Source of the DNA: a virus
Virus record (IMG/VR): IMGVR_UViG_3300023174_000282
Coordinates: 1 to 44,427 of that record
Reading direction: 5' to 3' (one strand)
Length of the DNA: 44,427 nt
Positions 1 through 44,427 of this stretch are shown here, one piece after another (within the stretch, counting starts at the first letter, position 1; each line of letters opens with the position of its first letter). Under the pieces are notes generated by a model. That model did no database searches. It was not told where the DNA came from and was given only the letters and a program-made list of their open reading frames with translations. Position numbers and translations under genes: made by a program.

Positions 1-143
1 ATGAGGTGCGCTGGGACAAGTGGAAATACAAGCACCAACGTCTTCAGGCGGCGTACGATAATGACACATGGAACCCAAAGCCGAGCGGTCTTTGCAAAGC
101 GTGGTGTCCTGTGTTGACCTGTTCACATAATGGGAGAGCATGA
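1..143 (+). CDS. PD-(D/E)XK / Cas4-like nuclease, C-terminal fragment
   Basis: An open frame runs in from the left edge (codons start at base 3) and stops at TGA 141-143, giving the last 46 residues of a larger protein. The tail reads ...PSGLCKAWCPVLTCSHNG.. and contains Cys31, Cys35 and Cys40 of the visible fragment. A C-terminal cysteine trio of this kind next to a Trp/Pro-rich stretch is typical of phage Cas4/RecB-like exonucleases, where it helps hold an iron-sulfur cluster. The catalytic domain is outside the window, so the family call rests on this tail alone. The stop overlaps the start of the next gene (ATGA), suggesting a coupled pair. In the known family the role would be end-processing or recombination. 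Family assignment is moderately sure; the existence of the reading frame is well supported by its composition and the overlap. Confidence 0.6.
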   Translation, partial: EVRWDKWKYKHQRLQAAYDNDTWNPKPSGLCKAWCPVLTCSHNGRA

Positions 144-436
144 TGCCCTACACCAAATCACCACGTCCGTACAAACACGAGTACGAGATGCAACAAAAGC
201 GCGGCGAACTCGCCGACCGGATGGAGCGCCAACGCGCCCGAAGAAAAGTTGATGCCAGTTCCCCCGATAAGAACGGCAACGGCAAGGCTGACAAGCGGGA
301 AGGCAAGGACATCGACCACGTGAAGATGCTTGCGCGGGGTGGTTCCAACAAGGACGGCATCCGCATAGTTACGCCAGCCAAAAACCGTGCCCGAAACGGA
401 CACAGCCCGAGAGAAAAGGGCGGTAAAAAACCCTGA
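140..436 (+). CDS. Small HNH-family nuclease-like protein
   Basis: A 98-residue, highly basic protein. Residues 50-90 carry the pattern of a minimal HNH fold: Asp59-His60, a GG turn at 67-68, Asn82 and Asn86, which resembles the D-H...N...N arrangement of small phage HNH proteins. The N-terminal third is a charged helix rich in Arg and Lys. It lacks a visible zinc-binding cysteine pair, as many phage mini-HNH proteins do. Two start codons are adjacent (140 and 143). The first forms an ATGA overlap with the upstream nuclease fragment, the second sits at better spacing from GGGAG at 132-136. Nicking or cutting DNA is the family activity; whether this copy is active cannot be told, since a clear second metal-binding His is absent. 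It could be a DNA-binding relic. Confidence 0.65.
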   Translation: MMPYTKSPRPYKHEYEMQQKRGELADRMERQRARRKVDASSPDKNGNGKADKREGKDIDHVKMLARGGSNKDGIRIVTPAKNRARNGHSPREKGGKKP

Positions 437-440
437 TTGA

Positions 441-458
441 CAACCCCTGCAAGGGTTG
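441..458 (+). other. Short stem-loop after the HNH gene
   Basis: CAACCC at 441-446 pairs perfectly with GGGTTG at 453-458 around a six-base loop. It begins five bases after the HNH stop codon. No T-tract follows, so it is not a standard intrinsic terminator. It may protect the 3' end of the mRNA or help separate the upstream message from the tRNA-like element that starts at about 474. Function is inference only. Confidence 0.3.
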
Positions 459-473
459 CTACATTGGGGGTTC

Positions 474-545
474 GGTATCGCGGGTGCACTGGCGAAGCAC
501 AGCCCGACAAGGGAAGGTGACTCGGTTCAAATCCGAGGCGATACC
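474..545 (+). ncRNA. tRNA-like element lacking a normal anticodon arm
   Basis: GGTATCGC (474-481) pairs over eight bases with GCGATACC (538-545), as a tRNA acceptor stem. CTCGG/CCGAG (521-525, 533-537) enclose the seven-base loop TTCAAAT, a textbook T-arm. GTGC/GCAC (484-487, 497-500) enclose a nine-base loop containing GG, a plausible D-arm. Between them, only CCC-GACAA-GGG (503-513) can form a helix: three pairs and a five-base loop with no T before any anticodon, followed by seven unpaired bases. No CCA is encoded. So three arms look like tRNA and the fourth does not. It could be a decayed tRNA, a tRNA mimic, or an RNA processing signal. It lies between the HNH and helicase genes in a 180-base gap. 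Confidence 0.5.
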
Positions 546-616
546 ACTGAAGATAGAGCAGATTGCGGACACCGCTTTCTGCCTATTTTGCATTTATAAC
601 GAGAAGATGAAACGGT

Positions 617-2155
617 ATGGAAATCATTGAAAACAAGGCACTCTTGTTGAAACTGCGCGACCCCGAAAAGGTCACAGCAGTCATACCCAAGAGTCGCGTG
701 ATGGGTGAGCACAACGTGTTGGTGCATTGGGGTTTGGACGAGGCGCAAGTCTTGAAGAACCTGAAGATCAAAAATGTTCCTTCACCAATCCTACGTAGCT
801 ACGCGTGGCCCGGGTTGTACAAGCCATTCGATCACCAGAAAACAACTTCTGCGTTCCTCACTTTAAACAAACGGGCTTTCTGCCTCAACGAGCAGGGTAC
901 TGGCAAAACTGGCTCAGTCATTTGGGCGGCTGACTACCTGATGAAGCAGGGGCGCATCAAGCGCGTACTGGTCATCTGCCCCCTATCAATCATGGACTCT
1001 GCGTGGAGGGCTGACCTGTTCAAGTTCGCCATGCACCGCTCCGTAGACATCGCACACGGCTCCGCTGAGAAACGCCGAGCAGTCATTGAATCCCAAGCTG
1101 AGTTTGTCATCATCAACTTCGATGGTGTCGAGGTGGTGGCTGATGCCATTGACAAGGGTGGGTTTGACTTGATTGTGGTGGACGAGGCGAACGCCTACAA
1201 GAACGCCCAAACAAATCGTTGGAAGGTGCTCAACGGTTTGGTCAAGTCCGATACATGGCTGTGGATGCTGACTGGCACCCCTGCCGCTCAATCCCCTGTG
1301 GACGCATACGGTCTTGCCAAACTTGTCAACCCCCTCGGTGTGCCCAAGTTTTTTGGCTCATTCAAAGACATGGTGATGTACAAGGTCACGCAGTTCAAGT
1401 GGGTACCCAAGCCAAGCGCACTGGAGACGGTATTCAACGCCCTGCAACCTGCAATCCGCTTCACCAAGGACGAGTGCCTTGACCTGCCTGAGATGACGTA
1501 CGTTAACCGCGAGGTGGTGCTGACCAAGCAACAGCAGAAGTTCTACAACCTGATGAAGAACCGCATGGTCATGGAAGCCGCAGGGGAGGAGATCACCGCA
1601 GTCAACGCCGCCGTGAACCTGTCCAAACTCTTACAAATCAGTTGTGGTGCGGTGTATTCGGACACCAAGGAGGTGGTGGAGTTCGACATCAAGAACCGCT
1701 ACGCCGTGCTCAAAGAAGTTATTGACGAGGCCAACCAAAAGGTGCTGGTGTTTGTGCCGTTCAAGCATGCCATCGACCTGATCACCGCCAAGTTACGCGA
1801 GGACGGGATCACCTGTGAAGTCATCCGTGGAGATGTGTCTGCCGTCAGACGCACCGAGATTTTCAAACAGTTCCAAGAGACACCGGAACCTCGGGTTCTT
1901 GTGATTCAGCCGCAATCTGCCGCCCACGGCGTGACGCTCACAGCCGCCGACACGGTGGTGTGGTGGGGGCCGACATCCTCGCTGGAAACCTACGCCCAAG
2001 CAAACGCACGTGTACATCGTGCTGGGCAACGCCATCCATCGGTTGTGATCCGCCTGATGGGGTCTAACGCAGAAAAACATGTTTACACAATGTTAGACAC
2101 TAAAAACGACGTTCACACACAAATTGTTGATCTTTACAAACAATTGCTTGACTAA
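617..2155 (+). CDS. SNF2-like superfamily 2 DNA helicase
   Basis: A 512-residue ATPase with the SF2 motifs in order: a Q-rich entry motif (DHQKTTSAFL near 72-81), Walker A EQGTGKT at 92-98, a DEAN box at 189-192, TGTP at 219-222, and the C-terminal arginine-finger motif VHRAGQ near residue 465. The DEAN/DEAH box together with 'QANARVHRAGQ' is characteristic of the compact phage SNF2/RapA-like helicases. These translocate on duplex DNA and take part in recombination or in clearing bound proteins. Length is normal for the phage family. GAGAAG at 601-606 is a plausible ribosome site ten bases before the ATG. It follows a nuclease and an HNH gene, which fits a recombination/repair module. The last codons overlap the -35 box of the next promoter. 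Confidence 0.9.
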   Translation: MEIIENKALLLKLRDPEKVTAVIPKSRVMGEHNVLVHWGLDEAQVLKNLKIKNVPSPILRSYAWPGLYKPFDHQKTTSAFLTLNKRAFCLNEQGTGKTGSVIWAADYLMKQGRIKRVLVICPLSIMDSAWRADLFKFAMHRSVDIAHGSAEKRRAVIESQAEFVIINFDGVEVVADAIDKGGFDLIVVDEANAYKNAQTNRWKVLNGLVKSDTWLWMLTGTPAAQSPVDAYGLAKLVNPLGVPKFFGSFKDMVMYKVTQFKWVPKPSALETVFNALQPAIRFTKDECLDLPEMTYVNREVVLTKQQQKFYNLMKNRMVMEAAGEEITAVNAAVNLSKLLQISCGAVYSDTKEVVEFDIKNRYAVLKEVIDEANQKVLVFVPFKHAIDLITAKLREDGITCEVIRGDVSAVRRTEIFKQFQETPEPRVLVIQPQSAAHGVTLTAADTVVWWGPTSSLETYAQANARVHRAGQRHPSVVIRLMGSNAEKHVYTMLDTKNDVHTQIVDLYKQLLD

Positions 2156-2175
2156 CATAAAAATTGAGATATACT
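2148..2175 (+). promoter_or_regulatory. Sigma70-type promoter for the middle plus-strand genes
   Basis: TTGACT (2148-2153) and TATACT (2170-2175) are separated by 16 bases, each one mismatch from the bacterial consensus. Transcription would start near 2182, about 25 bases before the gene at 2207. The -35 box lies over the helicase stop codon. This is the best promoter on the plus strand and probably drives 2207 to the terminator at 3801-3832. Confidence 0.75.
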
Positions 2176-2206
2176 GAGAGTCCCTACAACCAACCGGAGA
2201 GATGAA

Positions 2207-2605
2207 ATGACAGAGGAAACTGCAATTACCCCTGTACCCGCTGAGAAGCTGGTGCGGGTTTATTTGAAAATGAAGACCGCCAAAGTTGACCTTGAAGCGC
2301 AAGTCAAAAAAATCGACACGCAGATGGATCAGGTGAAGGCGGCTTTGCTTGCATACTGTAAGGATCAGAACATTGAGAGTGTTCGCACTACCGAGGGACT
2401 GTTCTACCGCAGTATCAAGAAGCGGTACACCACGAACAATTGGGAAGCGATGGGCAAATTCGTCCTTGAGCACCAAGTGCCCGAGTTGTACGAGAAGCGG
2501 CTCCACCAAGGCAACATCCAACAGTTTCTTGAGGAGCATCCCGACTTACTGCCGCCCGGACTCAACGTGGACAGTGAGTACACCATAACTGTGAGGAAAG
2601 AATGA
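2207..2605 (+). CDS. Conserved phage protein with N-terminal coiled coil
   Basis: A 132-residue protein. Residues 15-50 form a heptad-rich helix (LKMKTAKVDLEAQVKKIDTQ), then a mixed alpha/beta part with an aromatic segment around 60-80 and a C-terminal region that mentions repeated short acidic helices. The general layout recalls the phage Gp157-like and related early proteins that sit in replication modules, but I cannot assign a family firmly. GGAGAG at 2196-2201 is well placed before the ATG at 2207, and the promoter lies directly upstream, making it the first gene of its transcript. Its stop codon overlaps the next start (ATGA). No catalytic motif is visible. A role in replication or recombination is suggested by neighbours only. 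Confidence 0.7.
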   Translation: MTEETAITPVPAEKLVRVYLKMKTAKVDLEAQVKKIDTQMDQVKAALLAYCKDQNIESVRTTEGLFYRSIKKRYTTNNWEAMGKFVLEHQVPELYEKRLHQGNIQQFLEEHPDLLPPGLNVDSEYTITVRKE

Positions 2606-2883
2606 TGAACGACCAATACGTCTCCATCGAAGATGTAGCCAAGTACTACTCGGTGTCGGTGTCAACCGTCCGTGCGTGGATTCGTACGAACAAGCTGACA
2701 TCCACTGATTTTCTAAAGCTAGGCAACACGTACCGATTCAAGATCGCTGACGTGGATGCGGCTCTGCGCCGTGTGTCTGCTGACGAAGCCCCCGCACCTG
2801 TCGAGGCACCTGCCACGACTATTGCCGAACTGACTGCACCCGTGCAGTTGGAACTGAACTTTAACCCCGACCAAGATGTCTAA
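2602..2883 (+). CDS. Helix-turn-helix DNA-binding protein, MerR/excisionase-like
   Basis: A 93-residue protein. Residues 5-58 match the short winged-helix pattern of the excisionase/MerR class: 'YVSIEDVAKYYSVSVSTVRAW' is the helix-turn-helix, followed by a turn with Gly and the wing 'YRFKIADVDAAL'. The remaining 35 residues are Pro/Ala/Glu-rich and probably disordered. Such proteins act as excisionases or as small transcription regulators. No integrase is present here, so regulation of the replication genes is the more likely job. It overlaps the upstream gene by ATGA and its stop codon is part of the AAGGAG ribosome site of the next gene, so the three genes are translationally linked. Confidence 0.8.
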   Translation: MMNDQYVSIEDVAKYYSVSVSTVRAWIRTNKLTSTDFLKLGNTYRFKIADVDAALRRVSADEAPAPVEAPATTIAELTAPVQLELNFNPDQDV

Positions 2884-2893
2884 GGAGAATGAG

Positions 2894-3790
2894 ATGAGCG
2901 AACTTACCCTGTTTAAAACTGGACTTCCCAGCTACCTGAAGAACCTGCAAGAAGATGACACCACCTCCTCATTGGCAGGTGGCGAAGTAGGCCAACGCAA
3001 GATCAGCATCAAAGGCGGCGTGTTCCGCGAGATGCTTGGCAACAAAGAAGTGCGCACGAGCGAAGAACGCGCCATCGGCGTGATCATCATCAAAGCCGCA
3101 CCGAGTGTGCACCGCACGTACTTTGCAGGTGCGTATGTTGAAGGTCAAAACGCTTCACCAACATGCTGGTCAAGCAACAACCAAACGCCTGATACATCGG
3201 TACCCGCCGATCAGAAGCAAGCCTCCAAGTGCATGGACTGCGCACAAAACGTCAAGGGTTCTGCATCCCAAGGCGATGGTCGTGCATGCCGCTTCAGCCA
3301 ACGCATTGCTGTGTTGATCGAAGGCGAAACATCCAAGCGCGAAGTCTATCAAGTCATCTGCCCTGCAACATCTGTGTTCGGTGATGGCGAGAAGGGCAAG
3401 CTCCCTCTGCAAGCGTACGGTCGCCACTTGAAAGCACACAACACACCTGTCGCAGGTGTGATCACTGAGATGCGTTTTGACACGGCATCCCCAACTCCCA
3501 AGTTGGTGTTCAAGCCTGTGCGTCCTATTACTGAAGACGAGTATCACGATGTCGAGGCAACTCGCAACAGCGCCGAGGCTGATGAAGCCATCAAGCTGAC
3601 TGTGGTGATCAAGCCTAAAGATAGTGCCGCACCTGCACCAGTCGCCGCTCCTGCTCCGAAGCCTGTACCGAAGGCTGAGAAAGTTGTTGCTGAAGAAGTG
3701 GAAGAACCAAAGAAGGTTGAGAAGAAGTCTACCCCCGCCGCCACGTCAGCCCCTGCGCTGACGGATTTGGTTGACGGTTGGGACGACTGA
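2894..3790 (+). CDS. Candidate ssDNA-binding protein with Cys4 motif and acidic tail
   Basis: Starting at ATG 2894 gives 298 residues; an in-frame ATG at 2876 exists, but AAGGAG at 2882-2887 lies six bases from 2894. Features in order: a core with 'ISIKGGVFR' near 37-45 and alternating beta-like segments to about 220; four cysteines at 91, 113, 116 and 132 (C-x21-C-x2-C-x15-C) that could bind zinc; a low-complexity Ala/Pro/Lys/Glu linker (about 235-280); and an acidic aromatic tip ending VDGWDD. A structured core, disordered linker and acidic tip is how bacterial SSB and T7 gp2.5 are built, with the tip contacting replication partners. This is inference from architecture; I do not recognise the family by name. 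It precedes a strong terminator and the primase-helicase. Confidence 0.65.
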   Translation: MSELTLFKTGLPSYLKNLQEDDTTSSLAGGEVGQRKISIKGGVFREMLGNKEVRTSEERAIGVIIIKAAPSVHRTYFAGAYVEGQNASPTCWSSNNQTPDTSVPADQKQASKCMDCAQNVKGSASQGDGRACRFSQRIAVLIEGETSKREVYQVICPATSVFGDGEKGKLPLQAYGRHLKAHNTPVAGVITEMRFDTASPTPKLVFKPVRPITEDEYHDVEATRNSAEADEAIKLTVVIKPKDSAAPAPVAAPAPKPVPKAEKVVAEEVEEPKKVEKKSTPAATSAPALTDLVDGWDD

Positions 3791-3800
3791 TCTTTGACGT

Positions 3801-3832
3801 GGGGATGGGTCGCTCCCATCCCCTCTTTTTTC
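3801..3832 (+). terminator. Rho-independent terminator
   Basis: GGGGATGGG (3801-3809) pairs with CCCATCCCC (3815-3823) around a five-base loop and is followed by TCTTTTTTC. This is a strong intrinsic terminator ten bases after the candidate ssDNA-binding protein. It would limit read-through into the primase-helicase gene, so that gene is probably expressed at a lower level. Confidence 0.92.
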
Positions 3833-3857
3833 TTTCACTCCACTTCAGAAGGCGGTC

Positions 3858-6713
3858 ATGCAAACACAAGAATTTTTGAACACAGTCCTGAGTGGAGAGG
3901 GTTACTACTGCATTTTCGGCGCAAAGCAAGATAAGAAGATTCAGAAGTTTTACCCATCACTGGAGACAGCGAGTTCAGTTGCAGAGGACATGGCACGTAA
4001 TGGATACGATGCCTACTTTGCACTAGCTACGTACGAAACCGGGGAGTCACGTAAAGGCGACAACGCAAAACAACTTAAAGCGTTCTTCCTCGACATAGAC
4101 TGCGGCCCTGAGAAGGACTACCCTGACCAACAAACAGCTATTGCGGCACTGCGCGATTTCTGTAAAAGCGCCAAACTCCCAAGACCAACAATGGTTAACT
4201 CGGGTAGGGGTGTGCATGTGTATTGGCCTCTCACCGAGGCGGTTACAGCACAAGCATGGGTGGTTGTTGCAGAGCAACTCAAAGCCCTGTGCAAACTACA
4301 TGGTATGGAAGCCGATCCATCTGTCACGGCAGACGTGGCACGTGTGTTAAGGGTGCCCAACACTTTTAACTTCAAAGGTGATCCACCGCTTGATGTGGTC
4401 ATACTCGGCGAGATTTCTAAGCCTGTTGAGTTTGAGGCGTTCAAGTCATTGATGGGTGAAGTGCCCGTCACTGCACGGAACTTTGTGCCAAAGGTCATGG
4501 ACGATGTGACCAACGCACTGGCAGGTAGTTTCTCAAACTCATTCAAGCTGATTGTGCAGAAGACTGCCGCAGGGCGTGGCTGTGCACAGATTCAGAAGGT
4601 CATACAGGAACAAGCTACCCTGAGTGAACCTATGTGGCGAGCCGGGTTATCTATTGCGAAGTTCTGTGTGGATGCTGAAAAAGCAATCACCAAAATTTCC
4701 TCGGGGCATCCTGACTACGACCGCAGAGCAACACAGCAAAAAGTCGAATGGATCAAAGGGCCATATACGTGCGACAAGTTCAATGAGTTCAATCCTGATG
4801 TGTGCGACAACTGCAAACATCGTGGAAAGATAAAGTCACCAATCGTACTTGGACGTGAGGTTCTGGAAGCCACCGAGGAAGACAACATTGTAGAAGATGT
4901 TCCCGAGAACATCGAGGTGCCCAAACAAACGTACGTGATACCAAAATATCCCGAGCCTTTCTTTCGCGGCAAAGCTGGCGGTATTTTCAAGCGTATGAAG
5001 AACAAGGAAGGTGACCCCATAGAGGTGCCGATTTACCACAACGACTTCTACGTTGTGCGCCGACTGCGTGACCCTGATGTGGGTGAAGCTGTCGTGATGC
5101 GTCTGCACCTCCCCAAGGACGGGGTGCGGGAGTTCACCGTTCCATTGGCGTCGATCCTGAGTAAGGACGAATTTCGCAAATACATGGCGGCGCATGGCGT
5201 TGCCGTAATCAAAATGGAAGAACTTATGTCATATACAGCTTCGTGGGTCAACAAACTTCAATCAACCACACAGGCAGATGAGGCACGGCGACAATTTGGT
5301 TGGACTGATGAACTGCTGTCGGCCTTTGTGGTTGGTAGCAAAGAGATTCGTGCCGACCGAGTGGATCACAACCCACCTGCAAACTCTACGGTCAGCATGT
5401 TCCCGATGTTTCAAAACAAGGGCACGATGACAGGTTGGACTGAGATCATGGACTTTTACAACCGTGAAGGTATGGAGTTGCATCAGTACATCATTGGTCT
5501 GTCGTTCGGTTCTCCGTTCATGGCGTTTGTGCCGCAGTGCGCCTCACTCTTTCACGTGTACAGCCAAGACCCCGGACTCGGCAAGACCACAGCGATGATG
5601 GCAGGTGCAAGTATTTGGGGCAATCCTGAACTGATTCTATTGCGTGAAGTTGATACGCATGCGTCGAAGATGAACCGCGCCGAGGTGTACAAAAACATCT
5701 TCTTGCCAATTGATGAGATGACCAACGTCAACCCCAAGGAAGCAAGTGACTTCTTGTACCAACTGACTGGCGGTATGCAGAGGAATCGGCAAAGCCAAAA
5801 CGCCAACAAAGAACGTGTTCGTGGTGAGACATGGCACACAAATGCTTGCAGCACAGGTAACACAAGCCTGTTAGCACGTGTTCGTATGTACAAGGCAATA
5901 CCCAAGGCAGAGGCAACTCGCGTGTTGGAGTATGAGGCACAGAAGTTTCACTTCGACACCAAGGCCGAGACAGATGTGTTGAGCCGCAACTTGTACGCGC
6001 ACTACGGACACGCTTGCGTTCCGTTCATGCAGTACGTGCTTGCCAATATGGATGAGTGCCGTTCGCTCTTTCTGCAAACACAAGAGCGTATTGACATAGC
6101 GGCAGGGCTATCACAGCCACACAGGTTTTGGTCTGTTCAGGCGGCATCGGCAATCACTGGGTTGTTGATCGCAAAGAAGATTGGTCTGATCAAGTTCAAG
6201 GTGTCTGACATCGTGACTTGGTTGATCAAGGTAATTGAAAAAGCAAAAACGGAGATTGAAAATATGAGCGGCACCCTTGAGGACACCTTGACGAGTTACC
6301 TCGCTGAGAACTACAACAACATCCTGCGTATCAAGAGCACTGATGATGCACGTACAGGCACCGATGCACTGGAGCACCTGATCATCCCCGATGCGTCACC
6401 GCGCATCCATTTGGTCGCTCGGTATGAGTACGACATTAAGAAGATGTACCTGCTACCCAAGCCACTGCGTGAGTGGTGCAGTAAACAGCAGATCAACTAT
6501 CAGACGTTTGTTGAGAGTTTGAAGACAGGTCAGACCCGCGCCGTGGTGAAGAAGATTCGCATGGGTAAAGGAACACACATGAACTTACCTCCGAGTGATA
6601 CGTTGGTGATTGATTGTTCCGAGTTCATGTCGGATGAAGTCGAGCAAACTTTGGCGGCGGCACATGTCTCAACCAGTCTTTCCCCAGCCTTACAGCAAGC
6701 CGATCAACCCTGA
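3858..6713 (+). CDS. Primase-helicase: AEP/PrimPol domain fused to DUF927-like helicase
   Basis: A 951-residue multidomain replication protein. The N-terminal part is an archaeo-eukaryotic primase: FFLDIDCG at 76-83 supplies the D79-x-D81 metal pair, SGRGVHVYW at 115-123 the nucleotide-binding S-x-H-type segment, and TADVARVLRVPNT at 158-170 the third motif. A small Cys cluster follows (C305, C316, C319 with H321), possibly zinc-binding. The C-terminal half is a DUF927-like ATPase with Walker A DPGLGKTT at 571-578 and Walker B FLPIDE at 615-620, then an arginine-rich segment. It would make primers and unwind DNA at the fork. AGAAGG at 3846-3851 is the ribosome site. No promoter is obvious between the terminator upstream and this gene. 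The end overlaps the next gene by 50 bases. Confidence 0.88.
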   Translation: MQTQEFLNTVLSGEGYYCIFGAKQDKKIQKFYPSLETASSVAEDMARNGYDAYFALATYETGESRKGDNAKQLKAFFLDIDCGPEKDYPDQQTAIAALRDFCKSAKLPRPTMVNSGRGVHVYWPLTEAVTAQAWVVVAEQLKALCKLHGMEADPSVTADVARVLRVPNTFNFKGDPPLDVVILGEISKPVEFEAFKSLMGEVPVTARNFVPKVMDDVTNALAGSFSNSFKLIVQKTAAGRGCAQIQKVIQEQATLSEPMWRAGLSIAKFCVDAEKAITKISSGHPDYDRRATQQKVEWIKGPYTCDKFNEFNPDVCDNCKHRGKIKSPIVLGREVLEATEEDNIVEDVPENIEVPKQTYVIPKYPEPFFRGKAGGIFKRMKNKEGDPIEVPIYHNDFYVVRRLRDPDVGEAVVMRLHLPKDGVREFTVPLASILSKDEFRKYMAAHGVAVIKMEELMSYTASWVNKLQSTTQADEARRQFGWTDELLSAFVVGSKEIRADRVDHNPPANSTVSMFPMFQNKGTMTGWTEIMDFYNREGMELHQYIIGLSFGSPFMAFVPQCASLFHVYSQDPGLGKTTAMMAGASIWGNPELILLREVDTHASKMNRAEVYKNIFLPIDEMTNVNPKEASDFLYQLTGGMQRNRQSQNANKERVRGETWHTNACSTGNTSLLARVRMYKAIPKAEATRVLEYEAQKFHFDTKAETDVLSRNLYAHYGHACVPFMQYVLANMDECRSLFLQTQERIDIAAGLSQPHRFWSVQAASAITGLLIAKKIGLIKFKVSDIVTWLIKVIEKAKTEIENMSGTLEDTLTSYLAENYNNILRIKSTDDARTGTDALEHLIIPDASPRIHLVARYEYDIKKMYLLPKPLREWCSKQQINYQTFVESLKTGQTRAVVKKIRMGKGTHMNLPPSDTLVIDCSEFMSDEVEQTLAAAHVSTSLSPALQQADQP

Positions 6714-6900
6714 TGGGGTTGAGATCAAGGTACGCTGGAGCCTGTTTCCCGTAGGTGCATCGGTATTTATACCTGCAATAAACCTATCAAAACTTATCAG
6801 ACAGATGCAACGGGAAGCAGACTTGCGGGAAATTCGGCTTGTTCACGCCGAGCGGATTGAGGCAGGGAAATTGGGGGTTCGTTTTTGGAGAGTCCTGTGA
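6664..6900 (+). CDS. Small uncharacterised protein after the primase
   Basis: A 78-residue protein beginning MSQPVFPQPY. The first 50 bases overlap the end of the primase-helicase in another frame. A longer in-frame start at 6610 exists, but its extra residues look like primase shadow. Residues 17-60 contain a beta strand (EIKVRWSLFPV), then 'VFIPAINLSKLIRQMQREADLREI', a helix-rich, charged stretch that could bind nucleic acid, and a basic C-terminus (GVRFWRVL). The ribosome site is weak (GGCGG). I do not recognise the family. It is the last plus-strand gene before the convergent terminator and is supported mainly by its sensible composition and by filling the space to that terminator. Confidence 0.6.
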   Translation: MSQPVFPQPYSKPINPDGVEIKVRWSLFPVGASVFIPAINLSKLIRQMQREADLREIRLVHAERIEAGKLGVRFWRVL

Positions 6901-6970
6901 TACAGTGGAGGTGGTGGTGATTGCAGTTGCCGCCGTTTCATCTCCTCTCTCCTTCACAAGAGAAGTTAAC

Positions 6971-6997
6971 CTCCCCGCCTCGTGCGGGGAGTTTTTT
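6971..6997 (+). terminator. Rho-independent terminator at the convergent junction
   Basis: CTCCCCGC (6971-6978) pairs with GCGGGGAG (6984-6991) around CTCGT and is followed by six T residues. It closes the plus-strand operon. The stop codon of the opposing giant gene begins two bases past the T-tract. Read on the minus strand the hairpin also stands just after the end of the virion operon but lacks a clean T-run there, so it mainly serves plus-strand transcription. Confidence 0.92.
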
Positions 6998-6998
6998 C

Positions 6999-9900
6999 TC
7001 AGTCTTCCAAGTCCCGAGCTAACGCATCCATCTCACTCCTGAGCTTTGGACTGAGCGTGATACCGTGATACATCTTTTGGGTTGTGCGTTCATGTTGAGC
7101 CATCGAGCGGGAGATTGACTCACCTACATTGCCAAGACCCGGATGTTTACTGTACAACTTGTCCAGCTTCTCACGCATATCCTGCATACCATCAATGTCG
7201 TACGTCCGTTGGGCGGTGTAGTACTGGCGAAGCAGTTTGGTTTTCTGATCGTTTACGCTCTTGTCGATACCTTTGAGACGTGCGTTGATCTCAAGTTGCT
7301 TCGTGTAATCCGCAGGGGCAAAGCCAAACATTTGAGCGAAAGCGTTCCATGCGTTCACGTCTCCTGTGATTGGGTCACCACGCAGAGTATTCGCACCCTC
7401 GGTGCCGATACGGATACCGCGCATTACATTACCAACACCTGATGGCAACATTGTTTCGATGCCGCGCTCGACTTCACCATCACGGATCATGTCAGAACCA
7501 CGCTTGATTTTTGTTGCGATACCGTAGGCTGGGCCACCAAGCAGTTCAGCGACTGACTCAGCCATCGAAGCAGAGCCGGACGACATCTTGTTGTCGCGGA
7601 AGATCAGGTCACCCAAGCCAGTGCGTGAGGCAATGTCAAGGTTGGTCATGTAGTTGACCAAGCCTTTGTATGCCAACTCGTTGGTGCTTGCACGTACCAC
7701 GCTGCCAAAGTCTTCATCGTCATCATCGGCAAACATGTTGTAGATCATGGCAAGCAAGCCAAACATGGGCAGACCTTGCAGACCAGAGAAGATTGCCGCC
7801 ATGCCGTAGACACCAGCAAGTTGTTTCATGGCGGCTTGACGAACTTCAGGGTCTTGCTTTTGCAAGGCTTCCTTGGTCATCTTGAACATCATGTAGTACA
7901 TGGACACGCCGTAGCGTTTGAACATGAACAGTACCTTGCCGACAGAGCCTTGAGCGATACGGGGTGCCGAAGCCGCCGCTGTACCACCGTTGGTCATCTC
8001 GGTTGTGTAGATCGCTTGGTTGGCGGCGTAAACTTCTTTCTCTTTGGCAGACAACGTGTCAGCCAGCGTGCCGTCTTCTAGCTTTGCACCCTTCTTGTTC
8101 AGGCGGTCAAGCTCAAGGTTGTAGGCGGCGATCATGGATACCTGACGGTTCATGCGCTCACCGTGGTGAAATATGAAACCCGAAGCGGCGTTGAGTGTCT
8201 TCAGTGGTGACTTGCCACCATCAACTTCCAGCACGTCATAGAACATCGAGCGGTTCAGTTGACCCGCTTGTGCCGCAACCTCGGACAGGGTTTGCAGACG
8301 TTTGATGTCCTTATCCTTCACGTTGTCGAAGTCAAAGTTGTCGAGGGCGGGCATCGCACGCTCTTTGGCAGTGACAGTTTTGCCGTCTTCTTTGGGCAGG
8401 AGTGTGACCTTGCGCTCAAAGCCACTGCGTGAGTACAAGCTGTATGCGTCTCGGAGTGCTTTCTGTGCGTCACCGTAGCCGTACTTACCACCAAGGTAGG
8501 GCAACACGATCAGAGGTACCTGCGTCAAGTTGACGACAGCCGATGACACGTTGAAGCCGAGCAGGTAGTTGAAACCAAGTGACGACAACACTTGAGTCGC
8601 CGCATTGGTCGTGGGGCTGATGGCAAACTTAATGCGCTTGTCCAACTCATCAAAGTATTCTTTGTGGAGTCGGTTGTCCTTGGCACCCTCGCCTTCGCCA
8701 GCGGCCTTGGCTTCTGCAAACAACTGATCACGTGCTTCGGTCAACTTGGCTGCGTACTTCATGTTCGACATCTGGCGAGACATGCTGTTGGCCTTCTCAC
8801 GGAAAGCACGAATGGAGTCCTTGTTAAAACCCAGCGTGCCTTTACGTTTTTGAAACGCTTGGGCAAAAGATGATTCAGGGAGTGTCTGCAAGAACAGGCG
8901 GAGCACTTGCTCACGTGCCTCGGTCGGCACACGATTGGCATCCATGACTTTCAATATACTGTTTACAAATGATGACGGTGGTGTGTTGCGATAGTTCATC
9001 TCCGACAACTTGGCGAACTTCTGCACCTGTGTCGCACCGCCCTTTTCCAACGCCGCAATAAATCGCTCACGCTCACGATCAGTCTCAAATGCAGACACGT
9101 ATGTCTCAGGTTTGCCATCGCGCCCCGGAGCTACGTAGGACAACCAATAGTCACCATTACGTGTCAGTGGGAAGTACGGAGCGATCTGACCGCGCTCGGC
9201 AAGCCGTGCGTAAATTTCTCTCTTGACCGTCTCTGATTCGGTCTTGTCCATACCAGCAGAGTCGATACGTGCACCGATGGCTTCACGAATCTCGTCGTAC
9301 ATGGCTTTGTACGTGTCACGCATGCGGCGGTACACCTGACGACCAGCGGGGCCGATGGCCTCAAAATCTTTTTGCATGGCATCCCATGAGTCAAGTTTCT
9401 CTTGGCGGGTCAGCTTGCTTTCAGCTTCGGTACCCTTCTTCTCGGGTGCCTTTTCATAAGTTTCACGTGGAACCGATGGGTCAACCTCATCAATCGTGCT
9501 TTTGTAGACTAGACTGTTGAACTTGTCTAGGTGCTTGCTGTGATCCTTCGCCCATTTTTCAGCTTCGTGGATGACTGGTTCAATCTTCTGATTGCGGCTG
9601 TATTCGTCGCCGCCTTTTTCTTCCACCAGTCGGTTGACCTTGGGTGCGGAGGGCAGGTAGTTCTTGGCAACGTCAACCAGTGCATGCAACGGGAGAGCGG
9701 ACAGAGCGATGTTTTTGATCGTACTCGTGGCTGTGTTCTTCAAAAACTCGTGAATCCTGTCGGCACGCTCTTGGTTCATTCCGGGCAAACCGGAAAGCAC
9801 GTCAGCCGCGCTGTTGAGCCAATTCTCTACAACTGGACTCTTGGGATTGATCGTGGCGGCGTAGAGGATGGGTGCATCACGCAGTTCAGGCGAAGGCGAG

Positions 9901-12900
9901 AGCATGGCCTCGATGACCTGATCAGCCTTGTCCAAAGCTGTTTCGATGCGCTTGGGGTCAAGCCCAATCATCTTGCGGAAGAAATTCTTTACCGAATTGG
10001 TAAAGCGTTGAAGCGCGGTGATCTTCTCACCCTTGGGGTTGATGGCGTTCAGCTTGGCACGGAACGACTCGTTTGACCATGCCTCGGCAGTGAACTCATC
10101 CAGCGACTCAGCGCCGTACGCAGTATCAAGCGAACCTTTGACATCATTGAACAACTCGCGCAGTTGTTTGGTCAGTGGGTGCGCAGGGTTGGCAAGTGTG
10201 TAGGCAGTGGCGGCGTGCCCAACTTCATGCAAGAGCACGTGCGTGTTCATCCCTGTCTCAGGATCAAGGTACACAGTATCGGTTTTGGGGTCATACATAC
10301 CCGGAACGCGCTGCCCGGCTTCGTTCGTAAGGTTCTCACGGATAACAACTTTTGGTGTGATACCCGCACGCACTAGGCCCGACGCCAGCTTACCAATCGT
10401 GCCACCAAAATAATCAGCGGTCATTCGCAGTGCGCCTTGGATGTCACCCTTGGACAGCAAGTCAGCAATCGCTGGGTGCAGTGGCATTGCCATCGAATCG
10501 GCTTCATCCAACTCCAGTGCGGCATCAGGGTCGGTGTAGGTGCGGACGTACGCCTGTTCAGCGTTGTGCTTGGCAAGTTCTTTTTCAGAAGATGCAAACT
10601 GCTTCTGATACTCGGCAACCATCCTGTCAAGTGCCTTGATTGAATCAGCATCCAAGTTCTCACGCACCCACTTTTCTGCAAGTTGGGCGGCTTTGAAGTC
10701 CATGCCCTTGAAGAACTCAGCTTCAGCCGCCGATTCGCCCGGAGCGCGGCGATAACGTGGAGTCTTGTCCACGAGGTTGAACGCTATGTTGCGCAGCGCG
10801 TCGATGGTGCGAGGTACCTTACCAAAATATGTTTTGGCGGCTTCGGCTTCCTTGGAAGGCTTGGCTTCTTTCTTGACCTTGCTGACCTTGGCAGTGTCTG
10901 CCTCTTTCACATCAGTCTTGTCAGCGGCGTAGCCCACGTTGGCAACGCGCTTGAGTTCTTTGGCGGCAGTCTGCCCCGCCTTCTCCTCAACGGTCTTAGC
11001 TTCAGGCTCGGCTTTCTCCACAGGCTTCTCGGCCTTGGGAGCGGCTTCCTTCTTGGGTTCAGCCTTTGGCTCGGCCTTCTTCTCCACAGTTTTTTCCACA
11101 GGCTTCTCAACCTTGGCTTCAGGAGTAACTGCGGGTTTACCCTCGGGTTTACCCTCGGGTTTAGCTTCTACTTTAGCTACGGGTTTACCCTCGGCTTTCT
11201 TACCTTCGGGTTTACCCTCACTTACCAATTCAACAGGTGCAAACTTAGTAGTTTTCAGTGGAGTGGGTTTCTCGCTCTTTCGTACTCCAGTCTGTCCAGT
11301 ACTGCTTGCAGGTACATCCACTCGCCCATCTCCAGATGGAGCAGTTCTTGCGGTGGTTTCAGTCTTTGCGGGTCGGCTAGAAACTGGAACGCCCTCTCCA
11401 GTAATGGTAGGGACAGGTTCGATAGATTTGAGTTGAGCACGTGGAGTCTCCTTTCCGGTGGCGGCGGCAGTCGCGCCACCCTTGGGGCCGAACATCTCGG
11501 ACTGACCCATGAACAAGGGAGACTGCAATGCTTGTGCGACTTGGGCGCGAGATTTGGGAGGGACTGCCTCGTTGGTCGAGTATGCAGTCAACTCACGTTG
11601 AACTTGAGCGCGTTGGGTCGGGTTAGATAAATCCTTTCCTACGAGGCGTTTGCGCAGCGGAGCGGAAGGCAACACACCAAAACCTGTCATCATCTCTTGC
11701 GTTACGACTTCTGGGGCCGGAGCTTGTCCAGCGGCCTCGGCTTTTGCCGCCGTTTGGTTGGCACGCACCTTATCACCGTAGCGGACACCCATACCGGGGA
11801 ACGATTCTTGTACAGGTTCACGTACAACTGGTACAGGGGCAGGGGCAGACTCAGGTGGCTCGGCAATTTGTAGCTGGCGCTGATTCTCAGCGGCAACAGT
11901 TTCAGCTTGTTTCTGCGCGGCGGCATCTTGCTCGGCCTGACGGAAGTCTTTATCGCGGCTGACAACTTCTTGCAAACGATCAGGCATCTGAGTGTTAACA
12001 GGCTCCTCACGGAAACCACGCCCCTCGGGTGCAGGTGCGGCAAACTGCAAGGCACCTTGGCGGGGATCGACTGGTGCTTCGTTCTGCAACGACGCCAGAT
12101 TGTCGTCCTGCATCTCAGCGCGAACTTGTTTGTATGCCTCAACTACGGCTTGTCTGGGGGCCATGCCCTTGTCGATTAACTCTTGAGTGACCTCGCTCAC
12201 GCGAATTGTCATCGGATCAGTTTCTTCGGGCGCGGCTTGGCGCTCGGGCATCATATCGCCGAGCAAGTCGGGCTGTTGGGACATGAACCCTTCTTCAGCG
12301 GCGGCGCGGCGGTCAGGGCGTTGCATACTTCCCATGCCGGGGAGTGACATCTGACGCTCGTCAATGGTAGGTGCTACATCTTCTTCAGGCGCGATCTTGG
12401 CCTTTGCCATCTTCACCGAGTCCATATCGCCGGACTGGTTCAACATATCCGCTTCAGCGCGAGTCAGTTCTTCACCACGGTTGAGCTTAGTCTTGGCGGC
12501 ATCGAGCGTTTCAGTGTATGAGGCACCCTTACCATCAGGGGTATACCTAGCCACATCGTCCATGCTGAACTTAGCCTTTGCCAGTTCATTGGGGAACATG
12601 TCTGCCTGTGGGCCACCAGCGCGGCGCTCGTAGGCGGGCCGATTGAAGTCAACATCCGCAGGTAAATTTGTTTGTGCGGCGGTCTGCTCACCAGCAGCCT
12701 CGGCCCTACGATCTGCTTCCTCACGTGATAACGCAGCGGTGCGGCGTCCTTCTACGATAGCGCCCGGGGCACCGAACGTACCGCCACCAATAGCACCCTT
12801 GATAGACGCGTTCAGAATACGGTCGATGTTCTCGGTGTCGAGGAGGCTACCCTTTGCGCCAGCAGTTTGCTCGGCAAGGATGCCCAGCACTTCTTGCAAG

Positions 12901-13799
12901 CCTTCAGTACCAGCTTCACCCAGCGTAGTTGTGCCAAGTGCCTTGGCAACTTCTAACTTAGCTGATCGAGGAACGATAGAGGAGCGGTTTAGAATTTCAG
13001 ATGCAAGCCTATCTTTGGCGGCAGGGCTTAATTGACTAAGAATTTTTGAGGGAAGATAGGTATCAAGCACACCTTGGGCGGCACCAAACGCCAGCGCGAT
13101 GCTAGGTTCTAATTTACCTGTCTTCTCATAAATACTCTCAAACGTATCGGGTGCGTTTAACCCAACAGAGGAGCCGTACATACCAGCCAGCGTACCGCGC
13201 TCGGCACCCTTGGCGGCGGCTTGTTCAGTAGCACGACCTGCAAGACGTGCGGCGTATGCGTCAGCGGCTTCACCAGTCAAACCACGCTTGGCAATTGTCT
13301 CTGCGGCTTTTGCTGCGGCAAGTTCTTCAACACCACGGGCGGCAACACGTTTACCAATAGATGCGCCAGCACCTGCACCCGTGAGCATGCCTAAGATGTC
13401 AGGGCCGAGTTCACCAAACGTCTCGGCAATATAGCCGGGGACATCACCCACACCACGTACATCTTTGTAAGACTTGTACGCTGTGGGATTCTCCATCTCA
13501 GCTTGCTTTTTCTTTGCAGCCGCTTCAGCCAATTGTTCTTTGGCGTAATCATCAAACCCAAGCGCAGACCCCGCCAAAGCGGGGAACGTGTCTGTAATCG
13601 TACTACCCAACCCTGACGCAGCACGTTTGAAACCTCCTGCTACTAGCGACCCAAGACCTTGATCCCGATAGTCGGGGGTGAAGGTGCTTCGGCTTATTGC
13701 GGCATTTGCAAGTGCGGCGGCGCGTTGCTTGATCTCGTCATCAGCCATTGTGTCGGGGAACGACACAGGCCCATAGTTGGGTATCTGTACGACTTTCAT
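6999..13799 (-). CDS. Giant polyvalent virion/ejection protein with zincin metallopeptidase motif
   Basis: A 2266-residue protein, the largest here. The N-terminus (QIPNYGPVSFPDTM) resembles the opening of other phage polyvalent proteins. Residues 50-360 are Ala-rich, partly hydrophobic helices; 370-850 are acidic, Pro/Gln-rich; 856-983 are a Lys/Glu/Pro low-complexity tract. HEVGH at 1191-1195 is a classical zinc-peptidase motif, and EFTAEAW (1235-1241) may supply the third ligand. The C-terminal 1000 residues are helical, with a hydrophobic stretch near 1985-2015 followed by an acid cluster. It is the last gene of the virion operon, starting at the TAATG overlap with its neighbour. By position it is likely packaged and injected with the DNA; the peptidase could cut peptidoglycan crosslinks, host proteins or virion proteins. 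Only the motif is seen; the substrate is unknown. Confidence 0.8.
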   Translation of the reverse strand: MKVVQIPNYGPVSFPDTMADDEIKQRAAALANAAISRSTFTPDYRDQGLGSLVAGGFKRAASGLGSTITDTFPALAGSALGFDDYAKEQLAEAAAKKKQAEMENPTAYKSYKDVRGVGDVPGYIAETFGELGPDILGMLTGAGAGASIGKRVAARGVEELAAAKAAETIAKRGLTGEAADAYAARLAGRATEQAAAKGAERGTLAGMYGSSVGLNAPDTFESIYEKTGKLEPSIALAFGAAQGVLDTYLPSKILSQLSPAAKDRLASEILNRSSIVPRSAKLEVAKALGTTTLGEAGTEGLQEVLGILAEQTAGAKGSLLDTENIDRILNASIKGAIGGGTFGAPGAIVEGRRTAALSREEADRRAEAAGEQTAAQTNLPADVDFNRPAYERRAGGPQADMFPNELAKAKFSMDDVARYTPDGKGASYTETLDAAKTKLNRGEELTRAEADMLNQSGDMDSVKMAKAKIAPEEDVAPTIDERQMSLPGMGSMQRPDRRAAAEEGFMSQQPDLLGDMMPERQAAPEETDPMTIRVSEVTQELIDKGMAPRQAVVEAYKQVRAEMQDDNLASLQNEAPVDPRQGALQFAAPAPEGRGFREEPVNTQMPDRLQEVVSRDKDFRQAEQDAAAQKQAETVAAENQRQLQIAEPPESAPAPVPVVREPVQESFPGMGVRYGDKVRANQTAAKAEAAGQAPAPEVVTQEMMTGFGVLPSAPLRKRLVGKDLSNPTQRAQVQRELTAYSTNEAVPPKSRAQVAQALQSPLFMGQSEMFGPKGGATAAATGKETPRAQLKSIEPVPTITGEGVPVSSRPAKTETTARTAPSGDGRVDVPASSTGQTGVRKSEKPTPLKTTKFAPVELVSEGKPEGKKAEGKPVAKVEAKPEGKPEGKPAVTPEAKVEKPVEKTVEKKAEPKAEPKKEAAPKAEKPVEKAEPEAKTVEEKAGQTAAKELKRVANVGYAADKTDVKEADTAKVSKVKKEAKPSKEAEAAKTYFGKVPRTIDALRNIAFNLVDKTPRYRRAPGESAAEAEFFKGMDFKAAQLAEKWVRENLDADSIKALDRMVAEYQKQFASSEKELAKHNAEQAYVRTYTDPDAALELDEADSMAMPLHPAIADLLSKGDIQGALRMTADYFGGTIGKLASGLVRAGITPKVVIRENLTNEAGQRVPGMYDPKTDTVYLDPETGMNTHVLLHEVGHAATAYTLANPAHPLTKQLRELFNDVKGSLDTAYGAESLDEFTAEAWSNESFRAKLNAINPKGEKITALQRFTNSVKNFFRKMIGLDPKRIETALDKADQVIEAMLSPSPELRDAPILYAATINPKSPVVENWLNSAADVLSGLPGMNQERADRIHEFLKNTATSTIKNIALSALPLHALVDVAKNYLPSAPKVNRLVEEKGGDEYSRNQKIEPVIHEAEKWAKDHSKHLDKFNSLVYKSTIDEVDPSVPRETYEKAPEKKGTEAESKLTRQEKLDSWDAMQKDFEAIGPAGRQVYRRMRDTYKAMYDEIREAIGARIDSAGMDKTESETVKREIYARLAERGQIAPYFPLTRNGDYWLSYVAPGRDGKPETYVSAFETDRERERFIAALEKGGATQVQKFAKLSEMNYRNTPPSSFVNSILKVMDANRVPTEAREQVLRLFLQTLPESSFAQAFQKRKGTLGFNKDSIRAFREKANSMSRQMSNMKYAAKLTEARDQLFAEAKAAGEGEGAKDNRLHKEYFDELDKRIKFAISPTTNAATQVLSSLGFNYLLGFNVSSAVVNLTQVPLIVLPYLGGKYGYGDAQKALRDAYSLYSRSGFERKVTLLPKEDGKTVTAKERAMPALDNFDFDNVKDKDIKRLQTLSEVAAQAGQLNRSMFYDVLEVDGGKSPLKTLNAASGFIFHHGERMNRQVSMIAAYNLELDRLNKKGAKLEDGTLADTLSAKEKEVYAANQAIYTTEMTNGGTAAASAPRIAQGSVGKVLFMFKRYGVSMYYMMFKMTKEALQKQDPEVRQAAMKQLAGVYGMAAIFSGLQGLPMFGLLAMIYNMFADDDDEDFGSVVRASTNELAYKGLVNYMTNLDIASRTGLGDLIFRDNKMSSGSASMAESVAELLGGPAYGIATKIKRGSDMIRDGEVERGIETMLPSGVGNVMRGIRIGTEGANTLRGDPITGDVNAWNAFAQMFGFAPADYTKQLEINARLKGIDKSVNDQKTKLLRQYYTAQRTYDIDGMQDMREKLDKLYSKHPGLGNVGESISRSMAQHERTTQKMYHGITLSPKLRSEMDALARDLED
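11110..11220 (-). repeat. Low-complexity Lys/Pro/Glu/Gly repeats in the giant gene
   Basis: Short near-repeats encode EGKP-type units (for example GKPEGKPEGKP) at roughly residues 860-897 of the giant protein, with GGGTTTACCCTCGG repeated several times on the plus strand. Such simple-sequence tracts usually form flexible linkers and change length by slippage. It separates the N-terminal helical part from the zincin part. Confidence 0.75.
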
Positions 13800-15742
13800 T
13801 AGCGTCCCAGTAAGTCAGATTCCGCCTGATCATAAGACGTTGCACCGGAAGAACTACGGGTGTCACCCCTCAAATCTTGTGCATAACGTCTTTTGGCGTT
13901 TTCAATGATAGGCTGAAGTTTGTCCAATCCAACACGTTTATTTTTCAGGTCGAGTGCAAGTTGCTCGGGGCCACCTGTGTAAGCCGCACCCACGTACTTC
14001 TGGAACTCAGGGGACATAGGGTTGCTGAACACTTCGCCGACCCGTTTTTCCAAAGCAAGTTTCTCGTTGAGCGTCAGAGGCTTGGCTTGCATGCCACTCA
14101 TCAGCTTCATCAAACCCATCTGGTTGCGCATCGAACCAAGTTCGGACTGCATACCTGCACGTTCCAGTGCCATTTGCAAGCCCATACCAGCGCGTTCGCG
14201 TTTACCCTCGGTATCAACAAGACCCTTCTGAGCACCCATCAACAGGCTGGAGCGCTGAATCTCATACGTCTCGGCATCGCGCTTGTTCTTTTGATAGGAG
14301 TCAAAGTAGCGTTGTGATGCCTCACGGTCACCTTTCTCATCAGACATGCGAGACTTGATCAAGTCCATCTCTGCTTGGCGAGATGCTTTGTTGGCGGCAG
14401 ACTCCAACTCACTGACCTTATCGTGATAGTCTAGACCTTGCGTAGCACCCTCAAACAAACCTGTCATACCGGGTTTACGAGAAGCCAGCGCATGAAGACC
14501 TCCACGGATTAAGGCGTCAGCATCTTTGTCGGCGTAGCGTGCTTTAGTGGCGGCACGTTCTTCGTCGATCATCTGTTGCATCTTGTCGTAGTATGGCTTG
14601 GACGTGGCTTGGTTTTTTGCAAACTGCGCATCAATAATACGCTGGCGTTCAGCTTCAGATACCTCGGGCGACTGACGGTCACGGATACGTGCCATCTCAT
14701 CTTTTACCAAGTTCTGATACGCAGTCTCTTGCTCCGTGGGCTTCATGTAACGGTCGATCATTGTCTGCATCTTGGACATATCGAAGCCGCCACCACCGCC
14801 ACCCATCTGCTTGAGGATTGCGTCCATATTAGGGTTACCCCTAGTTTGAATAGTAAGATCGTTCGGGTTAACAGGGCCAGCGGGAGGTGTAGAGGTCGGA
14901 GGCGCGGCTTGAACTTCGGGTTTACCCATATCACGGTAGCTTTGAAGTAGCTTTACTTCCTTCTCACGTTCTGTACGTTGGGTAGGTGTAAGCGCCTCAA
15001 ACAATCCGGGTTTTGCCTGATTTATCTCGCGGCGTAACTCATTACCTTCTCGGTTGCGTTGTTGCGTCGCTTGGCTTTCCGCTTGTTGGCGTCTAACAAA
15101 ATCCCCAATACCTCTAAAGAAGTTTCCAATAGTGGATGTCGGTTCTTCGTCAGAAGACATATCAGCACTGACAGGCTGATTGGGGTTGTCCTTGAACGCA
15201 ACGATGCCACCACGCGCCATCAACAACGGCTGACCACCACCGGACATATTGAATGGGGTAGGGGCTTGCTGTTGATCACGTTGGGCTTGCATGTCGCCGA
15301 GTGAGGCAATACCACCCGTAGCAAGTTTTTGAGGTTGCTGTTGGGTAGGTTGCATCGGTTGTGCAGGGGGCTGGGGAGCCTGTGCCATCTGCTGTGGGGG
15401 AGCCGCTGGCGCACCTTGAGGCGCACCCTGTGGGGGTGGGGGAGGTGCAGACGATTGAAACTGCGCAGGGGCACCGGGCATCTGAGGCTGTTGCTGGGCT
15501 ATGCCAGCCAAACCCATCGCAGCCTGATCCACTATGGTGGGCATCTGCTGGGGGTTAGGTGCCATCTTCGCTACTTGCTCTTGTTGCAGTTGGGCACGGC
15601 GGCTTAATTCAAGACCCGCCAACATGTCCATAGGCATACCATCCACAGCTTGCTTGCCGGGGTTTTGCTTGTACTGCATCAATGCCTGAGTGGGCATCAG
15701 GCGCAAGTCTTTGCGCGTCTGTTCAAGTGATGGCCCGATCAT
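13799..15742 (-). CDS. Putative internal virion/ejection protein, Pro/Gln-rich
   Basis: A 647-residue protein. Residues 1-60 are helical and basic; 60-140 are a Pro/Gln/Ala tract with polyproline; two Gly-Gly motifs follow (ATGGIASL near 141 and ARGGIVAF near 176). The central and C-terminal parts (from about 210) are long charged helices likely to form coiled coils, with Met/Gln-rich segments near 540-560. No enzyme motif is visible. It starts at ATGATC, overlapping the stop of the upstream gene by four bases, and ends one base into the giant gene. Position after the nozzle and among large helical proteins suggests an ejection protein that forms a channel across the cell envelope. I do not recognise a named family; the virion role is inference. 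Confidence 0.65.
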   Translation of the reverse strand: MIGPSLEQTRKDLRLMPTQALMQYKQNPGKQAVDGMPMDMLAGLELSRRAQLQQEQVAKMAPNPQQMPTIVDQAAMGLAGIAQQQPQMPGAPAQFQSSAPPPPPQGAPQGAPAAPPQQMAQAPQPPAQPMQPTQQQPQKLATGGIASLGDMQAQRDQQQAPTPFNMSGGGQPLLMARGGIVAFKDNPNQPVSADMSSDEEPTSTIGNFFRGIGDFVRRQQAESQATQQRNREGNELRREINQAKPGLFEALTPTQRTEREKEVKLLQSYRDMGKPEVQAAPPTSTPPAGPVNPNDLTIQTRGNPNMDAILKQMGGGGGGFDMSKMQTMIDRYMKPTEQETAYQNLVKDEMARIRDRQSPEVSEAERQRIIDAQFAKNQATSKPYYDKMQQMIDEERAATKARYADKDADALIRGGLHALASRKPGMTGLFEGATQGLDYHDKVSELESAANKASRQAEMDLIKSRMSDEKGDREASQRYFDSYQKNKRDAETYEIQRSSLLMGAQKGLVDTEGKRERAGMGLQMALERAGMQSELGSMRNQMGLMKLMSGMQAKPLTLNEKLALEKRVGEVFSNPMSPEFQKYVGAAYTGGPEQLALDLKNKRVGLDKLQPIIENAKRRYAQDLRGDTRSSSGATSYDQAESDLLGR

Positions 15743-17268
15743 GGTTTGTTACCCCCGTACAGTTTGCTGTAAATACCCGCCGCCGTTGCAGCACCGCCCA
15801 AGATGTTGTTTGCAACACTCGGTGCTTCAGTGTATTGGTTCTGGGTGGTCATTGGTAGACCTGTCAATATATCTTTGAGGTACTTCTGCTGTGTCTTGTC
15901 GTAGTCGCGTTGCTCTAAGAAGTCTCTGTAATCAGAAGTCAAACCTTCTTGCTCAATGCCACGTTTAACAGCACCCATATCAGCCATAGTCTTTAAGCGG
16001 TTGAGGTCAAAGTTACCTTGGTTGACACCAATCTGACCCATGTTGGAGGCGGCAGTACCAGCCTCGGACAAATATTTAAGACCAAGGCCAGCACCAAACT
16101 GACGAGAGGCTTCAGATTCTTTCAAACCCTCTAGACCATACTTAGCGGCAAGATCAGCAGAAGTCAGCCCCTGCTTGGCACCAAATTGACGGGACTCCTC
16201 ACCCAAACGTGCGGCTTCCAAACCATACTTGGCGCGGAGTTCTGCATCCGAGAGTCCTTGCTTGGCAGCAAACTGCCGTGCTTGTTCACCTGAGTCGTAT
16301 GCGGCTTGACCATACTTGGCTTGCAACTCAGCTTCAGTCAGACCTTGCTTGGCGGCAAACTGGCGAGACTCCTCACCCAAACGCTGTGCGTCAAGGCCGT
16401 ACTTGGCGGCGAGTTCTGACGAAGCCAAACCTTGTTTGGCACCAAACTGACGAGACTCCTCACCAGCTTTTTGAGCTTCCAATCCCAGTTTGGCTGTGGA
16501 CTCGGAGCCAAGGCGGTACTGCTCGGCTTCAGCCAGACGTTGTTTGAGCGCAGTGTCGTAGGCAGATTGTGAACCCTTGGCTTGAATGTCACCAATTTGA
16601 GTTGCTAAATTACGGCGATTTTCGGCTTCATACAAGGCTTGGCGTCCACCACCAAAACCACCTTGAAATTTCTTTGCATCGTTGGCACGTTGAATATCCG
16701 CTTGACGCTGGGCTTCCCGCGCCTGTACGTTCACCACGTTCTGCAAGTAGGGGTTCATGTAGCTTTCGACGCTACCGGGTGCACCAAGACCAGCGGACAC
16801 AGTACCTGCATTAAACGTGCCGCCCGTGTAGGCTTGGGGTGCATTAAACCCTGACGAGAAGTTACCCGCTGTGTAATCTGTTACACCACCAAATTGATTG
16901 GTAGCTGCGGCGGGGGTGTATGCCCCAACACCACCATACGTGTTGCCCTGCGTGGTTGGTGTGTATGCCGCAGGTGCGCTGAACTGATTACCAAACGTAG
17001 CCCCTGCATACGCAGGTTGCGTAGTTGCCTTGTTGTAAACGCTTTGAAGATTATTTGTAGCGTTGGTTACCGAGCTTGGGATAGCCAGCGAGTTAATACC
17101 TGTAAAGGCATTGGTCTGTAAATCAGACGCATCTGCGACTTTCTGTCCACCATATCCTTGATAGTTCTCTCCAGCAGTATCAACCGCCGCACTGACTAAG
17201 CCACCTACGACGGGCGCTGCCCAGTCTGATACCGTCGATTCGACTGTTCCGGTTGCAATACCTGTCAT
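15739..17268 (-). CDS. Putative internal virion protein with 29-residue tandem repeats
   Basis: A 509-residue protein. Residues 1-170 are Gly/Ala/Thr/Tyr-rich with repeated 'YTxxxx...GG' strands; 175-260 are a charged helix; 261-404 are five tandem copies of a 29-residue unit with the core GEESRQFGAKQGL and a closing AAKYGL; the rest is helical with a hydrophobic C-terminal patch (ILGGAATAAGIY). Repeats of this kind make an elongated alpha-helical rod or solenoid. AAGGAG sits five bases before the ATG at 17268. The gene lies between two other large helical proteins and overlaps the next one by ATGA, so all are probably made in fixed ratio. An internal or ejection role is inferred from context. 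Copy number of the repeat may vary between relatives. Confidence 0.68.
   Translation of the reverse strand: MTGIATGTVESTVSDWAAPVVGGLVSAAVDTAGENYQGYGGQKVADASDLQTNAFTGINSLAIPSSVTNATNNLQSVYNKATTQPAYAGATFGNQFSAPAAYTPTTQGNTYGGVGAYTPAAATNQFGGVTDYTAGNFSSGFNAPQAYTGGTFNAGTVSAGLGAPGSVESYMNPYLQNVVNVQAREAQRQADIQRANDAKKFQGGFGGGRQALYEAENRRNLATQIGDIQAKGSQSAYDTALKQRLAEAEQYRLGSESTAKLGLEAQKAGEESRQFGAKQGLASSELAAKYGLDAQRLGEESRQFAAKQGLTEAELQAKYGQAAYDSGEQARQFAAKQGLSDAELRAKYGLEAARLGEESRQFGAKQGLTSADLAAKYGLEGLKESEASRQFGAGLGLKYLSEAGTAASNMGQIGVNQGNFDLNRLKTMADMGAVKRGIEQEGLTSDYRDFLEQRDYDKTQQKYLKDILTGLPMTTQNQYTEAPSVANNILGGAATAAGIYSKLYGGNKP
16054..16488 (-). repeat. 87-bp coding tandem repeat, five units
   Basis: Unit boundaries fall at 16488, 16401, 16314, 16227 and 16140, exactly 87 bases apart; the fifth unit is slightly shortened and degenerate. 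Each encodes YGL-x5-GEESRQF-(G/A)-AKQGL-x4-EL-x-AK. Units 1, 2 and 4 are closest; unit 3 has GEQARQF and unit 5 SEASRQF. The divergence shows an old duplication series kept by selection on protein shape. Confidence 0.9.
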
Positions 17269-17277
17269 GATAGCTCC

Positions 17278-20200
17278 TTAACGGGGTAAGTACTTTTTAG
17301 GATTGATCTGCTTACCTTGGTCAGCAGTACCAGTACGTGCCTTGCGAACACGTTCCATCAAAGCGTACAGTTGTTTGGCACCCGCTTCAGAGTTGCCGTT
17401 ACCGAGGTGCGAAACCACATCGGCGGGAATTACAAACTCACCACCACTTAACTTGGCAGGACGTTTGTTGTCAATGGTCGCATCAATTTTATCTTCCATA
17501 CCATCATGGGCAGACTTGAGATAACCAAGACCACCTTTGATTGAACCACCAGTGGCTTTCTTTTCAAAGTAGTTTACAGTGCCCTTACCGCGAGTGCCTT
17601 GAGCGCCAGTCTGAACCCGCTGCCCACCTGTACCTGCGGCGATTGAACGCAACCCCATTGGGGTCATACCTTTTGGCGCAGAAGCTGCACCAAGTGCTCC
17701 ACCAGCAATTGCCGCAAGCGCCTTGGGGTTTGTCAAAGCAGTGGTAAGTGCATTTGCAAGTTTATCGGTAGTGCTGTTTGCACCTGTGGTCTTATTTGTA
17801 CCCGCAGGGGCAGAGCCGCCGGGAGTGTTACCTGTACCGCCAGTTGCTGCAACGTAGCCAGACTGCGCAGAGTTAAGCATACCGTTTTTAATTAACGCAT
17901 TAACCTGCTCTACGGTTAAGTAAGACGACTCACCTGTGGTGGGGTCAAGAACTGAGGCAGTACCATCATCATGGATAAACACACGGTTGGTACCAACTGT
18001 CTGCCAACCGCTAGTAAAGCCATCGCCAGAAGCAGCGCCGTTGTTTTGAATGTTGTTCTTATCACGCTCGATCAAGTCTTCAACACCAGCATTGGCTGGT
18101 ACGCCACCATTATTCTGGACGTTGTTACGATCACGATTGATCAGGTCTTCAACACTCATTTGATCAAGGGGTATTTCTCCATTATTCTGGACGTTCCCTT
18201 TATCGCGGTTAATCAGGTCTTCAATGCTGAAACCGCTGTTCGCCCCGTTGTTCTGCACGTTCCCCCGATCACGGTTAATCAAGTCTTCAATACTCAATTC
18301 TTCGTCGTCCATAGTGTTCCCCAAGTTAGTTTGTGTTGCGCGTGCAGGTTCATTACTGACTGGCAACGTGGTTTTATCTGTGCGTAGTGGAGACAAGAAC
18401 TGATCCAACTTGTCAGCATCCGCGCTAGTGCCTGTATCCCGAAGAATCTGATCAGTCGGGCGTGGCTCGGCATACGTGTATGTATCGTTGCCTGTACCAA
18501 GACCTCGTGTGAGTCCAACATCTTCAGCCGCCTTTGCCTCTTTATTAGGCTCGTTAAAATACTTTGCAGTGAGCGTATCGGATGCACCTAACTCATTTTC
18601 TGCGCCAGAGTACAACCCACCTGTCTGTATACCCCCATGAATATCATCGGGTCTATCATCCAAAATGCTAGTACCAATTGTCTTGGTTGGGTCAGCATCT
18701 GTCAATGCGCTGTAAGTTGCGGTACCTTTTGTCGTAGCCTCAAGATCAGGTTTAGTCGTCTCAGTCAGGTTTCTGTCAGTCAACGAGGCAATTCCAGTGT
18801 CATCGGCAGTACCCGACGTGCCACCCTGTTGACTCGTTATAAGGCTACGCAGTCCAATATCACCCACATTTTCAGAGTCCGACATGATGTTGGATGGCTG
18901 GTAGGAGGCAGTCTGTACTCCTTGATCCTTGCCATAGTTCAGCAATTCGGACACCCCCGAGGTATCTACGGGTGCGTTGGCAACACCCAGATCAGCCGCC
19001 ATCAGGTCATTCGGTGCAGTAGAAAGCTGAGTGCCCTCCAATTGAGGGAGATCAGTCGTGGCAATCGTAGGGTTGGTGACGGGGCTGGTTTGAGCATCCG
19101 TGATGTCCGAAGTAGTGTCTGCAATGCTTGCAGTATCGACACCTAAGTCAGCCGGAGTTGGTGGGCCAACCATATCAACATTGGGGTCAAACGCAAACGG
19201 GTCAGTGGCGGCAACTTGGTTAGTAGGTATCGCGGCGGTTTGCCCCAAAGTGTCAAACCCAAACTGATCAGCCGTTTGCTCGTTTGTAGCAACTTGTTGA
19301 TCGGCAGTTTCTTGGGTCAAATCATTGGCATCAGCTTGCTGTTTGAGCGCAGTAGCCTGACCACTGTTTTGTGCAAATTGAGTTGGGGTAATGTCAGAAC
19401 CTTCTACCCCAACAACCCCAGAGGTACTCTTAAATTGATTCCAAGAATCTGCTTCAGGGCGGGTTTCGCCCAGTGCGGTCTGTGCTTCGGTGCGGTCGGC
19501 GTAATTGTCAAACCCAAGGTTTTGAGAGAACTGATCTTGAATACGCCCTTTAACAACATCCTCGGCTACGTTCTGATAGTTAGCGGGGATACTGGATACA
19601 TCAACGGGTACTGCTGGCATAAACGCCAACAAGTCTTCCGAAGTAGGATCAGGGATTGGGGCATCAGTACCGTAGATGTCAGCATACGTTTGCTTGTACA
19701 GATCAGTGGCTTCTTGCACCGTAGTAGCACGTGCGTCAGCAAATGCTTGTAATGCAGCCAGCGTTTCTTTCTCATCCTTGACACCGAGGAACTGCTTGGC
19801 GAGTTCAGGATCGTTTGGATCAAAACGGTAGCCCTCTTTGAGGGCGGCGGCTTGCGCCTCCTCTAAGTCAGTTGTCTTGAGGTCAATGTAATCTTTGGCG
19901 GCAGTAGCTACGTCACCTGTTTTGACAAGTGCATCAAGCTGTGTCTGATCAAGGGGGATGCCGAGGGCTTGCTCAACGCTGGTTTTGGCGGCTACGGTGT
20001 CGTTAAACACTTTGGCAACTTGCTGTGCGTTAGCTTCTTCTTGCTTTTGGAAGTCTGCAATCGAAGTATCCAGCGTTGCTTTTTGCGCAAGCAATGTCTT
20101 CTCAAGTGTGGGAAGCTGAGTTTTTAACCCATCTAACTCAGTAGATAGGGTAGCTAGTTTTGTTTCAGCGGTAGCACGCGCATCTTCATAACCGGGAATT

Positions 20201-21093
20201 GCATCGTTAACAAGGTTAGCGTATTTGTTGACTTCCTCTACCGCAACTTCCCCTCTGTCATACCCCGCTTTTAATTCGTTGTATTTGTCAAGGTTGGCTT
20301 GAATTACTTCACGCTTTTTATTGATGTCATCCGCAGTTGTCGTGTACTCTTGGACAATTTCATTTTGCCGTTTGCCGTTATCGTCCAACGCCTTACCTGT
20401 TTGGGTAGCGTTGTTGTAAGCCGTTTGCAATGTCGAGCTAACGTCTTTAAGTCCATCTTTTAGGTAATCTTTACCCGCGCCCAGCATGCTGCTCAGTACA
20501 GAATTAACGACCGCCTTGTCGGTGTCTTTGCCTAAAACACCAGCGGCTAAACCTGCGTTTACAGCACGTTGTGTAGCGGCACCCGCCGCGCCATAGTCTT
20601 TTGCAAGGTCGTTGAAGCCGGGGATTCTTGAGGTAACCTCATTAACTCCTGCCATCGCGCCAGCGGTCAAGCCAGCGGTCAAACCACCAGTAATCAATGC
20701 TTTGATTGGATCGCCTTTACCAGTAAGTGCTGACCCAAGTGCGGCTTGAGTACCACCACCAGCCATAGCGCCAGCAACTTTACCAATGCTTCCTGCAATT
20801 GAAGTAAATCCTGCATCGGTAGCGGCGCTTGCAATTGATGAAGAAACAGAGGACGCAACAGAAGCACCTACAAAAGAAGTGACACCCCCAATTACCGCCC
20901 CTTTAAGTGCATCTGATACTGACGCACCTTGTGCAAGTGATAGCCCTGCGGAAACAACTCCTGAACCAATTGCGGTAGCAACGGCAGTTGAAACAGTGGC
21001 GGTTGTAAGCGCCCCAACAACGGCAGTACCGATAGCGGCGGCAACTCCCGTTTCAACTATTATGGCCCCAATAAATACGGCTGCTGCTGGCAT
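17278..21093 (-). CDS. Large ejection/tail-interior protein with glycine-zipper N-terminus
   Basis: A 1271-residue protein. Residues 1-170 are strongly hydrophobic and Gly/Ala-rich (for example AVVGALTTATVSTAVATAIG), a pattern of glycine-zipper membrane helices. Residues 225-420 are a long coiled coil; 420-930 are acidic low complexity (Thr/Asp/Gln); 933-1017 hold four copies of an EDLINRD-x-NNVQNNG unit; the C-terminus has a Gly-rich linker and a compact domain with SGGEFVIPADVVSHLGNGNS near 1215, a conserved module at the end of many phage tail-interior proteins. A membrane-inserting N-terminus in a packaged protein suggests it crosses the host inner membrane during DNA entry. It starts one base after the upstream stop codon. 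Function is inferred from architecture and position. Confidence 0.7.
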   Translation of the reverse strand: MPAAAVFIGAIIVETGVAAAIGTAVVGALTTATVSTAVATAIGSGVVSAGLSLAQGASVSDALKGAVIGGVTSFVGASVASSVSSSIASAATDAGFTSIAGSIGKVAGAMAGGGTQAALGSALTGKGDPIKALITGGLTAGLTAGAMAGVNEVTSRIPGFNDLAKDYGAAGAATQRAVNAGLAAGVLGKDTDKAVVNSVLSSMLGAGKDYLKDGLKDVSSTLQTAYNNATQTGKALDDNGKRQNEIVQEYTTTADDINKKREVIQANLDKYNELKAGYDRGEVAVEEVNKYANLVNDAIPGYEDARATAETKLATLSTELDGLKTQLPTLEKTLLAQKATLDTSIADFQKQEEANAQQVAKVFNDTVAAKTSVEQALGIPLDQTQLDALVKTGDVATAAKDYIDLKTTDLEEAQAAALKEGYRFDPNDPELAKQFLGVKDEKETLAALQAFADARATTVQEATDLYKQTYADIYGTDAPIPDPTSEDLLAFMPAVPVDVSSIPANYQNVAEDVVKGRIQDQFSQNLGFDNYADRTEAQTALGETRPEADSWNQFKSTSGVVGVEGSDITPTQFAQNSGQATALKQQADANDLTQETADQQVATNEQTADQFGFDTLGQTAAIPTNQVAATDPFAFDPNVDMVGPPTPADLGVDTASIADTTSDITDAQTSPVTNPTIATTDLPQLEGTQLSTAPNDLMAADLGVANAPVDTSGVSELLNYGKDQGVQTASYQPSNIMSDSENVGDIGLRSLITSQQGGTSGTADDTGIASLTDRNLTETTKPDLEATTKGTATYSALTDADPTKTIGTSILDDRPDDIHGGIQTGGLYSGAENELGASDTLTAKYFNEPNKEAKAAEDVGLTRGLGTGNDTYTYAEPRPTDQILRDTGTSADADKLDQFLSPLRTDKTTLPVSNEPARATQTNLGNTMDDEELSIEDLINRDRGNVQNNGANSGFSIEDLINRDKGNVQNNGEIPLDQMSVEDLINRDRNNVQNNGGVPANAGVEDLIERDKNNIQNNGAASGDGFTSGWQTVGTNRVFIHDDGTASVLDPTTGESSYLTVEQVNALIKNGMLNSAQSGYVAATGGTGNTPGGSAPAGTNKTTGANSTTDKLANALTTALTNPKALAAIAGGALGAASAPKGMTPMGLRSIAAGTGGQRVQTGAQGTRGKGTVNYFEKKATGGSIKGGLGYLKSAHDGMEDKIDATIDNKRPAKLSGGEFVIPADVVSHLGNGNSEAGAKQLYALMERVRKARTGTADQGKQINPKKYLPR
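18042..18297 (-). repeat. Four copies of an EDLINRD/QNNG repeat
   Basis: Coding repeats begin near 18297, 18230, 18159 and 18086, spaced about 67-73 bases. Each encodes (S/V)(I/V)EDLI(N/E)RD-(R/K)-(G/N)-N(V/I)QNNG followed by a variable linker. The constant part is about 16 residues and the linkers differ in length and content. It looks like repeated short binding motifs on a flexible chain rather than a folded solenoid. Confidence 0.85.
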
Positions 21094-21094
21094 A

Positions 21095-21523
21095 TTAGAA
21101 CTCCATCACGTATGCAGTCATCGGCTTGCCTTTGACATCAATTTTGAGCGTTTTTACAGGAAGACCCGTCAGTTGAGCAAGGCGTCCATACCTGTTATCT
21201 GGTGTGTAGGTGTAAGCAGTCTTGACTCCAATCTTCTTTAGATAATCCGCAAGTTTTTTAAAATCATCAGCCAACATACGTGGTTGTGCTTCTTTACCGA
21301 TTGTGTGAATCTCAACAATACCTTTACCGCGAACCATGATAAGGAACAACACGTTTCCGAGGTGCACAAGTTTGGCCCCTTCATCTTTTACAGTGGTGGC
21401 AAGTTTGCCAAGCATCTCTTGCGCTTTTTTATCCGAACCTGTTTCTTCTTTAAAGTAGTTCAGCGCAATCTGCACGATCTGCTCTTGCTCTTGCTTGTCC
21501 ATAACTTGTTCTTGTTCTGCCAT
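21095..21523 (-). CDS. Small virion-associated protein, possibly GNAT-like fold
   Basis: A 142-residue protein. An acidic Gln/Glu-rich N-terminal helix (1-20) is followed by an alpha/beta region: a strand with 'LGNVLFLIMVRGKGIVEIHTI' near 54-74, then helix 82-97, then GVKTAYTYTPDNRYGRLAQLTG and a last strand. The order 'own signal, HT, helix, YTYT, second helix' resembles small GNAT-fold proteins encoded beside internal virion genes in T7-like phages (compare gp13). The canonical acetyl-CoA loop is not clear, so enzymatic activity is doubtful. It sits directly before the 1271-residue gene and right after a tail protein, with single-base gaps, in the same message. It may act as a chaperone or assembly factor for ejection proteins. 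Family call is tentative. Confidence 0.55.
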   Translation of the reverse strand: MAEQEQVMDKQEQEQIVQIALNYFKEETGSDKKAQEMLGKLATTVKDEGAKLVHLGNVLFLIMVRGKGIVEIHTIGKEAQPRMLADDFKKLADYLKKIGVKTAYTYTPDNRYGRLAQLTGLPVKTLKIDVKGKPMTAYVMEF

Positions 21524-21524
21524 A

Positions 21525-21839
21525 TCAACCTACTTTCCAATTTGTACCATCGGAATAGACGGGCACTTTGACAGTGCCACCACCGACAACCGTAGACCCA
21601 AACGTAGGGCCACTTGCATTAGTTACGAATGATCTTGCCCCTATCCCCGCATCAGCCGCGCTGGGCAAGTCTGCTACGAGGTACACAGGTGGCGCTTGCA
21701 ATTGATTGACTGCGGCATTTAATTTTGTGAAGTACAGCCGCAAGACGTTGTTTAACTGATCTTGATATGCGCGGTCGTAATCTTCTCGCGCCAACGGAAG
21801 TGCTGGTGGCGCTACTTGGTTGAGTAAATTAACGCTCAT
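21525..21839 (-). CDS. Small conserved tail-associated protein
   Basis: A 104-residue protein. Residues 1-45 are helical (REDYDRAYQDQLNNVLRLYFTKLNAAVNQL), then a Pro-rich turn and a C-terminal beta part ending VPVYSDGTNWKVG. That C-terminal phrase is common at the end of small phage tail and fibre-attachment proteins that carry a short beta tip. It overlaps the start of the nozzle gene's stop by four bases (ATGA) and is followed immediately by the GNAT-like gene. No enzyme motif. It may be a small tail needle, plug or assembly protein; position next to the nozzle is the only guide. Confidence 0.6.
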   Translation of the reverse strand: MSVNLLNQVAPPALPLAREDYDRAYQDQLNNVLRLYFTKLNAAVNQLQAPPVYLVADLPSAADAGIGARSFVTNASGPTFGSTVVGGGTVKVPVYSDGTNWKVG

Positions 21840-23956
21840 GAGTTACCTCTGCGACCATCGGCACGAATGTCAAGGCGAGGAGAGCCAAGTTGCCATGCAA
21901 CACCCAACGCATCTGACGATACCTTGTAGGCCAACTGACGACCGCGTACACGTACAAACACCTGTCCAGTAAATTCCTCAACAGGAACTTGAGCAGTGCG
22001 TGTAATGCCAGCGTAGGCAGAGCCACCCACAGAGAGTGGATCGTTATAACCAGAACCCGAGTTCTGCAACGGATACAGGGTCATGGTGATCGCAGGGCTT
22101 GTGGCGGTCGAATTGCGGAATGTCACGTCAGGCAACACGCGATAGATAAACATGAACTTGTCACCATCGTCAATGTCAAATTCAGCAGACGTGATTGATG
22201 CTTCAATCGGCGCAGTCGTACCTGATGAGTTATCGTCATAACCAACTTCATGGGTCACAATATTGTTGAGATAAGTTGCACCAATTGGGTTGTCCAGCAC
22301 CCCTGTGTCTAACCATGCAGTGCGTGCCAAGTTGCCGTAGTACCAGATGTCTTCGGCATAGTTGTAGATCACATAGCGGTCAACTTGATTGGAGTTCAAC
22401 GAGCAGTAGAACCACCAGACTTCATTGAAGCCTTCATTTGTGCCAGCACACACTTGGTCAAACTGCGCGTTGTTGATGTCCGAAAAGATGTATTGGCGTA
22501 AGTCACAACGCATAGACTGGGTGCGACCGTCGTACTTGTAAAACTTGTCTACGCCCATCCAGTAAGAGATACCGTTGGCGTACGCCACAGCGTTCTCGCC
22601 AGCGATTGAGATGTTGTCACCAACGATATCAGCCTTCCAAACCACAGGCGCACCCACATACTGCATCGAATACAAAGACGAGTCTGTCCACACCAAAAGT
22701 TCTTGGCGAGACTGAATGGCGGTCACAATCTGTGATCCATGCGAGAGTTGCAAGAACCCCGCTTGGTTTGTGGCGCTCGGCGTCCAGTCCGTTACAGACT
22801 CTTGGTCAGCCCAGCGAACCAGCATGGGGTTAAATGTTGAGGAACCGTACTCAGTGCAACCCAACGCAAACACAAATCGGTTGATGTCCGAGACGATGAT
22901 GTAGTTCTGTTGAGTCGGAACGTCAGAGGCATACGCAAGGTTTGCTGCGTTGATGCCGCGAACCGATAAATAGTGGGTGCCAGACTGAGTACCTGACGTG
23001 TTGATAGCTGCGCCCCCAGCAGTTGCCGAGAGGTTACATGTAGTGCCGCTGGCATTGATCACATAATATGTTGTGCCGGGAACCAGACCAGTCGGCAATG
23101 CGCCTGTGGTCAATAGTTGAACAGCGGTGTTATTGGGTAACGTAACCGTAAATGTCACCACCGCAGGGCTGGCAATCGTAACTGTAAAAGTAGTTGCTCG
23201 ATAGCCTGTTGAAGCATCCCAATAGTAAATACCGCCCCCACGAGGGCCAAAAATCAGGTCTTCACCAAAGTTGTATTGACTCCATAGACGCACGGGGTCA
23301 GTGCCCGTTATACCAATACCCCAAGTACCAGAACCCCAAGTACCAGCGCCCCAACCTGTTAACGGAACAGCATACTCGGGGCCAGTGTTAATCTCGTAGA
23401 AAGCATACACACCTGTGCCTCCACCTGTGCCTGAAGATGCGGCTGTACCGGGCACGAGGATTGTGTAGCTACCTACCGTAGCAGTGACGATTAGAAAACT
23501 GCCCGTAAGCACAACACCACGAACTGTGGGCGCATTGTAGAAGTCAACATAGTCACCTGCGCGGTAACCAGTTGTTGCATCTGTGACGGTTACGGTGGTG
23601 TATGCCACACCACCAATTGTTTGGTTGGTTGAAGTGGCAGTTGTAAAAGGGTTAGACCCTAGCGCGTGTACGCTTGCATAGGGGGTGGAATCAAAATATG
23701 CGCCGCCACTTGAGACGTAGAACTTGAGGTTAGTGCCAACACCAAGGAGCTTCTCAGAACCCAAAGTCACCCATGCCCACAAGGAGCGGCAGGTGCCCAA
23801 AAACGTGTTGGCAGATACTCGCACCCAGCCGCCGATCTTCTCAGGCGTGCCTTGGCGAAACCGTACCTTGTCCGATTCGTACCAACCGTTCTCGTTGGTG
23901 TATCGGGTGTTCTCGCGGTTAACGCCAGACTTTAGGGTTATCTTTTTTAATGGCAT
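21836..23956 (-). CDS. Tail nozzle / packaged-DNA stabilisation protein
   Basis: A 706-residue beta-rich protein. It opens with LKSGVNRENTRYTNENGWY and DKVRFRQGTPEKIGGW (about 9-45), the signature of the podovirus proteins related to P22 gp10 and other nozzles, which form a beta-propeller at the tip of the tail and hold DNA in. Repeated aromatic strands follow, including a WGSGTWG motif near 210. Residues about 262-332 look like an inserted beta-sandwich (VTLPNNTAVQL...SGTQSGTHYLSV). The C-terminus has 'LDIRADGRR', also common to the family. It follows the lysis peptidase and precedes the ejection proteins, matching order in related podoviruses. The start at 23956 lies one base after the peptidase stop. 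Confidence 0.8.
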   Translation of the reverse strand: MPLKKITLKSGVNRENTRYTNENGWYESDKVRFRQGTPEKIGGWVRVSANTFLGTCRSLWAWVTLGSEKLLGVGTNLKFYVSSGGAYFDSTPYASVHALGSNPFTTATSTNQTIGGVAYTTVTVTDATTGYRAGDYVDFYNAPTVRGVVLTGSFLIVTATVGSYTILVPGTAASSGTGGGTGVYAFYEINTGPEYAVPLTGWGAGTWGSGTWGIGITGTDPVRLWSQYNFGEDLIFGPRGGGIYYWDASTGYRATTFTVTIASPAVVTFTVTLPNNTAVQLLTTGALPTGLVPGTTYYVINASGTTCNLSATAGGAAINTSGTQSGTHYLSVRGINAANLAYASDVPTQQNYIIVSDINRFVFALGCTEYGSSTFNPMLVRWADQESVTDWTPSATNQAGFLQLSHGSQIVTAIQSRQELLVWTDSSLYSMQYVGAPVVWKADIVGDNISIAGENAVAYANGISYWMGVDKFYKYDGRTQSMRCDLRQYIFSDINNAQFDQVCAGTNEGFNEVWWFYCSLNSNQVDRYVIYNYAEDIWYYGNLARTAWLDTGVLDNPIGATYLNNIVTHEVGYDDNSSGTTAPIEASITSAEFDIDDGDKFMFIYRVLPDVTFRNSTATSPAITMTLYPLQNSGSGYNDPLSVGGSAYAGITRTAQVPVEEFTGQVFVRVRGRQLAYKVSSDALGVAWQLGSPRLDIRADGRRGNS

Positions 23957-23957
23957 A

Positions 23958-24323
23958 TCAGGTCACCCTTACCCACTCCGGTTTGCCTTGGCCTCGGCTG
24001 AAGTGTGGACAGTCCACGAGCTTCTTACCGTTCCCGCCCCACGAGTTCAGGGGGTTGAGCGTTTCCCAATAGGCACCCAGAGGGGCAAGTGTGGCCTTGT
24101 CGCCAACGAGTTTGCCGTTCTTAAAGATGTTGAAGTCCACTGCCAAGCGTACCAAGTGCAACGAGTTCATCGTCTGGCTACGCCCAGTCTTCATGTAGAT
24201 TTCTTGCTGTTCGGGAGTACGGTACAACTCTCCTGCGGTGAGGGTAAAGCCTTGCTCGGTTGCAAACTGAATCAGCTTGCACATATCAAGGAGAAAAGCA
24301 GCTTGTTCGGCAACAAGGCTCAT
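23958..24323 (-). CDS. Endolysin, M15-type peptidase
   Basis: A 121-residue peptidoglycan peptidase. Family residues are visible: GELYRTPEQQ (31-40), SLH at 54-56 with His56, a seven-residue step to Asp63 in AVDF, and PHF with His107 near the end, giving the His-Asp-His zinc site of M15 (VanY/L-alanyl-D-glutamate) peptidases. A Trp-Gly-Gly (95-97) precedes the last His. No cell-wall-binding domain or signal peptide is present, as expected for a canonical holin-dependent endolysin. Its start overlaps the holin stop (ATGA), so holin and lysin are coupled. It would cut peptide stems once released by the holin. Length is at the small end of the family but complete. Confidence 0.85.
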   Translation of the reverse strand: MSLVAEQAAFLLDMCKLIQFATEQGFTLTAGELYRTPEQQEIYMKTGRSQTMNSLHLVRLAVDFNIFKNGKLVGDKATLAPLGAYWETLNPLNSWGGNGKKLVDCPHFSRGQGKPEWVRVT

Positions 24324-24826
24324 TTGTTTCCCCTTTTCATTTCAGCGAGTTTCTCGATGGTGCGACCACCAAAGTATGCGCCCATGATCAGCATACCCCA
24401 CTGACCCAGCAACGATACGTAGGACTCGTTGGCATTGTAGCCAAAGGCTGACATCATGGAGAACAAGAAGTACCCCACAAAGATGGCAATCAAACTCATG
24501 GGGCGAATGTTTTTAGACAGCCAAGAATCAGATGACATGTCTGATTTCCAGCGATCTGAGACGTTGTTGTCTTCATTCTGCGCGGCAGCGGCAAAGGCTT
24601 GGAGTTCCTCAATGCCGAGCTTCTTCTCCTCGATACGCAAGCGCAAGAGTTCTTCTTCGTGATCCAACTCATACTGTTTGAGTTTCACGGTGTCTTCAGC
24701 CGACAGCGGCTGGTCGATCTTGATGCCTGTCTTTTCCTCAACCCAATCTTTGCCTTTTGCCAAGACAGCATTTGAGATGAGGGAAAGACCCTGCGAGAGT
24801 AGCGGTGCAAGGAGTGCTGGGATCAT
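24320..24826 (-). CDS. Holin, GTA/3TM-type
   Basis: A 168-residue membrane protein. An amphipathic N-terminal helix (IPALLAPLLSQGLSLISNAVL) precedes a long charged helix (45-90) and two clear hydrophobic spans near 111-131 (SLIAIFVGYFLFSMM) and 138-158 (LLGQWGMLIMGAYFGG), ending in a basic tail (EKLAEMKRGNK). The layout matches the 3TM holin family seen in gene transfer agents and many phages, where the protein opens the inner membrane at lysis. It overlaps both neighbours by four bases, a membrane coiled-coil protein upstream and the endolysin downstream, which completes a lysis cassette. Confidence 0.8.
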   Translation of the reverse strand: MIPALLAPLLSQGLSLISNAVLAKGKDWVEEKTGIKIDQPLSAEDTVKLKQYELDHEEELLRLRIEEKKLGIEELQAFAAAAQNEDNNVSDRWKSDMSSDSWLSKNIRPMSLIAIFVGYFLFSMMSAFGYNANESYVSLLGQWGMLIMGAYFGGRTIEKLAEMKRGNK

Positions 24827-25095
24827 GGTTTTTTTCCCAATTTTTCGCGTTCTTCAAGCAGTCTGACTTTGACTTGAAGTTCGTTGATGTGTTGCATCAA
24901 ACCTTCTTTTAGGATGGCGCGACGCTCGGCGCTAATAGGACTATCAGTGGGGACACCCTCCTTGGTAATCAAGGCGGGCATCTGCCCTTCAATCTTGGTC
25001 AGACGTTCAGAAAACGAATTCACTTGCCCAAGGAGCCATGCCAGAGACATGACAACGATGGGAATGACTGCTTTGAGTGCGTCTGACCAATTCAT
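24823..25095 (-). CDS. Small membrane-anchored coiled-coil protein, possible spanin-like
   Basis: A 90-residue protein. Residues 7-25 (LKAVIPIVVMSLAWLLGQV) are one transmembrane helix or a signal anchor; 27-90 are a hydrophilic helix with a heptad-like C-terminal part (INELQVKVRLLEEREKLGK). That is the shape of an Rz-type inner-membrane spanin, but also of small phage membrane anchors of other function. No partner lipoprotein (Rz1-like) frame was noticed. It overlaps the holin start by ATGA and follows a 56-residue gene, so it belongs to the lysis cassette. A lysis role is likely; which one is unsure. Confidence 0.65.
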   Translation of the reverse strand: MNWSDALKAVIPIVVMSLAWLLGQVNSFSERLTKIEGQMPALITKEGVPTDSPISAERRAILKEGLMQHINELQVKVRLLEEREKLGKKP

Positions 25096-25098
25096 GTC

Positions 25099-25269
25099 TT
25101 ACTCCGCAGTAGAGGCGGGTTGTGCGGCCTCGGGCATAGGCATCTGGGGGATGGCTTGCTCTTGGATCGCTTGGATCAACTGTGCAGTCTCTTGGTAAGG
25201 CTTAGTACCCAAGTACTGAAGAACAGCGTTCAACAGAGGGAGGGTCAGTGCAATTTTTTGGTCGTTCAT
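25099..25269 (-). CDS. Small conserved protein before the lysis cassette (56 aa)
   Basis: Read on the minus strand, ATG at 25269 opens a 56-residue frame ending TAA at 25099-25101: MNDQKIALTLPLLNAV, a hydrophobic/amphipathic helix continuing to LQYLGTKPYQETAQLIQ, then a Pro/Ala-rich tail ending STAE. GGAG lies seven bases before this ATG; an in-frame ATG two codons upstream is too close to it. The frame fills a gap of 224 bases between coding regions and ends three bases before the next start. Similar short 'LTLPLxNAVLQYLGTxPY' proteins occur beside phage lysis genes to my knowledge, with no known function. It is short enough to be missed by length cut-offs. Confidence 0.75.
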   Translation of the reverse strand: MNDQKIALTLPLLNAVLQYLGTKPYQETAQLIQAIQEQAIPQMPMPEAAQPASTAE

Positions 25270-25284
25270 TTTCATTCTCCAATA

Positions 25285-25304
25285 CCGCTGTGATGGGGCA
25301 GCGG
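25285..25304 (-). other. Stem-loop before the 56-residue gene
   Basis: CCGCTG (25285-25290) can pair with CAGCGG (25299-25304) around an eight-base loop. On the minus strand it lies between the stop of the 113-residue gene and the ribosome site of the 56-residue gene. No T-run follows, so it is unlikely to terminate; it could stabilise mRNA or set the level of lysis genes. Confidence 0.3.
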
Positions 25305-25319
25305 CTTACCCCAAAAACA

Positions 25320-25661
25320 TTATGCCGCAGGAGGAACAGGTTGTGGCACCCAAGGCAAAGGCGGTGTGACAATTGGTGGGTTAATTTGATTGTCAATCTG
25401 CGACTGCACGTTGGCTTCCACACCCATTTGGTCAACACCGTTTGCCCAGCACCAACCCAAAACTTGTTCTTGAGTCAGGTCAGGGTAAGGGGTGAATGAA
25501 CCTTCAGGCATCGGGAATGATGCCGTGCCGTAACACGTTGCGTTGTATGTGTCTTGAACACCATTACAGCGCCAACCAGCACTGACGACAACATCAGTGT
25601 AGGAACCCTCAGTGGGTTTGCACTGCATCCATTCGATAATCCAAGTAATAGTTGCTGTCAT
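25320..25661 (-). CDS. Fibre-associated conserved protein, Cys/Trp-rich with Pro tail
   Basis: Starting at ATG 25661 gives 113 residues (MTATITWIIEWMQ). The first 60 residues form a beta region with several Cys (CKP, RCNG, TCYG), probably a small Ig-like or beta-sandwich module. A helix follows (LTQEQVLGWCWANG ... VEANVQSQIDNQ), and the end is Pro-rich with LPW. The pattern of a short beta domain, then 'YxDLTxxQVxGW', then 'QIxxQINPPxxxxPLPW' is recurrent in small proteins encoded beside tail fibres. The start overlaps the upstream stop by ATGA. Function is unknown; fibre cap or assembly factor is a guess from position. Confidence 0.68.
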   Translation of the reverse strand: MTATITWIIEWMQCKPTEGSYTDVVVSAGWRCNGVQDTYNATCYGTASFPMPEGSFTPYPDLTQEQVLGWCWANGVDQMGVEANVQSQIDNQINPPIVTPPLPWVPQPVPPAA

Positions 25662-25924
25662 GCTGATGTACCTTGGCGTTGAAACATTGCCGCCACTTGT
25701 GCTTGATGTGCGGCGATAACTTCTGGAGTCCAAGCCGCATTGCAAATTGCCGCAACATTGGCGGGGATGCCAGTCAGGTCTTGGCCCGGCGTGAGGCTTG
25801 AACGGTGAAAAGTTTTGCTCAATTCATTGCCATCTTCCATGATGCGTGTTGCTTCACGATAGAGAACAATGCCGTTTTCGGTAACGGTGATTTGATCAAC
25901 ATTGGTAGTTTTGGTGATTGACAT
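25658..25924 (-). CDS. Fibre-associated conserved small protein
   Basis: Starting at ATG 25924 gives 88 residues; AAGGAAA lies six bases upstream. A longer frame to 25963 reaches into the fibre gene and has no ribosome site. The sequence has two beta strands (VDQITVTENGIVLYREATRIM), a polar segment with HRSSLTPGQDLTG, and a C-terminal helix (IAAHQAQVAAMFQ). Such proteins are commonly found just after tail-fibre genes and are thought to help fibre assembly, but no activity is established. It is coupled to the next gene by ATGA. Confidence 0.7.
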   Translation of the reverse strand: MSITKTTNVDQITVTENGIVLYREATRIMEDGNELSKTFHRSSLTPGQDLTGIPANVAAICNAAWTPEVIAAHQAQVAAMFQRQGTSA

Positions 25925-25937
25925 GGCGTTTCCTTTT

Positions 25938-28832
25938 TTAAGCAACCTGATAGAAAATTTCACAGTTTATATAAGTAGCGGCAGTTAGAGCAGAAGTAGG
26001 TACGTTGGTGTCCGCATTGTTTTGATACCTTACGCCCATAGAAGTTGATGAATTTTGAACGAAGTGATAAACCTGCCCAGCATACGCTGAATTAGACCAT
26101 TCGCCACTTTGCATAGCACTAGCAAACTCTTGATATGCCCCGCGATAAGACGATGTAAATGGCAAACCTGAAACGTAAATTTCACCACTTCCGCCAGAAA
26201 CACTGCTTACTTTAAGACCATACTGCACCCAAACATACGACCCAATTTTTACATACCTGGCACTTATATACGCATATCCAACTGTCGGGTCAGTTGATGA
26301 ACCCCGCACCGCTGGAGTCCAAGTACCTTCCTCATAATCATCTAAGCAGTTTGCATCGCTGGATGGTGATTGACTTGCTGGGAATGTGATACCAACCCCG
26401 TCAGCAGTGGTGGTTGCGCCATACAAAGAAACATTGCCAGTACCATTGACATTTAAAATGTTGTCAACGCCATAAAGCCCCAAAGTAACCAAGTTTGAAT
26501 TAGAAGCGGCTCCTACATATTTGAAGCCAAAATATGCAGAATTTCTAAGATTGCCTTCTCGACCAATAAAAGTAATTAAATTGGTGTTAGCAGTCATGTT
26601 AGAGGCAAACGAGGTGTCCACCCAATTAAAACTTGAGTTGGCAGACGTTACATCATATTTAATAAACGGCGTGCCATTGGTAGCAGTACCAGCCACTTGA
26701 AGTTTTGCGGTAGGCGCTGTTACTCCAACACCTAAGTTGAAACCAATAAGCGTATTGCCACCTGTTGACCAAGTTATCGCCGCATCCGTACGGTAGTTTG
26801 TGCCGCCTGACAGATTTTCTTTTGTAATCGAAACCGACTCGCCGCCAGTAGTGCTGGAAGCATTTTTGCCAAGCGCCCAAGTACCAGTGTAGGATGCACC
26901 TTGTGCAGCTTCAACACGCAGGTATAGGCCTGAATATCCAGATGACGCCGGATTTATAATAATCCCTTCATTCCAAGAGCCAGCGGGTGCCGTCAACATA
27001 ATGCCGCCGTAATCAATGGTATTTCCAATTGACAACGTGCCGCTGTTTTGAAGCACCATTTTTGTAGTGCCATTAGTACCAAAATAGATAGGGGCACTTG
27101 TTCCATACCGAGTTTCAATGGTCAGTGAACTAACAGTAGAACCCGTTCTATTCAAACGAATATGTGCGCCATCACCCCCTGATGTGTTTTGGAACTGAAG
27201 AATTCCACCTATACTTGATCCGGGGCCAATTGCAATTGTGTTGTAGCCAGCATAATTGGTTGGAGTACAGCCTAAGCCAAAGTTACCCGGGGTTGTGAAT
27301 CGCGCCCACTCCGTTGTGGAGTCTGTTCCAAATACGATTGGGCTTGTACCCCCAGAAACAATACCAAGTCCCGCTGGGGCTTGGATGTTCATACTGTTTG
27401 CACCAAGGCTAAAGTTGCTCCCACCGCTGTAAGTTGAGCCGTACACATAAATACCCATTCGTGCGGTATCGGCAGAATCTGTGGAAAAGTTTGCTACAAA
27501 ACCACCATTAGCGGGCAAATTTGACGAAACAACGTACAGTCTTGATGTGGGTGATGCACTACCAAGACCAAATAGGCCGCTGGCGTTAAGCGTCATTGGC
27601 TGAGTAAAGGTAATGTTATTCCCCGCTGTGCCTGAGCCAGCGGTATACCACCTAGCCTCACCGTTTACCATCACAAATTTATTTGCGCCTGTCCCACTTA
27701 TCAAATACTGCTCTGGTGAGCCGTCAGTAGGGTAATAAGAGTTTTGAGAAAGAATTGCGGCTGTGCTTGTCGCAATACCGTTGTTGTAATTACTCAATGA
27801 AGAAACATTACCAACTTGAATTGCTCTAGCTGTTGTTGAGTTCCAAGCACTAGGAGTAACCGCCACGCCCAAGTTATTACCATCAAACACCAGCGCAGTG
27901 CCACTTGTGGCAACCTTACTTCCGTTCAAATACAGCACGCCGTTCGCTGTGCCGCCTGAGAGGGTTACCGCACCAGTAATAGCCAATGTGCTACCAAACG
28001 AAGTTGCTCCCGCAAAATAATTTGCGCCAGAATTTACGTACAGAGCGTATGGATTGGTGATCGTTGCGCTACCACCTGCGGCAGGGGCACCAGCCACATA
28101 CAGCGTAGAAGCAAAACTGTACGTGGTCACATTACTTGTGGACAGCGTAGGCGCAGAGAGGCTGTAAAACGGAGCCATCGCCGCAATAGTGCCTGACGAG
28201 GTAGTGTCGGTGTACGTAGAAGCCACACCATACAAGAACGCAGGTGCAGTGACAGTCAGCGCGGCGGCGGCAGAGCGGCCTGTGGAGGGCAGTCTTACCA
28301 AGTTTTGAAAACTCACAGGAGAAGCAAACGTGCTGGTCGCGTTGACAGTCAGCGTATCGGCGGCGGCGTCACCAAGGATGGTATTACCCGTGACAGTGAG
28401 GTCAGTGAGCGTTAACGCACCGCCACTGGAACTGACCTTCACAAAGTCAGAACCGTTCCATGCCACTGTTGCAGATTCACCTTTGGCAATCGTCACGCCT
28501 GTGGTTGGGCCAACACCACGAATCACAATAGACTGAGTGCCACCAGAAGCGTTGATCACCACATACATCTTGGACTGCGCAGGAGCAGTGATGTTGCGGG
28601 TCACAGTACCCGAGGCAGGGTTCCAGAGAATGATTGCTTGTCGGGCTTGATTGGATGCACCCGTGGTGGTAGACAGGGTGATGTCCGCATCGGTTGTGAT
28701 GCTGGTCGTACCTGCAATGGCGGTGTCCAGCAGTGAGGTGATGGCGGTGTTTACCGTGTCACCCCAAGTACCAGACAGTTCACCCGTGACTGGGAGGGCC
28801 AGACCAAGGAGGGAGGTATATGCTGTCGTCAT
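25938..28832 (-). CDS. Tail fibre / receptor-binding protein
   Basis: A 964-residue Ser/Thr/Gly/Ala-rich protein with long runs of short beta strands and few charged residues, typical of trimeric fibres. The N-terminal 130 residues (LLGLALPVTGELSGTWGD ... ITAPAQSKMYVVINASGG) form the virion-attachment type of module found in many phage fibres. The middle repeats phrases such as 'xGxLGxG..TPTAxLxV'. Near residue 870, YEEGTWTPAV begins a C-terminal beta domain common at fibre tips. It is followed by two small accessory genes and the lysis cassette. It should determine host recognition, and its distal part is expected to be the most variable region of the genome. No cleavable chaperone domain was recognised. 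Confidence 0.8.
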   Translation of the reverse strand: MTTAYTSLLGLALPVTGELSGTWGDTVNTAITSLLDTAIAGTTSITTDADITLSTTTGASNQARQAIILWNPASGTVTRNITAPAQSKMYVVINASGGTQSIVIRGVGPTTGVTIAKGESATVAWNGSDFVKVSSSGGALTLTDLTVTGNTILGDAAADTLTVNATSTFASPVSFQNLVRLPSTGRSAAAALTVTAPAFLYGVASTYTDTTSSGTIAAMAPFYSLSAPTLSTSNVTTYSFASTLYVAGAPAAGGSATITNPYALYVNSGANYFAGATSFGSTLAITGAVTLSGGTANGVLYLNGSKVATSGTALVFDGNNLGVAVTPSAWNSTTARAIQVGNVSSLSNYNNGIATSTAAILSQNSYYPTDGSPEQYLISGTGANKFVMVNGEARWYTAGSGTAGNNITFTQPMTLNASGLFGLGSASPTSRLYVVSSNLPANGGFVANFSTDSADTARMGIYVYGSTYSGGSNFSLGANSMNIQAPAGLGIVSGGTSPIVFGTDSTTEWARFTTPGNFGLGCTPTNYAGYNTIAIGPGSSIGGILQFQNTSGGDGAHIRLNRTGSTVSSLTIETRYGTSAPIYFGTNGTTKMVLQNSGTLSIGNTIDYGGIMLTAPAGSWNEGIIINPASSGYSGLYLRVEAAQGASYTGTWALGKNASSTTGGESVSITKENLSGGTNYRTDAAITWSTGGNTLIGFNLGVGVTAPTAKLQVAGTATNGTPFIKYDVTSANSSFNWVDTSFASNMTANTNLITFIGREGNLRNSAYFGFKYVGAASNSNLVTLGLYGVDNILNVNGTGNVSLYGATTTADGVGITFPASQSPSSDANCLDDYEEGTWTPAVRGSSTDPTVGYAYISARYVKIGSYVWVQYGLKVSSVSGGSGEIYVSGLPFTSSYRGAYQEFASAMQSGEWSNSAYAGQVYHFVQNSSTSMGVRYQNNADTNVPTSALTAATYINCEIFYQVA

Positions 28833-28844
28833 GTGTTTTCCTTA

Positions 28845-29603
28845 TTAGACTGTCTGGACAGGAGTCCAACTTTGGGTTTGCGCATCATTGATATTTTGCC
28901 AGTTTGCGTCTTGGTTGTCATCAATTGGTTCCCAAAGGAACCGGGCGGTAAGAGCGTCTGCAATCGTGGCATTTTCTGTTAAGTATGCGTAGAAGATTGA
29001 GGCCGAGACTACATCTATCTCCGAAGCCACGGCAGATTCAGAAACTGAGGTTTCAAGGGTGTGGGCAGCGGACGCCGTTTCTGATCCTACGGCGCTTTCG
29101 CTCACACTTACAGGCATTACATGCTGGGCAGAATTGGTTTCTGAAGCGGTGGCAGTTTCACTGACGCTTGCAAAATACGCAAAGTTGGCGTCAAGCGCCT
29201 CTGAAGCCGTTGCAGTTTCAGAAACTGAAGTGGCGAAGGCTTGTTGTGCGGAAAATACCGTGTCCATGCGCCCCCCCGCTGTAACGGCACACGCAAACAC
29301 TTGTTGCGCTGAGTTGGCGTCAGACATCGTAGCTGTCTCGCTCATAGACACATTCAGTGTGCTCGGTGCTACCGATGCGGCATCACTGACTGACGCACCA
29401 TCCTCAACACCTGAGAAGAAGTTATGGAACGGTGCTACAAAATCTATGCCTTCGGCAGTCTCGTTGACCGCGCCACTCAATGTGCTTCCAGCGACTACTT
29501 CTGATTCTGAGGCCGTGGCTGTGTCCGAGGTGTCGCGGTAGTAAACCGACATACCCCATCCAGCTTCACCCCAAGTGCCAGAACCCCAGCCGCCTTCAGC
29601 CAT
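28845..29603 (-). CDS. Tail protein with SETA-type repeats
   Basis: A 252-residue protein. It begins with WGSGTWG and GWG motifs (5-17), then about six repeats of 20-22 residues with the core VSE(T/S)A-x2-SE followed by x3-A-x5-7-V (about 85-225). The C-terminus has two W-x2-I-x-D-x-Q units (WEPIDDNQ, WQNINDAQ) and ends WTPVQTV. Repeats with alternating Ser/Glu/Ala suggest a beta-rich or beta-helical rod. The WGSGTWG motif also occurs in the nozzle protein, suggesting contact with the same tail surface. The gene lies immediately before the tail fibre and two bases after a 59-residue gene. Likely a fibre-linker or tail-spike adaptor; inference from position and repeats. Confidence 0.7.
   Translation of the reverse strand: MAEGGWGSGTWGEAGWGMSVYYRDTSDTATASESEVVAGSTLSGAVNETAEGIDFVAPFHNFFSGVEDGASVSDAASVAPSTLNVSMSETATMSDANSAQQVFACAVTAGGRMDTVFSAQQAFATSVSETATASEALDANFAYFASVSETATASETNSAQHVMPVSVSESAVGSETASAAHTLETSVSESAVASEIDVVSASIFYAYLTENATIADALTARFLWEPIDDNQDANWQNINDAQTQSWTPVQTV
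29030..29345 (-). repeat. Coding repeats of the SETA tail protein
   Basis: Imperfect repeats about 60-66 bases long encode VSETA-x2-SE-type units; the plus strand shows recurrent 'ctgaagc-gttgcagtttcaga/ctgac' phrases. Period and spacing vary slightly, so it is an old, diverged array kept for protein shape. Confidence 0.8.
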
Positions 29604-29604
29604 A

Positions 29605-29784
29605 TCAGGCTCCGGTCAATTGATCTTCGTCGAACCAGCGTTGATGCTCTACACCCGTAGCATCTTCCCACTCCACCAGATATTGAACGACACCGTTTTC
29701 ATCCATGCGCAGGGCGATGACTGGGCCTTGTGGCACAACAGCGGAGAGTTTTACAACTTCACCTTTTTTGAAAGTAGTAGCCAT
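29605..29784 (-). CDS. Small SH3-like protein resembling YodC (59 aa)
   Basis: An ATG at 29784 on the minus strand opens a 59-residue frame to TGA at 29605-29607. AAGGAGAG lies six bases before the ATG. The sequence begins MATTFKKGEVVKLS, has a strand-turn-strand 'VIALRMDENGVVQYLVEWED' and ends RWFDEDQLTGA. This 'KGExVxL ... G.V.Y.VEW ... RWF.E..L' layout is that of short SH3-like barrels such as the YodC/DUF2158 group, proteins of uncertain function. It fills the otherwise empty 190 bases between two tail genes; the SETA gene starts two bases after the stop. Could be a small tail or assembly protein. Confidence 0.75.
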   Translation of the reverse strand: MATTFKKGEVVKLSAVVPQGPVIALRMDENGVVQYLVEWEDATGVEHQRWFDEDQLTGA

Positions 29785-29794
29785 GTGTCTCTCC

Positions 29795-30376
29795 TTATGC
29801 GGCGTCGAGGCTGAACGTGTATGTCACGTTCAATGTATCACCAGAGGCAACCACACGGTCACCGGGGGCGGCGAAGTCAGAAGCGGAGAACAGGATACCT
29901 GTCGTGCCACTCTTGGTGTTGTTGCTGGTCAAGAACGCGCCGCCAACGGTGGCAGTTGCGTTGATGGTGAACGCCGCAGGAGAAGCCGAGTTGGTGATCA
30001 CAGAAGGATCAGCGGTCGTTGCTGTACCAAACGTGCAAGCAGGGCGCGTGGCGTTGCTGTAAGGGACGATCTCAGTCCAACCAGCGTGTGAAGACATGGT
30101 GTCAGATGCGGCAGGGTTGTTACTTGCGGCGGCACCGTACAAGCCGATATACCAAGTGGCAGTGTAAGAACTGCCAGAGAAGTACTTGCTGTTCATGTCT
30201 TGCAGACCTACGTTCACCACAAGGTTGTGCAGTGCTTCAGACCACTTGAGGTTACCCTCAGAGTCATGACACTCGATTGTAAATACACCGCCAGCTTTGG
30301 CATGACCATCGGCACTTGCAGCGCGGGTCAGCATTGCACCAATGGTGTCTTGAGAGGATGCTTTGTCGTTCAACAT
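29795..30376 (-). CDS. Structural tail protein, conserved beta-rich
   Basis: ATG 30376 with AAGGAG seven bases upstream gives 193 residues; a longer frame to 30487 has no ribosome site. Residues 20-75 contain KAGGVFTIECHDSEGNLKW and ALHNLVVNVGLQDMN, a phrase shared by podovirus tail-associated proteins; the rest alternates strands with Ser/Thr/Ala loops (AGWTEI, SGTTGILFSASDF, LNVTYTFSLDAA). No catalytic residues. Probably a small virion component near the adaptor or a fibre-binding protein, since the adaptor gene and tail fibre lie either side. Exact role unknown. Confidence 0.65.
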   Translation of the reverse strand: MLNDKASSQDTIGAMLTRAASADGHAKAGGVFTIECHDSEGNLKWSEALHNLVVNVGLQDMNSKYFSGSSYTATWYIGLYGAAASNNPAASDTMSSHAGWTEIVPYSNATRPACTFGTATTADPSVITNSASPAAFTINATATVGGAFLTSNNTKSGTTGILFSASDFAAPGDRVVASGDTLNVTYTFSLDAA

Positions 30377-30386
30377 GGTTGACTCC

Positions 30387-30806
30387 TTAATTAAAGCGCA
30401 ACAGCGCAGATGTGGATGTGTTCTCAGGCATTTGCACTGTGAACGAGGTTTGGCAAGTTTTATCTGACCCAAAGTCCAACACAGCAACAGACTTGTTGCC
30501 CTTGCTGAAGTTATAAATCAACGCGCCACGACACGTGAACGCCGCTGGGTTCCAGACGGAGTTGGCGAAGTCCACGTACACGATACCGTTGGCAGACGTG
30601 CTGATCGTCACACCTGTGAGGATGTTCCCACCTGCTGTGTAACCCGTACCAACAACTTCATACGAAGTGTCATACACGGTGGTGCTAGGGCCAAGCGTAG
30701 CTAGACCCGTGTACAGCGCCAGCTTGAGCGTGTCCGTAGAGAGGTCTTGCTGTGCCAGCAAAATCTGTTGCTTGAAGCTGGTGGTGAGCGTTTGTTGAAT
30801 AGACAT
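30387..30806 (-). CDS. Conserved structural protein downstream of the adaptor
   Basis: A 139-residue protein. Residues 1-25 are helical (TLTTSFKQQILLAQQDLS); then LKLALYTGLATLGPSTTVYD and a repeated set of beta strands (EVVGTGYTAGG; VYVDFANSVWN; RGALIYNF; SVAVLDFG) to the end. The pattern 'ALYx...VYxxxxEVxGxGYxxGG ... RGAxIYN ... AVLDFG' is recurrent in podovirus-like phages next to adaptor genes. Its start shares one base with the previous stop (TGATG), so it is coupled to the adaptor. A head-completion or tail-attachment role is inferred. Confidence 0.68.
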   Translation of the reverse strand: MSIQQTLTTSFKQQILLAQQDLSTDTLKLALYTGLATLGPSTTVYDTSYEVVGTGYTAGGNILTGVTISTSANGIVYVDFANSVWNPAAFTCRGALIYNFSKGNKSVAVLDFGSDKTCQTSFTVQMPENTSTSALLRFN

Positions 30807-31468
30807 CAGACCACCTGTACCCGAGCTTGACCATCACGGTAAGCGTCTTGACGTTGTTTGCCATCACCCAACTGTTTCAACTGGATCATTGCGCGGTCAT
30901 ACATGCTCTGATACAGCGCGATCATGTCGGCCTCACCCTTCATATAACGAATCGCCTCAATCAACGTACCGTTGAGGAGCGCGGAGTCGAAATTGTCCCC
31001 CAGCCAAGTTGTTTGGGCAGTAACGATGGACTCGGGGTAATAGTAGTAATGAAGCTCAGTGCCGTACTGCACATCTGGCGTTGGGCCAAGGATGAACGTG
31101 AGTTCGTTGGGCAGTGCAGAGTTGGGGCCAAAGATGGCGTAATGCGCGGGTTGCCCCGTGTCAGTAGCCTTGGGGTACGCCTCACGAATGAAGTTCACGT
31201 CCTTGGTGAGCAAGTAGGTGTACTCGTTGGCGTTTGGGCCTGTCAATGGGTAGATTGCAATGGAGTAGACCGACAAGAAATCGTTAGGGGCAGACAAGTA
31301 CTTGTTGTTGGCAGTCGTCAACCCAGTCACGTTCTTGCGCAAGTTTGCAATCTGAACAGTGTTGTAAATCTTCTGCTCTGCTTGCTTGATGAACATGTCC
31401 ATGTCAACTGTGGGAAACGTGTTCTCACAGATGTCTGCCACAAACGTAACGAGTTCGGTATACGTCAT
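30806..31468 (-). CDS. Head-to-tail adaptor protein
   Basis: A 220-residue mostly helical protein with a beta insertion, matching the podovirus adaptor/tail-tubular-A type: an N-terminal helix pair (TYTELVTFVADICENTF ... DMFIKQAEQKIYNTVQI), YLSAPNDFLSVYSI, 'VNFIREAYP', FGPNSALPNELTFILGP, 'ELHYYYYPES', then helices near 165-205 (LIEAIRYMKGEADMI). In relatives this ring binds the portal and starts the short tail. It follows the small basic gene cluster; a second adaptor-like gene is at 32384-33316. Which of the two contacts portal and which forms the next ring cannot be read from sequence. Confidence 0.7.
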   Translation of the reverse strand: MTYTELVTFVADICENTFPTVDMDMFIKQAEQKIYNTVQIANLRKNVTGLTTANNKYLSAPNDFLSVYSIAIYPLTGPNANEYTYLLTKDVNFIREAYPKATDTGQPAHYAIFGPNSALPNELTFILGPTPDVQYGTELHYYYYPESIVTAQTTWLGDNFDSALLNGTLIEAIRYMKGEADMIALYQSMYDRAMIQLKQLGDGKQRQDAYRDGQARVQVV

Positions 31469-31475
31469 ATCAACC

Positions 31476-31742
31476 TCACGCCATTGGGCCTCGGGCCATT
31501 AAACCTTTGGTAGCTGCACCTGTACCGCGAATCTTGATACCACTGGTCTTAGCTGGCTTTTCACCAGCAGATTTGCTAATGCTACCCACACCCATATCCA
31601 CAGTATCTGCTTTGCTACGGTTGGGGCCAGAGCCGGGATTAGACGAGGCTTTTACAACCTTGCCAGTCATTGTGTGTGGTACGGCATAAACGCTGGCGTC
31701 ACCAACTTCTTTGCCACCCATCTTTTTGCTGAATGTAGCCAT
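31476..31742 (-). CDS. Small Gly/Lys/Ser-rich virion-cluster protein
   Basis: An 88-residue basic protein with no hydrophobic core. It opens MATFSKKMGGKEV, has a variable middle and ends SGIKIRGTGAATKGLMARGPMA, a phrase I have seen at the end of small proteins in related phages. Disorder is likely over most of its length. It follows the 65-residue protein by two bases and precedes the adaptor by seven. I see no motif for activity; a cement, scaffold or DNA-neutralising role in the virion is possible because of the positive charge. Confidence 0.6.
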   Translation of the reverse strand: MATFSKKMGGKEVGDASVYAVPHTMTGKVVKASSNPGSGPNRSKADTVDMGVGSISKSAGEKPAKTSGIKIRGTGAATKGLMARGPMA

Positions 31743-31744
31743 GA

Positions 31745-31942
31745 TTAGCCTCCAGACTGATTTTTGGCGCGAGAAAGATTGCGACCAAATTTTTTGCGAT
31801 CCATAGACGTAGGGCCACCTTTCTTCAATTTCAAAGAAGTGCCTTTACCGCCCTTGTGTTCTTGCGCATCATGCTGCTTGAACGCTTTTTTGATCATGGC
31901 TTTATCTTGAGCCAAATCACTTTTCATACTTTCTTTAGCCAT
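31745..31942 (-). CDS. Small Lys-rich protein with GGPTSMDRKKFGR motif
   Basis: Start at ATG 31942 (second of two) gives 65 residues with AAGGAG six bases upstream; ATG 31945 is too near. It is a charged helix (MAKESMKSDLAQDKAMIKK) followed by KGGKGTSLKLKKGGPTSMDRKKFGR, ending RAKNQSGG. The 'KKGG' box resembles those of neighbouring small proteins. Very basic and probably disordered at the C-terminus. It overlaps nothing but is only two bases from the next gene. Conserved in this gene position in phages of this type as far as I recall; no function known. Confidence 0.62.
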   Translation of the reverse strand: MAKESMKSDLAQDKAMIKKAFKQHDAQEHKGGKGTSLKLKKGGPTSMDRKKFGRNLSRAKNQSGG

Positions 31943-31952
31943 CATAGACTCC

Positions 31953-32381
31953 TTATGTCGTGACAATCGTTACTGTACCAATTTGTGACACTGATACCAA
32001 GTAGTTTGGCGTCAGACCATCATCATTTAACCGCGAACCACCAACAGGGTTCCACCCCCACTGGAACACACGGCTACCTTCACCCGGTACCCCATCACCA
32101 TCTTTGTTGGTGCCAGAATCGGGAAGCAATTGCAGTCCGGTGTACCCCGACTGCGTATAACTCAAATCAGGACGTGGTTCACGCAACGCTTGCGGGTCAT
32201 CCACTGGGTACATACCCAACTGCAATTGCGGCTGATCAGGTTCCCAGCATTGGGAACACACTTTGATGGAAACCTGTTTGGTTTTGATGATCAGCTTCTT
32301 CAGGTCTTTGAGCTTAAAACGAAAGCCACAGCGATCACACTCGGCAATCGCTTTCTTACCTGATGCAAACCTATTTGCCAT
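31953..32381 (-). CDS. Zinc-ribbon structural protein
   Basis: A 142-residue protein. Residues 11-46 contain two CxxC pairs (Cys15, Cys18 and Cys42, Cys45) 23 residues apart with basic residues between: a zinc ribbon. The phrase 'CSQCWEPDQPQLQLG' continues into 'PVDDPQALREPRPD'; the rest is Gly/Asp/Thr-rich and ends with beta-like 'VSVSQIGTVTIVTT'. Such ribbon proteins occur between adaptor genes in many podovirus-like phages. The C-terminal strands may add to a tail ring. It starts two bases after the upstream adaptor-like gene, in the same message. Confidence 0.7.
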   Translation of the reverse strand: MANRFASGKKAIAECDRCGFRFKLKDLKKLIIKTKQVSIKVCSQCWEPDQPQLQLGMYPVDDPQALREPRPDLSYTQSGYTGLQLLPDSGTNKDGDGVPGEGSRVFQWGWNPVGGSRLNDDGLTPNYLVSVSQIGTVTIVTT

Positions 32382-32383
32382 GA

Positions 32384-33316
32384 TCAGCCACCAATAAAAT
32401 ATTGACGTGGCACAAACCGATCAGGCGCTTTCTCGCGGTCTTCTCCAGCGGCAAGAGCAAACTGTTGCTCGTAAACGGCTTGGAGCATCTCAAGGCGAGG
32501 GCCACCTTCAGGAATCTTCATTGCAATGTAGTACGCCAGACCTGCCACAAGGCAAGGCAAGAAGCGGAAGTTCATGTCTGGTGTTTGCACACCCGAGCCA
32601 GCGTTCTGTACTCGGCGCATGCGGAAGTACGACATCTGATAGTAGGGGGTTGACACCGTGCCTTGATCGGGCACAGGCCATACAGTCACAGCAGGAAGTT
32701 CAGCCCAATACACATTGGCGGCGGCAGTGTGCGCCGCAGCAGTCGAATTGTTTTGTGCGCGGAAACAGTTGTACAGCGTATTGCCAGTGATGTAGGAGTA
32801 GTTGATGTACTCGCTGTCAATCTTGATGAACCCAAATGCAGGAAGACCTGTGGCATCGGTCAACACAATAGTTGTGTCTGTTGCAGTAATCGTTGTTGCC
32901 AACGTGGTGGTGAGAGACTCTTGCCCAGACAGACGTTGCACCATGACCTGAATTGGTCTGGCTTGAGTTAACTTGTTTGGGATTGTCGCGTAGGTAGACA
33001 CACTGATACGTGTGATAGTGAGATCGGCCTGATTCGATACGCTGTTCGCTTGTGTGCGAATCTGGTGCTCCAACAAATCAATCGTATCTACCGGAATGGG
33101 GTATGAGAACTGACCTTGCACAAGGTTCAATGTCCCCGGCTCAATTGTCCACATGTTCAGGCCACGGTTCGCCCACTCAATCGTGAGCAAGTTCATGGAT
33201 CGACGCGCTGTCCGTAGGTCATAGCCCGTGCGCATCTCACGCCCAGCACGTTCGTACGCTTCTTCAGCGACTTCCGTGAAGTTCATGTCAAAATCAGCTA
33301 CGCCTGTGGTCGTCAT
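32384..33316 (-). CDS. Adaptor-like head-tail connector protein
   Basis: A 310-residue protein. N-terminal helices (DFDMNFTEVAEEAYERAGREM ... YDLRTARRSMNLLTIEWANRG, 10-60) lead to WTIEPG and FSYPIPVDTIDLLE, the pattern of podovirus adaptor/tail-completion proteins. Residues about 135-215 look like an inserted beta domain (IKIDSEYINYSYITGN ... CFRAQ), a module also seen in decoration proteins. C-terminal helices (RFLPCLVAGLAYYIAMK, 255-285) follow. It starts at the base after the stop of the 77-residue gene. A second adaptor-like gene lies downstream, so the tail may use two stacked rings. Confidence 0.65.
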   Translation of the reverse strand: MTTTGVADFDMNFTEVAEEAYERAGREMRTGYDLRTARRSMNLLTIEWANRGLNMWTIEPGTLNLVQGQFSYPIPVDTIDLLEHQIRTQANSVSNQADLTITRISVSTYATIPNKLTQARPIQVMVQRLSGQESLTTTLATTITATDTTIVLTDATGLPAFGFIKIDSEYINYSYITGNTLYNCFRAQNNSTAAAHTAAANVYWAELPAVTVWPVPDQGTVSTPYYQMSYFRMRRVQNAGSGVQTPDMNFRFLPCLVAGLAYYIAMKIPEGGPRLEMLQAVYEQQFALAAGEDREKAPDRFVPRQYFIGG

Positions 33317-33550
33317 TTAGCGATACCCCGCTGTTTTCTTGGCTACGCTTTTGGGCTGTGCCACAAACTGTTTACCTTGCGCCTTACCCGCACGTTTGGC
33401 GCGGGTTGTAGCGGCATACTCAGCAGGAGACAAAGCCTTGATAGCCTTTTCAGGCAAATACCGCTCCCCCGTCTTTGAAGACGGTTTGCCAGACTTGGTG
33501 CGCCACTTCTGGTCGCCCCAGTCTTTCAGGGATTGTTGCGGTGACTTCAT
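33317..33550 (-). CDS. Small basic virion-cluster protein (77 aa)
   Basis: Start at ATG 33550 gives 77 residues; the longer frame to 33595 reaches into the upstream gene. It has SLKDWGDQKWRTKSGKPSSK, GERYLPEKAIKALSPAEYAATTRAKRAG and a basic tail (QPKSVAKKTAGYR). The middle helix and 'YLPxxAxxxLS...AATxRAKxAG' are shared by small phage proteins I recall, function unknown. Strongly positive charge and small size suggest DNA or scaffold contact. It begins just after the previous stop (TGACATG) and is followed directly by the adaptor-like gene. Confidence 0.62.
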   Translation of the reverse strand: MKSPQQSLKDWGDQKWRTKSGKPSSKTGERYLPEKAIKALSPAEYAATTRAKRAGKAQGKQFVAQPKSVAKKTAGYR

Positions 33551-33551
33551 G

Positions 33552-33830
33552 TCAGTCCTTGTACCCGCCACCAGCGGCCTTGTACTTCTTGGCAACCAAC
33601 TGAGCTTTGCGTGCAGACCACTGACCTGCGCCAGTACCCTGTGTTGCTGCGGCTTTTACCTGAGACACAATCCGCTTACGCAGACTGGGCTTGGTGTAGT
33701 TGCCAGCAGCATTGACAGAACCGCCTTCCTTAAAGATTTCCACAGGCTCAAGAGCGTCCTTACGTAGGATTTTCCTGCCTTTGGGCATCTTGTCAGGATT
33801 GACGGCACCCATGCCGCGACTGGCTCTCAT
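33552..33830 (-). CDS. Small basic virion-cluster protein (92 aa)
   Basis: ATG 33830 overlaps the upstream stop (ATGA) and gives 92 residues; a longer frame upstream is shadow. It has MRASRGMGAVNPDKMPKGRK, a 'FKEGGSVNAAGNYTKP' segment near 38-53, and a conserved helix RKRIVSQVKAAATQGTGAGQW followed by SARKAQLVAKKYKAAGGGYKD. The GGS box echoes those in the next genes upstream. High Lys/Arg content. The 'GQWSARKAQLVAKxYKxxGGGYKD' end is a recurrent phage phrase without assigned function. Probably a virion or assembly component. Confidence 0.65.
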   Translation of the reverse strand: MRASRGMGAVNPDKMPKGRKILRKDALEPVEIFKEGGSVNAAGNYTKPSLRKRIVSQVKAAATQGTGAGQWSARKAQLVAKKYKAAGGGYKD

Positions 33831-34150
33831 TTTTTGTACGCCATTCCACCGCCGCACATAACCATCGTGCCTTTGGTCTTGCCACGTTCGGCACAACCAT
33901 CAGCGCGTTTAGAAGCGGAACTTACAGAGCCACCCTTTTTATAAGGGGTAGTGCGTGCGCCCTCGTAGGCTGCATCCAGCTTGGGTTGCATAGCCTGATC
34001 ACGAGCATCCTGCATCATTGCAGCGCGTTTCATGCGGGTTTCAGGAGTGACCACATCATCCAAGGTCATACCGGGACGGCGAGGTTTATAGCCGCGCATA
34101 CCAGCAGGTGTGGAAGATGGGCCAGATGGGGGCATCATTGGTATGGGCAT
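33827..34150 (-). CDS. Small protein with C-terminal RADG/GKTKG tag
   Basis: A 107-residue protein with Met/Pro-rich N-terminus (MPIPMMPPSGPSSTPAG), a basic helix (MTLDDVVTPETRMKRAAMMQD) and a Gly/Ser tail: KKGGSVSSASKRADGCAERG then KTKGTMVMCGGGMAYKK. The tail, from KGGS to the end, is nearly the same as in the upstream 145-residue protein (see there). No enzyme motif. It ends in ATGA overlap with the 92-residue gene. Short tags of this kind could be docking signals for a virion or assembly partner. Confidence 0.62.
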   Translation of the reverse strand: MPIPMMPPSGPSSTPAGMRGYKPRRPGMTLDDVVTPETRMKRAAMMQDARDQAMQPKLDAAYEGARTTPYKKGGSVSSASKRADGCAERGKTKGTMVMCGGGMAYKK

Positions 34151-34162
34151 ATTGTTCTCCTA

Positions 34163-34600
34163 TTAGCAGGCCATGCCGCCTTTGTTGAGTAACTTACCTT
34201 TGGTCTTGCCCTTCTGAGCAATGCCATCAGCGCGAGAAGAAGCGGAGCCGCCAGAAGCCATCTTCTTAGCCATGCCGCCTTTTTTCATGCCCATCATTTG
34301 TTTCTTGTCCATTGCCATGTCAGCTTTAGAGCCTTCTTTCATGCCCTTTTTCTCAACGTCTTTACCAGACTTCTCGAAAGCAGCCATCTTGCCGGAGCCA
34401 GCTTTTTTCTTAGCCATCATTGCCATAAGGCCGGGGTTCATCTTTGTAGCCATATCACCACCTTTTGAAAATTTACGGCCTTTATCGGCCTCGTTAAAGT
34501 CTTTTCCCACGGACTGTGGGACGCCTACTTTCTTGGCGAACGATGGCGAGTGGGCAATCGCAGCCATGAAATTGTGTTGCTTCTTACTCGTGCTGGGCAT
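34163..34600 (-). CDS. Lys/Met-rich small protein with RADG/GKTKG tag
   Basis: A 145-residue protein. It begins MPSTSKKQHNFMAAIAHSPSF and KKVGVPQSVGKDFNEADKGR, a conserved phage opening; the centre is a Lys/Met/Gly low-complexity tract (for example KKKAGSGKMAAFEKSGKD); it ends GGSASSRADGIAQKGKTKG plus a short GG-containing tail. Its tag aligns with that of the next gene at about 14 identical positions. The start overlaps the end of the membrane protein gene by 17 bases in another frame (ACGAGTAAG). Positive, mostly disordered and Met-rich: possibly scaffold-like, or a packaged DNA-binding protein. Function unknown. Confidence 0.65.
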   Translation of the reverse strand: MPSTSKKQHNFMAAIAHSPSFAKKVGVPQSVGKDFNEADKGRKFSKGGDMATKMNPGLMAMMAKKKAGSGKMAAFEKSGKDVEKKGMKEGSKADMAMDKKQMMGMKKGGMAKKMASGGSASSRADGIAQKGKTKGKLLNKGGMAC

Positions 34601-34829
34601 AGTTACCTCTCAGATTGTCAATCTTGCGCTCGATGCGGTCAAACCTGTCAAGCAACTGTTGCATGTCTGCGCGAAATTCAGCACGGGTAATGTGATCACG
34701 AGCAACTTCTTCACGAGTGCGGTTCAGCAAAATACTGAGCCTGTCCAACTCGTCAAATTTGCCCTTGAGCAAAAACCCCATGACTGCAACGATTGCACTC
34801 AGGGCTGCGTTCCATAACATCATTTCCAT
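34584..34829 (-). CDS. Small membrane-anchored coiled-coil protein in the head-tail cluster
   Basis: Start at ATG 34829 gives 81 residues: MEMMLWNAALSAIVAVMGFLL is a hydrophobic helix of about 17-20 residues, then a charged heptad-bearing helix (FDELDRLSILLNRTREEVARD ... LLDRFDRIERKIDNL). This is one transmembrane segment plus coiled coil, similar in plan to the lysis-cassette protein at 24823-25095. It begins one base after the 85-residue gene upstream. It might be a second lysis or membrane protein, or an internal virion peptide. No signal peptidase site or lipobox seen. Confidence 0.65.
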   Translation of the reverse strand: MEMMLWNAALSAIVAVMGFLLKGKFDELDRLSILLNRTREEVARDHITRAEFRADMQQLLDRFDRIERKIDNLRGNYAQHE

Positions 34830-34830
34830 A

Positions 34831-35088
34831 TCAACACTTCCACCTTGCAAGAGCAGCCGCCTTACGGGTGGGCTTGCCCTTCTCGTCTTTCATCGGCCCC
34901 GGCATACCCGACATGCGTGCGCAGAATGAATCTTTGCGCTTGCCGCCTTGGGGCTGGGGAGCTTTTAAATTACTGCCTGTTGCAGCGTTGTACTTGGCGC
35001 GGCCTTTGGCAGTCAAACCCGCCCCCTTGGAGACAGGTAGCTTTTCGCCACGACCAACAGCAAGGGATGGGCCTTTTTTCTTAGCCAT
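34831..35088 (-). CDS. Small conserved basic protein, DUF6321-like
   Basis: ATG 35088 gives 85 residues. It has MAKKKGPSLAVGRGEKLPVS, KGAGLTAKGRAKYNAATGSNLKAP, then GGKRKDSFCARMSGMPGPMK and ends ARWKC. The 'GLTAKGRAKYNxATGxNLKAP ... SFCARMSGMPGP' text is the DUF6321-type signature as I recall it, common in aquatic phages with no established role. It overlaps the end of the glycosyltransferase by eight bases. Strongly basic. Two cysteines (in SFCAR and the last residue) could pair or bind metal. Confidence 0.7.
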   Translation of the reverse strand: MAKKKGPSLAVGRGEKLPVSKGAGLTAKGRAKYNAATGSNLKAPQPQGGKRKDSFCARMSGMPGPMKDEKGKPTRKAAALARWKC

Positions 35089-35821
35089 TTGCAACTTTCA
35101 AACGCGACTGTCGGATGTTCTCCAACATTGGCATTACAACTTCCTCGCGGAAGTTGCGGGTAAATGATTCAGTGCCCACGTGCGGCAAGCTGATGTCCAC
35201 ATCAATGTAGACCTTAAAGCCAAGCTGAGTAGCACGGTCGCAGAACAAATAGTCCTCACCAACGTACTGCTCGTTCACGATGCTGAAGTCAAACAGCGCA
35301 TGGAGCACGCCACCATCGGCGTTCTTGTATGCCCACTCAGGATGCGCCTCAATCATCTTCTCGATGACGTGACGTTGGATCAGCATGAACCCTGTACCTA
35401 CGCGCTTGACGCGCATGAGAGAACCAACAAACTCAAAGTCTTCGTTCTCGTCAAAGTACAGGTCAGTGAAATATTTTTTGTCTCGCGCACGGCGCGGATA
35501 CGCACCAGCGGAAATGTCTTGTGTGCCACCCTGCGCCATCAGGCGCAAGATGTCATCAGGTGTGACGATCACATCGGCGTCAATAAACAACAACTCTGTG
35601 CAATCTGTTTTCAGGAACTCGTGCACGAGCGCATTACGCGCCAGCGTGATGAGAGAACAATTTGAAATATCAGAAAGAGTCACAGACACACCAAGACGCA
35701 TTGCGGCTGGCATCAGTTGTGCCAGACCGTATGCGGTCTTAATGTTGAGCTTGCCGTCATAGGCAGGGATGCCAATGAACAGCTTGCGACCACTGAGAGT
35801 TGCTTGTTTGACTTCAGCCAT
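35081..35821 (-). CDS. Family 2-like glycosyltransferase (GT-A fold)
   Basis: Start at ATG 35821, overlapping the previous stop by eight bases, gives 246 residues. GRKLFIGIPAYDG (11-23) is the first strand of a GT-A nucleotide-sugar domain; ARNALVHEFL (61-70) and LLFIDADV (77-84) supply the D-x-D metal site at 81-83; VGEDYLFCDRATQLG near 197-211 carries the acidic catalytic region, and the C-terminus is helical. No transmembrane helix is visible, so it is cytosolic. A glycosyltransferase among head and tail genes suggests sugar addition to virion proteins, or to a host surface glycan or DNA base. The substrate cannot be read from sequence. It follows two small beta-rich virion proteins. Confidence 0.82.
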   Translation of the reverse strand: MAEVKQATLSGRKLFIGIPAYDGKLNIKTAYGLAQLMPAAMRLGVSVTLSDISNCSLITLARNALVHEFLKTDCTELLFIDADVIVTPDDILRLMAQGGTQDISAGAYPRRARDKKYFTDLYFDENEDFEFVGSLMRVKRVGTGFMLIQRHVIEKMIEAHPEWAYKNADGGVLHALFDFSIVNEQYVGEDYLFCDRATQLGFKVYIDVDISLPHVGTESFTRNFREEVVMPMLENIRQSRLKVANG

Positions 35822-36110
35822 GAAACACCGTAATTCCAGTGATGGAACCCACACTGATCGTCAAGTACAGCGATGAGGCAAACATGATGCCTTCACCGGG
35901 GATGGCGAGGTAGTATGGAACCGGGTTGGACTGAGATGCGATGTCAATCTGGCACAAGATTGCGCCAGTTGCGCCGCCGTCACGGAATTCAAACGTAGCC
36001 GCTGTGGAAGCCACGGGCGCTACGGAGATTCCTTTCAGGCGTGTACGACCTGCGTAGAGAGAACCAGCCGCACTTAAGTGTGCTGATTTAACGTCTGTTT
36101 GCATACCCAT
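35814..36110 (-). CDS. Small beta-rich virion protein
   Basis: ATG 36110 has AAAGGAG seven bases upstream and gives 98 residues; a TTG start at 36116 is in frame but lacks spacing. The sequence MGMQTDVKSAHLSAAGSLYAG leads to a set of strands (LKGISVAPV, TAATFEFRDGG, AILCQIDIA, VPYYLAIPGEG, SLYLTISVG, GITVFHG), a compact beta-sandwich. Similar short proteins are common next to capsid genes and may decorate the head or vertex. A terminator-like hairpin stands just before its ribosome site, so expression may be set apart from the upstream gene. Role inferred. Confidence 0.65.
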   Translation of the reverse strand: MGMQTDVKSAHLSAAGSLYAGRTRLKGISVAPVASTAATFEFRDGGATGAILCQIDIASQSNPVPYYLAIPGEGIMFASSLYLTISVGSITGITVFHG

Positions 36111-36129
36111 AATCAATCTCCTTTAGAAA

Positions 36130-36146
36130 AGGGAGCCAAGGCTCCC
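36130..36146 (-). terminator. Hairpin with short T-run between two virion genes
   Basis: On the minus strand GGGAGC (36146-36141) pairs with GCTCCC (36136-36131) around CTTG (36140-36137), with one further weak pair possible, and is followed by TTTTCT. It lies between the stop of the 160-residue gene and the ribosome site of the 98-residue gene. It may act as a partial terminator or mRNA-processing element. Confidence 0.55.
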
Positions 36147-36154
36147 GAGATCAA

Positions 36155-36637
36155 TTAGTTTTGCTGACCAGTAGGGTAGCCAACTCCGTCAGAGCCACGG
36201 ACAGTGTAAGCAATTGCCAAAGTACCAGCACCAGCCGTCACGGTAGTACCGCTCACTGCGTAGGTTACAAACACATCGGTTGTGCCCACGTTGCTCATCA
36301 ATGCCAAGTTAGCGGCAGTGGATGTAGCAGTCATGGTGTACAGGCCAGCGGTACCGCTGGTAGGTGTGATCGTACCAATCGTGGTAGTGCCAACTTTGAT
36401 AGTCAGAGTGGGGGATGTGCCGTTAAAAGCAGTGGTGTCAACATACAGTTGAACAGCCGTGATCATCGAACCAGCGGGCAATGCAGCCAAGTTGGTTGCG
36501 GTAGTTTCAGCAAAAGTTACTGCCTTGCTTTGCAACACGATGGTCGAGCCAGTGTTACGAGTGGTGGCAGCGGTAGTACCCGTGGTGTCTTTGGTGGTGC
36601 CCAACAACCAAGGGCCAAGGTGAGTTGCGAATCCCAT
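36155..36637 (-). CDS. Beta-rich structural protein after the capsid gene
   Basis: A 160-residue protein, almost free of charged residues and rich in Thr, Ala, Gly and Val. It opens MGFATHLGPWLLGTTKDTTG and has regular strands (TIVLQSKAVTFAET, MITAVQLYVDTTAF, TLTIKVGTTTIGTITP, DVFVTYAVSG, LAIAYTVRGSDG). That composition fits an immunoglobulin-like decoration protein or a minor head/tail component. AAGGAAA lies six to seven bases before ATG 36637. It is the first gene after the terminator and putative promoter behind the major capsid gene, so its level may be controlled independently. Name not recognised. Confidence 0.68.
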   Translation of the reverse strand: MGFATHLGPWLLGTTKDTTGTTAATTRNTGSTIVLQSKAVTFAETTATNLAALPAGSMITAVQLYVDTTAFNGTSPTLTIKVGTTTIGTITPTSGTAGLYTMTATSTAANLALMSNVGTTDVFVTYAVSGTTVTAGAGTLAIAYTVRGSDGVGYPTGQQN

Positions 36638-36662
36638 GATGGATTTCCTTTACATGCGTTAG

Positions 36663-36739
36663 GGTGTATCAATCTGCATGAGGTCAGCCGAGCCTGTCTG
36701 ATACACCGAAAAATCTCGGTTGGTGTCAATATACACCAA
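36663..36739 (-). promoter_or_regulatory. Putative promoter with inverted repeats behind the capsid gene
   Basis: Read on the minus strand: a consensus TTGACA (36729-36724), 17-18 bases, then a weak -10-like TGTATC/GTGTAT (36706-36700). Inverted repeats surround it: TTGGTGT/ACACCAA (36720-36726 and 36733-36739); GGTGTATC at 36663-36670 with GATACACC at 36700-36707; and a small ACCGA/TCGGT pair at 36705-36720. The repeated GGTGTAT text suggests operator sites or a processed leader for the gene at 36637. Only the -35 is strong, so the promoter call is moderate. Confidence 0.45.
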
Positions 36740-36746
36740 AACAAAC

Positions 36747-36774
36747 AAAAAGGGGGGAAATTACTCCCCCCTTT
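36747..36774 (-). terminator. Rho-independent terminator after the major capsid gene
   Basis: On the minus strand AAAGGGGGG (36774-36766) pairs with CCCCCCTTT (36757-36749) around an eight-base loop, followed by TTTTTGTTTG. It begins about five bases after the capsid stop codon. Terminators right after the capsid gene are common in phages and allow capsid protein to be made in excess. Confidence 0.88.
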
Positions 36775-36778
36775 CTGA

Positions 36779-37690
36779 TTAGGACGAACCGGGCGATCCG
36801 AAGATACCCAATGGGTCAGAGACACCAAAGCTGTAACGCTCACGGGCCTTGTAGCGGACGTTGCCAGTGTCGAAGTCGCCATCCATGCTGGTAGACAGCG
36901 GAGTACGGACGAAGTGCTTCAAACCGTTGGGCACGTCTGTGCACAAGAACCATGCGTTTGTGTCTGTCAAGAAGTGATTGACGCGATAACCTTCGGGAAT
37001 CGAGCCATTGTTCTTCAATGCGTTGATGTCGTTGTCGGTTGTGCCAACACGCAATTCAGTCTCAAGGAGACGAGTTGCAACGAACATCAATTGTGGAGGA
37101 ACAATCAACTTTCTAGGACGAGCAGCGATCAACAGACCACGTTCGTCTGTCCAACCAGCGATCTGAATAACAGCGTTTTCCAACGATGTTTCGTTCAGGT
37201 CAGCGCCAGTCGTAGGACGGTTGCTGTTAGTGCCGCCAGAGATCAGTGGGTGGGCAGTGTTACACAAGGTAACGCCGTCACCGTAAGTCACTGCGGTGTT
37301 GAACGCATTGTTCAGCACGTAAGCGCCTTTGACCTGCTTGGTGTACGCCATAGCACGAGCCAAAGACTTGGTATAACGTGAAGACAAAGAGTCATACAAG
37401 TTATCTTCCATAGCTTCTTCGGTAACCGAGAAGCCCATGCCGATGGTTTCGTGTGTGTAGCGTGCAGTCCATGCTTCCTGCGCGTTGTCGTACTGAATGG
37501 CAGAGCCTTCATTCTTAACAGGTGCGGCGCTGAAGCCAGACAGCTTGGTTTCTTCTTCAAAAGAACGCTCAGAAGTCTCGGTTTCGTAGATTTCTTTGTG
37601 TTCTTCACCATATCGCTCATACTCCATACCGAACAAAGCGTTCAGACCGGGGAGCAATTCCTTGAGCAGTTGTGCGCGTGAAATAGCCAT
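36779..37690 (-). CDS. Major capsid protein
   Basis: A 303-residue protein. It opens MAISRAQLLKELLPGLNALFG, with 'YEETETSERSFEEETKLSGF'-like acidic segment near 30-50, the extended arm region; 'EAWTARYTHETIGMGFSVTEEAMEDN' (72-97), a feature of the Mu-type and similar HK97-fold capsid proteins; LNNAFN, 'LCNTAHPLISGGTN' near 142-155; and RKLIVPPQLMFVATRLLETE (195-213). No separate protease domain. It sits between the decoration gene and a strong terminator, downstream of scaffold, as expected. HK97-fold identity is inferred from these segments and position. Expected to be the most abundant virion protein. Confidence 0.9.
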   Translation of the reverse strand: MAISRAQLLKELLPGLNALFGMEYERYGEEHKEIYETETSERSFEEETKLSGFSAAPVKNEGSAIQYDNAQEAWTARYTHETIGMGFSVTEEAMEDNLYDSLSSRYTKSLARAMAYTKQVKGAYVLNNAFNTAVTYGDGVTLCNTAHPLISGGTNSNRPTTGADLNETSLENAVIQIAGWTDERGLLIAARPRKLIVPPQLMFVATRLLETELRVGTTDNDINALKNNGSIPEGYRVNHFLTDTNAWFLCTDVPNGLKHFVRTPLSTSMDGDFDTGNVRYKARERYSFGVSDPLGIFGSPGSS

Positions 37691-37702
37691 TTATATTACT
37701 CC

Positions 37703-38317
37703 TTAAACACCAGTGGTGTCAGTGTATTGGTGCAGGTTGAACTTCACCAAGAACTCGTAGTAAGTCGTGGCACTTGCGTTGGCTGGGCCAGTCGCAGTAT
37801 CAGGCACAACGTCAACGACGCGAACTGGCAACGTGTTGGTCGTGGCGGCAGCAGTGCCGTCAATACCGTAGTACGAATCACCTGTGGTAGTGTTACCAGT
37901 AGTAACCGAGATTGGCACGTTAGCGCCAACGATTGCACGGGTGAAAGCCGTAGGAACGGTAGTCTGACCACTGGTAGCTACAACCTTGAACACTGCGTTC
38001 GGATCATCCACAACATAGCCAAAAGCCAATGCGGTAGAAGTCGATTGCGATGCGGGGTAGTACTGACCTTGCACGGGTTGACCGCTGGAGTTGATGTAAG
38101 AACAACCAACGAATACGCCTACGCTGTCACCAGTGTTGGTAGCAGTTTTGGCAACGAGGTAGCCAGTGGAGTCAGTTTGCACTGTGTCACCGTTGAGAAT
38201 TGCAGTGGCATAACCTACTGCAATAGGGATTTGACGGATCGCTCCGGCGTAAGGCAAGCCATCCAGTCGGTTGACTGGTTTAAAGCCGTACGTCTTATCT
38301 ACTGTGGGATAAGCCAT
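37703..38317 (-). CDS. Putative capsid decoration / head-stabilising protein
   Basis: A 204-residue, beta-rich protein rich in Thr, Gly and Val. It begins MAYPTVDKTYGFKPVNRLDG and has motifs PYAGAIRQIPIAVGYATAIL and DTVQTDSTGYLV. 'YxFxPVNxxDGxPYAGxxRQIPI' is the start of a family encoded directly before the major capsid gene in many podovirus-like phages. It is likely to bind the capsid surface or stabilise it. The Asp/Thr-rich C-terminal half ends with FLVKFNLHQYTD. AAGGAG precedes ATG 38317 in the preceding gap. No enzyme motif. Confidence 0.65.
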   Translation of the reverse strand: MAYPTVDKTYGFKPVNRLDGLPYAGAIRQIPIAVGYATAILNGDTVQTDSTGYLVAKTATNTGDSVGVFVGCSYINSSGQPVQGQYYPASQSTSTALAFGYVVDDPNAVFKVVATSGQTTVPTAFTRAIVGANVPISVTTGNTTTGDSYYGIDGTAAATTNTLPVRVVDVVPDTATGPANASATTYYEFLVKFNLHQYTDTTGV

Positions 38318-38332
38318 TTAAGGACTCCTGAA

Positions 38333-38803
38333 TTAAAAACCTTTGCCAAATGTAACCTTCGTGGAACGCTCATTAAAGAGCGGCATACGAGGGTCGCTTT
38401 CACGCAAGAAGTTGTTGTCAACAGATTGCATCTGGGACTCCGCTTGTTTGCGGAACCAAGCATCACGCTGTGCAACCATTTCAGTTGGGGTCTTGCAGAG
38501 CATCAGACCGCCCACGACGACGTTATCTTTGAATTGACTTGCGGGGTCAACAAAAAGCTGAATCTCGGGGTGATCGGCGGCACGTACAGGTTCCCAACCT
38601 TCGCGGAGCTTCGACGAAAGGTTAGAGGGATCGTTTTGGCCTTGTGTGGAAATACGAATCCAACGGAATTCCCAACCTTCTTGAGGGGCGGGATCAGGGA
38701 GCAGTGTAGGTGGTGTCCAAGTCATAGGACGCGCCGTGCTTGCACGGGAGCCTTGGTCACGATCTTCACGATTTTGTTGGGTCAATTTGTTCTCAGCCAT
38801 CAT
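38333..38803 (-). CDS. Conserved head-module protein
   Basis: A 156-residue protein encoded between scaffold and decoration genes. Residues 28-75 hold TWTPPTLLPDPAPQEGWEF and WIRISTQGQNDPSN with EGWEPVRAADHPEIQL; then VVGGLMLCKTPTEMVAQRDAWF near 96-117; and a C-terminal DPRMPLFNERSTKVTFGKGF. This set of phrases is widespread in this gene position. Trp-rich first half suggests a compact fold, second half helical. It overlaps the scaffold stop by four bases (ATGATGG). Role unknown: perhaps a second scaffold part or head-vertex protein. Confidence 0.68.
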   Translation of the reverse strand: MMAENKLTQQNREDRDQGSRASTARPMTWTPPTLLPDPAPQEGWEFRWIRISTQGQNDPSNLSSKLREGWEPVRAADHPEIQLFVDPASQFKDNVVVGGLMLCKTPTEMVAQRDAWFRKQAESQMQSVDNNFLRESDPRMPLFNERSTKVTFGKGF

Positions 38804-39786
38804 TCGTTCCTCATTCCTTCTGCGACTTTCTTCGCGTAAAGCTCAAGTGGAATCCCGAGCCGCTTGGCAATGCTCACCGCACTTGGCGTCAGCACGATTT
38901 TCTTTGGCGCTGTGCTGCGCGTTGCAGGAGCAACTACTGTCGAGCGACGCGTGGGTTTTTCATTGCCACCGTTGCCATCCCTGAAATTCTCAGGGAACTT
39001 CTCGCGCATCCGAGCGTCAATACGCTCGTAATACGAATCGGATCGGGGGTCTACCCCCTCCTCCTCGACCAGCTTCTCGTGCACTGCGAGAGCGAAGCCA
39101 GTCATTTCCCTATCCTTGTTGAACCAGCGGTTACGGTCAATCCACCTCTCCGCTTTTTCATCTCGGTTGGGTGCCCCACTCGCAGGAACTTGGGGCATAG
39201 GTACCTGTTGTACCGCATTTTGTTGCGGTTGTAAAGCTCTGGGACGAAAATTGTTAATTCGTTCCGATTTGAGCTTGGCTGACATTAAATCTTCTTGGGC
39301 GGCAGTAACTGCGTCCCCGTCACCAGACTCGTATGCAGCCTTGTATCTACGCTTGGCTTCGTCCAGTTCCTTTGCGGCAACCGTCTTAGCTTGCTCAATA
39401 AGAAGTTTTTGGTTGTTGTCTGCGCTACCTTTGAGTTGCTCGTTCTCTTGCAAGATACGCTGGGCAATAGTGAGTGCTTCCTCACGTTCACGTTCAGCAC
39501 GCTCCTTGGCGCGACGCTCCTCGTGGTAACCCTTATTAAGATGTGCCAAGCGATCACGTAGCTTGACATCCTTGTACTTCATGAGTTCTTCTTCGGTGAC
39601 CTCCTCTGGAGCTTCGGTCATCGGGCGACGACCTTTGTCTTCGGGACGAGTGTCATCCTTGATCTCGACCTTGACGGGGGCATCTTCGCCTTCGATCACG
39701 ATCTCAATTTCTTCCTCTTTCTCCTTGTCCTTGCCAACGATGTTCTCGTCAGGAAACTTGAAAGCATCTTTTTCATAGTCAGCCAT
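38800..39786 (-). CDS. Scaffolding protein
   Basis: A 328-residue, extremely charged protein without a globular core. Residues 1-75 are acidic (EKEEEIEIVIEGED); 80-180 are a continuous helix with heptads (RLAHLNKGYHEERRAKERAER onward); 180-215 are Pro/Gln-rich; 215-270 contain RWFNKDREMTGFALAVHEKLV; and the basic C-terminal 60 residues (ending in a helix-turn-helix-like RLGIPLELYAKKVAEG) would bind capsid protein. That plan, with acid N-terminus, coiled coil and basic C-terminal hook, is the usual internal scaffold of podovirus-like phages. It lies between the co-chaperonin and head genes. No separate protease is seen. Confidence 0.82.
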   Translation of the reverse strand: MADYEKDAFKFPDENIVGKDKEKEEEIEIVIEGEDAPVKVEIKDDTRPEDKGRRPMTEAPEEVTEEELMKYKDVKLRDRLAHLNKGYHEERRAKERAEREREEALTIAQRILQENEQLKGSADNNQKLLIEQAKTVAAKELDEAKRRYKAAYESGDGDAVTAAQEDLMSAKLKSERINNFRPRALQPQQNAVQQVPMPQVPASGAPNRDEKAERWIDRNRWFNKDREMTGFALAVHEKLVEEEGVDPRSDSYYERIDARMREKFPENFRDGNGGNEKPTRRSTVVAPATRSTAPKKIVLTPSAVSIAKRLGIPLELYAKKVAEGMRNE

Positions 39787-39795
39787 GATTTCTCC

Positions 39796-40206
39796 TTAAT
39801 TCACGCGCTCGATGCCACGAGGGTCTTCGACCACCGCTTCCACCGAGTCATCATTGATCAACCGGAACTCAGTGCCGTGAATTTTGAAGCGTGTGCCAGT
39901 GTTGGCACGACACATAATAAAGTCACCTTTTTTGCACCAAGGGCCGCTTGGGAAGCGTTCCTTATCTGAGTAGCACATCTCACCCAAATCTACGACAAAC
40001 AAGACATTCGTCAACAGTTGTTCGTAGAGGATGGACTGCGCAGGTTTGATAAGACCTGTGTCTCCAATTTCTTCTTCCACAGGCGGCAACGTCACCAAAA
40101 TTTTGTAGCCTTGGGGTTTGGGCAGTTGGCGTGCCTTCTCCACTGCGGGTTTATTCAAAATTTTGGATAGGTCAATCGCTTGCCCTGCTAAAAACTCACT
40201 CATCAT
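39796..40206 (-). CDS. GroES-like co-chaperonin (Cpn10)
   Basis: A 136-residue protein; ATG 40203 is also possible, with AAAGGAGAG just upstream. After a 30-residue helical extension, PQGYKILVTLPPVEEE (31-46) starts a GroES beta-barrel; IGDTGLIKP (47-55) takes the place of the mobile loop; VVDLGEMCYSDKERFPSGPWC (71-91), KKGDFIMCRANTGTRFKIHG and EFRLINDDSVEAVV complete it. Phage co-chaperonins such as T4 gp31 cap the host GroEL to fold capsid protein. The gene lies between portal and scaffold, right where capsid folding would need help. Its ribosome site overlaps the end of the preceding small gene. Confidence 0.85.
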   Translation of the reverse strand: MMSEFLAGQAIDLSKILNKPAVEKARQLPKPQGYKILVTLPPVEEEIGDTGLIKPAQSILYEQLLTNVLFVVDLGEMCYSDKERFPSGPWCKKGDFIMCRANTGTRFKIHGTEFRLINDDSVEAVVEDPRGIERVN

Positions 40207-40393
40207 CTCTCTCCTTTACACGCTCCAAGAGGTCTTCAATGTTTTGACTAGCGTGGAGTAGACCCCTCAAAACTCCTACGATTTCGCGGTACTCAGCGTA
40301 ATCCTTGGCACTTCCCATACCAAGGTGTTCCAACAACTCCTGACGGCGTTGTTCGTTCTTACCCAGCAACACTTGCATAACCCGTTCATCCAT
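40196..40393 (-). CDS. Small helical protein after the portal gene
   Basis: A 65-residue charged protein: MDERVMQVLLGKNEQRRQEL, then 'YAEYREIVGVLRGLLHASQN' and a helix ending DDE. All helical, coiled coil probable, no motif. It begins four bases after the portal stop codon and overlaps the co-chaperonin start by 11 bases. Small genes with this shape and position occur beside portals in related phages. A portal or GroES partner is conceivable; nothing in the sequence settles it. Confidence 0.65.
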   Translation of the reverse strand: MDERVMQVLLGKNEQRRQELLEHLGMGSAKDYAEYREIVGVLRGLLHASQNIEDLLERVKERDDE

Positions 40394-40396
40394 CTC

Positions 40397-42781
40397 TTAC
40401 TCCTCTTTTTGTCGTAACGTGGCTTCGATCTGCGCGGTGCGCAAGTGCGCGTCCACACCAATCTTGTCTTTACTGATCTGAATCTTCTCTTGCTCCAGAC
40501 GCAGTTTTTCGCGTGCAATGTCGGCGTCTTGCGCGTCTTTTGCGGCCTTGCGTTGCACGTCTTGACCCTTGAGTTGCATCTCGGCTTGCTGAAGTTGCAC
40601 CAGTGGGTCTTGTGCGGCTTGCTGGGCTTGCTGCTGGGCAGCTTGACCTTGGTGCACCGCCAACAACTGCTGGCTGGCTTGAGCCACCATGCGCGACAAC
40701 TGCACTTCCATCTCAGGTGGCATCTCAGCATCAGGTGCTGGCATAGACACGCCAAGGCGCTCCTCAATCTGGCGGCGGTAGGCAAAGCCTAAGTGCTCGG
40801 CAATATGCGCTTGCAGTGCAGCAAACAGCATCTGCGCTTGTGGGTTCTGGCCCATCTGCTGCGCGATCATCGGGTCTTTCATGAATGATGTATGTGTGGC
40901 GATGTGTGCATCATGATCTTGGTAAATGAACGCCTTGACGGGCTTGCCTTTGAGCACGCTCATGTTCTCGGTGACTGGATCAACGGGCTTCATGTCATCT
41001 TCAACAGGCACGAGCTTGTCGGCGTTCTTCACACCCAACACCTCGATCATCTGACGGTGCAATACAGGTAGGTCATAAATCTGCGGCGCTTGGCTTGCCA
41101 ACTGCAACACAGCTTGGTACTGCATGATGCGCTGGGCCATCGTAGAGGAGTTAGGGTCGCTGACAGGAATCACGTCCACTTGGTCGTAATCAGACTGCTT
41201 GATCTCACGATCCTTCGTGAAGTCAGGCGTGTAGCTGTACTCCTCTGGGGTGTAGTCGCGGATGATTTCTTTCAAGAGTTTGAACTCTTGGCGCATGGCG
41301 TAGTGCACACGGGCTTGCACAGCACCCATCGTCTTGAGTTGACGCTCCAACAGCGCAAGGGTGGTGCCCACTGGCGCGTTGGCGCTCATGTCGCTCACCT
41401 GCATGTCGGCGATAGAGCCAAGGCGACGAGCCTCGTTGGTGATCTTCTCCAACAGCCCAGCCAGAACCTGTGACGGCTCCTTGTACGGCAGGGACATGAT
41501 GTTGTCCTTGATCGCCCCGCTCGGTACATCTACGTCACGGAACTCGCCCGGAGCGATGGGGGTGTCGTCACCCTTGATACGTGCACCGCGAGTTTTTAAG
41601 CCACCGGGAAGATTAGACAGAGTGCCAGCATCAACAAGCTGGCGAATGATTGAAGTACCTGCGCGTGCATAACCACCAATGATGTGCACGAGGCCCATAC
41701 CGTAGACACCAAAGCCCGGAATGTAGTTGTACTGTGCAAAGTGTTGTCGTTTGAGTTGGAGTTCATCTTCTTCCTTCCAGTTACGGCGAATTGCCAAAAC
41801 TTCTTTGGTACCACGCTCATACGTGATCACATACGGACGGGCGATGCCATCGGGGTCTTCGTAACCCGGCAGGTCGTAGTCAACATGGACTTCAGCAAAC
41901 TGATAACGGTCGTCATCTTGCGTGATTGAGAAGCCTTGCTCCTCGGCCTTTTTCTTCTCGATGTCGGTGCTGATATTGACGGGATCGCCCAACTCAACAT
42001 CACGGTAGAAACCTGCTACCTGCAACTTGCGCACATCGTTCTTGGTCTTACGCATCAAGTGAGTGACGCGCTCAGATGTCTCGATGTTGGATGCGCCGTA
42101 AGGGATGATCACATCCTCTGCTGGCACGAACATAGACACTTGGCGACCCAGACCCGGATCGTAGTAGACCTTCTTGAAAGCAGCACCTGCCAAACCAAGG
42201 TTGAACAGCATGCGCTCGTGCTCGGAGCGGTACTCCACCATGCGCTCGGTCATCTGGTAATTCATGTCCACACGGACACGTTCGGCGGCTTCTTCTTTGA
42301 GCTTGTCGATGGCACCCACGATCTCGGTTTTTACAGGGCCAGCGGCAGGGAAAGTTTCCATGATTGCTTCGGACTGAAAGCGAATTGCGGCTTCAGCAAG
42401 CAGTGTAGAGAAAACCCCACATGACCCGCTCCACGGCTCTGTGCGTTCCTCGTAACGTAGGCCCAATACTTCCAAGCCTTTGACGAATGTATCTGCCCAG
42501 TCTTTGCGACTGTTGATGTCGGCAGTGATCATGTCATCGAGGTCTTCAGCAATAGATGCCAACGCGCTGTCATCCATCTCCTCTGCAAGGTTGGCACCAA
42601 ACTCGCCACCACCTTCGGCATCAGGCTCCAATGTGATCTCCACACTGCCATCAGACAGTGTGACTTGCTCGGGGTCAACGATCTCTATCTCTAGGGGGCT
42701 GTCGCCACCCATAGCCAGCACTTCGTTTTCTATGCTCGTGGGGGCTGAGTACAACCCCTTATCCATTGAACTTGTAGCCAT
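40397..42781 (-). CDS. Portal protein (P22-like)
   Basis: A 794-residue protein. After an acidic, low-complexity N-terminus (1-75), the portal core begins: SRKDWADTFVKGLEVLG (91-107), EPWSGSCGVFSTLLAEAAIRF (115-135), SEAIMETFPAAGPVKTEI (137-154), 'FNLGLAGAAFKKVYYDPGLG' and PAEDVIIPYGASNIETS. These are hallmarks of the large portal proteins in podoviruses. The C-terminal 100 residues are Gln/Ala/Lys-rich and form a long coiled coil, the barrel extending into the head. It is a dodecameric ring through which DNA is pumped in by the terminase. It follows a small coiled-coil gene two bases after its stop. Confidence 0.9.
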   Translation of the reverse strand: MATSSMDKGLYSAPTSIENEVLAMGGDSPLEIEIVDPEQVTLSDGSVEITLEPDAEGGGEFGANLAEEMDDSALASIAEDLDDMITADINSRKDWADTFVKGLEVLGLRYEERTEPWSGSCGVFSTLLAEAAIRFQSEAIMETFPAAGPVKTEIVGAIDKLKEEAAERVRVDMNYQMTERMVEYRSEHERMLFNLGLAGAAFKKVYYDPGLGRQVSMFVPAEDVIIPYGASNIETSERVTHLMRKTKNDVRKLQVAGFYRDVELGDPVNISTDIEKKKAEEQGFSITQDDDRYQFAEVHVDYDLPGYEDPDGIARPYVITYERGTKEVLAIRRNWKEEDELQLKRQHFAQYNYIPGFGVYGMGLVHIIGGYARAGTSIIRQLVDAGTLSNLPGGLKTRGARIKGDDTPIAPGEFRDVDVPSGAIKDNIMSLPYKEPSQVLAGLLEKITNEARRLGSIADMQVSDMSANAPVGTTLALLERQLKTMGAVQARVHYAMRQEFKLLKEIIRDYTPEEYSYTPDFTKDREIKQSDYDQVDVIPVSDPNSSTMAQRIMQYQAVLQLASQAPQIYDLPVLHRQMIEVLGVKNADKLVPVEDDMKPVDPVTENMSVLKGKPVKAFIYQDHDAHIATHTSFMKDPMIAQQMGQNPQAQMLFAALQAHIAEHLGFAYRRQIEERLGVSMPAPDAEMPPEMEVQLSRMVAQASQQLLAVHQGQAAQQQAQQAAQDPLVQLQQAEMQLKGQDVQRKAAKDAQDADIAREKLRLEQEKIQISKDKIGVDAHLRTAQIEATLRQKEE

Positions 42782-42783
42782 AC

Positions 42784-43146
42784 TCAGGTTCCTTTAGGTT
42801 TAGCGACCTTTTTAGCCGCAGGTTTCTTGACTGGCACTACTTTTTTTCGCAGTGCCTTGTATTTTTTGTCGAGTTTGATGTAGTCCTCGTTGAGCTTTCG
42901 ATACTCAAACATTGTCCTATCGACTGCCGAATTGTGCTCTTGCGCCTTAATAAGTAAAGCGTTGCAGTATTTTCTAAGGTCGTCGTGGATGCGTAGCATC
43001 TCGTGCGCGTAGCGGAGCATCATTGATTTCTCGTACTCAGGAACTTCTTTCCCTGTCATCCAGTGCTGTTGCTTGTACCACTCTTGCCACGTGATCGTGC
43101 GCTCGATCTCTTGCTTGTATGCGTCCAGTTTCTCCATCATGTACAT
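42784..43146 (-). CDS. Small coiled-coil protein between terminase and portal
   Basis: ATG 43146 with GGAG seven bases upstream gives 120 residues; the frame open to 43248 has no ribosome site and overlaps the terminase. MYMMEKLDAYKQEIERTITWQ and EWYKQQHWMTGKEVPEYEK open a helix-rich chain (45-100) and a very basic tail (KKVVPVKKPAAKKVAKPKG). The tail could bind DNA. It is encoded where small terminase subunits or terminase-associated factors often lie, but it does not show a helix-turn-helix. Identity is uncertain. Confidence 0.6.
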   Translation of the reverse strand: MYMMEKLDAYKQEIERTITWQEWYKQQHWMTGKEVPEYEKSMMLRYAHEMLRIHDDLRKYCNALLIKAQEHNSAVDRTMFEYRKLNEDYIKLDKKYKALRKKVVPVKKPAAKKVAKPKGT

Positions 43147-43159
43147 CTCATCTCTCCTT

Positions 43160-44427
43160 TTAATAGTATCTACTACCGCCAGCGTATCGCTTTGATTTGA
43201 AGTAGCGAATCTCCTCTGGCTCATCGTCAGGTAACCGGATAAACCCACCCGCTCTGAAGCGCATGAGCGCCATCACGGTTGAGTCAACCAAGTCATCGTT
43301 TGCAGCGAATGGGAAAGCGGCAATCTCCTCGACCACTTCTTCCCCCCAACGTGTTTCTGGCACCCACACAAGCCCCGACTGGATGATGTCGGCAACTGAG
43401 TTCAGACGCGCTGTTTTGTCGCCTGTGCCTCGGTGCGGGGTGAACTCCATCACAGGTATACCTGTGCGGCGAATCTCTTGATACAACTGGGTGCCCGAGG
43501 ACTTCTTCTCCACAATGAACGCATCAGGCTCCCACTCTTTCCATTCGGAATAGCACAGGCGCTTGAGTTCAGGAAACTCCAGTCGCCGCTTGATTGAGTT
43601 GAGCAGGATGATGTTGTAGCGGTCTTCCTTCTCGTTGAGGAACACACCCCACGTTGTGAGTGCTGTGAAGTCGGCACGGTTATGCGCTTCTGCCGCTGAG
43701 TCCAGCGACATGATGATGTACTCGCACTCAGGCGGGTCTTCCTCTTTCCAGATGTTCCACCACTCGCGCTTGACGATGGCGGCTTCCTCTGCGGTCGGGT
43801 TCTGCTGGTACTGCGCGTTCCACTGGAACAGTGGCATCGACGCCTTCGTGCGCAACAGCGCCTTCATGTCGAAGAACTCAGGCCACAACGGTTTCTGAAT
43901 GATGGAGCCGTCAGGCTGGTCGATGTCAAGAATGGCAGGGAACTCGATCACTTCGTACTGATCAGCACCCTCGTTTTGTCCCATGTCCTTCACAACACGA
44001 CCCGTCAAGTCGTTCAGGTGCCAACGTGTTTGGATGATCGCTACGCGACCACCGGGCATCAGACGAGTACGGGCACCGTAGGCGAACCACTCGTACGCTT
44101 TGTCAAACACATCAAAGTTACCGTTCAGCACGTCCTGCTCGGAGTGCGGATCGTCAATCAAAAGCAAGTCAGCACCGCGACCCGCGATGGATGAACCAAT
44201 ACCGCAAGCGAAATACTCACCGCCCACGTTCGTGTTCCAGCGTCCAGCGGACTTGGAGTCAGCCGCAAGGTTCACGGTTGGGAAGATCATGCGGTACGCA
44301 TCGGTGTCAATGATGTTTCGCACCTTCCTACCAAAGTCCACCGCGAGGTCTGTGGTGTGAGACACCATCATGACCTTCTTGTCTGGGTGCCTACCGATGA
44401 ACCACGCTGGGAAGTAGATTGACACTA
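43160..44427 (-). CDS. Terminase large subunit, N-terminus cut by window edge
   Basis: The visible 421 residues begin at the right edge with VSIYFPAWFIGRHPDKKV. The codon reads GTG but is unlikely to be the true start, since terminases have their Walker A loop (usually a GKSE-like text) immediately before this segment, i.e. outside the window. Inside: Walker B LLLIDD (about 87-92), the coupling motif IIQTRWH (130-136), nuclease Asp242 in MSLDSA, and a second acidic site DDLVDST (377-383). It cuts and packages the concatemer into the head through the portal. The stop codon is followed by the small coiled-coil gene. Confidence 0.92.
   Translation of the reverse strand, partial: VSIYFPAWFIGRHPDKKVMMVSHTTDLAVDFGRKVRNIIDTDAYRMIFPTVNLAADSKSAGRWNTNVGGEYFACGIGSSIAGRGADLLLIDDPHSEQDVLNGNFDVFDKAYEWFAYGARTRLMPGGRVAIIQTRWHLNDLTGRVVKDMGQNEGADQYEVIEFPAILDIDQPDGSIIQKPLWPEFFDMKALLRTKASMPLFQWNAQYQQNPTAEEAAIVKREWWNIWKEEDPPECEYIIMSLDSAAEAHNRADFTALTTWGVFLNEKEDRYNIILLNSIKRRLEFPELKRLCYSEWKEWEPDAFIVEKKSSGTQLYQEIRRTGIPVMEFTPHRGTGDKTARLNSVADIIQSGLVWVPETRWGEEVVEEIAAFPFAANDDLVDSTVMALMRFRAGGFIRLPDDEPEEIRYFKSKRYAGGSRYY

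Follow-up and report, generated by a model that had tools for sequence, protein, structure and literature searches.

A tRNA-like RNA without an anticodon arm in uncultured aquatic phages: a candidate non-decoding tRNA mimic

A short intergenic segment in the genome of an uncultured virus raises the question of what a phage RNA could do if it carries the outer arms of a tRNA and nothing that can serve as an anticodon arm. The segment occupies positions 474–545 of a 44,427-base IMG/VR virus record, which was analysed at full length and is called the window here; the copy in it is designated W. Encoded in the window are a terminase, a portal protein, a major capsid protein, a SNF2 helicase and a primase/helicase, and W lies upstream of the helicase gene (Table 1). 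Anticodon-less tRNA mimics are known from plant-virus RNAs, from tmRNA and from mammalian lncRNAs. The tRNA-like RNA that the initial annotation had proposed at 474–545 is real: it folds as described, and the same RNA occurs in about 50 viral contigs. Sequence comparison lends good support to the view that the element is an RNA gene folded like a tRNA.

The element and its relatives

The sequence of W on the plus strand (474–545) is GGTATCG-CGG-GTGC-ACTGGCGAA-GCAC-AG-CCC-GACAA-GGG-AAGGTGA-CTCGG-TTCAAAT-CCGAG-G-CGATACC. Folded alone, it has a minimum free energy of −29.8 kcal/mol (z −3.4), which one of 200 shuffled sequences equalled, and the fold was retained when the whole leader at 437–616 was folded. 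ARAGORN found neither a tRNA at 474–545 nor a tmRNA in the window, and W is not placed among tRNA genes there. No Rfam family matched W at gathering thresholds; under relaxed limits the scores were 16.9 bits for mascRNA and 15.9 bits for tRNA-Sec.

Table 1. Features at and around the element in the window
Feature	Position	Strand	Basis
Small ORF upstream, HNH-like according to the initial annotation	140..436	+	phrog_4590 match; no Pfam match
Predicted sigma-70-type promoter: TTGACA 437-442, 17-bp spacer, TACATT 460-465	437..465	+	sequence
Entire tRNA-like RNA, lacking an anticodon arm	474..545	+	sequence, fold, covariation, covariance model
Acceptor stem, 5' strand (partner 539-545)	474..480	+	6 of 7 pairs with double-sided covariation
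D-arm: stem 484-487/497-500, loop 488-496	484..500	+	innermost pair UA/CG compensatory
G492, elbow base in the D-loop (tRNA position 19)	492	+	covaries with C528
Short third stem CCC/GGG with GACAA pentaloop 506-510, replacing the anticodon arm	503..513	+	middle pair CG/UA compensatory
Linker AAGGTGA	514..520	+	AGG invariant
T-arm: stem 521-525/533-537, T-loop TTCAAAT 526-532, C528 paired with G492	521..537	+	4 of 5 stem pairs covary
Acceptor stem, 3' strand	539..545	+	covariation
Discriminator base A, then CTG (not CCA) at the CCA position	546..549	+	CCA comparison across relatives
Hairpin AGATAGAGCAGATTGCGG-ACA-CCGC..CTATTT, resembling a terminator or attenuator, 5' of the helicase ribosome-binding site	551..588	+	fold
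SNF2-type DNA helicase downstream	617..2155	+	PF00176, PF00271; phrog_62

Relatives were collected by DNA pattern scans, which yielded 29 distinct sequences, all of them from uncultured aquatic phages. The patterns combined the CGACAAG core with the surrounding arms, and one additional pattern was placed on the downstream hairpin; because they were centred on CGACAAG, the invariance of that core is partly an effect of the search and represents an upper bound. The stems, the D-loop and the elbow contact were free or not fully fixed in the patterns. Of 48 records scanned with a covariance model, 44, some as long as 60 kb, contain one strong copy each (72–95 bits); those of L035, L043, L059 and L005 lack a strong copy.

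The gap 5' of the helicase gene was compared in 80 contigs with the same helicase and proved variable, holding a relative of the element, other RNAs or almost nothing. L002, whose helicase is 88% identical, carries in this gap a relative with quite different stems. Many phages with a related helicase lack the element, and no copy was present in 11 named relatives (Planktothrix, Pelagibacter, Roseobacter, Caulobacter, Rhizobium and other phages), in which the weak model matches of 11–15 bits resemble chance and were rejected; the element is therefore dispensable in the wider group.

Beyond these contigs, a blastn comparison of the element with 50,697 named phages gave no match, as did an exact 21-nt scan of the W sequence, and the window DNA at 1–2600 had matches to Rhizobium phages only, each of them weak. 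A closely similar pattern run on approximately 85,000 bacterial species genomes returned 64 loci, which we rejected as family members: nearly all are tRNA-Val(GAC) genes of normal length according to ARAGORN, none was seen to have the short arm of the family, and the 42 bits that the best of them reached with the covariance model are explained by the pattern having selected them. A structural-descriptor search for further anticodon-less tRNA-like RNAs led, among the loci fetched, to apparently ordinary tRNAs only. Half-tRNA matches (TAGCTCGACAAGCTA..) were discarded because they are probably attachment cores, and a resemblance to the B12 riboswitch (GGTGCAAATCC in L209–L214) was dropped, since Rfam gave no such match in L210. 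Rfam holds no family of this kind, and the open-access literature that was searched contains no report of one in DNA phages.

Covariation, the elbow and the GACAA loop

In an alignment of 23 sequences, 96.1% of the cells at paired positions were paired, and 14 of the 20 pairs showed double-sided changes. The covariation score was 0.630, compared with 0.243 for shuffled alignments and at most 0.115 for slid partners; in a less redundant set of 18 sequences it was 0.678 versus 0.259 after shuffling, and none of 500 shuffles or of the slid controls reached the observed value. Unconstrained RNAalifold returned the same structure except for the outermost pair of the short third stem. The acceptor stem differs almost wholly between copies, as evidenced by 5' strands such as GGTATCG, GGCATTG, GATGGTG, AACGATG, CCACCGG, TTTGCCG, GTTGGTG and GCTGCCG, and the partner strand nearly always changes with it, while the length of the element stays nearly constant. 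Seven of the eight acceptor pairs originally proposed are conserved; the eighth, C481-G538, is not conserved in the relatives.

In a tRNA, G19 of the D-loop pairs with C56 of the T-loop. The corresponding alignment columns, 19 (G492) and 55 (C528), are G-C in 12 and A-U in 11 of the 23 sequences, with no exception, and their neighbours are in agreement, TGG occurring with TTC, TGA with TTT and TAG with TGC, so that the 18-55 contact also matches. A tertiary contact that alternates between G-C and A-U is strong evidence, at the level of sequence, for an L-shaped tRNA fold. The comparison shows selection acting on the predicted fold, that is, on the acceptor, D-arm, T-arm and 19-56 contact, while the primary sequence drifts. 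The invariant A-G-G of the linker resembles the usual variable region of a tRNA.

In the segment that replaces the anticodon arm, C-GACAA-G is identical in all 29 distinct sequences. Its short stem is the weaker one: the closing C-G is invariant, the second pair is C-G or a compensated U-A, and the outer pair is an A.C mismatch in most type-A copies. Based on its likeness to a known phage hairpin discussed below, GACAA probably forms a GNRA-like pentaloop. None of the 29 sequences has U33, none has a regular 5-bp stem with a 7-nt loop, and no relative with a full anticodon arm at this locus was found. The compensatory changes that the initial annotation had asked for across related phages are abundant; they extend to all stems and to the elbow contact, in agreement with its argument against simple decay, and the consistently missing anticodon arm bears out its statement that this is not a decoding tRNA.

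Genomic sites, promoters and 3' ends

The position of the element varies among the phages. It lies in the leader of the SNF2 helicase in W, L002, L085, L086, L088, L107, L126, L212 and L213, directly 3' of the helicase in L117, in the terminase leader in L084, L124, L205, L206, L209–L211 and others, and in the leader of an RNA ligase in L082. Further copies are found in the major-capsid 3' UTR immediately 5' of an intrinsic terminator (L090, L101, L108, L120, L135, L201 and others); a reading in which the capsid frame ended inside the D-loop was wrong, and the stop codon is located 4–7 nt 5' of the element. The phages are linked by capsid genes that are 80–86% identical across the groups or by helicase genes held in common, which indicates that related phages carry the element at different sites. 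Two phages, L262 and L266, have it as the first member of a cluster that also contains genuine genes for tRNA-Pro, Tyr, His, Asn, Trp and Glu; the cluster of L266 sits just 5' of the terminase genes. ARAGORN overlooks the element even inside such clusters, which means that tRNA finders miss RNA genes located within phage tRNA clusters.

The −10 box of W ends 8 nt 5' of the element. The same arrangement, with the −10 box ending 6–9 nt 5' of the first base, was seen in 10 leader copies (99th percentile of the background score, 8.3), and five of the copies (W, L002, L085, L086 and L117) also possess TTGACA at a spacing of 16–18 bp; no clear −10 box at 6–9 nt was present in the leaders of L082, L107, L205, L206, L212 and L213. 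In the promoter copies the start site would fall at about the first acceptor base, so that 5' processing would not be needed there. The proposal that the element is a processing signal between the HNH and helicase messages finds no support as a general role, because the element starts at a promoter start site and its neighbours differ in the relatives. The promoter spacer of W and its relatives (437–465) contains an inverted repeat whose sequence is phage-specific (AACCC..GGGTT, AATCC..GGATT, GCGCACCGATTGGTGCGC); variation of this kind is as expected for putative repressor-specific operators.

In 7 of the 27 distinct sequences, CCA is encoded right after the discriminator (p ~5e-7 versus background, with relatedness ignored); counted by distinct acceptors, the figure is 6 of 16. 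Several of these CCAs lie inside mRNA leaders, a location best explained by excision of the RNA in the manner of a tRNA. The element also appears to move as a unit: between L205 and L206 it is 100% identical with flanks at 51–62%, and conversely W and L088 share 67% identity in the element and 99% in the next 150 bp. Other values from this flank comparison, in which flanks were short, are less reliable. W and L088 have the same acceptor except for one compensated pair, and their inner arms differ.

Possible roles and neighbouring RNAs

The explanation that we favour, and consider quite likely, is a small phage RNA gene whose product would be a trans-acting, tRNA-processed, non-decoding tRNA mimic. 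A trans-acting RNA from the tRNA pathway is suggested by the single copy per genome, the free choice of neighbours, the placement at start sites, before terminators or in tRNA clusters, the CCA and the elbow. The RNA would be released from its transcript by start-site definition, by host tRNA-processing enzymes or by both; RNase P would trim the 5' end where a leader exists, and RNase Z or exonucleases, together with CCA addition, would form the 3' end. A tRNA-binding factor of the host (or of the phage) could then recognise the elbow and acceptor, with the GACAA loop docking on a protein or on another RNA, and no decoding by the RNA is expected. The predicted partner would thus read the elbow, the acceptor and the GACAA loop only. 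As to the target, allele exchange together with the fixed loop hints at a decoy or docking role. The exchange of alleles between near-identical phages is why a decoy or modulator directed against the host tRNA-handling or tRNA-attacking machinery is our first choice of target class, a speculation that we regard as rather doubtful. A fuller scheme, in which the RNAs form a phage-specific class of mimics that is matured by the host, docks through a GNRA-like loop, is exchanged as a cassette and works as an effector (e.g. as a decoy that diverts a tRNA-cutting defence, or by modulating a factor that binds tRNA), is tentative, though conceivable. If true, phages encode tRNA-shaped RNAs for purposes other than decoding.

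Among known systems, mascRNA/menRNA (RF01684) is the best match in the way that it works, with an acceptor, a T-arm, a D/T elbow and a compact loop for the anticodon region. RNase P and RNase Z cut it out of a longer transcript, and the elbow is kept for both enzymes; it receives a CCA and is not aminoacylated (PMC11693755). Unlike the phage element, it is a nuclear lncRNA product, and the sequences are unrelated; with the RF01684 model L108 scored 25.6 bits, and both this value and that of W are below the gathering threshold of 42.5. In the Rfam consensus of the pneumococcal sRNA SpF41 (RF02435), the outer stem resembles an acceptor, the T-arm is GGTTCGAATCC and a terminator follows immediately 3'; F41 pull-downs contained RNase Z and Cbf1 (PMC7196914). 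L108 matched RF02435 with 33.6 bits (E 6e-4; gathering threshold 52 bits), and W gave no match to it under relaxed Rfam limits; SpF41 is chromosomal, the match is sub-threshold and a shared GACAA core was not seen. In tRNAOther, a pseudo-tRNA of Bacillus cereus, a tRNA fold is likewise recruited outside translation (PMC3399842). That RNA differs in having a Trp anticodon, residing in a bacterial genomic island and being part of a larger RNA. The tRNA-like domain of tmRNA has the acceptor, T-arm and elbow and lacks an anticodon arm, but the phage element has no mRNA-like part and no G3-U70 pair (columns 3-70 are CG in 11, UA in 6 and GC in 1 of the 18-sequence set).

The frequent position at a transcript end would also fit a role in cis, either in RNA stability or in antitermination. 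As a transcript cap, a very stable fold placed at the very start of the mRNA, or just ahead of its terminator, would protect the helicase, terminase or capsid message against 5'- or 3'-dependent decay, and a free RNA would be unnecessary. This accords with 10 leader copies in which the first base of the element coincides with the expected +1, and with the capsid copies lying directly between stop codon and intrinsic terminator, but any hairpin would suffice for stability, and the elbow covariation, the invariant GACAA, the CCA in leaders and the membership in tRNA clusters would be left unexplained; we consider it unlikely. An RNA antiterminator, whether a site that resembles boxB and is recognised by an N-type arginine-rich peptide or a put-like RNA acting on RNA polymerase from the transcript start, appears quite improbable. 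Its attraction lies in P22 boxB, whose GACAA pentaloop, identical to that of the phage element, folds like a GNRA loop, has its C looped out and is bound by the N peptide (PMC12550061), and in the promoter-proximal position of the element, 5' of hairpins, in several phages. P22 boxB is a lone hairpin outside any tRNA fold, however, and boxA-like sequence is absent near the element, with one match in 28 copies, 171 nt downstream. HK022 put is similarly a structured RNA of ~70 nt that opens an early phage transcript, yet it consists of two long stem-loops in a V (PMC9378689), whereas the phage element is a four-way tRNA-like junction, a fold that has not been described for put. Antitermination would require neither full conservation of acceptor and T-arm nor CCA nor tRNA clusters, and the one copy per genome would have to serve different operons in different relatives.

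That the element decodes after all, through the highly unusual anticodon loop CGACAAG with a nominal anticodon ACA or GAC, is very unlikely. The acceptor, D- and T-arms are intact, some copies have CCA or lie in tRNA clusters, and a mismatched 5-bp stem can be drawn in type-A copies. Against this, reading CGACAAG as a 7-nt loop puts G, and never U, at position 33, ARAGORN rejects the copies scanned, and the stem is interrupted by A.A and A.C mismatches in the majority of type-A copies, while in W-type copies its 5' side falls 2 nt short. A decayed tRNA gene or attachment-site remnant would be consistent with the weak tRNA-Sec score and with the half-tRNA, attP-like cores of other contigs, but every stem and the elbow are compensated, the length is nearly constant and the cassette moves intact; the covariation refutes this reading.

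Several other RNAs accompany the element or occupy its usual site. The core of the hairpin at 551–588 also occurs in L001, L002/L083 and L085–L088; it has an asymmetric TTT bulge (GCGG-ACA-CCGC-TTT), and hairpins of similar make-up lie 5' of the helicase in most relatives. In L003 (before 983), L006, L007, L011, L013, L014, L018, L019, L028, L029, L034 and L060, the helicase gap is taken up by another structured RNA. It has a hairpin with the loop GTAA-GGYRTGAGTG, which can pair as a covarying pseudoknot with CGCACC/CATACC/CGCGTC/CATGCC further downstream; a third hairpin comes next. Eight loci gave no Rfam match at gathering level, and judging by sequence this RNA seems to be another new family, possibly one that substitutes for the tRNA-like element. 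L001 (2297–2476), with a helicase 98% identical, lacks the element at the usual site. Downstream of the hairpin it carries a different tRNA-like RNA, one arm of which reads CTAG-GTGA-CTAG (GNRA loop), and a long upstream stem, CCAACAAG..CTTGTTGG, competes for the acceptor strand of this RNA. L084 (~11351–11150, minus strand) and L262 (~1090–960, minus strand) share an RNA-like sequence, GCATAAGCCGAAGGCTCGRGTCYTAATCT..; in L084 a T-arm is followed by a D-arm-like hairpin, in permuted order, within the CCAACAAG/CTTGTTGG stem.

Unusual tRNA genes were seen as well. Adjoining the element in L262 (1092–1166, minus strand) is an ARAGORN tRNA-Met(cat) with a T-loop of about AGCGTTA and no RF00005 match. 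L137, L145, L175, L161, L136, L089, L110 and many others contain an ARAGORN tRNA-Val(GAC) with the anticodon loop TCGACAA, that is, with C33 for U33; such genes occur in Gammaproteobacteria, Planctomycetota, Bacteroidota and phages. The tRNA-Val-type 3' halves (TAGCTCGACAAGCTAGGGGTC..TCGCCCACT) in L093, L095, L103, L106, L109, L123, L125, L127–L130 and L133, which have no clear 5' half, are probably phage attachment cores.
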